NCBI GenBank assembly: GCA_002840125.1
Contig: PGZF01000001.1
Coordinates: forward strand, 811,237-875,236
Source of the DNA: Gammaproteobacteria bacterium HGW-Gammaproteobacteria-15
GTDB taxonomy: Bacteria; Pseudomonadota; Gammaproteobacteria; Enterobacterales; Alteromonadaceae
Direction of reading: 5' to 3'
Length of the DNA stretch: 64,000 nt
A model generated the notes under the pieces. The model was not told the DNA's origin. It searched no databases and saw only the letters and a program-made list of their open reading frames with translations. Shown piece after piece: positions 1 to 64,000 of this stretch (position 1 is its first letter; each line of letters begins with the position of its first letter). The position numbers and the translations under genes are program-made.

Positions 1-1
1 C

Positions 2-1147
2 AGCGAGCTGAGCTTTATGCAACAACTGGCCAGCCAGCAAGGCAGCCATTTTAGTGAAACCGATCATGACATTAACCTGCCATTGTTTGGCGGCAGCCTG
101 CGGTTTGAAAAACATGGCGAGTTTTCCAGCTATATCTTTATTCAGAGTGGCAGTGAAAAGCAGCTATTTGATGATCCGCTGGATTTTCTGCCAGCGAAGA
201 ACTGGCTGGATAATATTCCGGGCCAGATTTTCCGTGTAGTTCAGCTAAGCGTTGTCACGCCGGCACAGCTAAAAAGCTCTGCCGATCCCAACCAGTTATT
301 TAACCCGGATAACTGCATCAGCAGTATGCTGGCCGGGCAAAAAGCCCGCATCTGGACCGACTTTCAAAAACATGCCGAAGGTGCCGGCCGTATGTTATTG
401 CTGGATCAAGGCTTGAGCCCGGCAGCGCGGGGCCGTTTGGTGCAACAGCTGTTTGATCTTGGCAATTACCGCAAATTATCACTACTGGGCTGGCCGCAAT
501 CGCGCCAGGCGCTGAGCAAACTGAATATGCTGGAACAACGCTTGTCGGATATTACCCAGCGCATAGAGCTGCGCCTGAGTAACGATGAGCATCTGCTCAA
601 TGAAATTACCACGATGGCGGCCCAGACTGAGCACCTTATCGCTGAAACCAGCTCGCGGCTGCAAGCTACTGCCGCTTATTACCAACTAACACTGGACCGG
701 ATCAGAAGCCTGAACGAAACGCCAATAGAGGGCCTGTTGTCATTGCAGGATTTTACCGAGCGGCGCTTAACACCGGCATTTCGTACCAGTGAATCGGTGG
801 TATACCGCCAGCATGCTTTATCTGGCCGTTTAGGCCGCTCTACTGAGTTACTGCGCACCCGGATTAATTTAAAACTGGAGCAACAAAACCAGCAATTGCT
901 GGCGTCAATGGATAAGCGGGCTAAGCTGCAGCTGAATATGCAGCAAATGGTCGAAGGGTTATCGCTGGTGGCAATCAGTTATTACGCCGTGCAACTTAGT
1001 GACAAAGCCATTGATGCACTGGGTTACTGGCTGCCACAACTGGACACCAGACAGTGGCAAAGTATCAGTGTACCGGTAGTGGTGGTGATTGTGGCTGCAG
1101 TACTGCTATGGATTAACCGCCAGTTGCACCGGGATAAAAGCCGCTGA
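2..1147 (+). CDS. DUF3422 family protein (3' part, runs off the left edge)
   Basis: The reading frame is open from the first bases of the window, so the N-terminus is missing; about 382 residues are visible. DUF3422 proteins are usually about 420-440 residues, so roughly 40-60 residues lie upstream. The RFEKHGEFSSY stretch and the later FDDPL...LPAKNWL block are typical of the family. The middle is helical and probably coiled-coil. A single hydrophobic segment near the C-terminus (SVPVVVVIVAAVLLWI) followed by basic residues suggests a C-terminal membrane anchor. Function is unknown for the family. No obvious terminator follows, and the next gene is 72 bp downstream on the same strand. Confidence 0.85.
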   Translation, partial: SELSFMQQLASQQGSHFSETDHDINLPLFGGSLRFEKHGEFSSYIFIQSGSEKQLFDDPLDFLPAKNWLDNIPGQIFRVVQLSVVTPAQLKSSADPNQLFNPDNCISSMLAGQKARIWTDFQKHAEGAGRMLLLDQGLSPAARGRLVQQLFDLGNYRKLSLLGWPQSRQALSKLNMLEQRLSDITQRIELRLSNDEHLLNEITTMAAQTEHLIAETSSRLQATAAYYQLTLDRIRSLNETPIEGLLSLQDFTERRLTPAFRTSESVVYRQHALSGRLGRSTELLRTRINLKLEQQNQQLLASMDKRAKLQLNMQQMVEGLSLVAISYYAVQLSDKAIDALGYWLPQLDTRQWQSISVPVVVVIVAAVLLWINRQLHRDKSR

Positions 1148-1219
1148 AGCTTTTATCAACCGGTATGGCTTGAGCTTTGCGCGCCTTAGTGCTTTACTTT
1201 CAGTCCGCTGAATTTATGC

Positions 1220-1927
1220 ATGGATGTTGCTTTGTCATCTGCCGGTAGTGTCATTGCTGTGTTTGCGTTAAGCTGTAGCCTGATGCTGGCGGCTGAGCCG
1301 CACACCGCTGAAAAAAAGCAACTTAAGCTTTCGCCCGACAGTACCAATACTGCTTTGGTGCAGGCTCAGCCAAAAGCCTCCCCGACTATTGCGGTATATA
1401 AATCGGTTAAAAGCGATGGCACTGCGATGTTTTCCGATCGCCAGCCGCTAAACCGGCCGTTTCAGCTGGTGCGGTATGACTGCTTTGCCTGCGATCCGGG
1501 TTCTAAAGTTAACTGGCATACTGTGCCACTGTACCTCCTGCCTTTTAATCAGTTTATTGCCAAAGCAGCAGATGAACACCAACTGGACCCGGCGCTTATT
1601 CGCGCGGTTATTCATGCCGAATCCTCTTTTCGCCCATCAGCTATATCGCGTAAAGGTGCGGTAGGCTTAATGCAACTGATGCCCGACACCGCCAGGCAGC
1701 TTGGCATCAGTGATGCCAGTGCACCAGAGCAAAATATTGCTGCCGGCAGCCGTTATCTGGCCCAGTTGTTAAAACAACATAATGGTGAGTTACCGCTGGC
1801 TTTGGCGGCTTACAATGCCGGTAGCAGTAATGTGCGCCGTTATAACGGCATTCCGCCCTTTGCCGAAACCCAGGCCTATGTTGAACGGGTGGCTATTTTG
1901 CATAAGCGCTATCAGCGCGCTGGTTAA
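1220..1927 (+). CDS. SLT-type lytic transglycosylase, exported
   Basis: A 235-residue periplasmic peptidoglycan lytic transglycosylase. It has an N-terminal hydrophobic signal-like segment (residues about 8-25). A DUF4124-like stretch follows (IAVYKSVKSDGTAMFSD). The C-terminal SLT/goose-lysozyme-like domain (about 115-230) carries the catalytic glutamate in HAESSFRP and the GAVGLMQLMP and LALAAYNAG motifs. Such enzymes cleave the MurNAc-GlcNAc bond to give 1,6-anhydro products. An alternative ATG lies 4 bp upstream in another frame, so the 1220 start is used. The gene ends 3 bp before the stop of a convergent CBS protein, with no room for a separate terminator. Confidence 0.88.
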   Translation: MDVALSSAGSVIAVFALSCSLMLAAEPHTAEKKQLKLSPDSTNTALVQAQPKASPTIAVYKSVKSDGTAMFSDRQPLNRPFQLVRYDCFACDPGSKVNWHTVPLYLLPFNQFIAKAADEHQLDPALIRAVIHAESSFRPSAISRKGAVGLMQLMPDTARQLGISDASAPEQNIAAGSRYLAQLLKQHNGELPLALAAYNAGSSNVRRYNGIPPFAETQAYVERVAILHKRYQRAG

Positions 1928-1930
1928 CCG

Positions 1931-2353
1931 CTAACTGGCCGGCTTGTGCAACGCGGCGCGCAGTATGTCTTTCCATGATACCAGGCCAAGCAAGTGCTTA
2001 TACTCATCGGTTACCGGTAAACAGCTGATATTATGTTGCAGCAGTAACGCGGCAGCCTGCTTTACACCGGTAGTGTCACTGACAGTAATAACCGGGCTTA
2101 CCATAACCTGATGCACTTTGCGCGAACGGATAAACAGCCCGATAGCCGGATCACTGGCGGCGTCCATTACCGGGCTGAGTTCACGAAAGTAATCTTTTAC
2201 CGACACTATACCAACAAGGCGGTTGGTGTGATCCACCACCGGCACATGCTGAAAGCGGGCCCTGGCAAATACATCGCGCAATGAGGCCAGGCTGGCATCG
2301 GCCATGGTGGTGATCAGTTTGCTGCGATGCGTCATGATCTGTGCAATGCTCAT
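1931..2353 (-). CDS. Two-CBS-domain protein
   Basis: A 140-residue protein made almost entirely of a tandem CBS pair (Bateman module), residues about 5-65 and 75-135. Recognisable features are the MTHRSKLITT start, VPVVDHTNRLVGIVSVKDYF at the end of CBS1, and LPVTDEYKHLLGLVSWKDIL at the end of CBS2. CBS pairs bind adenosyl ligands such as AMP, ATP or SAM and act as sensors. It is the third gene of a minus-strand set after pilT and pilU (26 bp after pilU), so it may be co-transcribed with the twitching ATPases. A role in retraction control is inferred from position only. Confidence 0.82.
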   Translation of the reverse strand: MSIAQIMTHRSKLITTMADASLASLRDVFARARFQHVPVVDHTNRLVGIVSVKDYFRELSPVMDAASDPAIGLFIRSRKVHQVMVSPVITVSDTTGVKQAAALLLQHNISCLPVTDEYKHLLGLVSWKDILRAALHKPAS

Positions 2354-2379
2354 AGCGACCTCACTGGAACAACGGCTGG

Positions 2380-3504
2380 TTAGTTGTCTTTATTTTCAAA
2401 ACCTTCAATAGTAACACCAGACAGGAACCCCGCCCCTTTGGTATCGCCACTGCGCAATTTAATCATCAGGCGTAAATCATTCGGCGAATCGGCATGGTGA
2501 ATAGCATCAGCGTAGGTAATTTGGCCACGCTGATATAAATCGTACAGCGCCTGATCAAAGGTTTGCATACCCAGCTCGCGTGATTTTGTCATTACCGCTT
2601 TAATCTCACCCATTTCACCGCGGGCAATTAAATCGGCAATTAAGGGCGAATTCAGCAGCACTTCAATGGCTGCCAGCCTGCCATGGCCATCTGCCGTGGG
2701 AATAAGCTGCTGCGCAACGATACCGCGCAGGTTTAACGACAAATCAAACAGCAACTTCTGGTGCATCTCTTTGGGCACCAGATGCATAATACGATCAATG
2801 GCCTGGTTGGCGTTGTTGGCGTGTAGGGTGGCAATACATAAATGGCCGGTTTCGGCAAACGACAGTGCATATTCCATCGTGTCCTGGCTGCGGATCTCAC
2901 CAATTAAGATCACATCCGGTGCCTGGCGCAATGAGCTTTTCAGTGCAGCTTCAAATGACTCTGTATCAATACCCACTTCGCGCTGGGTAATTAAACTTTT
3001 ATGATGCTCGTGCACAAACTCAATCGGGTCTTCTATGGTTAGAATATGGCCTTTGGAATTGCGGTTACGGTACCCCAGCAAAGCCGCCAGTGACGTTGAT
3101 TTACCGGTACCGGTACCGCCGACAAACAGCACCAGGCCGCGTTTGGACATGATCACTTCTTTCATGATCGGCGGCAGGCCTAAATCGTCCACGTTAGGAA
3201 TTTTGGTAATAATACGCCGTACCACCATGCCAGCGCAGTCACGCTGCCAGAACGCTGACACCCGAAACCGGCCCGCCTCGTTGGCAATAGCAAAGTTGCA
3301 CTCTTTGCTGCTCATAAACTCCTGCTGCTGCTTATCATTCATTGCCGACAGCACCAGCTTTAATGACGCCGCATCCGTCAGTGGTGTTTCATCAATAGGC
3401 GTCATTTCACCGTTTATCTTTGCTGCTACCGGCATACCGGCGGTAACAAACATATCCGATGCTTTAACGGCTACCATTTTTTCCAGAAAATCAACTAGCT
3501 GCAT
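2380..3504 (-). CDS. pilU: PilU, type IV pilus twitching motility ATPase
   Basis: A 374-residue PilT-like secretion ATPase of the GspE superfamily. Walker A is GGTGTGKST (about residue 130), followed by an Asp box (ILTIEDPIEF), Walker B (DVILIGEIR) and a His box (ETGHLCIATLHANN). The longer C-terminus, beyond the usual PilT end, and its place directly behind pilT (6 bp apart) identify PilU. PilU works with PilT to power pilus retraction at the inner-membrane base. The start MQLVDFLEKM is supported by the tight spacing to pilT. No anomalies were seen. Confidence 0.95.
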   Translation of the reverse strand: MQLVDFLEKMVAVKASDMFVTAGMPVAAKINGEMTPIDETPLTDAASLKLVLSAMNDKQQQEFMSSKECNFAIANEAGRFRVSAFWQRDCAGMVVRRIITKIPNVDDLGLPPIMKEVIMSKRGLVLFVGGTGTGKSTSLAALLGYRNRNSKGHILTIEDPIEFVHEHHKSLITQREVGIDTESFEAALKSSLRQAPDVILIGEIRSQDTMEYALSFAETGHLCIATLHANNANQAIDRIMHLVPKEMHQKLLFDLSLNLRGIVAQQLIPTADGHGRLAAIEVLLNSPLIADLIARGEMGEIKAVMTKSRELGMQTFDQALYDLYQRGQITYADAIHHADSPNDLRLMIKLRSGDTKGAGFLSGVTIEGFENKDN

Positions 3505-3510
3505 AAGCGT

Positions 3511-4563
3511 TTATATCCTGCCCATGGCACCAAAGGTGTTTTTGTCCTGCGCTTTGGCCGCCGCATCTTTTTGCGATACCAAACCCCGGTTTACCAGATT
3601 CACCAGACATTGATCCATGGTTTGCATGCCATGCGATGCGCCGGTTTGTATTACCGAATACATCTGGGCAATTTTATCTTCGCGGATAAGATTACGGATA
3701 GCCGGTATCCCCACCATGATCTCGTGCGCCGCCATACGGCCACCGCCCACCTTTTTAAGCAAGGTTTGTGAAATAACCGCGCGCAGTGACTCTGACAACA
3801 TCGAGCGCACCATGTCTTTTTCTTCACCGGGAAACACATCAATAATACGGTCTATCGTTTTGGGGGCTGAAGTGGTGTGTAACGTGCCAAACACTAAATG
3901 GCCGGTTTCAGCGGCGGTCATCGCCAGACGGATCGTTTCCAGATCGCGTAATTCACCTACCAGTATTACATCAGGATCTTCGCGCAGTGCTGAGCGCAGC
4001 GCATTGCTGAAACTGTGGGTATCGCGGTGTACTTCACGCTGGTTAATCAGGCTGGATTTGTTGTTGTGCACAAATTCAATCGGGTCTTCTATCGTCAGAA
4101 TATGGTCGTGGCGCATGGTGTTAATGTAGTCAATCATCGCCGCCAGTGTGGTACTTTTACCCGAACCGGTTGGCCCGGTAACCAGCACCAGGCCACGCGG
4201 GTTTTCAGCAATGGTTTTGAAAATTTCCGGCGCACCTAAATCTTCCAGTGTTAACACCTCACTGGGGATAGTACGAAATACCGCTGCCGCGCCGCGGTTT
4301 TGCACAAAAGCGTTAACCCGAAACCGGGCCAGGTTGGGTACTTCAAAGGAAAAGTCAGCTTCGAGGTGTTCTTCGTATTCTTTGCGCTGCTTGTCAGTCA
4401 TAATCTCGTACACTAATGCATGTACGTCTTTGTGGGTTAGCGGCGGAATATTCAGTTTGCGCACATCACCGTCAACCCGTATCAATGGCGGCACACCGGC
4501 GGAAAGGTGTAAATCTGACGCTTTATGTTGCACACTAAAGGCTAATAATTCGGTAATATCCAT
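3511..4563 (-). CDS. pilT: PilT, type IV pilus retraction ATPase
   Basis: A 350-residue retraction ATPase. The start MDITELLAFS at 4563 is preferred over a longer frame reaching 4683, because that extension would overlap yggS and lacks similarity; the result matches the usual PilT length of about 345. Visible motifs are Walker A GPTGSGKSTT, the Asp box ILTIEDPIEFVH, Walker B DVILVGELRD, the His box AETGHLVFGTLHT, and the C-terminal region ending AMGRI. It disassembles pilin subunits to retract type IV pili. It is the first gene of a pilT-pilU-CBS set, divergent from yggS with about 30 bp between starts, an arrangement common in gammaproteobacteria. Confidence 0.95.
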   Translation of the reverse strand: MDITELLAFSVQHKASDLHLSAGVPPLIRVDGDVRKLNIPPLTHKDVHALVYEIMTDKQRKEYEEHLEADFSFEVPNLARFRVNAFVQNRGAAAVFRTIPSEVLTLEDLGAPEIFKTIAENPRGLVLVTGPTGSGKSTTLAAMIDYINTMRHDHILTIEDPIEFVHNNKSSLINQREVHRDTHSFSNALRSALREDPDVILVGELRDLETIRLAMTAAETGHLVFGTLHTTSAPKTIDRIIDVFPGEEKDMVRSMLSESLRAVISQTLLKKVGGGRMAAHEIMVGIPAIRNLIREDKIAQMYSVIQTGASHGMQTMDQCLVNLVNRGLVSQKDAAAKAQDKNTFGAMGRI

Positions 4564-4593
4564 GACAATTTCTATTCCACGTTGCCAATCTTT

Positions 4594-5280
4594 ATGAATA
4601 ACATAGCAGAACAACTTAACCTCGCCTATCAGAACCTGACGGAAAAATTGCAGGCGTTGCCAGCGGGAAAAATAAAGCCACAACTGCTGGCCGTAAGTAA
4701 AACCAAACCGGTATCTGCGGTGGTTGCAGCCTATCAGGCCGGGCAGCGCCAGTTTGCTGAAAACTACCCGCAGGAATTAGCCGAAAAAGCAGCGCAATTA
4801 AGTAGTTATGCGGATATTGTCTGGCATTTTATCGGCCCGTTGCAGTCGAACAAAACCCGGCTGGTAGCCGAAACTGCGCACTGGGTACACAGTATCGACC
4901 GGCTTAAAATTGCTGAACGTTTAGCAGCCCAGCGCCCTGTTGCACTGGGGCCGCTTAAAGTGCTGCTGCAGGTTAATATCAGTAACGAACCCAGCAAAGC
5001 CGGTATTGTGCCAGCAGATATGCTGCAATTAGCCGCCGGCGTAAGCGGCCTGCCACAATTGCAATTAAAAGGGTTAATGGCCATACCGGCACCGGGCATG
5101 AGCGAACCGGCCTTTGCTGCCATGGCGCAACTGTCCCAAACATTACAGCAGCACTACCCGCAGGCAGATGAATTATCGATGGGCATGTCGGATGACTGGC
5201 CTTTGGCTCTGCGATATGGCGCAACTATGATACGATTGGGCACCGCAATTTTTGGCGCAAGAGATTACCACAAGGAATGA
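4594..5280 (+). CDS. yggS: YggS family PLP-binding protein (PLP homeostasis)
   Basis: A 228-residue PLP-binding protein of the YggS/PROSC family, which maintains vitamin B6 and amino-acid homeostasis and has no known catalytic reaction. The PLP lysine lies in LLAVSKTKP (about residue 37). FAENYPQE, WHFIGPLQSNK, LKGLMAIP and LSMGMSDDW are family signatures. The ATG at 4594 is chosen over a TTG at 4582 because MNNIAEQLNLAY fits the usual N-terminus. The stop overlaps the ATG of proC (ATGA), implying translational coupling. The YggS-ProC pairing is conserved in many bacteria. Confidence 0.93.
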   Translation: MNNIAEQLNLAYQNLTEKLQALPAGKIKPQLLAVSKTKPVSAVVAAYQAGQRQFAENYPQELAEKAAQLSSYADIVWHFIGPLQSNKTRLVAETAHWVHSIDRLKIAERLAAQRPVALGPLKVLLQVNISNEPSKAGIVPADMLQLAAGVSGLPQLQLKGLMAIPAPGMSEPAFAAMAQLSQTLQQHYPQADELSMGMSDDWPLALRYGATMIRLGTAIFGARDYHKE

Positions 5281-6104
5281 CTACACAGATGAATGACAAT
5301 ACTGTTGCCTTTATCGGCGCTGGCAATATGGCACGCTGCATTATTGCCGCCATGGTGCGCGCGGGTTATCCGGCACAAAACATTATTGCCGCCAACCGCA
5401 GCCAGCCTAAACTCACCGCGCTGGCCGCCGATTTTGGCATTCAAACCACATTGGATAACGTTGAAGCTGTAACTAAAGCCGACGTTATCGTGCTGGCGGT
5501 AAAACCGCAGATGATGCAAGAGTTGTGCGAAGCGTTAATCAACGCCGCACCGGAAATAGCCGAAAAGCTGTTTGTTACCCTGGCCGCCGGCATTACCGTA
5601 GCACGCTATCAGCAGTGGCTGGGTAATATCCGTCTGGTACGTGCTATGCCTAATACGCCGTCACTGGTGGGTTTAGGCGTTACCGGCTTGCTGCCACAGG
5701 GCTGCTCTAATTATGAAAAAGCCTTTGTTGATCATATGTTCAGTGGCACTGGCATGAATGTCTGGTTAGACAACGAAGCACAGATAGACCATGTTATTGC
5801 CGTTACCGGCAGCTCACCGGCGTATTTTTTCTTTTTTATGCAAGCTATGCAGCAGGTAGCAGAGCAACTGGGTTTTGACGCGGCGCAGGCTAAACAGATG
5901 GTGGCGCAAACCGCGCTAGGCGCCGCCACCATGGCACTGGATAGCGATCACAGTTTTGCTGATTTGCGCGCGCAGGTCACGTCAAAAGGCGGCACAACGC
6001 ACGAAGCGGTAACCACTTTTGCCAACCAGGGCCTTGAAAAAATGGTTTCAGATGCCATGTATGCCGCCATTAAACGGGCGCAGGAAATGGCGCAGAGTTT
6101 GTAA
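5277..6104 (+). CDS. proC: Pyrroline-5-carboxylate reductase
   Basis: A 275-residue enzyme that reduces 1-pyrroline-5-carboxylate to proline with NAD(P)H. The N-terminal Rossmann fold has the FIGAGNMA motif (about residue 12). The C-terminal helical domain contains VTGSSPAYFF and the proC signature near residues 220-245 (LRAQVTSKGGTTHEAV). The first ATG overlaps the yggS stop. An AAGGA just before it is too close for that codon and would better serve the second ATG at 5289, so the true protein may be four residues shorter. Part of the yggS-hemW run. Confidence 0.95.
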   Translation: MTTQMNDNTVAFIGAGNMARCIIAAMVRAGYPAQNIIAANRSQPKLTALAADFGIQTTLDNVEAVTKADVIVLAVKPQMMQELCEALINAAPEIAEKLFVTLAAGITVARYQQWLGNIRLVRAMPNTPSLVGLGVTGLLPQGCSNYEKAFVDHMFSGTGMNVWLDNEAQIDHVIAVTGSSPAYFFFFMQAMQQVAEQLGFDAAQAKQMVAQTALGAATMALDSDHSFADLRAQVTSKGGTTHEAVTTFANQGLEKMVSDAMYAAIKRAQEMAQSL

Positions 6105-6142
6105 ATTTCATCGTTGTTATAATTTAAGATGCGGAGAGCCTG

Positions 6143-6682
6143 ATGCAAGCTGTGCTATTTCTAATTGATACTGCGTTTAGTCTGTACCTGATGGTGATGA
6201 TATTGCGCCTGTGGTTACAACTGGTGCGTGCCGACTTCTACAACCCGTTCAGCCAGTTTGTGGTAAAAGCCACTAACCCGCTGGTATTGCCATTGCGCCG
6301 GGTTATTCCCAGCCTTGGCCGGCTGGATACCGCCTCGTTAGTGCTGGCATACAGCATTATGCTGGTAAAATTGCTGGTGCTGCAGCTTGTTCAGTCAGGC
6401 CAGGTGTTGCTGGTGCCCAGCTTAGTGTTGTCAGTTATTTTTCTGGTAAAAGAAATTCTTACCTTACTGTTCTGGATTTTAGTGATCCGCGCTCTGCTTA
6501 GCTGGTTTAGCCAGGGGCGCAGCCCGGTAGAGCATGTTATGCACCAGTTAACCGAACCATTATTACGCCCGGTGCGTAATATTTTACCGCCACTGGGTGG
6601 GCTGGATTTATCGGTATTGGTCGTGCTGGTTGGCCTGCAATTTTTAAACATCCTGTTTAGTAACTGGTTTCCGGGTTTTTGA
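6143..6682 (+). CDS. yggT: YggT family membrane protein
   Basis: A 179-residue integral membrane protein with two YggT repeats (residues about 5-85 and 95-175), each with two hydrophobic helices and a conserved [20 protein letters not shown]-type loop. YggT proteins have been linked to osmotic-shock tolerance and, in cell-wall gene contexts, to division-site functions, but no precise activity is known. A GGAG ribosome site precedes the ATG. The stop overlaps the next gene's TTG start (TTGA). Gene order proC-yggT-yggU is typical. Confidence 0.92.
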
Positions 6683-6975
6683 TTGCAGTAACTCAGTGCG
6701 GGGCGGATATACGGTTAAAACTGTATATTCAGCCCAAAGCCAGCCGCGACGCCTGGGTAGAGCTTTATGGCGATGAAATTAAAATCGCCATTACTGCACC
6801 ACCGGTAGATGGCAAAGCCAACGCCCATTTGCAAAAGTTTCTGGCCAAAAGTTTCGCTGTTGCCAAATCACAGGTGGTTATTGAAAAAGGTGAAACCGGG
6901 CGGCATAAAACGGTACTGATTATTGCCCCGAAACAGTTGCCAGCGCTGGTGAAAAACCAGTTGGCAACCGCTTAA
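6679..6975 (+). CDS. yggU: YggU family protein (DUF167)
   Basis: A 98-residue DUF167 protein with the usual core [20 protein letters not shown] and [18 protein letters not shown]. The family is small, widespread and of unknown function. It most likely starts at a TTG that overlaps the yggT stop by four bases, so it would be translationally coupled. No alternative ATG precedes the conserved region. Confidence 0.88.
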
Positions 6976-7016
6976 ACCACTATACTTAGCAGCCTGAACC
7001 CATACCGAGGTGAACT

Positions 7017-7439
7017 ATGAGCCGCATTATTATCGCCCTGTTGTTGGGCTTAGCCGTAAGTTTTAGCGCTACGGCCGAGCAAAAAAAACAGCTGGGCAAC
7101 TGGGATGTACACTACATTGCCTTTCCTGCCCCGCTGCTAACACCGGAAATAGCCCTGCAATACCAGCTACAACGCAGTAAATACAATGCAGTTATTAACA
7201 TATCAGTGCTGGATAAAAACAACCAACAGGCGCAAAAAGTTGCCCTGAGCGGCAATGCCAAAGATTTACAGGGCCGCCAGCGTAAACTGGAATTTACCGA
7301 AGTGGTGGAAGGCGACGCAGTATATTATCTGGCGCAGTTGCCGTTTTATCACGAGCAGCGTTTTAGCTTTACGATAACCGTGGCCAGTGGCAATGAATCG
7401 CAGTTATTAACGTTCGACCAGACCTTTTACGTAGATTAA
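7017..7439 (+). CDS. DUF4426 family exported protein
   Basis: A 140-residue protein with a clear Sec signal peptide (IIIALLLGLAVSFSATA, cleavage near residue 20) and a DUF4426 body starting at GNWDVHYIAFP. The family is restricted to gammaproteobacteria, is usually encoded between yggU and rdgB as here, and has no known function. The mature part is predicted to be beta-rich. A CCGAGGTGA ribosome site sits before the ATG. Confidence 0.85.
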   Translation: MSRIIIALLLGLAVSFSATAEQKKQLGNWDVHYIAFPAPLLTPEIALQYQLQRSKYNAVINISVLDKNNQQAQKVALSGNAKDLQGRQRKLEFTEVVEGDAVYYLAQLPFYHEQRFSFTITVASGNESQLLTFDQTFYVD

Positions 7440-7451
7440 GAAGACCTTCCG

Positions 7452-8048
7452 ATGACACAACAAATTGTGCTGGCTACCGGCAATAAAGGCAAAGTGGCAG
7501 AGCTGTCGCAGATGCTGGCCCCTTACCCCTATCAGATAGTGCCGCAAACGGAGCTGGGCGTAACCGATGCCGACGAAACCGGCCTGACCTTTATTGAAAA
7601 CGCTATTTTAAAAGCCCGCCATGCCGCGCTGGTTACCGGTTTGCCGGCCATAGCTGATGACTCTGGCCTGGCGGTCGATGCCCTGGGCGGCGCACCCGGC
7701 ATTTATTCGGCGCGCTACGCCGGTGAAGCGGCAACTGATGCCGCTAATATCACCAAGCTGCTTAATGCATTACAAGATATCCCACCAGCACAGCGCACAG
7801 CGCAGTTTCATTGTGTACTGGTGTATTTACGCCATGCAGAAGACCCAACTCCGCAGGTATGCCATGGCGTATGGCATGGCGAAATTACACAGGCCCCGGC
7901 CGGCAGTGCCGGCTTTGGCTATGACCCGGTGTTTTTTATTGCTGCAGAAGGCTGCACCAGTGCAGAGCTGACACCGGCACGTAAACAACAGCTTAGCCAC
8001 CGTGGCAAAGCACTGGCACAATTGCTTAGCCAGTTGCAGGCGCATTAA
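7452..8048 (+). CDS. rdgB: RdgB, dITP/XTP pyrophosphatase
   Basis: A 198-residue house-cleaning nucleotide pyrophosphatase that hydrolyses dITP, ITP and XTP to monophosphates, keeping deaminated purines out of DNA and RNA. Signatures are [12 protein letters not shown] at the start, [37 protein letters not shown] with catalytic acidic residues, and GFGYDPVF near residue 155. The full length is normal for the HAM1 family. It lies 12 bp behind the DUF4426 gene and 2 bp before hemW. Confidence 0.96.
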
Positions 8049-8050
8049 CC

Positions 8051-9193
8051 GTGGCGCTGCAGTTACCGCCGCTGGCGCTGTATATTCATATTCCCTGGTG
8101 TATTCAAAAGTGCCCATACTGCGACTTTAACTCGCACGCAGTAAAGCAAGGTATTCCTGAGCAGGAATATATCGCCCACCTGCTGGCCGATTTAGAACAA
8201 GACTTACCCTTAGTAACCGGGCGTAACTTAAGCAGTATTTTTATCGGCGGTGGTACGCCCAGCGTGTTCTCTGCCGCCGGTATTGGCCAGATTTTAACCG
8301 GCGTAAAACAGCGGTTAAACTGCGACGCCGATATGGAAGTCACGATGGAAGCCAACCCCGGCACGGTAGAAGCCGAACGCTTTGCCGGCTATGTGCAGGC
8401 AGGCGTAACGCGGTTTTCTATTGGGGTGCAAAGCTTTCAAACCGCGCAATTACAGGCTCTGGGCCGTATTCACGATAGCGGCGAAGCCATACGGGCTGCC
8501 CAGTTGGCGCAAAACCTGCCCCTTGGCAGCTTTAACCTTGATTTAATGCATGGCCTGCCGCAACAGGATGTTAACGGCGCACTGGCCGACTTACAGCAAG
8601 CCATAGATTTAGCCCCGCCGCATTTGTCATGGTATCAGCTAACCATTGAACCTAACACCGTCTTTGCCTCACGCCCGCCGGTACTGCCACCAGATGATAC
8701 CTTGTGGGATATTCAGCTGCAGGGGCTGGCACTGTTACAGCAGCATGGTTACCAGCAGTATGAAATTTCTGCCTATAGCAAACCCGGCCATCAGTGCAAA
8801 CATAACCTGAACTACTGGCGCTACGGCGATTACTTAGGTATAGGCTGCGGCGCGCATGGCAAAATTACCCTGCCGTCCCGTAATGCTATTTTGCGGACTG
8901 TGAAAATTAAGCACCCCAAAGGCTATATGGATATCAGCCGTGGCTATATGGACAGCCGCGAACAGGTTGAGGCCGAAGACCGGCCATTTGAGTTTTTTAT
9001 GAACCGCTTTCGCCTGCTGGAGCCCTGCCCGATAGCCGATTTTACCGCTTACACCGGCTTGCCACTTAGCACGGTTAGCAGCGCTATTAGCGAAGCCGAG
9101 CAAAAAGGCCTGCTTAGTGTTAGCGCCACGCACTGGCAAATTACCGATAAAGGCGCACGCTACCTGAACGATTTACTCACGTTGTTTATCTAG
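8051..9193 (+). CDS. hemW: HemW, radical SAM heme chaperone
   Basis: A 380-residue radical SAM protein. The CxxxCxxC cluster motif is WCIQKCPYCDF (about residue 17). FIGGGTPSVF, MEANPGT and GIQSF-like VGIQ/IGVQSFQ follow, with a HemN C-terminal domain at the end. HemW-type proteins bind heme and deliver it to respiratory enzymes; they were formerly mis-annotated as coproporphyrinogen oxidases (HemN has a different N-terminus). The likely start is a GTG at 8051, 2 bp after the rdgB stop. It is the last gene of the yggS run; no strong terminator was seen behind it. Confidence 0.94.
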   Translation: MALQLPPLALYIHIPWCIQKCPYCDFNSHAVKQGIPEQEYIAHLLADLEQDLPLVTGRNLSSIFIGGGTPSVFSAAGIGQILTGVKQRLNCDADMEVTMEANPGTVEAERFAGYVQAGVTRFSIGVQSFQTAQLQALGRIHDSGEAIRAAQLAQNLPLGSFNLDLMHGLPQQDVNGALADLQQAIDLAPPHLSWYQLTIEPNTVFASRPPVLPPDDTLWDIQLQGLALLQQHGYQQYEISAYSKPGHQCKHNLNYWRYGDYLGIGCGAHGKITLPSRNAILRTVKIKHPKGYMDISRGYMDSREQVEAEDRPFEFFMNRFRLLEPCPIADFTAYTGLPLSTVSSAISEAEQKGLLSVSATHWQITDKGARYLNDLLTLFI

Positions 9194-9288
9194 GGCTGAT
9201 TAACCTATCGTTGCGATACGCTGTCTTTTCATCTGCCACCAGTTGCGTAGAATAAAACTATTACTCTAACAATAAGACAGGAACCTAT

Positions 9289-11136
9289 ATGAAAACCGCC
9301 TTTACCCGCAAAGCCTTGTTGCCACTTGCCATAACTGCTGCTTTACTGGCAGGCTGTGGCCCGCAGCAAAGCCAAAACCCACAGCAAAGCAATGCACCGG
9401 CAACAGTGGTAACCCAGTCTGAATCCGATAAGGCTAATGCCTTGTTTGAACAAATATTTATGGACGAAGTGCGCCGTGATCCGATCCGACAAACCCGACT
9501 GGGCATTAAAGATGACTATGATAAATGGCAGAACTTATCCGACGCCCACTTCGACGCAGATATAGCCCTTACCCAGCAGCATTTAACCATGTTAAAGGCC
9601 GTTGATGTCAGCAAACTGGACGACAATACCCGGATCAGCTACCTGTTGATGCAACAAAACCTGCAGCAAACCCTGGACGAAGCCAAATGGCGGCTGTACA
9701 GCTACCCGGTTAACCAGATGTTTGGTATCCACTCGCAGGTGCCGTCAACGTTGATCAATCAACACAGCATTAGCAGTGAAAGCGACGCTAAAGCCTATAT
9801 TGCCCGGTTAAATGCCGTCCCTGCGTTGTTTAATCAGCTGCAGGAGCAACTGCAAAAGCGCGCTGAGCTTGGCATTATTCCGCCTAAATTTGTGTTCCCG
9901 TTGGTGCTGTCAGCCAGTGAAAATGTGATTAAAGGCGCCCCGTTTGATACCGGCGCCGACAGTACCTTACTGGCCGATTTCAGTAAAAAGGTCAGCCAGC
10001 TTAACATTGATGATCACAGCAAAAAATTGTTGCTGGATGAGGCCAAAGTAGCGCTGTTAACCAGTGTTAAACCGGCCTATATCAGCTTAATCCGCTATTT
10101 AAATACGCTGGAGCAACAAGCCGATACCGTTGACGGTGTATGGCGTTTTAAAGATGGCGCAGCATTTTACAATGATGAGCTAAAGCGCATTACCACTACC
10201 GATTTAACAGCCGATGAAATACACCAGATTGGCCTGGATGAAGTAGCCCGTATCCATGCAGAAATGCAGGCTATTATGCAAAAAACCAGCTTTGACGGTG
10301 ACTTAAAAGCCTTTTTCCAGTTTATGCAAACCGATCCGCAATTTTATTACCCGGATACCGAAGCAGGCAAAGCCGCCTACCTGGCTGACGCTACTGCAGT
10401 TATTGATAATATGCGCACCCGGCTGGACGAGCTGTTTTTAGTAAAACCCAAAGCCGATATGATTGTAAAAGCAGTAGAGGCATTTCGTGAGCAAACTGCC
10501 GGTAAAGCGTTTTACCAGCGCCCGTCGATGGACGGCAGCCGCCCCGGCATTTACTACGCCAACCTGTACCGCATGAGCGATATGCCTAAATACGAGTTGG
10601 AAGCACTGGCTTATCATGAAGGTATCCCGGGCCACCATATGCAACTGGCTATAGCGCAAGAGCTGGAAGACATGCCTAAGTTCCGCCGTTTTGGCAGCTA
10701 CACCGCCTACATTGAAGGCTGGGGTTTATATACCGAGTTACTACCAAAAGAAATTGGCCTGTATCAGGACCCCTACTCAGATTTTGGCCGTTTAGCCATG
10801 GAACTGTGGCGCGCCTGCCGCTTAGTGGTAGATACCGGTATTCACGCCAAAAAGTGGAGCCGCGATCAGGCTATACAATACCTGCTGGATAACACACCCA
10901 ATACGCAAACCGCGGTAGAAAAAGCCATAGATCGTTATATCGTCATGCCCGCCCAGGCCACCGCCTACAAAATTGGTATGATCAAAATTGTCGAACTACG
11001 CGAAAAAGCGAAAACTGAGCTGGGCGATAAGTTTGATATCCGCCAGTTCCACGATGTAGTGCTGAAAAACGGCGCAGTACCGCTGGATGTATTAGAGCAA
11101 CTGGTAGACGAATATATTACTGCCAGCAAAGCCTGA
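9289..11136 (+). CDS. DUF885 family lipoprotein, putative zinc metallopeptidase
   Basis: A 615-residue protein with a lipoprotein signal (LAITAALLAGC, lipobox cysteine near residue 23) followed by a Gln/Asn-rich linker. The DUF885 body carries the zinc signature YHEGIPGHHMQLA (about residue 440) and a downstream glutamate in YIEGWGLY. These features relate it to M32-like carboxypeptidases and HEGxPGHH peptidases. It is likely anchored to the outer or inner membrane facing the periplasm; the substrate is unknown. An AAGACAGGAA ribosome site precedes the ATG. A strong terminator follows at 11162. Confidence 0.88.
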   Translation: MKTAFTRKALLPLAITAALLAGCGPQQSQNPQQSNAPATVVTQSESDKANALFEQIFMDEVRRDPIRQTRLGIKDDYDKWQNLSDAHFDADIALTQQHLTMLKAVDVSKLDDNTRISYLLMQQNLQQTLDEAKWRLYSYPVNQMFGIHSQVPSTLINQHSISSESDAKAYIARLNAVPALFNQLQEQLQKRAELGIIPPKFVFPLVLSASENVIKGAPFDTGADSTLLADFSKKVSQLNIDDHSKKLLLDEAKVALLTSVKPAYISLIRYLNTLEQQADTVDGVWRFKDGAAFYNDELKRITTTDLTADEIHQIGLDEVARIHAEMQAIMQKTSFDGDLKAFFQFMQTDPQFYYPDTEAGKAAYLADATAVIDNMRTRLDELFLVKPKADMIVKAVEAFREQTAGKAFYQRPSMDGSRPGIYYANLYRMSDMPKYELEALAYHEGIPGHHMQLAIAQELEDMPKFRRFGSYTAYIEGWGLYTELLPKEIGLYQDPYSDFGRLAMELWRACRLVVDTGIHAKKWSRDQAIQYLLDNTPNTQTAVEKAIDRYIVMPAQATAYKIGMIKIVELREKAKTELGDKFDIRQFHDVVLKNGAVPLDVLEQLVDEYITASKA

Positions 11137-11161
11137 TAGCACCTGGCTGCCTCACAATCCC

Positions 11162-11193
11162 AAGCCGGTCAGTTGACCGGCTTATTATTTTTT
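11162..11193 (+). terminator. Rho-independent terminator after the DUF885 gene
   Basis: A perfect 10-bp stem (AAGCCGGTCA / TGACCGGCTT) with a 2-base loop is followed by ATTATTTTTT. It ends the single-gene DUF885 transcript. Confidence 0.88.
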
Positions 11194-11495
11194 AAGCGCT
11201 GAACTATTCATTTTAAATACCCGTAAAGTTTGCACACCAGGCTATAAAATATGCTCTTTACCCTCCTGCCACAGCGTAACCAAAGCGGATAATGTGTACC
11301 AAATGCAGTTAATGCTCCCCTGGCAGTAGTAACGGCAAAACCCCGCTGCGAGAGACTGCACAGAGCAATACTGCAGCTAGCTGAATGGCTTGGCAATACC
11401 TCTTTAATACAAACGGCATAGATAGTGCTTACTTTAAACAGAGCAAAGAGAGTCGGGCAAGCAAAGCATCTGACTTACTATCTAAGGAGCCTGTT
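11194..11495. other. Gene-poor spacer
   Basis: About 300 bp between the DUF885 terminator and the Pmp3-like gene. Short frames are present in both directions, but none has a convincing start, ribosome site or recognisable protein. I saw no palindrome or RNA structure beyond the upstream terminator. It presumably holds the promoter of the following small genes. Confidence 0.5.
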
Positions 11496-11669
11496 ATGGC
11501 AGTTACCGCAACCGATCCTATTAAAATCCTTTTCGCAATAATTTTGCCACCACTGGGGGTATTTCTTGAAGTTGGCCTTAAAGGTCATTTCTGGCTTAGC
11601 ATTTTGCTAACGCTGTTTGGCTTTATACCCGGCATTATTCACGCGCTGTATGTGATTCTAAAACACTAG
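11496..11669 (+). CDS. Pmp3/YqaE family small membrane protein
   Basis: A 57-residue protein with two hydrophobic helices separated by a short loop. The IILPPLGVFLEVGLKG and ILLTLFGFIPGIIHALYVI segments are the hallmark of the Pmp3/YqaE family (UPF0057), which is associated with membrane potential and stress. A longer in-frame extension to 11385 exists, but TAAGGAG sits 9 bp before the ATG at 11496, which decides the start. It stands alone between the DUF885 gene and a PNPOx-like stress protein. Confidence 0.9.
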   Translation: MAVTATDPIKILFAIILPPLGVFLEVGLKGHFWLSILLTLFGFIPGIIHALYVILKH

Positions 11670-11714
11670 CACCTGTTGAAAATTATCTATTCTGTTAAAT
11701 AAACCGGAGGAGTT

Positions 11715-12203
11715 ATGTCAAGCCCCGAGCACAAGCAAAAAATCTGGCAGCTTATCAAACAGATTAAAACCGCAATGCTGACAACCCGCCACGGCGATGA
11801 ACTACGATCCCGCCCTATGGTGTTAGTGCAGGATGAATACGACGGTACCCTGTGGTTTTATACCGATTTAGCCACAGAAAAAGTGCTGGAAATAGAGCGT
11901 GACCACGATGTCTGCTTAACTTTCGCCGATCCAGACAATCAGGTGTATGTATCGCTGACCGGCGTCGGCCGCGCTATCCGCGACAAAACGCTGATCAATA
12001 GATACTGGAACCCGTTTGTGGCAGCCTGGTTTCCTGACGGCAAAGATTCACCCAATGTCGGTATGCTGGAAATCAAAGTGCAAAAAGGCGAGCATTGGGA
12101 CAGCGACAGCAGCGCTATGGTAAAAATGTTTAAAACAGCGCAGGCTAAGGTGAAAGGTAAGCAGCCAGACCTTGGCGAGCACGAGAAATTTGGCACAAAA
12201 TAG
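11715..12203 (+). CDS. PNPOx-like flavin-binding stress protein (general stress protein 26 type)
   Basis: A 162-residue protein with the split-barrel FMN-binding fold of the pyridoxamine 5'-phosphate oxidase-like superfamily. AMLTTRHGDELRSRPM, LWFYTDLATEKVLEIERD and VCLTFADPDNQVYVSLTG match the general-stress-protein-26 group. A CCGGAGGAG ribosome site is well placed. The group binds FMN or FAD; the physiological reaction is unknown. The position next to the Pmp3-like gene suggests a stress setting, which is inference only. Confidence 0.85.
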   Translation: MSSPEHKQKIWQLIKQIKTAMLTTRHGDELRSRPMVLVQDEYDGTLWFYTDLATEKVLEIERDHDVCLTFADPDNQVYVSLTGVGRAIRDKTLINRYWNPFVAAWFPDGKDSPNVGMLEIKVQKGEHWDSDSSAMVKMFKTAQAKVKGKQPDLGEHEKFGTK

Positions 12204-12263
12204 TAGCCTGTTTAACTACAGCTAAATAGCCGCAAAGCATACTTCAAGCCGCCGCTGGCCGGG

Positions 12264-12803
12264 CTAAAACCCCGAGCCAGGCTGTTTAAGAAACTCAATT
12301 TCCTCAGCTGTCGAGGTACGGCCTAAAACGGCATTGCGATGCGGATAACGGCCAAAGCGGTCAATAATCACTTTGTGTTTAAGCTCAAACTGATAATTTT
12401 CCGCCGGGGTAAATTGCTTAAACAGCGCTTCGGCTTGCTGGTGAATAAGCCGCGATTCGCTGTGCATATAGGGCATTAATAAAAAGTTACGCTCATCAGC
12501 ATTAAGCTGCTCCAACACACCGGCCGCCACGGCTTCCTGAGCTAACACCAGCGCCATAGCATCCTGTGCAAAAGCATTTGCGGAATTACGGTAGATATTG
12601 CGCGAAAACTGGTCCAACACAATAATTTCTGCCAAGCGCCCGGCAGCACTTACGCGCCAGCCAAATAACTCACCCGCAGCCGATTGTTGCAACAGTGGTA
12701 AAAAACGCTGTTTAATCAGCGCGTCAAAACCAGGTTCTGACACCCACCATTGCTTAGGCTCTAATTCTTTAAACCAAAAATTTAGTACATCTTTAAACAT
12801 CAT
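12264..12803 (-). CDS. DUF924 family protein
   Basis: A 179-residue DUF924 (COG3803) protein with the characteristic VLNFWFKELEPKQWW start, LAEIIVLDQFSRNIYR, LLMPYMHSES and IIDRFGRYPHRNAVLGR. The fold is an all-helical TPR-like bundle; its function is unknown. An AGAGG ribosome site lies just upstream of the first ATG. It is monocistronic and convergent with the PNPOx-like gene. Confidence 0.88.
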   Translation of the reverse strand: MMFKDVLNFWFKELEPKQWWVSEPGFDALIKQRFLPLLQQSAAGELFGWRVSAAGRLAEIIVLDQFSRNIYRNSANAFAQDAMALVLAQEAVAAGVLEQLNADERNFLLMPYMHSESRLIHQQAEALFKQFTPAENYQFELKHKVIIDRFGRYPHRNAVLGRTSTAEEIEFLKQPGSGF

Positions 12804-12936
12804 GGCCTCTTTGGTGTGTCCTTTGCCGATTACGATGCCTGACTATAGAAGGAATCGATTGCTCATGGGTAACTTGGGCGCATAACTCTCAAGCGAAAGT
12901 GCAGTCTTAATTGACACTCTGGTGTTGAACCACCTG

Positions 12937-13245
12937 TCAGGCGTTAAACACTGGCCTGAAGAACGTACGCTCATAACTAATAATACATTGCGTTTCTTCA
13001 GCGTACTTAAACGCCGCTATGCAGGCAGTGTCCTGCAGAGACTTTTCCCTATATTTTTCATACTCCGCCAGACTTGGGAAGGTAAACATAGCAAGTGCAA
13101 CGTTATTGGCACCTTCTGATGGCAGAAAATAACCATGGTGTTTACCACCGAACTTCTCAACAAGCGGGATCCACAGTTTGCCGTAGTGCTCAAACTCTTT
13201 AAGTTTGTATGGGTCAATGATATATCGGAGATAGCAGGTAACCAC
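12937..13245 (-). CDS. NIPSNAP family protein
   Basis: A 102-residue NIPSNAP protein (dimeric alpha-beta barrel fold). It begins at a GTG with AAGGAAAAG upstream. YLRYIIDPYKLKEFEHYGKL, a central glycine-histidine patch, and FTFPSLAEYEKYREK are typical. Function is unknown; many relatives are small monooxygenase-like proteins. A hairpin-forming sequence lies just beyond its stop, but without a U-tract. Confidence 0.85.
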   Translation of the reverse strand: MVTCYLRYIIDPYKLKEFEHYGKLWIPLVEKFGGKHHGYFLPSEGANNVALAMFTFPSLAEYEKYREKSLQDTACIAAFKYAEETQCIISYERTFFRPVFNA

Positions 13246-13604
13246 TTTACTTTTCCTTTGTGCCTGACAATTTATTCAACGGTTCTCAACCCGCAAGTTG
13301 CGTGTTGCAGATCCCGGAAGTTGTAAACTCAGTTCCACTCTAATGCGCTAATTGAATGTAAAGCAAGTATTTTAACCCGCTGACCTCGATGCCAGGCCTT
13401 ACCTTCGACACAACCTTAGCCAAAGATATATAACTGCGGATGCCATGAGCTGCGTAACAACAACTACTTTTTTGCTGGTGATAATTCAGGATAGCTGCAA
13501 CTAAACAGACAACAACTTATAGCCGTTTAGCAGCAACATGCCTGGCAGCCGGAATTACGCCACCAGCCAGCGGGGGCTTTGACGGCGTACGCAATGAAAC
13601 AGGA
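13246..13604. other. Spacer with no recognisable gene
   Basis: About 360 bp between two minus-strand genes. Short frames exist, but none has a credible ribosome site plus family similarity. I saw no tRNA-like fold, strong terminator or repeat. Confidence 0.45.
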
Positions 13605-14009
13605 TTATTCTGCCGGAATAGCGGCAGGGTCCATCCAGAACGGTTCCCAAATATGGCCATCCGGATCGGTTAAGGCGCGGCTGTACATAAAGCCTAAATC
13701 CTGTACGGGGTTAATATCTGCTGTCCCGCCCTCCTTTGCGGCATTATTTATTGCATCAACTGCTTCGCGGCTGTCGCACGACAATGCCAGTATTACCTCG
13801 CTTGAGGTTGTTGCAGGAATAGGCCGGTTGGTAAATTGGCGCCACTTGTCATGGGTTAACAGCATTACGTTTATTGCTTTGCTCCAAACCATACAGGCGG
13901 CGGTGTCGTCAGTAAAGTGCGGGTTGTTGGTAAAACCCAGTGCGGTATAAAAAGCCATTGAGGCTTTTAAGTCTTTTACCGGCAGGTTAACAAATATCAT
14001 GCGGCTCAT
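13605..14009 (-). CDS. VOC family protein (glyoxalase/bleomycin-resistance fold)
   Basis: A 134-residue single VOC-domain protein. It has FVNLPVKDLKASMAFYTALGF at the start and LYSRALTDPDGHIWEPFWMDP-like FMYSRALTDPDGHIWE near the end, where a metal-binding glutamate is expected. The conserved VOC proteins of this subgroup are often labelled glyoxalase/extradiol dioxygenase without a proven substrate. A GGAGAAAC ribosome site supports the start. It is a single-gene unit. Confidence 0.86.
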   Translation of the reverse strand: MSRMIFVNLPVKDLKASMAFYTALGFTNNPHFTDDTAACMVWSKAINVMLLTHDKWRQFTNRPIPATTSSEVILALSCDSREAVDAINNAAKEGGTADINPVQDLGFMYSRALTDPDGHIWEPFWMDPAAIPAE

Positions 14010-14204
14010 GCTGTTTCTCCGAATTGCAGTTGTGAATAGTCGTTATAGATAGTAGCTACCAATAATAACCAACAATGCAGCCTGGCGGGCTGTCTGCTTT
14101 TAGTCGGATAAGCACCGGCAACTTCGACAAGGTTAATCTATTTTTTATTTAAGCGCAGACAGCGCCGCAGTATCGGTTAATTCAGTAGCAAACAACACAA
14201 GCTG

Positions 14205-15623
14205 CTAAATTTTTGCAGCGGGCATTTCAAGTAGCATACGACCAAGTTCGATGAGAGCGTGTTTTCTGCTACCGACAACCGGGTGAGCAAAACTTAACCG
14301 CAGGTAGTGGTTAAAATCGCCACTATTGGAAAACATCACACCGGGTGTCAGTATTATGCCGCGCTCAAGGCACTGTAAATACAGCTGCTGGCAATTGATG
14401 CCGTCATTAAGTTGCAGCCACAGCGCCAGCCCGCCTAGCGGCGTGGTGTGCTGAATATTGCCTGCCCAATCGCGCTGCAAACAGTTAATTAACTGATCAC
14501 GCTGATGTTTCAGCTGCTGGCGGTATTGGTTGAGGTGCCTTTTGTAGTGGCCTTCAGCCATAAAGCTGGCAATACCCTGCTGCATAGCCTGGCTGCTGGC
14601 TAACTGGCTTACCAGCTTTAAACGTGCCACAGCCTTTGACCAGCGCCCGGCCGCAATCCAACCGATACGCAGATCGCGGGATAAGGACTTAGAAAACGAG
14701 CTGCACAGCATTACCCTGTCTTGTGTATCAAGCGATTTCAGCGGCTTGGGCCGGTAGTGAAACCCCAAATCGCCGTAGATATCGTCTTCAATCACGGCAA
14801 AATCGTGTTTATTGGCTAAGCTAAGCAGCCTGGCTTGCTGCGCAGCTGGCATACAGGCCCCGGTTGGCGTGGCAAAAGCAGGGGTAACCACACAGGCACT
14901 GATCTGCCACTTATCCAATGCCTGCTCCAGACTGTCAACATTCAGGCCCAACTGTGGCGAACTGGGTATTTCCAGTGCTTTAAGCTCAAGCTCCTGCAAC
15001 AGTTGCAGCACACCATAAAAAGCCGGGCTCTCTACTGCCACGGTATCTCCGGGCTGACAACTGGCTTTTAGTGCCAAAAATAACGCATGCTGGCAACCGG
15101 CTGTAATACACAGGTTTTGGGCACTTAACGCCAGGCCTGTGCTGCGGTAATGCTCTGTGATCTGTAGCCGCAGCTCATATAACCCCAGCGGTTCGTCGTA
15201 ATACATAGCTTTACTAAAAGATTGCCGGCGCAGTGCCCGGCCAATATGGCGCATTAATATTGTCAGGTGTGCGGGCTCAATCTGCGGGCCGCTTGGCAAT
15301 ATGTCAAAGGCGCCACTACGGTTCATAATGTCAAAAAATATATCCGGCACCGTTACTATATTGGGCGCAGGGATATGCTGGCTAAACTGCGGAATTTGCA
15401 CCGGCGCCAGCGCAAACTTAACAAAATACCCAGCCCGGCTTTTTGCTTCTATTACGCCCTGGGCTTCAAGTACATGCAAAGCATGCTGCACAGTAGCCAG
15501 CGAGCGCTGATAGTGGCGGCATAACCAACGCACCGACGGCAGCTTTTCCCCCGCTTGCCATTGCCTTGCATTAATTTGCTGCAGCAGCTCGCTTGCCAGT
15601 TGTTGGTACTTAAAACGGCTCAT
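14205..15623 (-). CDS. MocR/PdxR-type regulator (GntR HTH fused to aminotransferase domain)
   Basis: A 472-residue MocR-family transcription factor. The N-terminal GntR winged helix (about 1-70) contains KLPSVRWLCRHYQRSLATVQHAL. The large domain (about 100-470) has a type-I aminotransferase fold, with the PLP lysine expected in SSFSKSLSRDLRIGW. Such regulators sense PLP or amino acids. The ATG at 15623 is preferred over 15629 because GGGAG lies 7 bp before it. It is divergent from ccoG; paired TGTATCT repeats between the genes may be its operator. Its target genes are not evident from the context. Confidence 0.9.
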   Translation of the reverse strand: MSRFKYQQLASELLQQINARQWQAGEKLPSVRWLCRHYQRSLATVQHALHVLEAQGVIEAKSRAGYFVKFALAPVQIPQFSQHIPAPNIVTVPDIFFDIMNRSGAFDILPSGPQIEPAHLTILMRHIGRALRRQSFSKAMYYDEPLGLYELRLQITEHYRSTGLALSAQNLCITAGCQHALFLALKASCQPGDTVAVESPAFYGVLQLLQELELKALEIPSSPQLGLNVDSLEQALDKWQISACVVTPAFATPTGACMPAAQQARLLSLANKHDFAVIEDDIYGDLGFHYRPKPLKSLDTQDRVMLCSSFSKSLSRDLRIGWIAAGRWSKAVARLKLVSQLASSQAMQQGIASFMAEGHYKRHLNQYRQQLKHQRDQLINCLQRDWAGNIQHTTPLGGLALWLQLNDGINCQQLYLQCLERGIILTPGVMFSNSGDFNHYLRLSFAHPVVGSRKHALIELGRMLLEMPAAKI

Positions 15624-15644
15624 GGCCATGCTCCCTTCAAATGC

Positions 15645-15675
15645 TGTATCTATTTTATTTTATTTTTTTGTATCT
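15645..15675. promoter_or_regulatory. Candidate MocR operator: direct repeat TGTATCT x2
   Basis: Two identical 7-bp direct repeats, TGTATCT at 15645-15651 and 15669-15675, are separated by a pure A/T tract and sit between the MocR-type gene and ccoG. MocR-family regulators commonly bind direct repeats in divergent promoters. The 24-bp phase is just over two helical turns. The assignment rests on position and pattern only. Confidence 0.4.
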
Positions 15676-15757
15676 GCACCTTTTTTCTGCTGCTACTTAA
15701 AATGCGCCCGCAACTGGCTGCATCGGCCACTGCTGTTAATTCCTGCAGGTACTTGTT

Positions 15758-17134
15758 ATGGCGTATTCTTTACCTCCTGAAGATCTGATTATTTTTTCTA
15801 CCAAAGATAGCAGCGGAAAAATTTATATCCGTGAGCAAAGCGGCTTTTATCAGCGCATCCGCCGCGCGTTAAGCTGGCTGCTGATGGCACTGTTTATTGG
15901 TATCCCTTTTATTCAATACAACGGTGAGCAGGCATTCCGGATTAATGCCGGCCAACAAACCATTGAGTTATTTTCTATTATTTTATTTCCACAAGACTTC
16001 CTGATTGCTGCCTTGTTGTTTACGCTGGCAGCCTTTGTGCTGTTTTACGTAACCCGCCTGTACGGCCGGGTATGGTGCGGTTATACCTGCCCGCAAACGG
16101 TATGGACACTGATGTTTGTCTGGATAGAACGGCGCATAGAGGGCAGCCATAACCAAAGCCGGCAGTTGGATAACGCCCGGTTTAGCCTGAATAAACTGGC
16201 TAAAAAGCTGGCAAAACATTTAAGCTGGCTGGTGGTGTCAGTGGTTACCGCTTTAGTGTTTATGTCGTATTTTATTCCGCAGTCTGAACTGTACTCTACA
16301 TTCTTTGCACTGCAGGCTGCATGGCAGGTATACGCCTGGGTCGGTTTTTTCGCTTTGTGCACCTATTTTAATGCCGGGTTGATCCGGGAAAAAATGTGCC
16401 TGCACATGTGCCCCTACTCGCGGTTTCAATCGGCCATGTTTAATACTGCTACCAAACTGGTAAGCTACAACGCCGGACGCGGCGAAACACGTGGGCCGCG
16501 TAAGCGTGGTAGTGACAAACCGGCAAACTTAGGCGACTGCGTAGACTGTAACCTCTGTGTGCAGGTGTGCCCGGTAGGCATTGATATTCGCGATGGCATG
16601 CAATACGAGTGTATTAACTGTGGCCTGTGTATTGATGCCTGCGATCAAACCATGAGCCAGTTTGGCTATGCCAAAGGCCTGATTAACTATGCCGCAGAAC
16701 AAAGCACCGGAGCGAACCTCAGCGGACACCTGGCTTACGGCGTTACCATTTTAGTGACTCTAGTTGCCATTCTTGGCTGGGCTATGACCAGAACCAATAC
16801 CGAGCTAACCGTGTACCGTGAGCGCAATGCGTTGTACCGGGTAAATACGGATGGCGCCATTGAAAACACCTTTACATTAAACGTGATCAATAAAACCAAA
16901 ACAGCAAGGCAGTATCAGCTGCAGGTAGAAGGTATGGCATACAGCCAGCTAAACAGCGACGCCACGCTTAGCTTGCAAGCGGGCGAGCAGCGCCAGTTTG
17001 TGGTATCAATAAACACGATGGAAAAACCTGCTACATTATTCACGCCGTTCAAGTTTGTTCTGCTGGATATACAAAACGCAGAGCGCGTAACAGAGCTATC
17101 GCAGTTTTACAGTGGCACTATTGTTGCCAGGTAG
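15758..17134 (+). CDS. ccoG: CcoG, cytochrome c oxidase accessory protein (RdxA/FixG family)
   Basis: A 458-residue polytopic iron-sulphur protein. Hydrophobic helices surround an early cysteine motif (WCGYTCPQTVW) and MCLHMCPYSRFQ. Two 4Fe-4S ferredoxin clusters follow, CVDCNLCVQVCPVG and CINCGLCIDACDQ (about residues 265-310). A C-terminal IgG-like FixG domain completes it. CcoG takes part in copper delivery and assembly of the cbb3-type oxidase. It is usually near ccoNOPQ; here it is alone and divergent from a MocR regulator. Confidence 0.94.
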   Translation: MAYSLPPEDLIIFSTKDSSGKIYIREQSGFYQRIRRALSWLLMALFIGIPFIQYNGEQAFRINAGQQTIELFSIILFPQDFLIAALLFTLAAFVLFYVTRLYGRVWCGYTCPQTVWTLMFVWIERRIEGSHNQSRQLDNARFSLNKLAKKLAKHLSWLVVSVVTALVFMSYFIPQSELYSTFFALQAAWQVYAWVGFFALCTYFNAGLIREKMCLHMCPYSRFQSAMFNTATKLVSYNAGRGETRGPRKRGSDKPANLGDCVDCNLCVQVCPVGIDIRDGMQYECINCGLCIDACDQTMSQFGYAKGLINYAAEQSTGANLSGHLAYGVTILVTLVAILGWAMTRTNTELTVYRERNALYRVNTDGAIENTFTLNVINKTKTARQYQLQVEGMAYSQLNSDATLSLQAGEQRQFVVSINTMEKPATLFTPFKFVLLDIQNAERVTELSQFYSGTIVAR

Positions 17135-17335
17135 TGCTGGCAACAATATTTACTGCTTCTATTTGCCCAACTTATATACATTTTTATACACTGTTTAAAA
17201 CAGTTTTCACTTTACTATTGTCCCGATACCGGTATTTGTTTACGCTAGGCTGTCATTTAACAGGACGTTAATAGCCAATGCGTATTTTCCGCTGTGCAAA
17301 CATGCGGGTTTCAAGCCTAATTTAGTGGACAATTC

Positions 17336-19597
17336 ATGTTAAGCCGTATAAAAAAACTACTGTTATTAACTGAAACACACCTTAACTCGCCGTCCGTAAC
17401 CGTATTACAACAAAGTGCTTTACGCATTATTCTTACCTCTGGCTTGCTGTTGGTATTAGCCATAGTGCTACACAGTTCCTGGCAGGCGTATCAGATAGGC
17501 GCTTGGTACACCATTGCTATTACAACCAGTTTTTACGCTATCTTATTACTGGCACTATATTTTTCCAGCCACCAGTTGGGCATTAGCCGGGTTATTTTAT
17601 TATTTACCGTGTTTAGTGCCGGGCTTTGTATGTTGCTTTTTATTGATGATTTTGAGTTGTCAAAGCTGGGAGCTATTTTTGTTTATACCGCCCCGCTTAT
17701 TGCGCTGTTATTTTTTAACAGCACGGTAACGCTGCTGGTAATGGCAATAAATGTGCTGCCGTTTTTATTTATTTTATACAGCAATACACCGGTAAATTTG
17801 TTTAACTTTTCTATTACCTTACCAGCAACGCCTATTTACCTGCACAGCTTACTGTTTTTGTTTTTTAATCTGTGTATTCCGCTAACTATTATGCGCATGC
17901 TTAGCACACTAAACCGCAATGCTGCTGCACTAAAGGCACAAAATGCCACTATCCTCGAAAGCAACCAGCTGTATCAGGATATTTTTAACCACCAAAGTAA
18001 AGCGACCTTATTGGTTACGGCTGACGGGCAAATTCTTAAAGCTAATGCTAAAGCACAGCAGACACTGGCACTGATCAGTGCTGAACACACCCATTTAACC
18101 GACATACTAAGCACGGCTAACCAGGGCAACGCTGAATTCTGGCTGGGGCATGATACTGAGTGCCAGTTGCTGACAGATAACAGCAAGCATCTGTTACTTA
18201 ACCATCTTTGCAGCACCCGGCAGCAACATCATTTGCTGCAACTTGACGATATTACGCCATTGACGCTGATGCATAAAAAACTGGCCGCCAGCGAGCAACA
18301 GCATGAGTTGTGGCATAACTACGACACCCTGACCTCACTGCCTAACGCTGGTTTTTTATTACGCCTGATCCATAAGCAGCGTGAAAATACCGTAGCAGGC
18401 CTGATGATTATCCTCAGGTTATGCCACATTAAAGCCTTTAATCATCAGAACAGCTACCAGGCCGGCGACGAACTGCTAACCACCTTTGCCCAGCAATTAC
18501 AAAATGCCTTACCAGAGCAGGTGATGTTTGGCCGCTTACGAGGGGTAAAATTTGTTCTATGGACTGATTTGCTTAACAGCAGCAGCTCGGTTAGTGAGCA
18601 GGTAACCCAATTGCGTCACCTGTTGCCGGCAGAGCTAAAACTGTCGGTTGGCAGTATACAACCGATGTATGAAATGGGTGTCAGCATAGCAACGTCAAAC
18701 CACTTTAGCCCCGAAGAAATGCTGGAGCAATGTGAATCGGCGCTGGAACTGGCCGATGCTTATAACTGCCCTGTCGCTTACTATCAGGCTGACTCTTTGC
18801 AGCAACGCAACCTCGATTTGCAGCTACTGACCGACTTAAAGCAAGCCTTGCACGACGATGAACTTACGCTTTGGCTGCAGCCCAAAGTAACACCGGATGG
18901 CACTATTCAAAGCTTTGAAGCTTTATTACGCTGGCCCCGTGCTGATGGCAGCTTTGTCACGCCGGAAACCATTATAAGGCTGGCCGAACAGTACGGTCTG
19001 ATTGGCGAGGTATCGTCAAAAGTGCTGAGTCAGGCTATCACTATAGTGCAGCAGCTCAGAGCATTAGCGCTTAAGTATCCGGTGGCAATTAATCTGGCAG
19101 GCTCTGACTTACTGGTACATTCGTTTTACAATGCTTTAATTGACGTTGCTACGCACCAACCTGATCTTCTTAATCAGCTTACACTGGAGCTGACAGAAAA
19201 CAGTATTATCAGCCACAAACAGCCGCTGTTTGACAAAATTCACGCACTGAAAAAACTTGGTTTTAACATCGCCCTGGACGATTTTGGCACCGGCCAGGCG
19301 TCACTGAGTATGCTAAGCAAACTGCCGGTGGATAAAATAAAACTCGACAGAAGCTTCGTTAAAGAAATACCGCATAACCCGGTGCAGGTCAGATTAGTGC
19401 AATCGGTGATCCAGCTGGCGGCAGCATTGCAGCTAAAACTGGTTATAGAAGGTATTGAAACCGATATCCAGCGCCGTTTTTTAATTAAACTGGGCTGCAA
19501 ACAGATGCAAGGCTACTTTTTTGCCAAACCGGCACCAGTGGCGCACTGGTTAAAACAGCTGGCCACGAACAAAGTAAACCGTGCGGTAACACTCTGA
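17336..19597 (+). CDS. Membrane-bound EAL phosphodiesterase with degenerate GGDEF domain
   Basis: A 753-residue protein. The N-terminal half-dozen hydrophobic helices (about 25-195) form a membrane sensor. A PAS-like segment follows (about 205-320). A GGDEF-like domain (about 325-480) starts at YDTLTSLPN, but the active-site motif reads RGVKF and the metal-binding segment is also altered. The C-terminal EAL domain (about 495-745) keeps EALLRW, LELTEN, DDFGTG, KLDRSF and VIEGIET, so it should hydrolyse cyclic-di-GMP. The GGDEF part may be only a GTP-binding regulator. It is monocistronic. Confidence 0.9.
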   Translation: MLSRIKKLLLLTETHLNSPSVTVLQQSALRIILTSGLLLVLAIVLHSSWQAYQIGAWYTIAITTSFYAILLLALYFSSHQLGISRVILLFTVFSAGLCMLLFIDDFELSKLGAIFVYTAPLIALLFFNSTVTLLVMAINVLPFLFILYSNTPVNLFNFSITLPATPIYLHSLLFLFFNLCIPLTIMRMLSTLNRNAAALKAQNATILESNQLYQDIFNHQSKATLLVTADGQILKANAKAQQTLALISAEHTHLTDILSTANQGNAEFWLGHDTECQLLTDNSKHLLLNHLCSTRQQHHLLQLDDITPLTLMHKKLAASEQQHELWHNYDTLTSLPNAGFLLRLIHKQRENTVAGLMIILRLCHIKAFNHQNSYQAGDELLTTFAQQLQNALPEQVMFGRLRGVKFVLWTDLLNSSSSVSEQVTQLRHLLPAELKLSVGSIQPMYEMGVSIATSNHFSPEEMLEQCESALELADAYNCPVAYYQADSLQQRNLDLQLLTDLKQALHDDELTLWLQPKVTPDGTIQSFEALLRWPRADGSFVTPETIIRLAEQYGLIGEVSSKVLSQAITIVQQLRALALKYPVAINLAGSDLLVHSFYNALIDVATHQPDLLNQLTLELTENSIISHKQPLFDKIHALKKLGFNIALDDFGTGQASLSMLSKLPVDKIKLDRSFVKEIPHNPVQVRLVQSVIQLAAALQLKLVIEGIETDIQRRFLIKLGCKQMQGYFFAKPAPVAHWLKQLATNKVNRAVTL

Positions 19598-19670
19598 AAT
19601 GACACAGAGTAGCTGACCGGCCTGATCGCTGCACAATGCTACAGCGTATTGCCGGTTATAAACTGGTGCA

Positions 19671-19688
19671 TATCCTAATGTTAGGATA
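19671..19688. promoter_or_regulatory. Perfect 18-bp palindrome upstream of msrA
   Basis: TATCCTAA-TG-TTAGGATA, two 8-bp perfect arms with a 2-base centre, lies 44 bp upstream of the msrA start. The length and position fit an operator for a dimeric regulator better than a terminator, since no U-tract follows. The regulator is unknown. Confidence 0.5.
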
Positions 19689-19732
19689 CATTCAGTATTG
19701 GGTTACAAGTACTGGGCCACAGGAGAGACAAT

Positions 19733-20272
19733 ATGGCGATACAAACGGCGACGTTTGGTGCAGGCTGTTTTTGGTGCTTAGAGGCCGCCATGAATCAGGT
19801 TAAGGGCGTTATCCAGGCCTTAAGCGGTTATATGGGCGGTGAAAACAGTTTTCCTACTTACGAGCAGGTATGCCGGGGAGATACCGGCCACGCTGAAGTG
19901 GTGCAGGTGCAGTTTGAAAACAGCATGATAAGCTTTGAGCAGTTATGTTTGATTTTTTTTAGTTTACACGACCCTACCCAACTGAATCGTCAGGGTAATG
20001 ACGTTGGTACCCAGTACCGCTCTGTGGTGTTTTATCATAATGACGAACAGTTACAACTGGTGCGCGGCGTAATGGCTGAGCTGGAACGTACCCAGGTATT
20101 TACTCAGCGCATTGTGACAGAAGTTAGCCCGGCAGGCCCGTTTTACGTGGCCGAGGAGTACCATCAAGGTTATTTTCTGCAACACCCCGGCCAAGGTTAT
20201 TGCCAGTTTATCGTGGCCCCCAAAATGGCCAAGTTCAGACAAAACTACGCTAAGCTACTCAAGCCAGACTAA
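19733..20272 (+). CDS. msrA: MsrA, peptide methionine-S-sulfoxide reductase
   Basis: A 179-residue enzyme that reduces methionine-S-sulfoxide in oxidised proteins and free methionine. The catalytic cysteine is in FGAGCFWCLE (about residue 11). GYMGGE, GHAEVVQVQF, HDPTQLNRQGNDVGTQYRS and EEYHQGY are family hallmarks. AGGAGAGAC precedes the ATG. A bidirectional terminator follows directly. Unlike E. coli MsrA it lacks an N-terminal extension. Confidence 0.96.
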   Translation: MAIQTATFGAGCFWCLEAAMNQVKGVIQALSGYMGGENSFPTYEQVCRGDTGHAEVVQVQFENSMISFEQLCLIFFSLHDPTQLNRQGNDVGTQYRSVVFYHNDEQLQLVRGVMAELERTQVFTQRIVTEVSPAGPFYVAEEYHQGYFLQHPGQGYCQFIVAPKMAKFRQNYAKLLKPD

Positions 20273-20299
20273 AAAAGCGTGCCGAAGCACGCTTTTCTT
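20273..20299. terminator. Bidirectional terminator between msrA and the btuB tail
   Basis: A perfect 10-bp stem (AAAAGCGTGC / GCACGCTTTT) with a CGAA loop. T-runs follow on the plus strand and, through the leading A-run, on the minus strand. It ends msrA and would have ended the ancestral minus-strand btuB, which supports 20310-20480 being the original btuB 3' end. Confidence 0.88.
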
Positions 20300-20309
20300 A
20301 CAACTGCAT

Positions 20310-20480
20310 TTACAGCGGTGTATAGCTCACACTAAGACCGAAGTTTGTGCCTTGAGTGGCATAGCCATGGCTGGTGTAATAGTCTTTATCAAACAGGTTA
20401 TCGACTTTAGCACGTAAAGTTAATGCCGGTGATACGGTATAACTGGCGCCTATCCCCCATAAGGTAAAGCCGCCTAAATA
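20310..20480 (-). pseudogene. Severed 3' end of a btuB-type TonB-dependent receptor
   Basis: About 56 codons encode a TonB-receptor C-terminus, starting at YLGGFTLWGIG, with VDNLFDKDYY and the terminal YTPL. It matches the last 55 residues of the complete btuB at 23694-25463 at roughly 60 percent identity by my count. The match breaks at a TA dinucleotide where an IS630-type end begins. There is no start codon and no upstream half on the other side of the IS, so it is a remnant. Base composition and the neighbouring shared terminator suggest it is the native btuB tail. Confidence 0.8.
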
Positions 20481-21606
20481 ACTGAGCCTAACTCTGCTAC
20501 ACCCGCAGCAAGCCATGACCGCCTCCCGGAAACGGAGCTGCCTTATCCATAAAATGCTCAACCTGCTCCAGTAAATCATCCATCGTTTTGCAGCAGTGGT
20601 TGCGTGTGATGGTCTCGTGCCAGGCATGCCACAGCTTCTCTATTTTGTTAACCCACGGGCTGTAAACCGGTTGGAATAACAAACTCGAACTTCGGGTTAT
20701 TCCTCAGCCAGACTAATGTCTTGCGGCTCTTGTGGATAATGCAGTTATCCACCACCAGCGTAATCGTCTTGGCCCGCCGGTACTGCCGTTTCAGCTTGTT
20801 CATCAGGTTGATAAACAGCTCTGAGCTTTTACTCGTTGAACCAACATAGGTTATTTGGCCTGTTTTGCTGTGTAGCGCGCCAGCCAGATAATGTTTTTTG
20901 TTCTTGCCAGGGGTTACCACCAGCCGCTGCTTGCCTTTATAGCCCCAGTCAGCACCGATTTTCGGGTTCAGGTGGATATCCACCTCATCTTCATAAAACA
21001 CCGGATGCTCAGCGCTGCAATTATTCAACGCCTCATATATCGCCGCCAGTTTCTCCGCTTTAGCCGGGTCTTTTATCCGCAGTGTCGGTGCGGCCCTGCG
21101 CCAGACAATACCGATTTGTGGCAATAAACGCCGTATCGTTGAACTGTGCACCTTCAGCCCCGTCAGTCGCTTCAGTACTCCACTGAACAACTCTGTGCTT
21201 CAACGCAAGCGCGGATAACCTATATCTCTTGGCCGATGCTCAATAAATAGCTTGAACACATTGCTAATAAAGGCTGTAGGCAACTGCTGAGGTCGACCTG
21301 TGCACTGGCTTTTTGCCAGCCTGTCGTACCAACGATTCACACTGGAGCGTGCCGCTTGCAAAGCGGCTGCAACCTCTACTCTGGTTTTATCCTGTAGCAC
21401 CAGCAACACCGCGTTGGCTCTGCGGCTTAAGGCTTTATCACGGCTGCGCTGGACAATTTTTCTTAAACGACGGGTTTCAGTGCCATGCAAAAATACTATT
21501 TTATTCATACTCAATGCGTTTTGTTGGTCTATTAGTTTGGCAGCCGCTCAGATCGTGCAAACCGCATTGAGTCCCTTTCTCTTAGTGACCTACTGTTAAA
21601 AACAGT
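20481..21606 (-). mobile_element. IS630-family insertion sequence, decayed
   Basis: About 1.13 kb containing a broken IS630-type transposase. Candidate ends are TAACTG-N4-TAAC on the left (20479-20492) and its inverted form GTTA-N4-CAGTTA on the right (21595-21608). Both are bounded by TA, the target duplicated by this family. The size fits IS630 elements. The match between ends is short, so exact borders are provisional. The left border coincides with the point where btuB-tail similarity stops. Confidence 0.6.
20497..21514 (-). pseudogene. IS630-family transposase, inactivated
   Basis: Three fragments together make one DDE transposase. 21514-21200 encodes the N-terminal helix-turn-helix region. 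21199-20648 continues in the same frame after a TGA that replaces an expected Trp codon (...YPRLR-stop-STELFSG). The last part (20682-20497) is in another frame, because an extra T near 20680 shifts reading just before FQPVYSPWVN. Catalytic residues are visible: Asp in FYEDEVDIHL, Asp in VVDNCIIHKS and Glu in NKIEKLWHAW. With one nonsense codon and one frameshift the enzyme should be dead, barring programmed recoding. Confidence 0.85.
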
Positions 21607-21793
21607 TACTTAGATATATGTTAATAGCGCACTCACCCTAAAACAAAAGATTTTCCGTAGAAACTGTGGCTATGTATGTCATTTAGTCATGAATATAAAT
21701 CAACACTAAATGCTAACTAATCATGCAGTCTGTACAAATAACAAACAATAAATTCATTGGAATAATTTAATTTACATAAAAAACACAAATAAA

Positions 21794-21822
21794 TTGACAC
21801 ACATATTAGGTAACATTACAAT
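21794..21822 (+). promoter_or_regulatory. Strong sigma70-type promoter of the island genes
   Basis: TTGACA (21794-21799), a 17-bp spacer, then TACAAT (21817-21822), in an AT-rich setting 28 bp before the ATG at 21851. The apparent TTG start of a longer reading frame here is the -35 box itself. Confidence 0.7.
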
Positions 21823-21850
21823 AACCAAAATTGAAATAAAAAGGTTACTT

Positions 21851-22867
21851 ATGAAAAAAATTTTACCTGTACTATTGATCGTTCCAAACTTATTAGAAGC
21901 AGCTTTCATAGATACTATGTTTGAAGATAAATGGACTGAGGCTAATAAATACATTTATCCGTTAGCAAATTGGCACATAAAGAAAAGATTATCTTCAGAT
22001 AAGATGAATCATGATGAGCATGCAAATTTTTGGGCGATAGACTACGTATTATTAAATAATGCATATATTCAAAATATGGGATTAAACACAGACATTGCAT
22101 CATGCAAAGCTAGGAAATATAATGATAATCCTTCATGGATAGATGGCCCCGTCAGAGATCCAGTAATAGGTTCTGACGGCATCCCAGTTTATACCGTATT
22201 GCAAGGCGAGCTATATAATTTAAAGCAAAGAGATTTATCAAAAAGAGGTAAGGAAAGACTTAGAGATCACTATTTTTCATGGATAATTCCGGGAGAAAGT
22301 ATTGTACATAATCCAAAGAAAGAAGATCCTGATACACAGTATAAATTCTCTAAAGATGTAACTGTTTTTAATTTAGCATTAGTTGAAGAATGGAAATTCA
22401 CAGCATCATGGGGCGGAAGTTACTCAGACTCTGGAGAGTTTTATGGCGAAATTCCTAAATTCAAGTTTGCAGGTGGTGATGCGCTTACTCGTTATTCTTG
22501 TAATTACTATAGAGTCAAAGCAGTGAAAAATACTGCACCCACTTTTACCAGTGAATTCAAGCAAATAGATGCACCTCCGCATCCAGACTACCATAATTTG
22601 CCTTTTGCTGGTTGGCATATAGGAATTACTGATAGAGAATCCCCCGTCGAGGAACTAACTGTGAGCTGGAAGTTTGAATTCAAAGATGGCCGTATTGAAT
22701 ACGCATCAACAAGAGGTCAGCATAGTAAAACATTGGGAGAGGGTGCGGCGGCAGGCCGTTATCCCAGGCCATATAATAATGCGCTATTCCATCCCAACAC
22801 AGTGAAAAAGCTTACGGTCACAGTGAGCGATGGTAAATTATCAACAACCAAGATTTCATTATTTTAA
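21851..22867 (+). CDS. Unrecognised exported protein, AT-rich island gene 1
   Basis: A 338-residue protein that I do not recognise. It opens with a short signal peptide (MKKILPVLLIVPNLLEAA), and AAAGG lies upstream. The mature part is rich in Trp, Tyr and charged residues. It has only two cysteines (in IASCKAR and RYSCNYY), which could pair. The C-terminal 80 residues (from VEELTVSWKFEFKDG to VKKLTVTVSDGKLSTTKISL) look like an extracellular beta-sandwich of the Ig/PKD type; this is a pattern guess. Base composition is far more AT-rich than the flanking genes, implying horizontal acquisition. The next gene starts one base after its stop, so the two are a coupled pair. Confidence 0.7.
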   Translation: MKKILPVLLIVPNLLEAAFIDTMFEDKWTEANKYIYPLANWHIKKRLSSDKMNHDEHANFWAIDYVLLNNAYIQNMGLNTDIASCKARKYNDNPSWIDGPVRDPVIGSDGIPVYTVLQGELYNLKQRDLSKRGKERLRDHYFSWIIPGESIVHNPKKEDPDTQYKFSKDVTVFNLALVEEWKFTASWGGSYSDSGEFYGEIPKFKFAGGDALTRYSCNYYRVKAVKNTAPTFTSEFKQIDAPPHPDYHNLPFAGWHIGITDRESPVEELTVSWKFEFKDGRIEYASTRGQHSKTLGEGAAAGRYPRPYNNALFHPNTVKKLTVTVSDGKLSTTKISLF

Positions 22868-22868
22868 T

Positions 22869-23651
22869 ATGAAGCATATTATAACTTTGGTTTTATTGGC
22901 AATAGTAGCAGCATACGCTGCTACTATTGCTTCAATTAATAATTCTACTCTTGCAGAATCCATTTCAACCGAAATTAATATAGAAAAAATTCATAGCGAT
23001 CCACATTATAAAAAGGTGAATCACACAGAAAATAAAGACTATATTGTTAATAAACAAATAGAATTCTACAACCACCCCCCCTATGAAAAATACTACACAA
23101 GTAAGAATCAAACAAGCAGAGATGCATTTTATGAAATTACGTGCTCTAAGATAAAAAATGATAATGATAATGATAATGATAATGATAATGATAATGATAA
23201 TGATAATGAATCAATGCTAGATGATATATATAATGAGACAAGTAGTAGCGAAATAAATAATATATGTAAAAATATAGATTTCACCCCATCAATAGAAAAA
23301 TATAAATACTTATTAAATGAAATAAACAATGGCTTCGAAAAAGAATACGAAATATCAAACCTCTCACACATTAGCAACAAAGAGGCTATTAGTTGGAAAA
23401 TTAAATCATTATACTATAGCGAAGAATCCGAATTTGAGCTTATAAACCATATAGAAGATTTAAAAATAGAAGACAAATATGTAGTATTTCTGAGCATAGT
23501 GTATCCAGATATTTCAATATCAGAAATAAACGCTTATTCAGAAAATACCAACTACAATGAACTATATGAGATGGCGTTGGAATACACAATTTCGGATAAA
23601 CATAGAAAGAAAAAAATACTATATGATCTTGTAGAAAATAAATACAATTAA
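22869..23651 (+). CDS. Unrecognised exported or membrane-anchored acidic protein with Asn-Asp repeat, island gene 2
   Basis: A 260-residue protein of unknown function. An N-terminal hydrophobic stretch (IITLVLLAIVAAYAATIA) could be a signal peptide or membrane anchor. Residues about 97-113 are eight Asn-Asp dipeptides encoded by an AATGAT hexamer repeat. The rest is strongly charged (Glu, Lys, Asn) and mostly helical. The ATG at 22869 is one base after the stop of gene 1; a longer frame to 22830 overlaps gene 1 and is less likely. Codon use and AT content match gene 1, not the core genome. The two genes probably act together at the cell envelope. Confidence 0.68.
   Translation: MKHIITLVLLAIVAAYAATIASINNSTLAESISTEINIEKIHSDPHYKKVNHTENKDYIVNKQIEFYNHPPYEKYYTSKNQTSRDAFYEITCSKIKNDNDNDNDNDNDNDNDNESMLDDIYNETSSSEINNICKNIDFTPSIEKYKYLLNEINNGFEKEYEISNLSHISNKEAISWKIKSLYYSEESEFELINHIEDLKIEDKYVVFLSIVYPDISISEINAYSENTNYNELYEMALEYTISDKHRKKKILYDLVENKYN
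23157..23209 (+). repeat. AATGAT hexanucleotide microsatellite, 8.8 units
   Basis: Uninterrupted AATGAT units, in frame with island gene 2, encode (Asn-Asp)8-Asn-Glu. Because the unit is six bases, slippage would change the protein by whole dipeptides without shifting the frame. Confidence 0.95.
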
Positions 23652-23660
23652 ACCATACAA

Positions 23661-23685
23661 AGCCTGCACAATATGTACAGGCTTA
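23661..23685. terminator. Hairpin between island gene 2 and btuB, possible bidirectional terminator
   Basis: AAGCCTG/CAGGCTT arms extended by ACA/TGT around one mismatch, located between two convergent genes. U-tracts are poor on both strands (TAAATT and TTTGTATGG), so termination efficiency is uncertain. Confidence 0.5.
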
Positions 23686-23693
23686 AATTACGA

Positions 23694-25463
23694 TTACAAT
23701 TTATAGTTTAATTCGAGACCTACTACAATACTAGAGCTTTCATAACCAAGCACTGTCTGATATTTCTTATCGGTTAGATTGTCAATTTTAGCTCTAACCG
23801 TCAGTGCCGATGATACATCATAGCTACTGCCAATCCCCCATAGGGTAAAACCACCTAAGTAGTTACTCCCTGATTGGAACGTACTGCTTTGATAGTCTGC
23901 GGATATATAGCCTGATAGCTTATCCCAGCTGTGTGTTGCACGCCAGTTGATGGTATGTTCTGGCCGTCTGGCCAAGCGCAATCCGGTCAGGGTATTTTCA
24001 GTATCAGTCCAGCTATAAGCAAAGTTTTGCTGAATACCGGCAACATCGGCCTGAATGGCCAGCTCGATACCGGAAATTTTTGCCTGTTCAATATTCTGCG
24101 GCATATAGTTCGCATCAAGCTGGATTAGGTTATCGACATCATTCTCAAACCAGGCCAGTTGCACACTGCCATTCGCAGCACGGTAACTGATTGCAACTTC
24201 ATCCGATAAGGTACGCTCAGGAGCTAAATCCGGGTTGGAGCTGTCGGGATAATATAAATCATTAAAGGTTGGCGCTTTAAAAGCTGCTCCTCGGCTAATC
24301 CTTAGTTGCCAGGCATCAGTAAACCAGTAACCCGCAGCCAATTGCCAGGTGTTGTTGCCACCATACTGCGTGGTTAAATCACGCCGTACCGAGCCATCTA
24401 ATTGCACATTGTCCTGTTTATAGTTCAGGCCCGTAAATAGCGCACGGTTAATCCGGCTGTCTTCAACGTAGTTAACGCCAGAACGGCCAACGCTTTCCGA
24501 ATACCAGTTCGCCCCACCCAACCAATTCAGATTATCAGTGATGGCGGTGCTGGTTTGATAGTTAAACTCATCACGCTCAGTTACAAATGGGCTACTGGAG
24601 TCCGGGCCGTAGACAGTGTCATCATCCAGTACCCGGCTTAATTGTGCCTGATGCTGCCACTGCCCTGATTGATGCTCCCAGCCGAGCAGGTAAGTACGAT
24701 TAAGGGTATCGGCTTGGTCTTCAGTGCCCCAACCTGTATCGAACTGATAAAAGCCGGAATTAATATCAAACTGAGCCCGTAACAAACCAAAACTGGTCTG
24801 ATAATCGGCGGCCAGTTTAGCAAAACGTTGATCATAACCATCGCGATCCGGATCAAGATCTTTACGTACATTAAAGCCGTCAGCCTGGCTATAACCGGCA
24901 GTTGCTCTTACGGCAAGATCGCCAACTTGCTGACTAACACTCACATCAGCACCCAACTGCCCATAACTACCTACATTGGCATTAAGCTCTGTACCCTGAG
25001 CCTTGCGCGTAGTAATAGCGATGACACCAGACAGAGCATCGGCACCATACCAGGCAGCCCGTGGGCCACGCACAACTTCTATACGTTCGATCAGTTCCAG
25101 CGGTAACATTGACAGTGTTTTATACCCCAACGTAGCCGAGCCACTGCGCACGCCGTCGATAATTACCAGCGTATGGCCGGTATTACCGCCGCGGATATAA
25201 ACACTGCTGTTTTGGCCACGGCCGCCATCGCGGGATAAGTTAATACCCGGCAGTTGCGCCAGTAAGGCGGGTAAATCATTAGCCTGGCGCGCTACGATAT
25301 CGTCACGCTCCAGCACGGTTACACTGGCCAGCACGTCTTGTTGCGGCGTGGCGGTGCGGTTAGCATAAATACTGATATGTTCAAGATTAGTGTGTTCAGT
25401 AGTGTTAGCTGCCGCAGAGCAGCAAGATGCGACCAGCACGGCCGCAAAAGCAGGTTTAAACAT
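23694..25463 (-). CDS. btuB: BtuB-type TonB-dependent vitamin B12 receptor
   Basis: A 589-residue outer-membrane receptor. A signal peptide (FAAVLVASCCSAAA) is followed by a TonB-box-like stretch (LEHISIYANR). The plug domain (about 45-160) has LPALLAQLPGINLSRDGG, VYIRGGNTGHTLVIIDGVR and EVVRGPRAAWYGADALSGVIAI. The rest is a 22-strand-type barrel ending in GLELNYKL. The ATG at 25463 has GGAGC upstream; the longer frame to 25493 runs into the leader hairpin. Cobalamin-riboswitch control supports B12 import. The last 60 or so codons are visibly AT-richer than the remainder, and a second, different btuB tail lies at 20310, so the 3' end may be foreign. Confidence 0.92.
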   Translation of the reverse strand: MFKPAFAAVLVASCCSAAANTTEHTNLEHISIYANRTATPQQDVLASVTVLERDDIVARQANDLPALLAQLPGINLSRDGGRGQNSSVYIRGGNTGHTLVIIDGVRSGSATLGYKTLSMLPLELIERIEVVRGPRAAWYGADALSGVIAITTRKAQGTELNANVGSYGQLGADVSVSQQVGDLAVRATAGYSQADGFNVRKDLDPDRDGYDQRFAKLAADYQTSFGLLRAQFDINSGFYQFDTGWGTEDQADTLNRTYLLGWEHQSGQWQHQAQLSRVLDDDTVYGPDSSSPFVTERDEFNYQTSTAITDNLNWLGGANWYSESVGRSGVNYVEDSRINRALFTGLNYKQDNVQLDGSVRRDLTTQYGGNNTWQLAAGYWFTDAWQLRISRGAAFKAPTFNDLYYPDSSNPDLAPERTLSDEVAISYRAANGSVQLAWFENDVDNLIQLDANYMPQNIEQAKISGIELAIQADVAGIQQNFAYSWTDTENTLTGLRLARRPEHTINWRATHSWDKLSGYISADYQSSTFQSGSNYLGGFTLWGIGSSYDVSSALTVRAKIDNLTDKKYQTVLGYESSSIVVGLELNYKL

Positions 25464-25474
25464 ATAAGCTCCGA

Positions 25475-25495
25475 AAATGTGCCCACCGCACATTT
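25475..25495 (-). promoter_or_regulatory. btuB leader hairpin beside the ribosome site (likely expression platform)
   Basis: A perfect 8-bp stem, AAATGTGC / GCACATTT, with a 5-base loop lies between the cobalamin aptamer and the GGAGC ribosome site (25468-25472), only two bases from it. It could act as a short terminator (TTTTC follows) or control access to the ribosome site when B12 is bound. Confidence 0.55.
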
Positions 25496-25514
25496 AATAA
25501 TGTTGAAGGTTTTT

Positions 25515-25655
25515 TTCCGGCCGGTCTCCGGGCTGACAACCTGCTTGCGCCTGTGCTCGCCTTCCCATCTTTTGACAGTGGCATTGAACACAGCTCAGTT
25601 GTTTACCGTTGCGGGGGCAGCTCTGGATTAACACCAGATTCCCGTTTACCTGCAG
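25515..25655 (-). ncRNA. Cobalamin riboswitch upstream of btuB
   Basis: Read on the minus strand the leader contains, in order, GGGAATCTGGTG, the conserved core GCTGCCCCCGCAACGGTAA, a variable helix, and the B12-box region TGTCAGCCCGGAGACCGGCC. These are the hallmarks of the adenosylcobalamin aptamer. It lies about 50-190 bp upstream of the btuB start. Binding of adenosylcobalamin would lower btuB expression. Outer boundaries are approximate. Confidence 0.93.
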
Positions 25656-25671
25656 TTGACTGCAGCACCAG

Positions 25672-25697
25672 AAAAAGCGGCTCCCTATCGGAGCCGC
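25672..25697 (-). terminator. Terminator-like hairpin behind yajQ, at the btuB transcript start
   Basis: On the minus strand, GCGGCTCC-GATAG-GGAGCCGC is followed by TTTTTC, a classic intrinsic terminator for yajQ. The btuB promoter candidate (25702-25729) lies just upstream, so this hairpin would also form the first about 20 nt of the btuB RNA. Confidence 0.8.
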
Positions 25698-25701
25698 GTG
25701 C

Positions 25702-25729
25702 AGTTTACGCCATCAAAGAAAAATGTCAA
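25702..25729 (-). promoter_or_regulatory. Candidate sigma70 promoter for btuB
   Basis: On the minus strand, TTGACA (25729-25724), a 16-bp spacer and TAAACT (25707-25702). The start point would be near 25696, ahead of the cobalamin riboswitch. It lies between the yajQ stop and its terminator hairpin. Confidence 0.55.
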
Positions 25730-25751
25730 TAGATGGCTGGATGGCTAAAAC

Positions 25752-26234
25752 CTAATCGCGGAAGTTTTTAAATTGGAACGGCTGGCCCAGCTCGCTGGTG
25801 CGCACCAATTGCATAGCGGCCTGCAAATCATCACGCTTTTTACCGGTTACCCGCAGCTCTTCACCCTGGATCGCCACCTGCACCTTAATATTGCTATCCT
25901 TAACCAGTTTAACGATTTTTTTTGCCATCTCTTTATCGATGCCCTGCTTGATACTGACATGACGGGTGATAAATTTGCCGTGACGCTCTTCTTTTTCAAT
26001 CTTGAAACTACTGACATCCAGCTGCAACTTGCTGGCTTTCATGGCAAAAATATCAAACAGCTGCATCACTTGCTGGTCGGCTTCAGCGGTCAGCTCAATT
26101 TGCTCTTTGTTCAGCTCAATTTTGGCGTTAACGCCACGAAAATCGAAGCGGGTTTCAAGTTCCCGTTTGGCATTATCTACGGCGTTCTTCGCCTGATTCA
26201 TATCAATTTCTGAAACAATATCGAATGAAGGCAT
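25752..26234 (-). CDS. yajQ: YajQ family nucleotide-binding protein
   Basis: A 160-residue YajQ (UPF0234) protein with two ferredoxin-like RNA-binding-type folds. It has the conserved start [26 protein letters not shown], and a C-terminal [12 protein letters not shown]-like segment ending [10 protein letters not shown]. YajQ proteins bind nucleic acid, GTP or ATP, and some Xanthomonas relatives bind cyclic-di-GMP to act with transcription factors. It is monocistronic, with its own terminator. Confidence 0.95.
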
Positions 26235-26327
26235 GACAAGTCTCCTGTGCTTAAGCCATTCTGTCTGCTGGCGATTATAACCAGAAAACTGCTACAATCC
26301 GAGCGCCATATATCTTCGGGGGTCTTT

Positions 26328-26684
26328 GTGTCGCAAACATTTTATCGCTGGTTGTGTGTTTTCTGTTTTGTCGCTGCTACTGCCAGCTTTTTAGCTGAAT
26401 TAAGCGGCCACCGCATTGGTGGCGGCATAGCCCATTTAGATAAAGTGGCACACTTCGGTATTTTTGCCATACTCAGCGCCTTGCTGTGGAAAGGCTTTAA
26501 ACTCAGCCCCTGGCTGGCTTTTATCTTACTGGGTGCTTATGGTGGAGCTATTGAACTGGCACAGCATTACTTTACCCGCCGTAACGGCGACTGGTGGGAT
26601 TTGCTGGCAGATCTGGCCGGCGTAGTCAGTTTTTATCTGGTGCGGGCCCTATGGCACAAAATACGCCCACGCAGCCAGCGCTAA
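26328..26684 (+). CDS. VanZ-like small membrane protein
   Basis: A 118-residue protein with about four hydrophobic segments and the VanZ-family pattern LDKVAHFGIFAIL in the first half and GAIELAQHYFTRRNGDWWDLLADLAGV in the second. The GTG at 26328, with CGGGGG upstream, is preferred over an extension to 26247 that covers the yajQ promoter region. VanZ relatives are of uncertain function outside teicoplanin resistance. The last 34 bp overlap the next gene in another frame. Confidence 0.78.
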   Translation: MSQTFYRWLCVFCFVAATASFLAELSGHRIGGGIAHLDKVAHFGIFAILSALLWKGFKLSPWLAFILLGAYGGAIELAQHYFTRRNGDWWDLLADLAGVVSFYLVRALWHKIRPRSQR

Positions 26685-27553
26685 GCTGGACAGTTGTCGG
26701 CCAGGGCGCTATAGGTTTACTGGCTGCCAGCCGCTTTAAACTGGCAGGCTGGCCGGTACAGCTCTGGCTAAGACAACCTGCTGCACTGGATATCCGCTTT
26801 GAGCAACACCCCCTTCATTTTAACTGTGCGACTGCGCCACTGGCAGCCGTGTTAATACCGGTAAAAAGCTATGCCGTACCCGCTGCGGTGCAGGCGTTAT
26901 TACCGGCCCTGGCATCTGATGCCCAACTGGTGCTCAGCCACAATGGCATGGCTGCAACAGAACACATTTTACCGTCGCTTAGCCCAACACAGGGGTTGTG
27001 GTTTCTGACCACGACCCATGGTGCACTAAAGCAAGGTACAACTGTGCGCCATACCGGGCAAGGCCAAAGCGTATTGGCGCCGTTAAACGCGGCGGCGGAA
27101 AATCAGCTTTTAGCGGTGCAGAAGGCGATGGATATAGCCCTTGGGCCGGTTACACTAACTGAGAATATTCTGCCGTTTTTATGGCACAAGCTGGCAATTA
27201 ATGCGGCAATAAACCCGCTGACAGCACTGTATAACTGCAACAATGGCGAGCTGGCAAAAGCACAGTATCAACAGCAGATAAATCAGATCCTGACCGAAGT
27301 ATGCCAGGTGGCAGAAGCGGCAGGTTATCCGCTGCAATACGCGCAAATGCTGGAAAAAGTACAGCAGGTTATCCAGAGCACGGCAGCTAATTTCTCGTCA
27401 ATGCAGCAAGATATTACGCACAAACGCCGTACTGAAATAGACGCTATTACCGGTTATATCGTCACGCAGGCAGCACGCTATAACATTGCCGTGCCGCACA
27501 ACACACAACTCTTGCAACAGGTGCTGCAATTGCAGCACCGCGTACAACGTTAA
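26651..27553 (+). CDS. Ketopantoate reductase family protein (PanE/ApbA)
   Basis: A 300-residue NADPH-dependent reductase of the 2-dehydropantoate 2-reductase family. An N-terminal Rossmann motif VVGQGAIGLLAA is followed by VKSYAVPAAVQALLP and LSHNGMAA. The C-terminal helical domain has LWHKLAINAAINPLTALYNCNNGEL, which carries the catalytic lysine and asparagine, and SSMQQDITHKRRTEIDAI. It would make pantoate for pantothenate and CoA. The ATG at 26651 lies inside the preceding gene. It is convergent with thiI, the stops overlapping. Confidence 0.87.
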   Translation: MAQNTPTQPALSWTVVGQGAIGLLAASRFKLAGWPVQLWLRQPAALDIRFEQHPLHFNCATAPLAAVLIPVKSYAVPAAVQALLPALASDAQLVLSHNGMAATEHILPSLSPTQGLWFLTTTHGALKQGTTVRHTGQGQSVLAPLNAAAENQLLAVQKAMDIALGPVTLTENILPFLWHKLAINAAINPLTALYNCNNGELAKAQYQQQINQILTEVCQVAEAAGYPLQYAQMLEKVQQVIQSTAANFSSMQQDITHKRRTEIDAITGYIVTQAARYNIAVPHNTQLLQQVLQLQHRVQR

Positions 27554-29007
27554 GGCCGGTAAACCGCTACGTTGCTAAAGCCCTGATCCTGCAATACCAC
27601 GGCCTGTAACCGGCTCATTACGCCGCGTTCACAGTAAAAATAGTATTGTTTGCTCTGATCAAGGTTAGCAAACTGCGATGCCAGACGGAAAAACGGCAGT
27701 TCAACTACGTTATGCCCGGCAACTGTCAGCGGTTTAATATCGGTTTCTTCCGGGCTGCGAATATCCAGCACTACTGCATCGGCCGGCAGTTGTGCCAGCT
27801 CAGTCACCACATGCGCCTGTTGCTCAGCCTGATAATCTACCGTGCGGATATCCAGCACTTTTGCTGCTTTTACTGCCTGCTCCAGCACGCTGAAATCAAA
27901 CTTTTGCTCATTGGCCAGCACTTCCGACAGTACTGCATTCACCGTGGGCTTTTTCGAGATAACTCCGCAATATTCCGGCATGCTTTTGGCAATATCTTCA
28001 GCACCAATTTTGCGGCACATATCAATTATTTCCTGCTTGTCCTGATAAATCAGGGGGCGCAGGATCAGCATTTCAGTAACCCGGTCTATCACGTTTAAAT
28101 TGGTAATGGTTTGGCTTGATACCTGGCCAATACTTTCACCGGTAACTATGGCTTTAATGCCCAGGCTTTCGGCTACTTCGCTGGCTGCCCGCATCATCAT
28201 CCGCTTTAATATTACGCCCATTAAACCGCTATCGATGGTTTCTAAAATCTGGTCCACCACCGGGGCAAAGTTAACACTGACAAACTTTACTTTGTGCGAC
28301 AGGCTGTATTTTTGCCAGATATGAAACGCCATTTCACGCACCCCAGCCTCATGGGCGGCACCACCGAGGTTAAAAAACAGGTAATGCGTACGCAGGCCTT
28401 TGCGGATCATCAGATAGCTGGCCACGGCAGAATCATAGCCACCGGAGATCAGTGATAACACATCTGACTGCGACGGCAGCGGAAAACCGCCCATGCCCTG
28501 GTGCATCTTGCGCACCATAATCAGCCGATCTTTTCTGATCTCCAGCGTTACTACCAGGTCCGGTTTTTTCAGCTGCACTTTGGCACTGGCAACATGCTGA
28601 TTTAAACCGCCGCCAATATAGCGTTCAGCTTCTATTGAGGTAAATTCATGATTACCACTGCGGCGCACCCTTACGCTAAAGGTTTTATTGACCAGCTGCG
28701 CAGCATATACCGCCAGCACCTGCTCAAAAATATCGTGCAGGCTGCTAAAGGCAGAAGATTGCATTTCAGCAAAGGCAACCACGCCCGGAATACACCCCAG
28801 CCGCTCAATTAAACGTTGCCGCAAGGCTTCGTCGTCGCTGTCACAACGCACGGTAAGATGATCAAAGTTGTTGTTAACCACTACCGTAGCGTCGACCTGC
28901 AACAGGATAGTTTTCAGGTTTCGCTCCAACAGCAGCGTTTGGCGTTTACGCACCGATTTACTTTTAATAGCAATTTCGGGGTGTAATTTGATAAGAAATT
29001 CAATCAT
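27550..29007 (-). CDS. thiI: ThiI, tRNA 4-thiouridine sulfurtransferase with rhodanese domain
   Basis: A 485-residue enzyme with three parts: an N-terminal ferredoxin-like plus THUMP domain (about 1-165), a PP-loop ATPase domain with SGGYDSAVASYLM (about 185), and a C-terminal rhodanese domain (about 400-485) with the persulfide cysteine in FYCERGVMS. It adenylates U8 of tRNA and transfers sulfur to give s4U. The rhodanese-bearing form also serves thiamine thiazole synthesis. A terminator lies between it and pomB. Confidence 0.96.
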   Translation of the reverse strand: MIEFLIKLHPEIAIKSKSVRKRQTLLLERNLKTILLQVDATVVVNNNFDHLTVRCDSDDEALRQRLIERLGCIPGVVAFAEMQSSAFSSLHDIFEQVLAVYAAQLVNKTFSVRVRRSGNHEFTSIEAERYIGGGLNQHVASAKVQLKKPDLVVTLEIRKDRLIMVRKMHQGMGGFPLPSQSDVLSLISGGYDSAVASYLMIRKGLRTHYLFFNLGGAAHEAGVREMAFHIWQKYSLSHKVKFVSVNFAPVVDQILETIDSGLMGVILKRMMMRAASEVAESLGIKAIVTGESIGQVSSQTITNLNVIDRVTEMLILRPLIYQDKQEIIDMCRKIGAEDIAKSMPEYCGVISKKPTVNAVLSEVLANEQKFDFSVLEQAVKAAKVLDIRTVDYQAEQQAHVVTELAQLPADAVVLDIRSPEETDIKPLTVAGHNVVELPFFRLASQFANLDQSKQYYFYCERGVMSRLQAVVLQDQGFSNVAVYRP

Positions 29008-29030
29008 CAGACAACAGCATAGTTAAGCAG

Positions 29031-29084
29031 AAAAAAAGTGGCGCAGATTATAGCGGATCTGTACAGAAAGACCTAATCTGCGCA
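29031..29084 (-). terminator. Terminator behind pomAB, overlapping a thiI -10-like box
   Basis: On the minus strand, TGCGCAGATTA ... TAATCTGCGC pair across a 23-base loop and are followed by CACTTTTTTT. The 3' arm contains TATAAT (29052-29047), a possible -10 element for thiI, whose start lies 40 bp on. No good -35 was found, so the promoter idea is weak. Confidence 0.7.
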
Positions 29085-29097
29085 CTACTCAGAGTGA

Positions 29098-30063
29098 TTA
29101 AGGCAACTGCTGGCTGGGAGGCTCCAGGCTTATCGGGTCTGACTCTTTGGCTTTACCCTGCATAATGGCAATTTCTACCCTGCGGTTACGCCGCCTGCCC
29201 TGTTCGGTGTCATTCGGCACTAGCGGCTTGGTGTCGGCATGCCCTACTACGACTAAACGGGTACGGTCAAAGCCGGTTGCTTTTATCATTTCGGTAGCTA
29301 CTGACACAGCACGCTTGGCCGATAAATCCCAGTTATTGCTGTGCAATTCGTCAGAAACCTGAATATTATCGGTATGGCCGGTAACGGTAATTTCACCGGG
29401 TACCTCATTGAGTAAAGTACCAATACGCTGCACTATCGGTTTAAACCTGGGTTGTAAAAAAGATGAGCCCGAAGGAAATGAGCCGTTTTCCCGGATACGG
29501 ATAATAATTTGCTGGCCCAGAGATTCCAGCTCTATAGCACCATCAACAATTTGCTGCTGCAGTTGTTCGGCCAGCTTTTTCACCATTTCATTGGTTTGCT
29601 CCTGCGCCGCCTGAGCTTCGGCTGTTGCCGCAGCAGATTCGCCATCCATAATTTCTTCAGCATTACTAACCGACTGGCCGCCGCTTAAGTCTTCCCGCTG
29701 CTCTTGTCGCCCGCCGGCAGAATCTTCTTCACCAGCCTGAAACTCAATGACCTGCTGGGTAATTTCAATGGTTTGCTGCTGCAGGGTTTCAATCGGCGTA
29801 GGATCGGGGCGGCCCGGGCGAAACTCCATCGCTATCACGCTGGTACCCTTGGGAATATCTTCCACTTCAATTTTATTTTGCACACCAAAGGCAAACTTCA
29901 TAGAGCCGGCAATTTGTTTAAACTTCAGCACATCCATTTCTGAAAATGCCAGCAGCAGGACGAAAAAGCACATTAACAGCGCCATTAAATCGGCAAAAGT
30001 GCCCATATACTGGGGTAAACCAGGCGGTGGACATTTGCACTCTTCTTCTGCGTGATCACTCAT
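29098..30063 (-). CDS. pomB: PomB/MotB-type flagellar stator protein
   Basis: A 321-residue stator subunit. One transmembrane helix near the N-terminus carries the ion-binding aspartate in YMGTFADLMALLMCFFVLL (about residue 26). A long acidic/Gln-rich linker follows. The C-terminal OmpA-like domain (about 185-300) binds peptidoglycan, with VTGHTDN and SAKRAVSVATEMI. With PomA it forms the ion channel that drives flagellar rotation. PomB (sodium) rather than MotB (proton) is inferred from similarity to Vibrio/Shewanella PomB. It lies 3 bp after pomA. Confidence 0.9.
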   Translation of the reverse strand: MSDHAEEECKCPPPGLPQYMGTFADLMALLMCFFVLLLAFSEMDVLKFKQIAGSMKFAFGVQNKIEVEDIPKGTSVIAMEFRPGRPDPTPIETLQQQTIEITQQVIEFQAGEEDSAGGRQEQREDLSGGQSVSNAEEIMDGESAAATAEAQAAQEQTNEMVKKLAEQLQQQIVDGAIELESLGQQIIIRIRENGSFPSGSSFLQPRFKPIVQRIGTLLNEVPGEITVTGHTDNIQVSDELHSNNWDLSAKRAVSVATEMIKATGFDRTRLVVVGHADTKPLVPNDTEQGRRRNRRVEIAIMQGKAKESDPISLEPPSQQLP

Positions 30064-30066
30064 AGA

Positions 30067-30834
30067 TTACTCCGCCGGCACCACTTCACGTTTACCCTGC
30101 GCTAAATAGTTACGCAGTATGCCTTCAATCACTTTCGGATTCTGGCCATCCTGAATGCCTAAGATGGCATCAAGGATCAGCTGGTTGTTCATTTTTTCCT
30201 GCTGATTGCGGATCGCCAGTTTATCTGCCAGCGGTATGGCTATTACGTTGGCAATGAAAGCACCGTACAAGGTGGTTAACAACGCCACTGCCATGGCCGG
30301 CCCTATGGCTTTGGGGTCATCCATATTAGATAACATCGCCACCAGGCCGATAAGGGTACCAATCATACCCATGGCCGGAGCAACATCCCCCAGGCTTTTA
30401 AAAATGGCAATTGCGGATTCATGGCGTTTTTCGGTCAGGCTAATGTCTTTTAACAACGTGGCCCGCACTACATCGGCGTCATGGCCGTCTACTAACATAT
30501 TGACGCCTTTTTGCATAAACGAATTAGGTATTTCAGCCTCTTCCAGCGCCAGAAAGCCGCCTTTACGCGCTGAGTCAGCCAGTTGCACAGCTTTTTCGAT
30601 CAGCTCTTCGGGCGATTCAATCTTAAACATAAAGGCTTTAACGGCTGCTTTGCCCGAACCAAAAAACTGGGTCAGCGTAAATTTAGAGATAACCACAAAG
30701 ATAGAGCCACCAAAAACAATCAGTACAGATACTGTATCGGCAAACATCCCCGGAGCACCGCTGCTGCCCAAAATCATCGCCATGACAATAAAACCAATTG
30801 CACCTAACATACCAACGAGGGTAGCTAAATCCAC
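30067..30834 (-). CDS. pomA: PomA/MotA-type flagellar stator protein
   Basis: A 255-residue stator subunit with four hydrophobic helices: two at the N-terminus (MLGAIGFIVMAMILG; VSVLIVFGGSIFVVI) and two in the second half (APAMGMIGTLIGLVAML; AVALLTTLYGAFIANVIAIPLA). The large cytoplasmic loop between them has charged residues that contact FliG. The 255-residue size matches sodium-type PomA (MotA is nearer 295). It is first in the pomAB operon. No other flagellar genes are near. Confidence 0.92.
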   Translation of the reverse strand: MDLATLVGMLGAIGFIVMAMILGSSGAPGMFADTVSVLIVFGGSIFVVISKFTLTQFFGSGKAAVKAFMFKIESPEELIEKAVQLADSARKGGFLALEEAEIPNSFMQKGVNMLVDGHDADVVRATLLKDISLTEKRHESAIAIFKSLGDVAPAMGMIGTLIGLVAMLSNMDDPKAIGPAMAVALLTTLYGAFIANVIAIPLADKLAIRNQQEKMNNQLILDAILGIQDGQNPKVIEGILRNYLAQGKREVVPAE

Positions 30835-31033
30835 TTTACTCTCCTTAATTGCAACACTACTGCACCAGCCATCTGTACAAGTTTATCTTAGACGATAGTT
30901 GTTTATCGACAACCACACAGAATGATTAAGCATAAATTATGTAAAATTATCAATTTAGCCTTTCACATCCGCTTTCTGATTGACCATAATAGCCTGCTAA
31001 GGTACCTTTGCGCACACTTTTTCCGGGGGTAGT

Positions 31034-31279
31034 ATGAGCAAGAAAAAAGCAGATTTAAGCCAGTTCGAGCAAACCTTGTCAGAACTTGAGCTTATTGTGC
31101 AGCAACTGGAGCAGGGCGAGTTATCACTGGATCAGTCTCTGCAGCAATTTGAACGCGGTATTACCCTGGCCCGGCAAAGCCAGCAGCTGCTGCAAGCTGC
31201 AGAGCAAAAAGTACAGATCCTGATGCAGCAGCAACAGCAGGAATCATTATTACCCTTTGACCCGCCTGCAGGAGAATAA
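31034..31279 (+). CDS. xseB: XseB, exodeoxyribonuclease VII small subunit
   Basis: An 81-residue coiled-coil protein with [33 protein letters not shown] split across the family signature, plus a Gln-rich C-terminus. It joins XseA in exonuclease VII, which degrades single-stranded DNA. A CGGGGG ribosome site precedes the ATG. The stop is one base before the ispA GTG, the usual xseB-ispA-dxs operon. Confidence 0.95.
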
Positions 31280-31280
31280 G

Positions 31281-32168
31281 GTGCAACCTGAACGTTTAGC
31301 CGTATATCAGCAACGGGTCGAACAGCATTTACAGCAATATTTAGACAGCCGTACTGTTACCGATCAGCGGCTGTTGTCTGCTATGTCGTACAGTTTATTG
31401 CTGGGTGGCAAAAGAGTGCGGCCATTTCTGGTGTACAGTTGCGGCACGCTGCTTGGCGCCAGCCTGCATGATCTGGATGGCCCGGCCGCAGCGCTGGAAG
31501 CCTTACACAGTTACTCTCTTATTCACGACGATTTACCGGCGATGGATAACGACGACTTGCGCCGCGGCAAACCTACCTGTCACAAAGCCTTTGATGAGGC
31601 TACCGCTATACTGGCCGGTGATGCGTTGCAAACCCTGGCGTTTGAGCTGATCAGTAGCCATCCCTATCAACAGGTTAGTAATGCTCAGATACTGCAAATG
31701 GTGCAACAACTGGCCACTGCAGCCGGCTACAGCGGCATGTGTGGCGGCCAGGCGATAGATTTAGCCCAAACTAATCAAAGCAGCACTTTGGCACAATTGG
31801 AGCGCATGCACAGGTTAAAAACCGGCGCGCTCATTGAAAGCGCGGTACACTTAGCCTGGCTATGCAGCCCGAAACGCGATGCAGCCGAGCTTGGCGCGCT
31901 GTTAAACTTCGCCCGTGCATTAGGGCTGGCATTTCAGGTGCAGGATGATATTCTCGACATTGAAAGCGATACCAGCACACTTGGCAAGCCACAGGGGTCA
32001 GACACCAAGGCCAACAAATCAACCTACCCGGCATTACTGGGGCTGGACAATGCCAAAGCCAAAGCACAGCAATTATATCAGGATGCACTGAACGCTCTGG
32101 CACGCTTACCGTATAACACTGATGAGCTACGCGCCTTTGCGCAGTATATTATCGAACGCAGGTTTTAA
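31281..32168 (+). CDS. ispA: IspA, farnesyl diphosphate synthase
   Basis: A 295-residue prenyl transferase that condenses IPP with DMAPP and GPP to give FPP. The first aspartate-rich motif is [12 protein letters not shown] (about residue 85) and the second is FQVQDDILD (about 220). [11 protein letters not shown] is the substrate-binding region. The GTG at 31281 with AGGAGA upstream is preferred over a frame extended into xseB. The second gene of the xseB-ispA-dxs operon. Confidence 0.96.
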
Positions 32169-32182
32169 CACAGGCATGGATT

Positions 32183-34042
32183 ATGGCGTTAGATATTAAC
32201 GATTACCCGTTATTAGCCAAGGCTAATTTACCCGAGCAGCTGCGTCAGCTGCCACAAGACAAACTGCCCGCGCTCAGTGACGAGCTGCGCAGTTACTTAT
32301 TGCAAAGTGTTAGCCAGAGCAGTGGCCACTTTGCCTCTGGCCTAGGCACCGTCGAGCTTACCGTAGCTTTGCATTATGTCTATAACACCCCGTTTGACCG
32401 CGTGATATGGGATGTCGGCCATCAGGCTTATCCGCATAAAATTCTGACTGGCCGCGCTGAACGTATGCACACCATCCGTCAGAAAGATGGCCTGCACCCT
32501 TTTCCGTATCGCGAAGAGAGCGAATACGACGTGTTGTCTGTCGGCCATTCCAGTACCTCAATCAGTGCTGCTTTGGGTATGGCCATTGCGGCTCAGCAGG
32601 CGCGCAATAACCGTAAAGTTGTCGCTGTAATTGGTGATGGTGCAATTACGGCGGGTATGGCATTTGAAGCGCTGAACCACGCCGGAGAAGTACGCCCGGA
32701 TATGCTGGTTATTCTGAATGACAATGAAATGTCGATTTCAGAGAACGTTGGTGCCTTAAACCGGTATTTTGCCCGTATTTTATCCGGCAGTTTTTACACC
32801 AGCCTGCGCGAGGGCGGCAAAAAGATTTTAAGCGGTGTGCCGCCGTTACATGAGCTGGCCAGCCGTGCTGAAGAACATTTTAAAGGTATGGTTACACCCG
32901 GCACCTTTTTTGAAGAGCTGGGCTTTAACTATATCGGCCCAATTGACGGTCACGACGTGTTGGGGCTGGTAGATACCATCCGCAATATGCGTAATTTGAA
33001 AGGGCCGCAGCTGCTGCACATTGTCACGAAAAAAGGCAAAGGCTACGCGCCGGCAGAAGCTGATCCTATTGGTTATCACGCCGTGTCTAAATTTAACCCG
33101 GATGAGCAAAAGCAACCGGCAAAAAAAGCTGGCCGGCCGAGTTTTTCCAATATCTTCGGCAACTGGATTTGCGATATGGCCGCCCAGGATGAGCGCTTGC
33201 AGGCTATTACGCCAGCCATGCGCGAGGGCTCTGACTTAGTTCGCTTTTCTAAAAGCTACCCCAAACGCTACTTCGATGTCGCCATTGCCGAGCAGCATGC
33301 GGTAACGCTGGCCGCCGGTATGGCAATTGAAGGCTTAAAACCGGTAGTGGCTATCTACTCCAGCTTTTTACAGCGCGGCTATGATCAACTGATCCATGAT
33401 GTTGCCCTGCAAAACCTTGACGTGCTGTTTGCGGTTGACCGTGCCGGTGTAGTCGGTGCCGATGGCCCAACCCATCAAGGTGCTTTTGACATCAGCTTTA
33501 TGCGCTGCATTCCGAATATAGTTATTATGGTGCCATCAGACGAAGATGAATGCCGCCAGATGCTATATACCGGCTATCAATATCAGGGCCCGGCAGCCGT
33601 GCGTTATCCGCGTGGCAGTGGCACCGGTATTGATGCGCAGCCACAAATGCAATTGCTGCCACTGGGTAAAGCCAGGGTGGTACGTCAGGGCGAACATACC
33701 GCCATACTGGCTTTTGGCCCGCTGTTAAGTGCCTGTCAGCACGCAGCAGAGCAGTTAAACGCTACCCTGGTAGATATGCGCTTTGTAAAGCCACTGGATG
33801 AAAAGCTGTTAACTGAACTGGCGCAAAGCCATAAGCTGTTGGTAACGGTTGAAGACAACGCCATCGGCGGTGGCGCTGGCTCAGCGGTAAATGAGTTTAT
33901 TGCCCATGCACAACTGGCCGTATCAAGCCTGAACCTTGGCTTGCCGGATCACTTTATTAAGCATGGCAGCCAGGAAGAAATTTATACCGAACTGGCGCTG
34001 GACAGCAACGGCATTCTTGCCAGTATCCAACAACGGCTGTAA
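32183..34042 (+). CDS. dxs: Dxs, 1-deoxy-D-xylulose-5-phosphate synthase
   Basis: A 619-residue thiamine-diphosphate enzyme that joins pyruvate and glyceraldehyde-3-phosphate, the first step of the MEP isoprenoid pathway. [19 protein letters not shown] at the start, the ThDP motif [28 protein letters not shown]-like [14 protein letters not shown], and the C-terminal transketolase region [16 protein letters not shown] are all intact. It lies 14 bp after ispA. A terminator follows at 34075. Confidence 0.97.
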
Positions 34043-34074
34043 CCGTTAAAGCCACTAATTAACACCACTAAAAG

Positions 34075-34111
34075 CCCGCTGCTAACCAAGCCGTTATCAG
34101 CGGGTATTTTT
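34075..34111. terminator. Terminator behind dxs, shared with the convergent cyclase gene
   Basis: CCCGCTG-C-TAAC / GTTA-T-CAGCGGG with a 6-base loop, followed by TATTTTT on the plus strand and CTTTTAG on the minus strand. It overlaps the last codons of the convergent gene. Confidence 0.8.
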
Positions 34112-37100
34112 CAGGTCAAAATGCGCCAGCCCGGCAGATAGCAAACGCTCTACCTGCGCTTCAACATGGGATGAATCTTCAAACTCAAAGGCGTCAACCT
34201 GCTGATCAAAGGTAATAGTGGCAACGCCATTCTTGCCGGCATGTTTAACATGGTACAGCGCCATTTCAGCCAGTTGTAACGATACTTCCCAGTTAATCAG
34301 CTGCCCGCCGAGTAATTCTAACGGATAAACAGCATAGCCCACCGAGCAGGTTAAGCGGGTGCGATGTCCGTCCGGCAAATTAAACACCGTTTTAGCCACC
34401 AGCTCATTCAGGCGGTAGCTAAACTGCTCTACCAGCTCAAGCGGTATATCACGCAGCACCAACACAAACTCTTCACCGGCAAAACGCACAACATAATCTG
34501 AGCCACGAGTTTCACGGATCAGCAAGCCGGCTACCTGCTGAATACAGCTGTCACCGGCGCTGTTACCAAACTGATCATTAACCTGTTTAAAATTATCTAA
34601 GTCCAGATGAATTAACGCCACGCATTTACCCTGCGTTTGCATAGACTCACGGTTGCGCTGAAAGTGTTCTATGTCCTTTGGCAGCTGTTCAAACATAAAG
34701 CGCCGGTTACGCAGGCCGGTTAAACTGTCTTTGTGCGTTAATAATGCCAGCTGCTCATTTAGCTCATTCAATTTAAGGTTGCTGTTTTCCAGCTCCTGTG
34801 TGCGTTGTTTTACCAGGCGCTCCAGCTGTTGCTGTTGGTGCACAGTATTGCGTCTTAACAGCCAGATCAGGCCGTACAAACAAAACAAAAACAACACCAG
34901 CCATAGGCCACGGTATACCAGGGTTTCATCAAAACGCTTGGGCACAACAAGCTCCAGCTCCTGCGTTTGCGCAGTTGTCCAGGGTTCGTTCTCCAGCCGG
35001 GTTTGTACGCGAAACACAAACCGGCCCGGCTCCAGATTGGTGTAAACCGCCTCACGCCGATCTGCAGCGTCATGCCAGTTTTGCTCAAAGCCTTTTAACT
35101 GATAACGAAACTGTAAGGCCACCGGTTTGATAAATTCCAGCGCAGAATATTTGATGCTGATGTTGCGATCATCCAGCTCCAGAACCACACTTTGCTGCTC
35201 GGCGGCAATAACATAGGTTTGCTGCCCCTGCACCAGTTTAATTACCGGCTGCACTGGCTTATCAGCTTTACGGTTAAGCTCAGCCGGCACCGCCACCAGC
35301 CCCTTTAATGTCGGATACCAATACTGTTGCTGCCAGAACGCCACCTTGGCATGGCCAGCGCCATTACAGCAACGCCCGGGTACAGTGCCTAACTGCCGGT
35401 CATGCGGCCCCAGTACATCTTGTATTGGCAGGTTATCCAGATTTGGCCGGTCAAGATCTGCCGCCCGCAGCCGGAAAATGCCTTTGTGACTGCTGATCCA
35501 GATATAATCGGTAGCGGTATCGTATGTCATGCTGACCACCGGGCTATGTGGTAACCCGTTAGCCGTATGTAGTTGGTACCAGCTGTTGTCGGTACGACGA
35601 ATAAAGATACCGTCATCCAGCGTGCTGGCCAGCAGTTGCCCGCCGGGCAACAGCTGCAAAGCAGTAATGTAGCTGTTATATAATGCTGTACCCACGCCTA
35701 GCCGGCTCAGACGTTGCTGTTCATACAGGTACAAGCCGCGGGTAGTGCCAAATACCAGCTGCTCGTCTTTTTGCTGTAATACCGTAATATGGCGGGATTC
35801 CAGTTCAGCGTTTAACGCAAAAGGTGTCAGCGTATTATGCTGATAGTGCACCAGCCCCATCACACCGCCAAGCCACAAGCCGCCATGAATATCCGCTTGT
35901 AGCACTCTTACGGTAAAACCTTTTAAGCTATCGAACTGCGCCTTAAGCTGCTTTGTATCGCGCTGATACGCCAGTACACCGTTGTCAGTAGCCAGCCACA
36001 TATGATTAGCATCCGGCCAGTAAATGTCATGCACAGTGCCACCACCGAGCTGGCCGGCATTAATCAGGCTGTGGTATTGGCCATCAGCCGTTAGCTCGCC
36101 AATGTCCGACTGCCCTGCCACCAACAAAGTATCTGACGGCGTAACAGCCACGCTGCGTACCACAGCGTCTGGCTGATATGGCACCACCCGACGGATATTT
36201 CCTACCGCAGCGCGGTACACACCATCGCTGAAACTGGCCAGCCAGATATTATTGTCACGGTCTTCAAAAATATCACTGAACCAGGGGTAACTGCCCAATT
36301 CGTCGCCGGTAATATGCTGCCAGGGCTGTTTGGTATGTTTATGAAATAATTTCCGGTGCGCAGATATCCAACTGTTGCCACGGCTATCACGCAGCAGTTT
36401 GTATACCGCTGTGCTGTTTTGATCCGGCAGCTGACATTTTTGTACCTGGCCTGAGTCGGCGTCCAGATGATAAAAACCAGACTCACCAGCAATATGTAAG
36501 CCTTTGTCGGTCCAGTACAAATCATAAACAGGTGTCTGAATAAGCTCGGCCGGTAAGGTATAGCTTTTTACATTACCATCCAGATCCATGCGGTACAGTT
36601 GCTCAGAACCCATCACCCAGATCTGTTCATCTACCAGCTTTAGCTGGCTTACCTGTGAAAGAATTTGTTGTACCCGGCTTACCTTGCCGTTTTGAATGCG
36701 AAACAGGTGATCAGCTGCCACCCAGATTTCACCGGGGCGGACCTCAATAATGGCGGTAACTTCAGATAATATCTGGTAGCGTTCAAACTGCAGTGTCAGC
36801 GGGTTAAAGCCTGACAGGCCAGACTTAGTACCCACCCACATGTAACCCTGGCTATCATGCAGCAGCCGGGTAACACTATTGCTGGCCAGGTGGCGGTGAC
36901 TTTCTTTGGTAAAATGCTCAAACTGCACGCCGTCAAAGCGGTTCAGACCATATAAGGTGGCTAACCAGATAAACCCCTGTGAATCCTGGCTGACAGAGCG
37001 CACTGAATTGCTGGATAAGCCATCAGCACTGTTCCAGTGCTTAATATCAAAGTCATATACCGACGGCTGGTTGTATGCATGCAAGCTAAGAGAACACAAC

Positions 37101-37129
37101 AATAAAAGCAACAGTAAGGCATTTTTCAT
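34097..37129 (-). CDS. Diguanylate cyclase with periplasmic two-component-type beta-propeller sensor
   Basis: A 1010-residue protein. A signal peptide (LLLLLLLCSLSLHA) leads to about 14 Reg_prop beta-propeller repeats (about 25-650), recognisable as recurring WLATLYGLNRFDG / WVGTKSGLSGFNP-like blades. Then come a Y_Y_Y domain (about 680-745), one transmembrane helix (GLWLVLFLFCLYGLIWLL), a short coiled coil, and a GGDEF domain (about 815-975). The active-site motif is AGEEF, a functional variant in many cyclases, and an upstream RGSD fits the inhibitory I-site. It should make cyclic-di-GMP in response to an extracytoplasmic, perhaps carbohydrate-related, signal. It stands alone. Confidence 0.9.
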   Translation of the reverse strand: MKNALLLLLLLCSLSLHAYNQPSVYDFDIKHWNSADGLSSNSVRSVSQDSQGFIWLATLYGLNRFDGVQFEHFTKESHRHLASNSVTRLLHDSQGYMWVGTKSGLSGFNPLTLQFERYQILSEVTAIIEVRPGEIWVAADHLFRIQNGKVSRVQQILSQVSQLKLVDEQIWVMGSEQLYRMDLDGNVKSYTLPAELIQTPVYDLYWTDKGLHIAGESGFYHLDADSGQVQKCQLPDQNSTAVYKLLRDSRGNSWISAHRKLFHKHTKQPWQHITGDELGSYPWFSDIFEDRDNNIWLASFSDGVYRAAVGNIRRVVPYQPDAVVRSVAVTPSDTLLVAGQSDIGELTADGQYHSLINAGQLGGGTVHDIYWPDANHMWLATDNGVLAYQRDTKQLKAQFDSLKGFTVRVLQADIHGGLWLGGVMGLVHYQHNTLTPFALNAELESRHITVLQQKDEQLVFGTTRGLYLYEQQRLSRLGVGTALYNSYITALQLLPGGQLLASTLDDGIFIRRTDNSWYQLHTANGLPHSPVVSMTYDTATDYIWISSHKGIFRLRAADLDRPNLDNLPIQDVLGPHDRQLGTVPGRCCNGAGHAKVAFWQQQYWYPTLKGLVAVPAELNRKADKPVQPVIKLVQGQQTYVIAAEQQSVVLELDDRNISIKYSALEFIKPVALQFRYQLKGFEQNWHDAADRREAVYTNLEPGRFVFRVQTRLENEPWTTAQTQELELVVPKRFDETLVYRGLWLVLFLFCLYGLIWLLRRNTVHQQQQLERLVKQRTQELENSNLKLNELNEQLALLTHKDSLTGLRNRRFMFEQLPKDIEHFQRNRESMQTQGKCVALIHLDLDNFKQVNDQFGNSAGDSCIQQVAGLLIRETRGSDYVVRFAGEEFVLVLRDIPLELVEQFSYRLNELVAKTVFNLPDGHRTRLTCSVGYAVYPLELLGGQLINWEVSLQLAEMALYHVKHAGKNGVATITFDQQVDAFEFEDSSHVEAQVERLLSAGLAHFDLKNTR

Positions 37130-37155
37130 TGGTGCGTTCTCTTTCTACTTTTTAG

Positions 37156-37635
37156 TTAACCCAGAGGTAAAAACGGTAATAACAGTTGCAATGACAGCAG
37201 CGCAGCAATACCGGCAACAATGTCGTCCAGCATAATGCCGGTTCCGTGATGCACATTTTTATCACACCAGCTTATTGGCCACGGCTTTACAATATCAAAC
37301 AAGCGGAATAATACAAAACCCAGCAGTAGGGTTTGCCAATGCAATGGTGCCCAAAGCATGGTAATGCCATAACCGATAATTTCATCCCAGACAATGGCTC
37401 CATGGTCATGTTCACCAATGTCACGGGCGGTCTGGCCGCATATATACACACCAAGTACGCTGCCAGCTAAAACAAAAGCCAGTAAATAGATATTACCGGC
37501 CCACAGCAACAATATAACCAGCGGCACGGCAGCTAAAGTGCCAAAAGTACCGGGGGCTTTGGGTGATAAACCACTGCCAAAGCCAAGTGCCAGAAACTGA
37601 TACCATTTTTTCAGGTTAAACTGTGCAGTACTCAT
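37156..37635 (-). CDS. pgpA: PgpA, phosphatidylglycerophosphatase A
   Basis: A 159-residue membrane enzyme that removes phosphate from phosphatidylglycerophosphate to give phosphatidylglycerol. FGSGLSPKAPGTFGTLAA, IVWDEIIGYGITM, FRLFDIVKPWPI and GIMLDDIVAGI are the family blocks, with three or four hydrophobic segments. The start overlaps the thiL stop by four bases, so it is the last gene of the nusB-thiL-pgpA series. Confidence 0.95.
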   Translation of the reverse strand: MSTAQFNLKKWYQFLALGFGSGLSPKAPGTFGTLAAVPLVILLLWAGNIYLLAFVLAGSVLGVYICGQTARDIGEHDHGAIVWDEIIGYGITMLWAPLHWQTLLLGFVLFRLFDIVKPWPISWCDKNVHHGTGIMLDDIVAGIAALLSLQLLLPFLPLG

Positions 37636-38594
37636 GCGAAGTGCTTAAAACCATTATGCTGATAGTTAAACGGTTGCTCGCCCTGTTTCAGCTCCAGCTT
37701 ACCGGCAGCACCGGTCACACGGCCGATACAGCTAACACCAATACCATAGGGTGACAATAACACATCCAGCGAACCACGCCGGGCTTCTGGTACGGTAAAC
37801 AACAGTTCGTAGTCTTCACCGCCTGATAACGCCAGCTGTATTGCGGTAGCGCTGTCGCAACTGTCTTTCACCGCCTGCGACAACGGCAAGCGGGCAACAT
37901 CAATACTGGCCCCCACCGCAGAGCGCTTCATAATGTGCTGAATATCGCTATACAGGCCGTCAGATAAATCCATAGCACTGCTGGCAATATTACGCAGTGC
38001 CTGCCCCAGCGCCACACGGGCTGAAGGATAATGAAAACGTTGCAGAATATGGGTTTGGTGTTTTTTGCTGACTTCATGCAGGCCCTGGCACAGTTTCAGC
38101 CCCAGTGCGGCATCCCCCAAAGTGCCGGTAACATAAATATAATCGCCAACTTTGGCGCCGCTGCGGGTAAGGGCTTTACCGCGTGGCACTATGCCTTTGG
38201 CTATCATGGTCAGGCTAAGCGGGCCACGGGTGGTGTCACCGCCAATTAACTGGCAATTATAGTATTCGGCGGTTTCGTGTAAACCAGCGGCAAAGGCGGC
38301 AACCCAGGGCTCATCCACGGCAGGCAACGTCAACGCCAGCGACAACCAGGCCGGCTCTGCGCCCATAGCAGCTAAATCACTGACATTTACTGTCACCAGC
38401 TTATGGCCCAGTGCACGGGGATCATCATCAGGAAAAAAATGCGTGCCTACCACCATGGTATCGGTAGTCACCACTAAGTCATAGCCATCACGCACCTGCA
38501 GTACAGCACCATCATCACCAACACCGATGGCACTGTCGGCGCGTTTGGCGCCACAACTGGCAAAATAGCGGGAAATGAGTTCGAATTCACCCAT
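37632..38594 (-). CDS. thiL: ThiL, thiamine-monophosphate kinase
   Basis: A 320-residue enzyme that phosphorylates thiamine monophosphate to thiamine diphosphate. ELISRYFA, the nucleotide/metal-binding GVGDDGAVLQ, VVTTDTMVVGTHF, VNVSDLAAMGAEP, GGDTTRGPLSLT, DLSDGLYSDI and SGGEDYELLFT are all present. It lies about 30 bp behind nusB. Its product feeds ThDP to enzymes such as Dxs, encoded nearby but in another operon. Confidence 0.96.
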   Translation of the reverse strand: MGEFELISRYFASCGAKRADSAIGVGDDGAVLQVRDGYDLVVTTDTMVVGTHFFPDDDPRALGHKLVTVNVSDLAAMGAEPAWLSLALTLPAVDEPWVAAFAAGLHETAEYYNCQLIGGDTTRGPLSLTMIAKGIVPRGKALTRSGAKVGDYIYVTGTLGDAALGLKLCQGLHEVSKKHQTHILQRFHYPSARVALGQALRNIASSAMDLSDGLYSDIQHIMKRSAVGASIDVARLPLSQAVKDSCDSATAIQLALSGGEDYELLFTVPEARRGSLDVLLSPYGIGVSCIGRVTGAAGKLELKQGEQPFNYQHNGFKHFA

Positions 38595-38627
38595 AGAACT
38601 AAGAAGCCGACTGATGCCGGCTCTCCT

Positions 38628-39041
38628 TTAACTTGGACGCAGTACGCGTACGGCTTTATCCAGAATGCCGTTAACGAACTTGTGGCTATCGTCAGCGGCG
38701 AACGCTTTAGCCAGCTCAATAGCTTCGTTGATAATCACCTTGTACGGTACATCAAGACGGTATTTCAGCTCGTATGCTGACACCCGTAATATGGCTTTTT
38801 CAACAAAATCAATTTCATCGAACGGCCGATCTAAATAAGGTTTTAATGCTTCATCCAGTACCGCATGGTTTTTTACCACACCGCGTACCAGATCCTGAAA
38901 ATAGCCAACGTCGAGATGTTTAACGTTAGTTTCCAGCAATAATTGCTGCTCAATATCTGCAATAGGGTTTTTGCTGACATGCCAGCTGTAAATTCCCTGT
39001 ACTGCAAGTGACCGTGACTGACGACGGGCATTAGGTTTCAT
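38628..39041 (-). CDS. nusB: NusB, transcription antitermination factor
   Basis: A 137-residue all-helical protein that binds boxA RNA with S10 (NusE) to prevent premature termination in rRNA operons. [15 protein letters not shown] at the N-terminus, [21 protein letters not shown], and [28 protein letters not shown] are typical. It lies 17 bp behind ribH, the usual ribH-nusB coupling. Confidence 0.96.
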
Positions 39042-39058
39042 GTATGTGTCTCTTCCTG

Positions 39059-39523
39059 TTACAGCTTGGCCAGCAGGTTAACCATTTCCAGCGTCGACAT
39101 GGCAGCTTCGCTACCTTTGTTGCCCGCTTTGGTACCTGCACGCTCAATGGCCTGCTCAATGCTGTCTACCGTTAGTACACCAAAAGCAACCGGTATGTCA
39201 TGTTGCATCATTACCTGGGCAATACCTTTGGTGCATTCACCGGATACATATTCAAAATGTGGCGTACCACCGCGGATAACTGCCCCCAGGGCAATAATGC
39301 CGTCATATTTTTTACTGGCCGCAACACGCTGCACCGCCAGCGGTAATTCAAAGGCACCCGGCACCCGGATCACAGTAATATCCTGCTCTGCCACGTTACC
39401 AATGCGCTGTAATGTGTCGGTTGCCCCGCTTAATAAGCTCTCAACAATAAAGCTGTTAAAGCGCGCTACGACTAACGCAAACTTCTTACCGTTGGCAGAA
39501 AACCCTGCTTCAATAACCTGCAT
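39059..39523 (-). CDS. ribH: RibH, 6,7-dimethyl-8-ribityllumazine synthase
   Basis: A 154-residue enzyme that condenses the ribitylaminouracil intermediate with dihydroxybutanone phosphate. [34 protein letters not shown]-like [14 protein letters not shown] and [15 protein letters not shown] are conserved, including the catalytic His. There is a 95-bp gap to ribB(A), the longest inside this cluster, which could hold an internal promoter. Confidence 0.96.
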
Positions 39524-39618
39524 AAGTTGCCCTTAAAATCTGACCGCTGAAAATTAGCCGTGCATAATAGCACAACACTGCCTAAACCGGCATAGTCTTT
39601 GTAATACCACGCACGGGG

Positions 39619-40728
39619 TTATTCGCTAACGTAATCCACTACTTCCAGGCCAAAACCAGACAAGGCATGGTATTTTTTCGGCTGACTAAGTAAACGCATT
39701 TTCTTCACGCCCAAACTGGCCAGGATTTGCGACCCCACACCTACATTGCGTGAGGTGCCTTTCCACGGCGCGCTGCGCGGCTTTTCACCTTTATCTTCGG
39801 CTTCAAACGCCTGCACAGTGCGAATAAGCTCGTCGGTAGATTCATGCTTGCCGAGTAACACCAGCACGCCACCATCTTTGGCAATACGCGCCATGGCGGT
39901 ATGTAATGGAAAGCTGCGGTTTGCTGCACGATCGGCCATCAATAAATCACTGAAGGTGTCATGTAAATGTACCCGTACCAAAGTGGGCTCATCAGCGCTG
40001 ATCTCGCCTTTTACCAGAGCAAAATGAATTTGATTGTCGATGGTATCTTTAAAGGTAACCAGCTTAAACTCACCCACTTCGGTAGGCAGCTGGCAACTGG
40101 CAACCTGCTCTATAGTGGTTTCGTTCAGGTTACGGTATTCAATTAAATCGGCAATGGTGCCAATTTTAATGCCGTGTTTTTGTGCAAACAGCTCTAAATC
40201 GGGCCGGCGCGCCATGGTGCCGTCGTCGTTCAGTACTTCAACAATTACCGCGGCAGGTTCAAGCCCGGCTAAACGGGCCAAATCACAACCGGCTTCAGTA
40301 TGACCGGCGCGTACCAGCACGCCACCATCCTGAGCCATCAGCGGAAAAATATGCCCTGGCTGGACAATATCGGTGGGCCTGGCATCGCGCGCTACTGCCG
40401 CTTTCACTGTACGGGCACGGTCTGCTGCTGAAATACCGGTAGTCACGCCTTCGGCCGCTTCAATTGACACGGTAAAGTTAGTAGAAAACGGCGATTTATT
40501 CGCGTCTACCATTAACGGTAAGGCTAATTGGCTGCAGCGTTTTTTCGTCAGCGTTAAGCAAATTAAACCGCGGCCGTGGGTAGCCATAAAATTAATTGCT
40601 TCGGGCGTGACATATTCTGCCGCCATCACCAGATCGCCTTCGTTTTCGCGATCTTCATCGTCCATCAGCACGACCATTTTGCCCTGGCGGATGTCTTCAA
40701 TAATTTCAGCAGGAGTATTCAGTTGCAT
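39619..40728 (-). CDS. RibB with degenerate RibA-like domain (RibBX type)
   Basis: A 369-residue protein. The N-terminal half (1-200) is a full DHBP synthase, with [16 protein letters not shown] and HGRGLICL. It makes 3,4-dihydroxy-2-butanone-4-phosphate from ribulose-5-phosphate. The C-terminal half resembles GTP cyclohydrolase II but lacks its three zinc cysteines: the expected CxxxxxxxxxxCxC region reads [19 protein letters not shown] with none. GTP cyclohydrolase II activity is therefore unlikely, as in the RibBX variants known in proteobacteria; a separate ribA should exist elsewhere. Lies 12 bp behind ribE. Confidence 0.9.
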
Positions 40729-40740
40729 AACAAACCTTAT

Positions 40741-41391
40741 TTATAAAAAACCACGCTGAGCCAACAGCGCCATACTGACACCGCTACTGGCGCTGCCGTT
40801 GTCTTTACTGAGCAAACGTTCCAGGTAACGGGCAATTAAATCCACCTCAAGGTGCACCTTAGAACCTACTTTAAGTTGTGGAATGGTGGTTTGCTCTGCC
40901 GTGTGCGGCACTATGGTAAGCCGAAAGGCATCGCTGCTCAGTTCATTTACCGTAAGACTGACACCATCGATAGTCACTGAGCCTTTAGCGGCAATATAAT
41001 GCGCCAAGGCGTTGGGTAACGTAAGCCAGATATGCCAGGCGCGGCCGCTGGCTTCAATTTTTGTTACGCTGCTAACACCATCGACATGGCCGCTGACTAA
41101 ATGCCCGCCCATCCGGGTAGTGGGCAACATCGCTTTTTCCAGATTAATCCGTTGGCCGGTTTTATACTGACCGAACAAGGTATGAGCCAGTGTTTCTGAT
41201 GATACATCAGCATCAAAGCTGTGCTTGCCCAGTTTAGTTACCGTTAAACATACGCCGTTGCTGGCAATGCTGTCGCCCAGCTTTACGTCGGAAAAATCCA
41301 GGCTCTGGCTGTCGATAGTTACTGTAATATCGGTACCGCGCTGTTGTACTGCGCTTAACTTGCCTGTGGCTTCAATAATACCTGTAAACAT
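40741..41391 (-). CDS. ribE: RibE, riboflavin synthase alpha chain
   Basis: A 216-residue enzyme that dismutates two lumazine molecules to riboflavin. It has two tandem lumazine-binding barrels: MFTGIIEATGKL and SNGVCLTV in the first, GHLVSGHVDG and TIDGVSLTVNEL in the second. A short tail is typical. It lies 11 bp behind ribD. Confidence 0.96.
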   Translation of the reverse strand: MFTGIIEATGKLSAVQQRGTDITVTIDSQSLDFSDVKLGDSIASNGVCLTVTKLGKHSFDADVSSETLAHTLFGQYKTGQRINLEKAMLPTTRMGGHLVSGHVDGVSSVTKIEASGRAWHIWLTLPNALAHYIAAKGSVTIDGVSLTVNELSSDAFRLTIVPHTAEQTTIPQLKVGSKVHLEVDLIARYLERLLSKDNGSASSGVSMALLAQRGFL

Positions 41392-41402
41392 AGGTTGTCC
41401 CG

Positions 41403-42536
41403 TTACCCAGTTGCCGTATGGTTTAAGGTGGCAGTAAGGCGGATATCCGGACCTACCATACGCATATCAGTCCAGCTTAGCTCCGGCACCTGGGCCAGAG
41501 CAGTAAACTGAGGTAGCACTGCCAACGGCTGAGCCGTATTACCTAATAGTTTTGGTGCAAGGTATACAATTAATTCATCCACCAGATTTAACTGTAACAA
41601 GGTGCCGGCCAGCGTAGCCCCTGCTTCTACCCATAAGGTGTTAACGTTTTCGCGCAGCGCTAAATGCTCCAGCAATGCGACTAAATCAAATTGCGCTTTA
41701 CTATCTAACGGGCAATGGATCTGTCTGGCGATATTGGGCAATGGCCGTGAATTTTCAACCTTGCTGACACACAACAGCACTTCGCCACCGTCATTAAATA
41801 GTGCAAGCTTGTGATCCAGAGTACCGTTTCTGTCCAGAATCACCCGTTTGGGCTGGCGCAGCTCGCCACTTTCCAGTGCTGTCACCCTGTGGTGCAATTG
41901 CTCCGGGCGTAAATTCAGCCGGGCATTATCGGCCAGTACTGTGGTGGCAGTAGATAAAATGGCACAGCTTTGTGCACGGTAATGCTGCACATCTGAGCGG
42001 GCGGCATCGGCGGTTAACCATTTACTGTCGCCGTTAGCCAGCGCGGTACGCCCGTCTAAACTGGCTGCCAGTTTTAGCTGAACATAAGGGCGTTTACACT
42101 CCATCCGGCTTAAAAACCCCGGGTTTAATGCCCGAGCCTGTGCTTCGAGTAACCCCACATCTACCAGAATACCGGCAGAGCGCAGCATAGCCACACCACA
42201 CCCGGCTACCTGTGGGTTCGGGTCTTGCATCGCAACCACCACGCGGGCAACACCGGCAGCAATCAACGCCTCAGCACAAGGCGGCGTGCGGCCATAATGG
42301 CTACAGGGCTCAAGCGTGACATAACAGGTGGCGCCTTTGGCTGCACTGCCGGCCTCACGCAGAGCGAACACTTCGGCGTGAGGGCCTCCGGCTTGCCTGT
42401 GATAACCAGAACCGACAACTACACCGTTTTGCACCAGCACTGCGCCAACATTCGGGTTTGGGCTGGTGGTGTAACGGCCAAGCTCAGCCAGACGGATGGC
42501 TTGGGCCATAAAAGTGCTATCAGCGGCGCTAAACAT
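41403..42536 (-). CDS. ribD: RibD, bifunctional riboflavin deaminase/reductase
   Basis: A 377-residue enzyme. The N-terminal zinc cytidine-deaminase-like domain (about 1-145) has HAEVFAL and PCSHYGRTPPC. The C-terminal reductase (about 150-375) has LKLAASLDGRTAL, SKWLTADAARSDVQHYRAQS and a final WVEAGATLAGTLL block. It catalyses two successive steps from the GTP-derived pyrimidine. Its ATG overlaps the nrdR stop (TGATG), so the two are coupled. Confidence 0.96.
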   Translation of the reverse strand: MFSAADSTFMAQAIRLAELGRYTTSPNPNVGAVLVQNGVVVGSGYHRQAGGPHAEVFALREAGSAAKGATCYVTLEPCSHYGRTPPCAEALIAAGVARVVVAMQDPNPQVAGCGVAMLRSAGILVDVGLLEAQARALNPGFLSRMECKRPYVQLKLAASLDGRTALANGDSKWLTADAARSDVQHYRAQSCAILSTATTVLADNARLNLRPEQLHHRVTALESGELRQPKRVILDRNGTLDHKLALFNDGGEVLLCVSKVENSRPLPNIARQIHCPLDSKAQFDLVALLEHLALRENVNTLWVEAGATLAGTLLQLNLVDELIVYLAPKLLGNTAQPLAVLPQFTALAQVPELSWTDMRMVGPDIRLTATLNHTATG

Positions 42537-42991
42537 CAGGCTTTTTCCCCTAAGCGGGCAATTTCTTCGCCAAATTCACGGATATCTTTAAACGAGCGGT
42601 ACACAGAAGCAAAGCGCACATAAGCGACTTTATCTACTTTAACCAGCTCATCCATAATCAGATTACCCAGTAACTGGCTACCCACCTCACGTTCACCGGT
42701 GGCGCGCAATTGAGATTTAATTTTATTGATCAGCTGTTCAATCTGCTCGGTGGATACCGGCCGTTTTTCCAGCGAACGCAGCAAGCCACTGCGCAGCTTG
42801 TCTTCGTTAAAGGGCTCACGCGAGCCGTCGCGTTTAATAATGCGCGGCATCACCAGTTCGGCTGACTCAAAGGTAGTAAAGCGCTCGTGGCAAGCCAGGC
42901 ATTCACGCCGGCGGCGTACCTGATGGCCATCGGCCACCAGGCGTGAGTCAATTACCTTGGTATCGTCTGCATTACAAAACGGACAGTACAT
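42536..42991 (-). CDS. nrdR: NrdR, ribonucleotide reductase transcriptional repressor
   Basis: A 151-residue repressor with an N-terminal zinc ribbon ([17 protein letters not shown] ... [12 protein letters not shown]) and an ATP-cone domain with [18 protein letters not shown]. It senses ATP/dATP and represses nrd genes. The ATG at 42991 is chosen because the zinc ribbon starts there; an upstream hydrophobic extension in the frame is spurious. It is placed between glyA and ribD as in many gammaproteobacteria. Confidence 0.96.
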
Positions 42992-43086
42992 GATAGAAAT
43001 CCTGCTAAGCTGCCAAAAAGCCAAAAAAGAAAGGGCCAGATAAAGAAATGGCCGCAATAGCGGCCATCATAGCACTTAATCAGCGT

Positions 43087-44340
43087 TTACGCATAAACCG
43101 GGAAACGGCTGCACAGCTCAGATACCTGGCCACGCACTTTATCAATAACGCCGGCATCGCCACGGCTGTCCAGCACGTCACAAATAAAGTTTGCCACAGT
43201 GCGCGCTTCAGCTTCGTTAAAACCACGGCGGGTAATTGCCGGTGTTCCGATACGCAAACCTGAGGTCACAAACGGCGAGCGCGGATCATTTGGTACTGAG
43301 TTTTTATTTACCGTGATATGCGCCTGCCCTAACCAGGCATCGGCCTCTTTGCCGGTAATGTCTTTGTCAATTAAGTCCATCAGAAACAGATGGTTCTGTG
43401 TACCACCAGAAACCACTTTATAGCCGCGTTGCTGCATAGCATCACACATCGCCACAGCGTTTTTCAGGACCTGCTGCTGGTAAGTTTTAAACTCAGGCTG
43501 CAGTGCTTCTTTAAAGGCCACGGCTTTAGCGGCAATAACGTGCATTAACGGGCCGCCCTGGCCACCCGGAAATACCGCTGAGTTCAGCTTTTTCTCAATT
43601 TCTTCGTTCTTACGCGCTAAAATTAAACCACCGCGCGGGCCTGCCAGCGTTTTGTGCGTGGTAGTCGTTACCACATCAGCTACCGGTACCGGGTTCGGAT
43701 ATAAACCAGCGGCCACTAAACCGGCAACATGGGCCATATCAACCATCAGGTAGGCGCCTACTTTATCGGCGATATCGCGAAAACGCTGCCAGTCAACAAT
43801 GCCGGAATACGCAGAGAAGCCGGCAATAATCAGTTTTGGTTTATGTTCCAGCGCCAGCGCTTCAGCCTGATCATAATCAATCACGCCGGTATCCGGGTGC
43901 AGGCCGTACTGAACCGCTTTATACAGTTTACCAGACGAGCTGACATGAGCGCCGTGAGTTAAATGGCCACCATGAGCCAGGCTCATACCTAAAATAGTGT
44001 CGCCAGCGTTTAACAGCGCCAGAAATACTGCAGAATTAGCCTGTGAACCAGAGTGCGGCTGCACGTTAGCGTAATCGGCGCCAAACAGCTCTTTAGCGCG
44101 GGAAATAGCTAAATCTTCTGCTATATCAACATATTCACAACCACCGTAGTAGCGTTTATGCGGGTAGCCTTCGGCATATTTGTTAGTCAGCTGAGAGCCT
44201 TGCGCTTGCAGTACCCGTGGGCTGGCATAGTTTTCTGACGCGATAAGCTCAATGTGCGCTTCCTGACGGTCATTTTCATCTGTTATCGCTTGCCATAACT
44301 GTGGGTCGAAATCGGCAATATTCATATCACGCTTTAACAT
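43087..44340 (-). CDS. glyA: GlyA, serine hydroxymethyltransferase
   Basis: A 417-residue PLP enzyme that interconverts serine and glycine with tetrahydrofolate, the main one-carbon source. [68 protein letters not shown] and the PLP lysine in [14 protein letters not shown] are intact. The ATG at 44340 has GGAGAAAG upstream; a longer frame to 44364 has no such support. First of a probable glyA-nrdR-rib-nusB-thiL-pgpA series. Confidence 0.97.
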
Positions 44341-44552
44341 GCTTTCTCCTGGTGCGGCTTGCACGCGTAGTCTTAATCAAATTCAGCTGAATCAAAACTG
44401 GCTTAGTAAAATTTGGCCGCCATTCTACCTGTAAATATGACTTTATGCACCCGCAATTTAGCCATCTAAACATCTAAAGTTAAAATGCAGCGCTGGTTTA
44501 ACCAGGCAACTCTGTGTTGCTAGCTTTACAATATAAAAAACACAGCCTAATA

Positions 44553-44572
44553 TACTGTATATAAAAACAGCA
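44553..44572 (+). promoter_or_regulatory. LexA (SOS) box upstream of dinB
   Basis: TACTGTATATAAAAACAGCA contains the exact CTGT-N8-ACAG core with an AT-rich centre, 11 bp before the dinB ATG and overlapping TATA-rich -10-like sequence. LexA binding here would repress dinB until DNA damage. Confidence 0.9.
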
Positions 44573-44583
44573 TTGGTATTGGC

Positions 44584-45648
44584 ATGCGCAAAATTATACA
44601 TATAGATATGGATTGTTTTTTTGCCGCTGTGGAAATGCGCGACAACCCGGCGCTGAAGCATATTCCTATTGCTATTGGTGGCTCACGCCAGGCCCGCGGC
44701 GTAATATCTACCTGCAACTATCCTGCCCGTGCTTATGGTGTGCGTTCAGCAATGCCAACCGGCCAGGCATTAAAGCTCTGCCCTCACTTAACCTTACTCA
44801 GTGGCAATATGGAAAAATATAGCGCGGCAAGCCGGCAGATCCGGGCTATTTTTGCCCGCTATACCGACAGCATAGAGCCATTGTCTTTAGATGAAGCCTA
44901 TCTGGATGTCACCGATTGCCCGCTGTTTCATGGCAGTGCCACCCGTATTGCTGAAGATATCCGCCGGAGTATTTTTATTGAAACCGGCCTTACCGCATCT
45001 GCCGGTGTGGCACCGAATAAGTTTCTGGCAAAAATTGCCAGCGATGAAAATAAACCCGATGGGTTATGTGTAATTACGCCTGATGACGTCAGCAGCTTCG
45101 TTAAAAAACTGCCGCTTAAACGCCTGCCGGGTGTGGGGGCAAAAACAGCCGAGCGCTTAAGTCAGTTGGGCTTAAACTACTGCGCCGATATCGCCAGCGC
45201 GCCGCTGCCTATACTGGTAAAACAGTTTGGCAGCCTGGCCGATAGTCTGTTAAAACGCAGCCAGGGTATTGATGAGCGGCCGGTATGCAGCCGCGAGCAG
45301 CGAAAATCGCTGGGGGTAGAACGCACGCTGGAGCACGATTTACTGCAATATACCGAGTGCGTAGAAACACTCAGCCAGCTGCTGCCACAGTTACAACGCC
45401 GGTTGGATCACTACAGCAACACCGCTGCAGGACGGCTGACGCCGATTCAGAAAGTGGGTATTAAACTGAAGTTCAGTGATTTTCGCCAGACTACCGTAGA
45501 AAAACAAGGCCAGCCATTACAGCTTGATAAACTGCTGCCACTACTGGATGAAGCCTGGCAACGGCGCCAGCAACAAGGGGTAAGATTAATTGGTTTACAA
45601 ATTGGCTTTAAAACTGCGGCTTTACAGCAACTGGCCTTGCCATTTTAA
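44584..45648 (+). CDS. dinB: DinB, DNA polymerase IV
   Basis: A 354-residue Y-family translesion polymerase. The catalytic residues lie in HIDMDCFFAAVEMRD and SLDEAYLDVT, with STCNYPARAYGVRSAMP between and the little-finger domain after about residue 240. The C-terminus ends QQLALPF, a fit to the beta-clamp-binding motif. A LexA box just upstream marks it as SOS-induced. It shares a bidirectional terminator with the csp gene. Confidence 0.97.
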   Translation: MRKIIHIDMDCFFAAVEMRDNPALKHIPIAIGGSRQARGVISTCNYPARAYGVRSAMPTGQALKLCPHLTLLSGNMEKYSAASRQIRAIFARYTDSIEPLSLDEAYLDVTDCPLFHGSATRIAEDIRRSIFIETGLTASAGVAPNKFLAKIASDENKPDGLCVITPDDVSSFVKKLPLKRLPGVGAKTAERLSQLGLNYCADIASAPLPILVKQFGSLADSLLKRSQGIDERPVCSREQRKSLGVERTLEHDLLQYTECVETLSQLLPQLQRRLDHYSNTAAGRLTPIQKVGIKLKFSDFRQTTVEKQGQPLQLDKLLPLLDEAWQRRQQQGVRLIGLQIGFKTAALQQLALPF

Positions 45649-45669
45649 TTAGCCCTCTGCAGATAACAG

Positions 45670-45691
45670 AAAACCGGCAAAAGCCGGTTTT
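45670..45691. terminator. Bidirectional terminator between dinB and the cold-shock gene
   Basis: AAAACCGGC-AAAA-GCCGGTTTT, a perfect 9-bp stem with a four-base loop between convergent genes; the A/T ends give U-tracts in both directions. Confidence 0.85.
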
Positions 45692-45709
45692 ATGCAAGCC
45701 TGGCCGGAA

Positions 45710-45922
45710 TTACCCGATAACAGTTACGTTCTCAGCTTGTGGGCCTTTTTGGCCTTCAGTTACTTCAAAAGTAACTTTCTGACCTTCAACTAAAGTTTTA
45801 CGGCCGGTACCGTTGATCGCACGGAAGTGAACGAAAACGTCCTTACCACCATCACGCTCCAGGAAACCGTAACCTTTTTCTTCGTTGAACCACTTAACTG
45901 AACCGGAAATTAACTGTGACAT
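45710..45922 (-). CDS. Cold-shock family protein (CspA-like)
   Basis: A 70-residue single cold-shock domain with RNP1 KGYGFL and RNP2 VFVHF, starting [15 protein letters not shown]. It binds single-stranded RNA and DNA as an RNA chaperone or transcription antiterminator. A 270-bp gap upstream could carry a long structured leader as in E. coli cspA; I could not confirm a cold box. Confidence 0.95.
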
Positions 45923-46193
45923 AACACTCTCTTACTTTAACTAAATTTGCCAGCTCGCTGGCGACTTAAATATAACCGGTCATCTCAGCTGACTCGTATA
46001 TATTTTCGCCCTCATTATCAGGTAAGCCATATAAGGGGTCAATAACCTTGCCTGCCGCACAGAAAATATTTTCTGCTTTGACCGTACCAGCAGCGTGAGC
46101 CACGTTACTGATAACCCTGTTGTTGTCAGCATTACTGAACAACAACAATTTTAGTGTAGCAGCAATACTGCTGAAAAAATAATCAGCACTAAT

Positions 46194-47504
46194 TTATTTT
46201 TGCCTGCGCCTTACCGGTGCCAAACCATCGTCACCGCCTTCGAAAAACTGCGGTTTGTTTTTCACTACCGGCTTAACCGTTTTTGCTTTAGTTTTGCCCT
46301 GCACAGCCTGTTTACCGGCTACAGCTTTAACTGCCGCTTTTGCCACTTTAGGCTTACCATCAAATTTGGCGGCGAGCCCTTCTACTTCGCTAAAAGTGGT
46401 AGGCTGGCGTAAAAAGGCTTCAATCCGCTCCAGTGCAGCAATATCTTTTGGCCCAACCAATGAAATGGCCTGACCTTTGGCGCCTGCACGGCCGGTACGG
46501 CCAATACGGTGCACATATTCTTCGGCATGCTTGGGTAAGTCGAAGTTAATCACGTGCGATACCTGCAATAAATCCAGACCTCGCGAGGCTAAGTCAGTCG
46601 TTACCAGTACCTGATGTTTACCGGTCGCAAAAGCCTGCATTACTGCGTTACGGCTGCTTTGCGTTAATTTTCCGCTTAACCCCACAGCGCTGCGGCCAAG
46701 CTGCTCACATAACAGCGCTAAGCGTTCGGCATCTTCGCGCGTGGCGGTAAAAATAATCAGTTGCTTAATATCATCCTGCTGTAAAAAGTGCTGCAGTAGC
46801 ACTTCTTTGTGTGTCAGATGATCGGCCAGATAAAACCGCTGGCTGATATCCTGATGCTGTTGATGCGAGGCCCCAACAGCAACACGGTATGGGTTTTTCA
46901 GCAATGCCAGCGTTAGTTCATCAACTTCTGCATGATCCAGCGTGGCTGAAAATAGCAATGTCTGGCGCAAACGGTGATCTGCAGCTTTATTGATCACTGT
47001 TAGCTGCGGCATAAAGCCTAAATCCAGCATCCGATCCGCTTCGTCGAGGATCAGCATTTCCAGGCCATTAATAAATACTGATTTATGCTCAAGATGATCA
47101 ACAAAACGGCCCGGCGTGGCGACAATAATGTTCGGCTCGCGTTTGAGCAGCTTTTCCTGATCGTTAAAGTTTTCACCGCCTACGATCAACGCTGACGTTA
47201 ACGGAGTATTAGACACAAACAAGCGCAACTGCGCATATACCTGTTTGGCTAATTCACGTGTCGGTGCCAGTATCAGCGCCCGCGCGTCACGCTTGGACAA
47301 CGGCCGGCTTTTTAGCAGGCGTTGCATCATTGGCAACAAATAGGCCAGCGTTTTACCTGAACCGGTTTGCGATGACACTATCAAATCACGGCCAACCATC
47401 ACAGCAGGAATAGCCTCCTGCTGAATTTCAGTTGGCTTAACAAAGCCCAGATGCTGTACCGAACGCATTAGCCGCGGATCAAGCGATAAATCATTAAATG
47501 GCAA
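46194..47504 (-). CDS. DEAD-box RNA helicase
   Basis: A 436-residue ATP-dependent RNA helicase. Motifs in order are Q motif (GFVKPTEIQQEAIP), I SSQTGSGKT, Ia PTRELAKQV, Ib TPGRFVDHL, II DEAD, III SAT, V TTDLASRGLDL, VI HRIGRTGRAG. A Lys/Ala/Val-rich basic tail (about 375-436) likely binds RNA. It is closest to SrmB/RhlE-type enzymes of ribosome assembly or RNA decay, but I cannot choose between them. It is monocistronic. Confidence 0.93.
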   Translation of the reverse strand: MPFNDLSLDPRLMRSVQHLGFVKPTEIQQEAIPAVMVGRDLIVSSQTGSGKTLAYLLPMMQRLLKSRPLSKRDARALILAPTRELAKQVYAQLRLFVSNTPLTSALIVGGENFNDQEKLLKREPNIIVATPGRFVDHLEHKSVFINGLEMLILDEADRMLDLGFMPQLTVINKAADHRLRQTLLFSATLDHAEVDELTLALLKNPYRVAVGASHQQHQDISQRFYLADHLTHKEVLLQHFLQQDDIKQLIIFTATREDAERLALLCEQLGRSAVGLSGKLTQSSRNAVMQAFATGKHQVLVTTDLASRGLDLLQVSHVINFDLPKHAEEYVHRIGRTGRAGAKGQAISLVGPKDIAALERIEAFLRQPTTFSEVEGLAAKFDGKPKVAKAAVKAVAGKQAVQGKTKAKTVKPVVKNKPQFFEGGDDGLAPVRRRQK

Positions 47505-47650
47505 AGTGAACCTCTTAAACCTTAAATTACCGCTATATAATACCCGAAGCTGGCAAATTGAGTTAGTTTGATTTCTTAACTGACAGCCTTTACGCTACTA
47601 TAAGCGCAATAAGACCACCGCTAAAAAGCATTGAATGATCAGGGCACACC

Positions 47651-48184
47651 ATGAGTAATGCACTAAAAGAACAACTATTAAAAGCTGGCCTGGCTGATGC
47701 CAAAAAGCTGAAAGCTGTAAAAAAAGAGAAGCACCAGCAAAAAGTTCAGGCTGGAAAAAACCAGAAAATAGTCAACGAAGCCAGTGTGCTGGCAGAGCAA
47801 ACGCGCCAGCAACAGATAGAGCGTGACCGTGTTTTAAACCAGCAAAAACAAGCCGCACTGCAACAAAAAGCCATTGCCGCCCAGGTAAAACAGCTTATCA
47901 GTAACAACACCATTAAAGCTCAGGGTGAAGTAGCCTATAACTTTACCGATGGTAAGCTGGTTAAACGGCTGTATGTGAATAACAAACTGCATGACGAGCT
48001 AAGCCGTGGCCTGTTAGCCATTGCAAAGCAGGATGAGCAGTATTATCTGGTGCCAGCCGCTGTTGCCGAAAAAATTAAGCAACGCCAGAGCAACAGTATT
48101 ATTGTGCTGAATGTGAAGCAACAGCAGGTCGACGAAGACGACCCCTACGCCGATTTTAAAATTCCTGATGATTTAATGTGGTAA
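47651..48184 (+). CDS. DUF2058 family protein (YaiL-like)
   Basis: A 177-residue protein with a long Lys/Gln/Glu-rich N-terminal coiled coil (about 5-85; LKEQLLKAGLADAKKLKAVKKEKHQ split by charged repeats) and a C-terminal DUF2058 core (YNFTDGKLVKRLYVN ... IIVLN). The family is linked to nucleoprotein or ribosome association, without a defined role. An acidic DEDDPYADFKIPDDLMW tail is typical. Confidence 0.87.
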   Translation: MSNALKEQLLKAGLADAKKLKAVKKEKHQQKVQAGKNQKIVNEASVLAEQTRQQQIERDRVLNQQKQAALQQKAIAAQVKQLISNNTIKAQGEVAYNFTDGKLVKRLYVNNKLHDELSRGLLAIAKQDEQYYLVPAAVAEKIKQRQSNSIIVLNVKQQQVDEDDPYADFKIPDDLMW

Positions 48185-48217
48185 ATCCCGCTTAGCCTTA
48201 GTAAGCAGAAGGTACAG

Positions 48218-48727
48218 ATGAAGACCCAATTGGTGTTAGCCAGCGTTGGTGAAATGCTGCAACTACAACACTGGTTTAGCAACGCAGAGCAACAACAAAG
48301 CTGGGGCGGTGATAACTTTGATTATCCGTGCACCGAGCTGCGTTTTCTGCAACTGCTATGCCGGCCAGGAGCGCAAAGCTTTAGCTTAGTTGATAGCGAT
48401 AACAATACCGTGCTGGGCTTTGGCCAGATATGTGACCGCTTTGCTTGTCATCATCTGGCCCGGCTGGTTATTCACCCGCAGCAACGCGGTAAAGGCCTGG
48501 CTAAGACGTTGATTAGTGAGCTGATTATTCAGGCGCTAAGCCAACAACGCCGCAACATATCGCTGTATGTACACCGGCACAATAGTGTTGCGGTGCAATG
48601 TTATACCAGCATGGGGTTTGAGATTTGTCCGCCGCCGGAGGCAGAAAACTCCCGCTTGCATTTTATGACGCTAGCGGCAGACGACGCGATAACCCGTGTC
48701 AACCGCTATCTGCAACAACAAAGCTAA
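48218..48727 (+). CDS. GNAT family N-acetyltransferase
   Basis: A 169-residue GNAT enzyme with the acetyl-CoA-binding block LARLVIHPQQRGKGLAKTLI (Q/R-x-x-G-x-G/A) and the C-terminal LYVHRHNSVAVQCYTSMGFE. The substrate is unknown. It is convergent with the methyltransferase gene; the stops overlap by four bases. Confidence 0.87.
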   Translation: MKTQLVLASVGEMLQLQHWFSNAEQQQSWGGDNFDYPCTELRFLQLLCRPGAQSFSLVDSDNNTVLGFGQICDRFACHHLARLVIHPQQRGKGLAKTLISELIIQALSQQRRNISLYVHRHNSVAVQCYTSMGFEICPPPEAENSRLHFMTLAADDAITRVNRYLQQQS

Positions 48728-49458
48728 TCTGAGCGTTGTCTGGCGCTGACGCCTTTCACCTGTTGAGCAAAGGCGGGGCTTAATTGCCACTTTGGCTTGA
48801 TCGGCGTCAGCGGCAACTCGCGTTTACGGGCTACCAGCAAATAGGCGGCACCAAAGTAATTCAGATACTGCTCATTACACAGTTGCCAGCGAGTTGCTTT
48901 ATACTCTTTTGCCAGCATGGCTGAGCAAAAAAAACGCTGCTCTGACAGGACTTCAAAACCAATAAGATGCAGCCAGTCTTTAATGCGTGATGCGCTGAAA
49001 AACCGGCCCTGCCACGGATATTTCTGCGCCAGCCCCGGCAACCATTTTAAAAAACCGACAGCGCTGTATGGATTAATACCGCTGAGCAGTAAATAACCAT
49101 CCGGCACCAGCACCCGGTGCGCCTCACGTACCACATGATGCGGATCTGCAGTGTATTCTAGGCAATGGCTTAACAGCACTGCGTCTACGCTGTTTTCAAT
49201 AACAGGCAACGCATCTGCTTCAGCCAGCATCATGGCTTGCGGGCAATAGCGGCCGACACCGATATGGTGCTGGATTTTGCAGTTGCTGGTGTCCAGTTGG
49301 CAGCTCAGATCACCGACTTTAAGCATGTAGTAACCAAAAAGCTGCTGCCACCAGGGCTGCAACTGACCGGATATAGCCTCAGACAGCGCCAGTCCTTGCG
49401 TAAACTGCCGCCAGTCAGACGGTGAAGTACGGTCTTTTTCGCTCAGTGCCGGTTTCAT
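48724..49458 (-). CDS. Class I SAM-dependent methyltransferase
   Basis: A 244-residue methyltransferase, probably the YafS-type neighbour of gloB. It has a weak motif I region (HHIGVGRYCPQAMMLAEADALP), VDAVLLSHCLEYTADPHHVVREAHRVLVPDGYLLLSGINPYS in pieces, and a C-terminal helical part. The divergent arrangement with gloB is conserved in gammaproteobacteria. The substrate is unknown. Confidence 0.82.
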   Translation of the reverse strand: MKPALSEKDRTSPSDWRQFTQGLALSEAISGQLQPWWQQLFGYYMLKVGDLSCQLDTSNCKIQHHIGVGRYCPQAMMLAEADALPVIENSVDAVLLSHCLEYTADPHHVVREAHRVLVPDGYLLLSGINPYSAVGFLKWLPGLAQKYPWQGRFFSASRIKDWLHLIGFEVLSEQRFFCSAMLAKEYKATRWQLCNEQYLNYFGAAYLLVARKRELPLTPIKPKWQLSPAFAQQVKGVSARQRSD

Positions 49459-49497
49459 GTTAAATTAACAGCCGGATTTATTAAGGTGGTTGTCATT

Positions 49498-50265
49498 ATG
49501 TATCAGATCACTCCAGTAGCGGCATTTGAGGATAACTATATTTGGGTGTTATGTCAGCAAGACAACCCCAGTTGCATTGTAGTTGACCCCGGCGACGCGG
49601 GCCCGGTTTTAGCATTTTTACAGCAACAGCAAAAAATACCGGCGGCAATACTTGTTACACATCATCATGCTGACCACACTGGCGGCATTACGGAACTACA
49701 GCAGCACTTTCCAGATGTCAGAGTGATAGGCCCGGCTATGGAACATAGCCGGATCCCGCAGCTTACAGAAACTGTGAGCGACAATCAGTTGGTTGTCATT
49801 CCGCAATTAGAGCTTACTTTTGCTGTCATCGCTTTGCCCGGCCATACTCTGGGCCATATTGCGTTTTATTCAGCACCCGTTTTGTTTTCTGGTGATACTC
49901 TGTTCAGCGCAGGTTGTGGCAGGCTGTTTGAAGGCAGCCCGCAACAAATGTGGCAATCGCTGCAGAAGTTGCTGGCTTTACCCGACAGTACCCAGATTTA
50001 CTGTACCCACGAGTACACCCTGGCTAACTTAAAATTTGCTTTAACTGTGGAACCAGATAACGAGGCGCTACTCGAATACACGCAACGTTGTCATGATTTA
50101 CGTTTGGCAAAACAGCCAACCTTGCCTGCAGAGTTAGCAAAAGAGAAACAAATTAATCCATTTTTACGCTGTAATAACAAAAACCTACAGCAGAAATGGC
50201 AAAAAGATAGCGCCTTGGCGCTGTTTAGCTGGTTAAGAGCCAGTAAGGACCAGTTTAAAAGCTGA
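49498..50265 (+). CDS. gloB: GloB, hydroxyacylglutathione hydrolase (glyoxalase II)
   Basis: A 255-residue zinc hydrolase that splits S-D-lactoylglutathione. The metallo-beta-lactamase signature THHHADHTGG (about residue 55), GHTLGHIAFYS, FSGDTLFSAGCGRLFEG and TYCTHEYTLANL-like IYCTHEYTLANL supply the metal ligands. The HAGH C-terminal segment ends in PFLRC. The start MYQITPVAAF at 49498 fits the family. Upstream of mltD, as in E. coli. Confidence 0.95.
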   Translation: MYQITPVAAFEDNYIWVLCQQDNPSCIVVDPGDAGPVLAFLQQQQKIPAAILVTHHHADHTGGITELQQHFPDVRVIGPAMEHSRIPQLTETVSDNQLVVIPQLELTFAVIALPGHTLGHIAFYSAPVLFSGDTLFSAGCGRLFEGSPQQMWQSLQKLLALPDSTQIYCTHEYTLANLKFALTVEPDNEALLEYTQRCHDLRLAKQPTLPAELAKEKQINPFLRCNNKNLQQKWQKDSALALFSWLRASKDQFKS

Positions 50266-50306
50266 CTTGCATTCAGTGACCGAACAGGTAACATTCGATT
50301 TTTTAC

Positions 50307-51926
50307 ATGTGGAACAAAATAATGCTGAGAAGATTATCTGCCCTGGCTGGAGCCATGATCCTTGCAGGATGTGTTAGCACCGATAGCACTGACAAAACTA
50401 ACATACCTCCTGTAGTAAAAGCCCCACAAACCAAGCCGGCAGATTTTCATAAGCACGCCGCCAGCGCTGAGCAAATAGCCAATCGTTTATGGAGTGCAGG
50501 CCAGCCGTCGGGTAACGACATTATTGAACTTGATGCCACAGAATTAGAAGATTTATGGCAGCGTATTCAGTTACAGATGAGCTTTAACGTGCCGCAAACC
50601 CGGCCCATTGTCGAACAACGTAACTTTTACAGCAGCCATCAGGCTTATCTGGACAGAGTAGCCAGCCGGGCCCAGCCGTTTTTATTCCATATCGTGCAAG
50701 AGTTGGAAAAACGCCAGATGCCATTGGAGCTGGCACTATTGCCTATTGTAGAAAGCGCGTTTGATCCCTTTGCTTACTCACACGCTGCCGCTTCTGGTAT
50801 GTGGCAATTTATGCCTGCTACCGGCAAGCGTTTTGGTTTAAAACAAAACTTCTGGTATGACGGCCGCCGCGATGTAGTGGCGTCTACCCGCGCAGCGTTA
50901 GATTACCTGCAATATCTGCACGACAAACTCGAAGGTGACTGGCTCAACGCGATTGCAGCGTATAATTCTGGTGAAGGCCGGATCCTGGCGGCCATTAAAC
51001 GTAATAAGCAAAAGCGTTTACCCACCGATTTCTGGTCGTTAGATTTACCGTCCGAAACTACGGCTTATGTGCCTAAGTTACTGGCTCTGGTAGATATTCT
51101 GAAGCGTCCGGACGACTTTGATATAGTCTGGAAGTTTATTGCCAATGAACCGAAAATAGATGTTGTAGAACTGAGCAACCAAATTGACCTGACAATAGCT
51201 GCCGAGATGGCAGGATTAAGCATGGCAGAGTTACAGGCACTCAACCCTGGCTTTAGCCAATGGGCGACAGATCCTGACGGCCCACACCATTTAGTATTGC
51301 CCGTAAACCAGGTAGATACTTTCCGGCAGAAACTGGCGCAAACGCCAAGCAAAGACTTACTGCGCTGGAAAGGCTACACCGTAGCCAAAGGTGATACTTT
51401 GGGTAAAATAGCTCAAAAGCATGGCACTAATATCAGTGCCATTCAGCGCATAAATAAGTTGGATGGCAGCAATATTCGTCTTGGCCAGCATTTGCTGTTA
51501 CCGGTATCTTCCGGCGATGAAGCAAATTACAACCTAAGCCAGGTAGCCCAGGTACAGCAACAACAAGCCAATAGCGGTACTAAGCTGGAATATACGGTTA
51601 AAGATGGTGATACCTTGTGGGACATCAGCCGTGAGCACAAAGTGACAGTAGCAGACCTGACTAAGTGGAATACGTTAACGCAACGCTCTACCCTTAAGCC
51701 AGGCCAGACGCTGGCGATATGGCAACCAGCCACAGCAACAGGTAACACCGCAGGCATATCCCGCACCGTTACCTACAAGGTGCGTAAAGGTGACTCCCTG
51801 GCCAGAATTGCCCAGCGTTTCAGCGTTTCAGTGTCTGACATTGTAAAGTGGAACAATATTAATACCGGTAACTACCTGCAACCAGGCCAACAGCTAAAAC
51901 TGATGGTGAGTATGACGCAGGTATAA
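50307..51926 (+). CDS. mltD: MltD, membrane-bound lytic transglycosylase D with three LysM domains
   Basis: A 539-residue lipoprotein (LAGAMILAGC; the ATG at 50322 may be the real start). An SLT domain follows (about 125-260), with the catalytic glutamate in LLPIVESAFDPFA and with ASGMWQFMPATG and AIAAYNSGEGRI. Three LysM peptidoglycan-binding repeats lie in the last 200 residues, each starting YTVAKGDTL, YTVKDGDTL and YKVRKGDSL. It cuts glycan strands in the periplasm. Confidence 0.95.
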   Translation: MWNKIMLRRLSALAGAMILAGCVSTDSTDKTNIPPVVKAPQTKPADFHKHAASAEQIANRLWSAGQPSGNDIIELDATELEDLWQRIQLQMSFNVPQTRPIVEQRNFYSSHQAYLDRVASRAQPFLFHIVQELEKRQMPLELALLPIVESAFDPFAYSHAAASGMWQFMPATGKRFGLKQNFWYDGRRDVVASTRAALDYLQYLHDKLEGDWLNAIAAYNSGEGRILAAIKRNKQKRLPTDFWSLDLPSETTAYVPKLLALVDILKRPDDFDIVWKFIANEPKIDVVELSNQIDLTIAAEMAGLSMAELQALNPGFSQWATDPDGPHHLVLPVNQVDTFRQKLAQTPSKDLLRWKGYTVAKGDTLGKIAQKHGTNISAIQRINKLDGSNIRLGQHLLLPVSSGDEANYNLSQVAQVQQQQANSGTKLEYTVKDGDTLWDISREHKVTVADLTKWNTLTQRSTLKPGQTLAIWQPATATGNTAGISRTVTYKVRKGDSLARIAQRFSVSVSDIVKWNNINTGNYLQPGQQLKLMVSMTQV

Positions 51927-51947
51927 ACCGCTAACGGGGCTATCGCC

Positions 51948-52430
51948 ATGAAATTGCCATACCTGCTGCTATGTACAGCATTACTGTTCACGCCACTGAG
52001 CCAGGCACAGTTTGATATCAGTGGTGAAGGAAAAGTAACGCTTACCAACAACAGCAGCCAGACATTCGATTTCGGTTTTAGCTACTTTCGCCAGGATGGT
52101 ACCTACCGCTTCATTGTTGGCCGTCAAAGCCTTAACGTACCATCCGTACCGCAGAAATATTCCATTGCTGTCATTCTGCAAGGCAACAGCCACGTCTGGG
52201 TACCCGATTTTATTAACGACCCAATTAGCAGTTTTGAACTACAACTGGAGCAATACTCCATCAAGTTGTTTGCTGATCCGCAGGCAGTAAATGCACCGGG
52301 AAACTTTGTGCTGCAGCTGAATGGTGAAACCTATTATTTTAATCGCGGCCCCGGCCAGATAAATTTTTATTTTACTGAAACCGGCATCCGCGATGTAAGG
52401 ATAGAGGGTATGTTTAAACCGCGTAAATAG
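51948..52430 (+). CDS. Exported hypothetical protein
   Basis: A 160-residue protein that I do not recognise. It has a Sec signal peptide (LLLCTALLFTPLSQA, cleavage near residue 20) and a mature, beta-rich body of about 140 residues with no cysteines. It lies 21 bp behind mltD, so it is probably in the same transcript and may act in the envelope. A terminator follows immediately. Confidence 0.75.
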   Translation: MKLPYLLLCTALLFTPLSQAQFDISGEGKVTLTNNSSQTFDFGFSYFRQDGTYRFIVGRQSLNVPSVPQKYSIAVILQGNSHVWVPDFINDPISSFELQLEQYSIKLFADPQAVNAPGNFVLQLNGETYYFNRGPGQINFYFTETGIRDVRIEGMFKPRK

Positions 52431-52452
52431 CCTGGTTAATCAGGCTCTTTTT
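52429..52452 (+). terminator. Terminator behind the mltD unit
   Basis: AGCCTG-GTTAAT-CAGGCT followed by CTTTTT, immediately at the stop codon. The loop overlaps the stop of the convergent small gene. Confidence 0.7.
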
Positions 52453-52648
52453 GTAGCTGCAACGCAGAAACAGTTCCGGATGCTATACACAATAAAGGCG
52501 CTAGTAAGGTTAAAAACCAGCCTGCCTGTAAACCAATATCATGCCACCAGGCGTAACAAGCCGCCGTTAGCTGAAATATAATGCCGAACAAGCCAGCATA
52601 AACTAAAGCACGGTTAAGCGGCCTTTTGGGTAGAGAAAACACTTTCAT
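52436..52648 (-). CDS. Small two-helix membrane protein
   Basis: A 70-residue protein with two hydrophobic segments (ALVYAGLFGIIFQLTAACYAW and WFLTLLAPLLCIASGTVSAL) and a basic N-terminus. No family recognised. It sits between the mltD unit and cheV, 37 bp downstream of cheV on the same strand. It is moderately likely to be real, given a full frame and membrane-protein composition. Confidence 0.55.
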   Translation of the reverse strand: MKVFSLPKRPLNRALVYAGLFGIIFQLTAACYAWWHDIGLQAGWFLTLLAPLLCIASGTVSALQLQKEPD

Positions 52649-52685
52649 TTTAATACCTGTTTACTTCTGCAATGCTGCATCAGCT

Positions 52686-53612
52686 TTAATCTGTCTGCAT
52701 CCACTTTTGCACTGCAGACACCAGCTCGTCCGGGTGAAACTTAGCAATAAACTGATCTGCACCCACTTTTTTTACCATCGCTTCATTAAACACACCGCTA
52801 AGTGAGGAGTGCAACACCACATGCATTTGCCGCAGTGCCGGATTAGCTTTTATTTCTGCCGTCAGGGTGTAGCCATCCATTTCTGGCATTTCGATATCAG
52901 AAATCAGCAATGGCACTTTTGTTGAAATATCGCCACCCAATTCTGCTGCCTTGGCTATCAGCCAGTCCAGTGCCAGTTTACCGTCGTTGACCAGTTCAAC
53001 CTGAATACCGATTGACGTCAGCGCCCGCTTAACCTGATTACGTGCCACAGCGGAGTCATCAGCTACCAGCACAATCAAATCTTTGAAATTACGCTCTGTG
53101 GCTTTTACTTTTATATCTTCACTGACTTCTTCGTTAACCGGTGTTATTTCTGCAAAGACTTTTTCTACATCAATAATTTGCACCAGCTTACCGTCAATTT
53201 GCGTAACAGCTGTCAGATAATGGCCTGCGCCCGCACCTTTGGGTGGTGGCATGATCTGATCCCAGTTTGTGTTAACGATGCGGTCCACACTGCTGACCAA
53301 AAAACCCTGAGTATGGCGGTTGTATTCGGTTACCAGCACATAAGCGGTAGATAAATCCTCAATACGTTTACCGCCGGTGGCCTCGCTTAAATCAATTACC
53401 ATCACCGGTACACCGCGTAAGTGCGCTATACCACGCACATGCGGGCTGGAACCTGGCATTTCTGTCAGCTCAGGGCATTGCAGCACTTCGCGCACCTTAA
53501 ACACGTTTATGCCAAACGGCTGGGGGCCATACAAACGAAACAACAACAATTCCAGCCGGTTGTTACCTACCAGATTTGTCCGCTGATTCACTGCGGCCAT
53601 TAGTTTGCTCAT
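52686..53612 (-). CDS. cheV: CheV-type chemotaxis coupling protein
   Basis: A 308-residue protein. The N-terminal CheW domain (about 15-165) has FGINVFKVREVLQCPELTEMPG split across its core. The C-terminal receiver domain (about 180-305) has the phosphoacceptor aspartate in LLISDIEMPEMDGYTL, with VLVADDSAVARNQV and a conserved lysine in QFIAKFHPDEL. It couples chemoreceptors to CheA and adapts the signal. It is isolated from other che genes. Confidence 0.94.
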   Translation of the reverse strand: MSKLMAAVNQRTNLVGNNRLELLLFRLYGPQPFGINVFKVREVLQCPELTEMPGSSPHVRGIAHLRGVPVMVIDLSEATGGKRIEDLSTAYVLVTEYNRHTQGFLVSSVDRIVNTNWDQIMPPPKGAGAGHYLTAVTQIDGKLVQIIDVEKVFAEITPVNEEVSEDIKVKATERNFKDLIVLVADDSAVARNQVKRALTSIGIQVELVNDGKLALDWLIAKAAELGGDISTKVPLLISDIEMPEMDGYTLTAEIKANPALRQMHVVLHSSLSGVFNEAMVKKVGADQFIAKFHPDELVSAVQKWMQTD

Positions 53613-53777
53613 AATTTTGTACCTCTTGGGCTTTATCAGCCACTGCGCGGTTAATACTAAACATGCGCTACTACAGCATGTTGCTGCCAGCTAAGCAATG
53701 CAGACTTGTATCAGGAAGATAGAAATTTGTATAAGCATAGGCGAAGATAGCTAATCGTCTAGCGAAACAGATGAAAT

Positions 53778-53808
53778 GCTGCTGCCGTTATTATATCGCG
53801 GCAGCAGC
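53778..53808 (-). terminator. Hairpin behind maiA
   Basis: A perfect 10-bp stem, GCTGCTGCCG / CGGCAGCAGC, with an 11-base AT-rich loop, 14 bp beyond the maiA stop. The U-tract is poor (ATTTC), so it may be an mRNA 3' stabiliser or a weak terminator of the tyrosine operon. Confidence 0.55.
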
Positions 53809-53821
53809 TTATTATGCTGAG

Positions 53822-54466
53822 TTAGCTTACCTGTGCGTCTGGTTGTTGCTCCGGGGCGGCCAGAGCGAATGCGGCCAGTTGCTGACAATTGTGGTGCACG
53901 GCCATCACAGTTGGAAAGGCGCTCATATCCAGCGCAAAGCGCTGAGCATTGTATACTTGCGGCACCAGGCACAAATCAGCCAATGTCACCTCATCGCCAA
54001 AGCAAAACTGCCCTGCGCTTTGCTTTAAGCGTTGTTCCAGTGCGTTAAAACCGGTGTTAAGCCAATGGCTAATCCAGTTTAGTTTTTGCTGTTCGCTTAA
54101 TGCCAAAGGCCCGGTAAGGTATTGTAGTACGCGCAGGTTATTCAGCGGATGCATATCACAGGTAATATCCAGTGCCAGCGCGCGCACTTTGGCTCTTGCT
54201 GCGGGCTCTTCCGGTAATAACACCGGCTGCGGATAGGTCTCGTCCAGATATTCTATAATGGCCAGCGACTGGTTCAGGCTGAGATCATCATCAACCAGCA
54301 CAGGTACCAGTTCTGCCGGGTTCAGTGCTTTATAATCCGCGCTATGCTGCTCGCCGCCATTTTTAACCAGATGCACCGGCAGATTTTCAAACGTCAGCTG
54401 TTTTAAGTTTAGCGCGATACGCACACGATATGCTGCTGAAGAGCGCCAGTAGCCGTAGAGTTTCAT
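53822..54466 (-). CDS. maiA: Maleylacetoacetate isomerase (zeta-class GST)
   Basis: A 214-residue glutathione-dependent isomerase that converts maleylacetoacetate to fumarylacetoacetate. The zeta-GST active-site stretch is YWRSSAAYRVRIALNLK at the N-terminus. LNPAELVPVLVDDD and SLAIIEYLDETYPQP bind glutathione, and FGDEVTLADLCLVPQVYNA is in the helical domain. The start MKLYGYWRS at 54466 is clear; the open frame upstream crosses a repeat element. Last gene of the hppD-hmgA-fahA-maiA set, but 151 bp behind fahA. Confidence 0.94.
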   Translation of the reverse strand: MKLYGYWRSSAAYRVRIALNLKQLTFENLPVHLVKNGGEQHSADYKALNPAELVPVLVDDDLSLNQSLAIIEYLDETYPQPVLLPEEPAARAKVRALALDITCDMHPLNNLRVLQYLTGPLALSEQQKLNWISHWLNTGFNALEQRLKQSAGQFCFGDEVTLADLCLVPQVYNAQRFALDMSAFPTVMAVHHNCQQLAAFALAAPEQQPDAQVS

Positions 54467-54508
54467 TGTTATCCTTAAGATACCGAGCTTCGAATACGCA
54501 GCTGCTGC

Positions 54509-54595
54509 GTACATTTTTTCTGCGACACGCCGTAAACCCATCCCTGGGGGCTCGACTCAGGCATCCATGCCTTCAACGGTCGCAGAAAAAAGTAC
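54509..54595. repeat. Palindromic intergenic repeat element, 87 bp
   Basis: Long inverted arms, TTTTTTCTGCGAC (54514-54526) and GTCGCAGAAAAAA (54579-54591), flanked by GTAC on both sides. They enclose CCCATCCCTGGGGGCTCG and an inner perfect hairpin GGCATCCATGCC (54560-54571). No coding potential. The architecture is that of a dispersed REP/MITE-like element; from memory, similar CCCATCCCTGGGGGCTCG-containing elements recur in other marine gammaproteobacteria, which I could not check. It separates fahA from maiA within the operon. Confidence 0.75.
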
Positions 54596-54617
54596 ATCCG
54601 CATCCGCTTACTAAGGG

Positions 54618-55634
54618 TTAAGCTTTATATTGCACTACTTTCTGGTCAATGGCACCAAAGATGCTATTACCCTGTGCGTCCAGCATTTCCATACGAATAG
54701 TATCGCCAAACTTCATAAATGCAGTGGTCGGCTTGCCATCACGAATGGTTTCAATCATGCGGATTTCAGCGATACAGCTGTAACCTACTCCACCCTCGTC
54801 CACAGCAGTACCATATTCGGTACCCTGCTTATTCGATACTGTACCAGAGCCGATAACCGCACCGGCGCCCAAATTGCGGGTTTTTGCCGCATGGGCTACC
54901 AGTTGACCAAAGTCGAACGTCATATCGAGACCGGCATTGGGCTTACCAAACAGTTTTCCGTTATAGGTAGACAGCAGCGGCAGATGCACTCGGCCCTCAC
55001 GCCAGTTATCGCCAAGCTCATCCGGCGTTACGGCTACCGGACTAAAAGCGGATGACGGCTTAGATTGAAAAAAGCCGAAACCCTTGGCCAGCTCATTCGG
55101 AATAAGGCCGCGCAGCGATACGTCATTTACCAGCATCAGTAAGCGGATTTTACTGCGTGCTTCATCCGCGCTGCAGGCCATCGCTACATCGTCGGTAATT
55201 ACCGCCACTTCGCCTTCAAAGTCGATACCATAGTCTTCGCTAACCACTTCAACATTGTCGCGCGGGCCGATAAAATCGTCCGAGCCACCCTGATACATTA
55301 ACGGATCGGTCCAGAAGCTTGGCGGCATTTCGGCATTACGCGCTTTGCGCACCAGTTCAACGTGGTTTACATAAGCGCTGCCATCGGCCCACTGATATGC
55401 GCGTGGTAAAGGCGATTCACACTGAGCTTCGTCAAACGCCATTTCGCCGTCTACTTTGCCGTTGTTCAGCGCCTGATATACTTCTTCCAGCTTCGGGCTT
55501 AACTGTGCCCAGCTGTCCAGCAATTGCTGCATAGTGGCGGCTACTGCCGGCGCTGCTACACAGCGGCTTAGATCGCGACTGACGACAACCAGCAAGCCAT
55601 CACGGCTGCCATTTTTTAAACTTGCTAACTTCAT
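54618..55634 (-). CDS. fahA: Fumarylacetoacetate hydrolase family protein
   Basis: A 338-residue FAH-fold hydrolase that cleaves fumarylacetoacetate to fumarate and acetoacetate, the last tyrosine-catabolic step. The metal-binding acidic residues lie in DYGIDFEGEVAVITDD, and RNLGAGAVIGSGTVSN and GEGVGYSCIAEIRMIET-like VGYSCIAEIR complete the core. It follows hmgA by 2 bp, which secures the pathway assignment over other FAH-family activities. Confidence 0.92.
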   Translation of the reverse strand: MKLASLKNGSRDGLLVVVSRDLSRCVAAPAVAATMQQLLDSWAQLSPKLEEVYQALNNGKVDGEMAFDEAQCESPLPRAYQWADGSAYVNHVELVRKARNAEMPPSFWTDPLMYQGGSDDFIGPRDNVEVVSEDYGIDFEGEVAVITDDVAMACSADEARSKIRLLMLVNDVSLRGLIPNELAKGFGFFQSKPSSAFSPVAVTPDELGDNWREGRVHLPLLSTYNGKLFGKPNAGLDMTFDFGQLVAHAAKTRNLGAGAVIGSGTVSNKQGTEYGTAVDEGGVGYSCIAEIRMIETIRDGKPTTAFMKFGDTIRMEMLDAQGNSIFGAIDQKVVQYKA

Positions 55635-55636
55635 TA

Positions 55637-56785
55637 TTATTCCTTCGCCTGCTCTGGTTTAACTTTCCAGCTGTTAACGTATTCCGGGTTTTCTGTAGCC
55701 AGCGCCGCAGCGCCCATCTCCAGTGCGTCGCGGGTATCAAGCATTACTGCCACTTCATCAGTAAATTTCTTTTTATACTCACGCCCCGCCGCAAAGGCTT
55801 TGGGGTGCGGGCCATGGGTAAAACCGGCCGGGTGGAAAGTGACCATACCTTTTTCGATATTATCGCGGCTGAAAAAATCACCGGCATGGTAAAACAGTAC
55901 TTCATCGTAGTCGTCATTGTTATGGTAAAACGGCACTTTTAACGCGCCCGGATCGCTCTCAATTGGCCTGGGCACAAAGGTACACACCACAAAGCGCTGC
56001 GCAACAAAAGTGGTATGCGCCGACGGTGGTAAATGATAACGATGGCTCATCAGCGGCCGGATATCGCGCCAGTTAATGCGCATTACCGCTAAATCGCCAT
56101 GCCAGCCAATCGCATCCAGCGGGTTGTACGGGTAGGTAATCACCGATACCTGGCCGTGGCGTTTTACCTCAACCTGCCATTGCTGCTCGCTGTACTGCGC
56201 TTTAAAGGCATCGTCAATTTTCGGCGTATCCAGCATAGCCGGGTCAAAAATAGCGTGGTTACCCACCAGGCCTTTTTCCGGCAGCTGATAGCTGTCGTTA
56301 GTGGCTTCAACCAGCAGGATAAACATTGGCTGTTTTGGCTCTAACCGCCACATAGTCGAGCGCGGGATCACAATATAATCGCCGTCGCGCACTGTCATAT
56401 GGCCGTAATCGCAATACAGCTCGGCGCTGCCTTCGTGGATAAACAGCAGCTCATCACCGTCGGCATTGCGCACCAGCTTGCTCATGTTGTCTTTAAGGCG
56501 CCAGGTGCGCATTTTACAATACGCATTAAACAGCAAATTTGGCACGGCCCACGGCGAATTAGTGTTGTCCACACCAATCTCATTAAAGTTAAACAGGTGC
56601 GGTCGCAGTGGCCCCTGCCAGTCAATCCAGCCGGTTGGCGCATGGCGGTGATGAAAGTGCGTGGCCGGGCCAAAAAAACCGCTACGGCCGGTTTCACGCT
56701 CATATATTGCCTGCTCCGGAAAATCAGCATGCGCCTGTCTTGATACATCACCTTCCTTTAACGGAAACGATGCCCATTTACGCAT
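55637..56785 (-). CDS. hmgA: Homogentisate 1,2-dioxygenase
   Basis: A 382-residue iron(II) ring-cleavage dioxygenase that turns homogentisate into maleylacetoacetate. It has a cupin-type fold, with LLFIHEGSAELYCDYGHMTV and the metal/active-site region YDEVLFYHAGDFFSR and FHPAGFTHGPHPKA. It is slightly shorter than the about 430-residue eukaryotic type but normal for this bacterial subgroup. Its start overlaps the hppD stop by 8 bp. Confidence 0.93.
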   Translation of the reverse strand: MRKWASFPLKEGDVSRQAHADFPEQAIYERETGRSGFFGPATHFHHRHAPTGWIDWQGPLRPHLFNFNEIGVDNTNSPWAVPNLLFNAYCKMRTWRLKDNMSKLVRNADGDELLFIHEGSAELYCDYGHMTVRDGDYIVIPRSTMWRLEPKQPMFILLVEATNDSYQLPEKGLVGNHAIFDPAMLDTPKIDDAFKAQYSEQQWQVEVKRHGQVSVITYPYNPLDAIGWHGDLAVMRINWRDIRPLMSHRYHLPPSAHTTFVAQRFVVCTFVPRPIESDPGALKVPFYHNNDDYDEVLFYHAGDFFSRDNIEKGMVTFHPAGFTHGPHPKAFAAGREYKKKFTDEVAVMLDTRDALEMGAAALATENPEYVNSWKVKPEQAKE

Positions 56786-57851
56786 TGCTTAACACTCCGC
56801 GCTGAATTTGATCTTCTTCAATCGACTCAAACAACGCTTTAAAGTTACCCTCGCCAAAGCCTTCGTTGCCTTTACGCTGGATAATTTCAAAGAACACCGG
56901 GCCAATCACGGTTTTGGTGAAAATTTGCAGCAAAATGCCGTCTTTCATCGGCGCGCCATCAATCAGAATACGTAAGTCACGCAGTTGCTCTAAATCTTCA
57001 TCATGGCCCACTACACGCTCGTTTACTTTGTTGTAGTAGGTTTCCGGCGTGGGCATAAAGTCCATGCCGCGGCTGCGCAAGGTGCGTACAGTTTCGTAGA
57101 TGTTTTCTGTTGTCAGCGCGATATGCTGGATACCCTCGCCTTTGTATTCGCGGATAAATTCCTCAATCTGGGATTTATCGTCTGACGATTCATTAATAGG
57201 AATACGAATTTTGCCGCAGGGCGCTGTCATCGCTTTTGATACCAGGCCAGTGAGCTTACCTTCAATATCAAAATAACGGATTTCACGGAAGTTACCGATA
57301 TTTTCATAGAAGCCGGCCCAGGTATTCATATTGCCGCGCATCACGTTGTGCGTTAAATGATCCAGCACTTCCAGGCCAACACCGTGCTTGGTCATTTCAA
57401 GCTGCCAGTTGTCATAGTATTTAAAATCAACATCGTACACTGAGCTGGCACCATAACGGTCAACAAAATACAGCAAGCTGCTGCCAATACCGTAAACGGC
57501 CGGGATATTCAGCTCCATTGGGCCAATCTGGTTTTTATATTCTTTAGCGCCGTTAGCTACGGCATGCTTTAACGCATGAGCAGCGTCTTTTACGCGAAAT
57601 GCCATAGCGCACACACTTGGGCCGTGCTGACGGGCAAACTCTTCCGCCTGCGAGTTAGGCTCGGCATTAACGATAAAGTTGATATCGCCTTGTTTGTATA
57701 ACCAGGCTTGTTTTGAGCGATGCTGTGCTACTTCAGTAAAGCCCAGCGCATAAAATAAATCTTTTAACTTCTGAATGCCTTCAGCATTAGCAGCCGTGTA
57801 TTCAACAAACTCGAAACCATCGGTTCCCAGCGGATTAATTTTATCTGTCAT
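56778..57851 (-). CDS. hppD: 4-hydroxyphenylpyruvate dioxygenase
   Basis: A 357-residue VOC-fold enzyme that converts 4-hydroxyphenylpyruvate to homogentisate. The iron ligands lie in VLDHLTHNV (His), GEGIQHIALTTE (His) and VFFEIIQRKG (Glu). Two tandem VOC modules are visible (about 10-150 and 165-340). It is first in the tyrosine-degradation operon. A TyrR-type box lies at 57957-57974, about 105 bp upstream. Confidence 0.96.
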   Translation of the reverse strand: MTDKINPLGTDGFEFVEYTAANAEGIQKLKDLFYALGFTEVAQHRSKQAWLYKQGDINFIVNAEPNSQAEEFARQHGPSVCAMAFRVKDAAHALKHAVANGAKEYKNQIGPMELNIPAVYGIGSSLLYFVDRYGASSVYDVDFKYYDNWQLEMTKHGVGLEVLDHLTHNVMRGNMNTWAGFYENIGNFREIRYFDIEGKLTGLVSKAMTAPCGKIRIPINESSDDKSQIEEFIREYKGEGIQHIALTTENIYETVRTLRSRGMDFMPTPETYYNKVNERVVGHDEDLEQLRDLRILIDGAPMKDGILLQIFTKTVIGPVFFEIIQRKGNEGFGEGNFKALFESIEEDQIQRGVLSNA

Positions 57852-57956
57852 TGTTATAGTCCTAACTACGTCTTGGTTGGCGCTAATAATGCGCTTGCGC
57901 TAAAAAAAAGGAAGAGGGCAGCAAGTAACAGCTCAATGTTTGCTAAACTGCTGTTT

Positions 57957-57974
57957 TGTAAAGCTGCTGATACA
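57957..57974. promoter_or_regulatory. TyrR-type box upstream of hppD
   Basis: TGTAAAGCTGCTGATACA matches TGTA-N10-TACA, the core of the TyrR consensus TGTAAA-N6-TTTACA. Adjacent bases extend it to a 7-bp perfect inverted repeat, TTTTGTA-N10-TACAAAA. It lies between the regulator's terminator and hppD. Confidence 0.75.
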
Positions 57975-58001
57975 AAACGGCGACTTTCTGAAAAAGCGAT
58001 C

Positions 58002-58033
58002 AAAAAGGGCCGCCAAATCGCTTTGGCAGCCCC
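58002..58033 (-). terminator. Terminator behind the TyrR-type gene
   Basis: On the minus strand, GGGCTGCCAAA / TTTGGCGGCCC, an 11-bp stem with one mismatch and a 4-base loop, followed by TTTTTG. Confidence 0.8.
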
Positions 58034-58064
58034 TCTGTAGTACAGTTTTACGCACAAAGCGTAG

Positions 58065-59627
58065 TTAAATTTTTACACTCTTACGATTAATACCGTAATC
58101 ACGCAGCTTATTAGCGATAGCGGTGTGGCTTAAACCAAGCTTTTTAGCTAACTGGCGCGAGCTGGGGTAAGCCGGAAACAACTTACGCAGCAAGTTAGCT
58201 TCAAAACGTTTTACCGCTTCGTCCAGGGTGCCGTCAAAGTCCTGCTCTAAATAGCCAAAATCGTTGTTGTAGCTTGGCAGTTGCAGATGATCTTTATCCA
58301 GTTCAAAGCCTTCAAGCAGCGTAATGGCACGATACAGTGCATTTTCCAGCTGGCGCACGTTGCCCGGCCACGGATAATTTTGCAGAAAATTAGCACAGCT
58401 ATCAGTTAACTTCGGTGCTTTGCGGCCAAGTCTGGCGGCAAAGCGGGCAATAAAGAATTCGGCCAGCGGGATCACATCCTGCTTACGGTCACGCAATGGC
58501 GGTAAAGCCAGCGTCAACACATTAAGGCGGTAGTATAAGTCTTCACGGAACTTGCCTTCCTGTACCATGCCGGGCAAGTCTTTTTGCGTGGTGCAAATTA
58601 CCCGTACATCGACTTTTACTTCGTTTTCATCGGCTACACGGCGAAAACTGCCATCCTGCAAAAAGCGGATCAGTTTAGTTTGCAGTTGGTGCGACATTTC
58701 GCCTACTTCATCTAAGAATACCGTGCCGCCGTTGGCCAGCTCAAAAATGCCTTTTTTGCCCTCAACAGTGCCCGGAAAGGCATTGGCGCCATAACCAAAC
58801 AACTCTGACTCCGCTACGTTGTCTGGTAACGATGCGCAGCTAAGGGCTAAAAAAGGTTTACCGGTGCGGCTACTGGCAGCATGGCAGGCCCGGGCCAGTA
58901 GCTCTTTACCGGTGCCGGTTTCACCCATAATCAGAATGGGCGCATCCAGCTGCGACATTTTTTTTGCTTCACGCACTACTTTACGCATTAAGTTACTGTG
59001 TGCCTGCAAGGTGTTAAAGCTTTCCTGATCACCTTTTTTAAACGCCACCATATGCTGGCCAAGCCGGCTTTCTGATTTTAAATTAATAACCGCACCGGCC
59101 AGAATTTCATGGCCGGTTTCATCCGGTACCATCACCGGCAGAATGTCTGCCACAAAGCGCTTGCCATGAATTTCCAGCCGCCGCGTTTGTGCCAGCACAT
59201 CATCGCCTTCTAACCAGCGTTGAAAGTTAAACCCTTTAACCATGCCCTGCAGTGACTGGCCGGCAATGGCGTTATGCTCTACCGACAACGCTTCCAGTGC
59301 GGCGTCATTGATCACCGTGACATTGGCTTTAATATCAACGGCAATCAGGCCATCCGGCAGTGTTTTAAGTAAGGTAGACAGTTCATTATGCTCACGCTCT
59401 GACGGCATAAAAGCGGTGGTTTTAACATCTTCTACGCCGGTGATGCGGCGCATCTTGGTCATTAACTCCTGAAACTTTTCAAAGTTTACTGTCGGAAATG
59501 ACACGTACATCCGGCTTAAACTGGGATCGACTTCAATACCGCGCAGATCCAGCTGATAACTTACCAGTACATTTAATACTTCCTGTGCCAGGCCTAGCCT
59601 GTTCTGGCATTGAATTTCTAAACGCAT
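58065..59627 (-). CDS. tyrR: TyrR-type transcriptional regulator of aromatic amino acid genes
   Basis: A 520-residue regulator. An N-terminal ACT domain (about 1-75) starts LEIQCQNRLGLAQEVLNVLV, followed by PAS (about 80-190). The AAA+ domain (about 205-430) has Walker A GETGTGKELLA. A Fis-type HTH (about 485-515) has SSRQLAKKLGLSHTAIANKL. Where sigma54 activators carry GAFTGA this protein reads GANAFPGT, so it probably works with sigma70 as E. coli TyrR does. Its own upstream region has a TyrR-like box. Confidence 0.93.
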   Translation of the reverse strand: MRLEIQCQNRLGLAQEVLNVLVSYQLDLRGIEVDPSLSRMYVSFPTVNFEKFQELMTKMRRITGVEDVKTTAFMPSEREHNELSTLLKTLPDGLIAVDIKANVTVINDAALEALSVEHNAIAGQSLQGMVKGFNFQRWLEGDDVLAQTRRLEIHGKRFVADILPVMVPDETGHEILAGAVINLKSESRLGQHMVAFKKGDQESFNTLQAHSNLMRKVVREAKKMSQLDAPILIMGETGTGKELLARACHAASSRTGKPFLALSCASLPDNVAESELFGYGANAFPGTVEGKKGIFELANGGTVFLDEVGEMSHQLQTKLIRFLQDGSFRRVADENEVKVDVRVICTTQKDLPGMVQEGKFREDLYYRLNVLTLALPPLRDRKQDVIPLAEFFIARFAARLGRKAPKLTDSCANFLQNYPWPGNVRQLENALYRAITLLEGFELDKDHLQLPSYNNDFGYLEQDFDGTLDEAVKRFEANLLRKLFPAYPSSRQLAKKLGLSHTAIANKLRDYGINRKSVKI

Positions 59628-59699
59628 ACCGCAAAGTGTCCCAAGACCAAGTAATTAACAACATAATACGGTATAACGCTAAGAAGAGACCAGTAGTTT

Positions 59700-59717
59700 T
59701 GTAAAGAAATGTGAACA
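59700..59717. promoter_or_regulatory. TyrR-type box upstream of the regulator gene
   Basis: TGTAAAGAAATGTGAACA sits in the inverted arms TTTTGT-N12-ACAAAA, almost the same framework as the hppD box. It lies 73 bp before the regulator start, suggesting autoregulation. Confidence 0.6.
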
Positions 59718-59792
59718 AAAAGACGATTTAGCGGGTTATTGCGACAAGCGGTAACTAAGACAACGCGACAGTGAACAACAAAAGACAGCAAT

Positions 59793-59814
59793 GAGTGGCG
59801 CCCCGGCACCACTC
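59793..59814 (-). terminator. Hairpin behind phhB
   Basis: GAGTGGCGCC / GGCACCACTC, a 10-bp stem with one G-T pair and a 2-base loop. It lies 13 bp beyond the phhB stop. The following U-tract is weak. Confidence 0.5.
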
Positions 59815-59826
59815 ACACAAAGAACA

Positions 59827-60168
59827 TTAAGCAGACAGTAAGGCATCCGTTTTGGCTGCACAGATAAAGTCATTTTTATGCAAGCCTTTAATCGAGTGCG
59901 ACCACCAGGTTACCGTTAACTTGCCCCACTCCAGCAACAGCGCAGGGTGATGGCCTTCGGCTTCTGCCAGCTCAGCCACTTTGTTATGAAATGCCCAGGC
60001 TAATTTAAAGTTTTTAAACTTAAACTCGCGCTCCAGTTGCAAAATACCATCACGCACCACCGGCGTCCAATCGGGGATCTGCCGCATTAACTCAGGCAGC
60101 TCGGCATCAGATACTTTAGGCGCATCAGCGCGGCAGGCTTCACATTGCATTGCTTTTAATTCAGACAT
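59827..60168 (-). CDS. phhB: PhhB, pterin-4a-carbinolamine dehydratase
   Basis: A 113-residue DCoH/PCD protein that dehydrates 4a-hydroxytetrahydropterin to recycle the PhhA cofactor. The signature [21 protein letters not shown] contains the catalytic histidines. The N-terminus has CEACRADAP. It lies 9 bp behind phhA. Confidence 0.95.
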
Positions 60169-60177
60169 TCTGTAATC

Positions 60178-60978
60178 CTAACTTGCTTGTTTTTCTTTGG
60201 GCGGAAATTTTGGCGCATGCAGCCCCAGTGCTCTGGCCTGTTCAACCAGCGCCATCATATCCAGATGGGCAATATCAAACAGTTGGTCAATACGTTCAAT
60301 CATAAAGTACACCGGCTGCATAATGTCGATACGGTAAGGTGTACGTAATACATCTACCGCATCAAAGGGTTTACGCTGTGGCACAGCAGATTCAAGTGCG
60401 TAGGTGGTTTCACCCGGCGACGATAAAATACCGCCGCCATATATGCGTAAACCATCCGCGGTGTTTAATAAACCAAATTCAATGGTAAACCAGTATAGCC
60501 GGGCCAGATAGACACGATCCTGCTTGCTGGCGGCCAGGCCCAATTTACCGTACATATGGGTAAATTCGGCAAAAGCCGGATTGGTGAGCATAGCGCAGTG
60601 GCCGAATATCTCATGGAATACATCCGGCTCCTGCAGATAATCAAACTCTTCCCGGCTGCGGATAAAGGTCGCCACCGGAAAACGTTTGTTCGCCAGCAGC
60701 TCAAAAAACTTATCAAAGCTGATTAACGCCGGTACTTCAGCACATTCCCAGCCGGTAGTAGCGCGCAATACCTTGCTGACTTCTTCCAACTGCGGAATGC
60801 GATCGGTTGGCAGCTGTAACTTTGCTAAACCAGTCATATATTCATCGCAGGCTTTGCCTTTAATGACACTTAGCTGGCGTGTGATCAGTTCATGCCAAAT
60901 TTGGTTTTCTTCATCTGACCAGGCGATAAAACCCTGCTCGTCAGACTGACGGGAGACATATTTACTCGACTTACTCAT
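60178..60978 (-). CDS. phhA: PhhA, phenylalanine 4-monooxygenase
   Basis: A 266-residue iron- and pterin-dependent aromatic amino acid hydroxylase that makes tyrosine from phenylalanine. The iron ligands are the two histidines in PDVFHEIFGHCAML and the glutamate in YWFTIEFGLL. The substrate region has ILSSPGETTYAL. The ATG at 60978 is used rather than a TTG six bases upstream. It forms an operon with phhB. Confidence 0.96.
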   Translation of the reverse strand: MSKSSKYVSRQSDEQGFIAWSDEENQIWHELITRQLSVIKGKACDEYMTGLAKLQLPTDRIPQLEEVSKVLRATTGWECAEVPALISFDKFFELLANKRFPVATFIRSREEFDYLQEPDVFHEIFGHCAMLTNPAFAEFTHMYGKLGLAASKQDRVYLARLYWFTIEFGLLNTADGLRIYGGGILSSPGETTYALESAVPQRKPFDAVDVLRTPYRIDIMQPVYFMIERIDQLFDIAHLDMMALVEQARALGLHAPKFPPKEKQAS

Positions 60979-61143
60979 AAACAACCTGTTGAATATTCTG
61001 TTATACGGGAGTGTCCCGCTTATCTGCTGTTTAGTTGTTATTTAGTTGCTATGGATATAGCGGCAGATAATTAGTTAGTGCGGATACTAAGCGATAGTGC
61101 GGCAAGAGTTAATCTCGTTGCCGCCTAAAGTTGGCTACAGCAG

Positions 61144-61161
61144 CGTAAACATAGCCTTACA
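61144..61161. promoter_or_regulatory. Weak TyrR-like box upstream of phhA
   Basis: CGTAAACATAGCCTTACA differs from TGTAAA-N6-TTTACA at two positions and keeps the GTA-N10-TAC spacing. It lies 166 bp before phhA, just behind the upstream gene. Supported mainly by the two better boxes in the same cluster. Confidence 0.4.
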
Positions 61162-61173
61162 ACAGCTTAACTC

Positions 61174-62370
61174 TCAGCGCTGGCGCTCCTGCATTTTATC
61201 CAGCGCCTGCGCCAGATCTGCGATAATGTCATCAACATGTTCCAACCCGACTGAAACACGGATTAAACCATCACTGATCCCGGCCATTTGCCGCTCTTCT
61301 GCAGTGTAAGGGCTGTGTGTCATCGACGCCGGATGCTGTATAAGCGATTCGGCATCGCCCAGGCTTACCGCCAGGCTAAGCAATTTACATTGATTAATAA
61401 AATAGCGGCTGTCGTCCAGGCTGGCATTTAGCTCAAAAGCCAGCACGCCACCGGCGGCTTTCATCTGGTTGCCAATAAACTTAAAGCCAGGGTGCGATGG
61501 TAACCCCGGATAAAACACTTCACGCACAGCATCGTGCTGCTGTAAAAATTCGGCCACTTTTTGTGCATTGCTGCAGTGACGCTCCAGCCGTACCGACAAG
61601 GTTTTTAAACCGCGGATAATCAGCCAGGCATCATGCGGGCTAATAGTGGCGCCCATATCTTTTAACGTGGTCAGTTTAATGGTTTTTATCGTTTCGGCGT
61701 CCGATACAATCAGCCCCGCCACTACATCACCATGGCCGTTCAGGTATTTGGTGGCGCTGTGGATCACAATATTGATGCCGTATTCAGCCGGCTTTTGCAG
61801 CAAAGGCGTAAGGAAGGTATTGTCAATTACTGAAATCAGCTGATGGCGCTGGCAAAAATCGCCGAGAAAGGCCAAATCCAACACCACCAGATTCGGGTTG
61901 ATCGGTGTTTCAGCAAACAGCATTTTAGTATTCGGCTGTAACGCCTGCTCAACCGCAGCGTGATCTGTCATATCAACAAAGCTAACTTCAATACCATAGC
62001 GGGCAAACATATGGTTAAACAGCGCAAAGCTGCAGCCATAAATGGCTTTGCTGGCGATAAGATGATCGCCCTGCTGCAAAAACGCCATAGTGCTGGCCGC
62101 CACAGCACCCATGCCAGTGGCCGTAGCGGCAGCATCAGCCATGCCTTCCAGCGCTGCTATTTTCAGCTCCAGCTCGCGGGTAGTCGGGTTACCCAGCCGG
62201 GTATAAATATAGCCTTCAGCTTCACCGGCAAACCGGGCTGCGCCCTGCTCGGCGTTATCAAAAATAAAAGTGGAGCTTTGGTACAGCGGCGTGGCTAAAG
62301 TACCGTGTTGATTTTTTTCTTTACCGGCGTGAATACACAGGGTTTCGGCTTTTTTATTATTGTCATGCAT
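61174..62370 (-). CDS. Methionine gamma-lyase-type PLP enzyme (Cys/Met metabolism family)
   Basis: A 398-residue enzyme of the cystathionine gamma-synthase family. YTRLGNPTTRELE and the PLP lysine in IHSATKYLNGHGDVVAG are present. The cysteine in IYGCSFALF corresponds to the key Cys of methionine gamma-lyases, which favours MegL (methionine to methanethiol, 2-oxobutyrate and ammonia). O-succinylhomoserine sulfhydrylase or cystathionine gamma-lyase remain possible. It is monocistronic. A met-box-like site lies upstream. Confidence 0.85.
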   Translation of the reverse strand: MHDNNKKAETLCIHAGKEKNQHGTLATPLYQSSTFIFDNAEQGAARFAGEAEGYIYTRLGNPTTRELELKIAALEGMADAAATATGMGAVAASTMAFLQQGDHLIASKAIYGCSFALFNHMFARYGIEVSFVDMTDHAAVEQALQPNTKMLFAETPINPNLVVLDLAFLGDFCQRHQLISVIDNTFLTPLLQKPAEYGINIVIHSATKYLNGHGDVVAGLIVSDAETIKTIKLTTLKDMGATISPHDAWLIIRGLKTLSVRLERHCSNAQKVAEFLQQHDAVREVFYPGLPSHPGFKFIGNQMKAAGGVLAFELNASLDDSRYFINQCKLLSLAVSLGDAESLIQHPASMTHSPYTAEERQMAGISDGLIRVSVGLEHVDDIIADLAQALDKMQERQR

Positions 62371-62436
62371 AAAGTTACTGCTACTGAAAGTTAAAGTCGC
62401 TGTAACAAATAGCAGAAACTAATATTAATGGAAGCA

Positions 62437-62460
62437 CGCCAGACATCTTGCAGTCTGGCG
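62437..62460. promoter_or_regulatory. Palindrome with met-box-like sequence between ycjF and the MegL-type gene
   Basis: CGCCAGAC-N8-GTCTGGCG forms an 8-bp perfect stem. Its middle, AGACATCTTGCAGTCT (62441-62456), matches two tandem AGACGTCT met boxes at 12 of 16 positions. It lies about 70 bp upstream of the MegL-type start and just beyond the ycjF stop. It could be a MetJ operator, or a weak terminator for ycjF. Confidence 0.4.
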
Positions 62461-62473
62461 GTATCAACAAAGT

Positions 62474-63487
62474 TTATCCGGCACTGTCAGCTTTAGTTTG
62501 CGCAGCAGTGCTAAAACGTTGCAATAACGCCCGGCCAAGTGATTTTATACTGACTTTGGCAGCAGCCGTTACCGGTAGTGGCCGCAACTGTTGCTGCGCC
62601 AGATTACCAAGGCGGGCTACCAATAAACCGGCAATTACGCCCTGCCCGGCCCGGGCCGATAACTTAGCTGTTAACTCGCTGCCAATAACGTCGGATGCCA
62701 TATCCAGCGCCAACTCTGAGCCACCGGCCCACAACAACGCTGCAAACAGCCGCTTTAACAGCACCATACTGCGCAGCTGGCCGATAGCGCCACCGTACAG
62801 CTGTGCCAGCTCACGTACCAGACGGCTGCTGCGCCACAACACTACTATCATATCAGCCAACGCAAAGGGGCTTATTGCCACCGCCATACTGGTATCTGTG
62901 GCCGCGCGATAAATAATTTGCTGTGCCTGTTTATCCAGCACGGATAAAACAAAATGCTCAAACAACACCAGTTGTTCTTCATCACTATGCTCATCTTTTA
63001 CTGCCGCGTGCCACTGGCTTATCGCTGCGCTAATATCGGGGTTTGCCGGCAAACTGGCTGCCACTGCCTGGCACAGCTTTTGCGCTTCGCCAAATTGTAC
63101 GCTGTGGCGGATACGCTGTGCGCTTTGCTGCCAATGCCGGTTACGGGCCAAACGACGCCATAGCTTTATTTCACGCCAGATCAGGCTTGTTAGCAGCACC
63201 AGTACAGCCACAGTAACCAGGCTGAGCAGGCCGCCCTGCAACACACTTTGCTGCCAGCTGTGCTGCAACATTAGCCCCCATTGCCACACCGATAGCACGA
63301 CAATAGTCAGTAAAGTGGCCGCAGACAAGCGCCACCACCAGCGGTTGGTTTTTACCGGCTTGGCAGGCTCTGCTGCAGATGCACTGATAAAGTTGTCGTC
63401 GTGGTAATAACTGGCGCTTTTTAACTCAATGGCTGCTGGCGTCAGCTTTTGCTGGTTAAAATGACGGGCTTGCTTTAATTCGCTCAT
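62474..63487 (-). CDS. ycjF: YcjF family membrane protein (DUF697/TIGR01620)
   Basis: A 337-residue protein with two central hydrophobic helices (ATLLTIVVLSVWQWGLML and GLLSLVTVAVLVLLTSLIW). The C-terminal DUF697 domain has SPFALADMIVVLWRSSRLVRELAQLYGG in sections. Its ATG overlaps the ycjX stop (ATGA), so the two are coupled. The ycjX-ycjF pair is common in gammaproteobacteria and heat- or phage-shock-linked in some; function unknown. Confidence 0.9.
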   Translation of the reverse strand: MSELKQARHFNQQKLTPAAIELKSASYYHDDNFISASAAEPAKPVKTNRWWWRLSAATLLTIVVLSVWQWGLMLQHSWQQSVLQGGLLSLVTVAVLVLLTSLIWREIKLWRRLARNRHWQQSAQRIRHSVQFGEAQKLCQAVAASLPANPDISAAISQWHAAVKDEHSDEEQLVLFEHFVLSVLDKQAQQIIYRAATDTSMAVAISPFALADMIVVLWRSSRLVRELAQLYGGAIGQLRSMVLLKRLFAALLWAGGSELALDMASDVIGSELTAKLSARAGQGVIAGLLVARLGNLAQQQLRPLPVTAAAKVSIKSLGRALLQRFSTAAQTKADSAG

Positions 63488-64000
63488 CGTAATTTGTCTC
63501 CAAGGATAAACTGCAGCACATGGTCCATCCGCACATGAGGTAAAGCCTGAGTGTCGTTCCACGGCAGTGGCCGCAGCGGTAAAAAAGCAAACTTATGTTG
63601 CTCAAACACCGCTTGAGGCGGCACGTCTGGCGGTATGTCGCCTGGGAAATAGGTCAGCGCCTGCTGATCCAGCCCGGTACCACTGATGCAGGGTTGCGCC
63701 AAACCATCAGCCTGGACAAAACCACTGCTGCTGGCACGTATTGCGGCGATAGCCATGGCTTCAGTGGTAGCGGCCTGATACTGGCTGTTTTTCAGCGGCT
63801 GCTGTAACAGCTGTTGCAACAGCAAAGTAAGGGCTTTGTGTTGCTCTGGCGTAGCATGATCAGACTTACTGGCTGCAAATAATACTTTGCTGATTTTCGG
63901 CTTAAACAACCGGCTTAGCAGGCTGGATGGGCCATAATTAAAGCTTTGTAAAATAAGCCGCAGGGCCTGTTGCAGCTCGGTAATAGCGGCATAACCGGCA
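63484..64000 (-). CDS. ycjX: YcjX family P-loop protein (3' part, runs off the right edge)
   Basis: The frame stays open to the window end, so only the C-terminal 170 or so residues are visible; the Walker motifs lie outside. ISKVLFAASKSDHATPEQH, TEAMAIAAIRAS and DHVLQFILGDKLR match the YcjX (DUF463) family, predicted nucleotide-binding proteins. Upstream of ycjF in the same operon. Confidence 0.88.
   Translation of the reverse strand, partial: AGYAAITELQQALRLILQSFNYGPSSLLSRLFKPKISKVLFAASKSDHATPEQHKALTLLLQQLLQQPLKNSQYQAATTEAMAIAAIRASSSGFVQADGLAQPCISGTGLDQQALTYFPGDIPPDVPPQAVFEQHKFAFLPLRPLPWNDTQALPHVRMDHVLQFILGDKLR

Follow-up and report, generated by a model that had tools for sequence, protein, structure and literature searches.

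The window analysed here is a 64,000-nt stretch of a genome from the Rheinheimera/Alishewanella group in which the vitamin B12 receptor gene btuB has two 3′-ends. The intact btuB occupies positions 23694-25463 on the minus strand and, counted from the probable start codon, encodes 589 aa; the same strand carries another btuB 3′-end at 20310-20476, and the two ends are 61% identical at the amino acid level over 54 residues (E 2.9e-14). Between them lie an IS630-like element and two plus-strand ORFs. The features of the locus are as follows.

19733-20272, plus strand: msrA (peptide methionine sulfoxide reductase), native flank (Pfam PMSR, 3e-63)
20310-20476, minus strand: displaced original btuB 3′-end, last ~55 codons and stop (nucleotide match to relatives, tail tree)
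20474-21613, minus strand: complete IS630-like element with a broken transposase frame, apparently inside the displaced btuB tail (NF033545; full-length copies elsewhere)
21614-21643, minus strand: putative short continuation of the displaced btuB tail past the IS (19/30 nt in register with btuB of relatives)
21794-21822, plus strand: promoter-like site TTGACA-17-TACAAT before orf1 (consensus scan, 11/12)
21851-22867, plus strand: orf1, 338 aa, likely exported
22869-23651, plus strand: orf2, 260 aa, hydrophobic N-terminus, (DN)n repeat
23660-23684, minus strand: terminator-like hairpin behind the hybrid btuB (11-pair stem, then a T-rich tail)
23694-23940, minus strand: last ~82 codons of the hybrid btuB, of foreign origin (change-point, ≤62% amino acid identity, GC 0.41)
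23941-25463, minus strand: native btuB part with signal peptide, plug and most of the barrel (amino acid identity to relatives, Pfam domains)
25502-25687, minus strand: cobalamin riboswitch before btuB (Rfam RF00174, 110 bits, E 9.6e-28)

The product of the intact gene contains TonB receptor and plug domains (Pfam). Its best model is the B12-receptor family TIGR01779 (404 bits, E 1e-120), yet the score stays below the curated cut-off of 599.7. TonB plug and barrel, the match to the B12-receptor model, and the cobalamin riboswitch are all features of the BtuB vitamin B12 receptor. The gene is the sole copy in the genome (best match 1330 bits, next 54 bits). Since it is single-copy and preceded by a riboswitch, any rearrangement that retains its reading frame should be favoured.

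Five close relatives (G009, G014, G015, G002 and G025) have a plain yajQ-btuB-msrA order. Their btuB and msrA genes are convergent and 41 bp apart, and the gap between them is filled by one hairpin common to both. The left btuB tail of the window leads into the same hairpin at the msrA terminator and shows 88-91% nucleotide identity to the native btuB ends of these relatives; at the amino acid level, the identity is 94% with G025, 90% with G002, 88% with G015, 85% with G014, and 83% with G009. The tail of the intact gene, in turn, shows ~60-73% nucleotide identity to the native ends over the alignable parts. Two tandem btuB genes were found in none of the relatives examined. Among 31 genomes of the genus, the window genome is the only one that combines a hybrid btuB with a displaced tail. 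A preliminary description of the locus had pointed to the two btuB 3′-ends, had noted that the msrA terminator could also serve a minus-strand gene, and had taken the left tail for the original end of btuB; the comparison with relatives bears out all three points, and the gene order and btuB end (matching 20310-20480) that it had foretold for relatives lacking the island were indeed found.

The body of the intact gene is native. Its barrel is 97%, 96% and 94% identical at the amino acid level to those of G009, G014 and G015, respectively. When the whole gene is compared with that of G009, identity is 95% up to position 23940 and 60% beyond it. The change-point was placed at 23940 (interval 23937-23944) with a log-likelihood gain of 100, against a maximum of 8.6 in 200 shuffles; the same breakpoint was recovered with G014 and G026 (within 2 bases) and with G015 (within 3), and the reading frame is kept across it. 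In a comparison with thirty genus genes, identity over the last part of the gene never exceeded 57%. Phylogenies of the two parts disagree: in the body tree intact btuB groups with G009, G014 and G015, while in the tail tree its end is placed apart, with the divergent G013 (support 0.93), and the left fragment falls among the ends of G025, G015, G009 and G014. The sharp drop of identity at 23940 and the discordant body and tail trees identify btuB as a chimera, and since the ends of relatives match the left fragment and the trees disagree, this fragment is the gene's own original end, now ~3.4 kb from its former place. We conclude, with a probability of about 0.93, that the last ~82 codons (14 percent) of the intact btuB are foreign and that its native tail has been displaced.

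The composition of the new end was also compared with that of its surroundings. The foreign tail has a GC content of 0.41 and a GC3 of 0.37, vs 0.50 and 0.48 in the body, and a GC content as low as this is seen in 2.3% of equal-length stretches in the window outside the island. Values for orf1, orf2 and the stretch right of the IS are 0.37, 0.27 and 0.26. A donor of the btuB tail was sought among 84,980 genomes and in 247 genomes of the family, and no sequence exceeded 62% amino acid identity. The hybrid protein would be expected to work as a B12 receptor. The preliminary description had read the AT-richer last codons as a sign that incoming DNA supplied the btuB end and had suggested that a btuB phylogeny would be discontinuous near the 3′-end, and both statements hold. 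Its wider picture needs adjustment: the insertion does affect the btuB 3′-end, but the breakpoint lies at 23940 and not at the stop codon, and of the 3-kb AT-rich island described there, only ~21614-23693, with the two ORFs, is AT-rich, whereas the IS630-like part has 49% GC. The results named there as speaking against insertion, tandem btuB genes in relatives or a continuous phylogeny, did not appear.

Several other observations concern variability of this region within the genus. btuB is mosaic in its barrel: the genes of G002 and G025 (L016, L017) are 92-93% identical to that of the window before the equivalent of position 25044 and 60% identical after it, and share the window's native tail. 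The neighbouring yajQ (25752-26234 in the window; counterparts in L009-L037) comes in two very different types, ~87-98% or ~56-60% identical to the window's gene, with a distribution that departs from btuB relationships; in G024, yajQ is inverted. In several genus members (L047, L049, L052 and L053) a single gene lies between btuB and msrA, facing btuB, and encodes a protein of ~260 aa that is probably secreted (..CYEDKQLLPYY..). The slot behind btuB varies between clades of the genus.

The left border of the island is formed by the IS630-like element, whose ends (20474 and 21613) were set by full-length copies in other genomes. It has the features of its family, namely a transposase scoring above the NCBIfam cut-off (NF033545), conserved ends, and TA at both borders. 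On the minus strand immediately to the right of the IS, the codons GGT GAG TGC GCT ATT AAC ATA TAT face GGC CAG TAT GCC GTT AAC GAA TAC of the relatives in the btuB register. An equally good btuB match occurs at 2-4 of 127,940 window positions (p ~2e-5) and at 0 of 4,100 in the island. This 30-nt piece has 63% identity, vs ~89% in the rest of the displaced tail, and falls where btuB sequences of the genus vary most. This continuation did not show up when all 237 nt to the right of the IS were aligned locally with gaps, and no btuB sequence is recognisable beyond 21643. The resumption of btuB homology right of the IS would place the element within the displaced tail and the start of the foreign segment near 21640, with ~60 nt of the native gene lost between the two junctions. 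The position of the IS within the displaced tail is supported, though less firmly than the chimera, and the IS is probably a passenger; the left junction near 21640, read from 30 nt at 63% identity, is the weakest part of the reconstruction. The left part of the IS is ~95% like copies in G014, and ~21134-21433 is only 45-77% like any copy found; the IS may be a mosaic or may simply contain a part of the transposase that varies more within the family.

Delimited in this way, the foreign segment (~21640-23940) would comprise a promoter, two orphan ORFs, a terminator, and a btuB 3′-end. The two ORFs are 1 bp apart behind the TTGACA-17-TACAAT site, and their hydrophobic N-termini suggest that both products are exported. 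No relatives of either were detected in Pfam, NCBIfam, PHROGs or PADLOC, nor in genome sets of the genus (31), the order (395) and the class (369). For orf1, collections of phages, plasmids, viral contigs and 84,980 genomes likewise gave no relatives, as did viral contigs for orf2; the contig scans extend to close relatives only. Single-sequence structure prediction gave a mean pLDDT of 32 for orf1 and 40 for orf2, too low for the folds to be informative, and sequence searches of the PDB matched nothing meaningful. Within orf2, AATGAT hexanucleotide repeats at 23157-23208 encode (DN)n, and a change in their copy number would leave the frame intact.

We propose that btuB was entered by a piece of foreign DNA whose source is a relative not yet sampled, and which brought a btuB 3′-end, its own terminator, and a two-gene operon facing it. 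On one side, a homologous crossover inside btuB at 23940 would have kept the frame and generated a hybrid B12 receptor. On the other side, the incoming DNA would have been joined without long homology near 21640, at a point of native btuB some 60 nt beyond the crossover, and the original btuB end pushed aside rather than deleted. The IS630-like element would probably have entered the silent fragment later. Given a chimera with a displaced native tail, we infer such a one-sided integration with an illegitimate join, similar to homology-facilitated illegitimate recombination (HFIR), in this order of events, with moderate confidence. It is favoured because it yields the kept frame, the retained tail, and the ~60-nt loss in one event. 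HFIR combines one homologous and one non-homologous junction (PMC3240628), and the breakpoint inside btuB, with the frame kept, has the character of the former. What speaks against an HFIR-like process is the ~60 nt lost vs ~2.3 kb gained, whereas in HFIR the recipient usually loses about as much DNA as is inserted (PMC3240628); the chimera, moreover, is seen in one genome only. No donor came to light that would reveal microhomology at the left joint. The genome encodes ComEC, but E. coli has it too, so its presence says nothing about competence.

The same arrangement could have been produced in other ways. A circle carrying a btuB 3′ fragment and cargo could have integrated by a single crossover in btuB, with part of the left copy deleted afterwards. 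The displaced native tail follows directly from such an event, a circle has already been proposed for Rhs tips (PMC2935791), and shortened circles gave partial duplications in E. coli (PMC3240628). This model predicts, however, that the left native btuB is complete from the breakpoint onward and preceded by donor btuB; with ~60 nt missing and no recognisable btuB past 21643, a second deletion is needed, which makes the circle an unlikely route, if the strongest of the alternatives. We are slightly more doubtful that the IS630-like element itself made the left junction by inserting into the btuB tail or beside it, with deletion or recombination of the adjoining DNA. Its place at the island's left border and the difference between its left and middle-right parts, as if two IS copies had recombined, would fit, the latter only if this difference exceeds normal variation within the family; but ~30 nt of in-register btuB past the IS fit a simple insertion and make an IS-made deletion less likely.

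The preliminary description had likened the locus to elements that enter a gene's 3′-end and restore it. Prophage e14 integrates in this manner at an 11-bp repeat, giving icd/icdC (PMC4759930), and the product at btuB is alike: an intact gene with an element-supplied end and a displaced native end opposite. The likeness stops at the product. As had been noted at the outset, no integrase is visible, the island holding only orf1, orf2 and the IS630 transposase; the longest direct repeat common to both junctions measures only 7 bp, away from the breakpoint, vs 11 bp for e14; ~60 nt of the target are missing; and the new end is ~60% identical to the old one, whereas that of e14 differs by 12 SNPs. 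Lacking both integrase and core repeat, a site-specific element that has since lost its integrase was rejected as improbable. Least probable are two tandem btuB paralogues, most of one removed by the IS or by a deletion, an alternative also raised in the preliminary description. It would explain why two btuB 3′-ends point the same way, but it is contradicted by relatives and trees and was rejected: the single btuB of relatives unites the body of the intact gene with the end of the left fragment, and the break at 23940 runs through the intact gene itself.

C-terminal displacement is known mainly from toxin-type genes, in which the new tip is presumably selected. The gene affected at this locus encodes a vitamin transporter, is present in one copy, and has an end that needs to remain functional. 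As reconstructed, the locus shows foreign genes entering behind a conserved gene without an integrase, with the gene not destroyed and its old end left as a scar. A hybrid gene accompanied by its orphan native tail is a pattern open to genome-wide searches, which would reveal the frequency of such gene capture. A bolder and, in our view, improbable reading makes the conserved 3′-end of this single-copy receptor gene a landing site for integrase-free cargo, with the two exported orphan proteins acting on the accompanying receptor, e.g. shielding BtuB from phages or bacteriocins; if it were true, each entry would bring a compatible receptor end and leave a working hybrid receptor. orf1 and orf2 are tied to BtuB by position alone.

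Among known systems, displacement of Rhs tips (Jackson et al. 2009, PMC2935791) is similar in that the body is kept, a new C-terminus is acquired in frame via recombination in the body, the old C-terminus is left dissociated downstream, and intervening genes are carried along. Rhs tips, however, are non-homologous and belong to polymorphic loci, often with long arrays and with core sequence attached, whereas here a homologous beta-barrel end of a transporter gene was exchanged once and the displaced end has no recognisable body sequence. Displacement of T6SS effectors in Vibrio cholerae, for which an HFIR-like process was proposed (PMC5361080), involves, as proposed for btuB, an incoming module (there of effector and immunity genes) anchored by homology on one side and joined illegitimately on the other, and the old 3′ part is shifted downstream; it swaps toxin and immunity genes, while at btuB the anchoring gene encodes a nutrient receptor and unrelated orphan genes make up the cargo. 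HFIR (PMC3240628 and references therein) would share the pair of homologous and non-homologous junctions, but its cases combine insertions and deletions of similar size with 3-10 bp of microhomology, compared to ~2.3 kb in and ~60 nt out here. The e14 insertion in icd (PMC4759930) also leaves an intact gene with an incoming 3′-end and the native one beyond the insert, but is a prophage with an 11-bp repeat, and the btuB insert has neither integrase nor core repeat. Thus, the product is that of C-terminal displacement as known from Rhs and T6SS effector genes: a native body, a C-terminus from another lineage, an abrupt breakpoint, and the old C-terminus kept downstream. What differs is the type of gene, since btuB is no polymorphic toxin or Rhs-type gene and its new end is homologous. 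The event works like C-terminal displacement without being a member of that class. The locus is clearly a scar, if an unusual one, and does not amount to a new system; it is set apart by its gene, which encodes a nutrient receptor, exists in one copy, and received a homologous and presumably functional end, followed by unrelated cargo.
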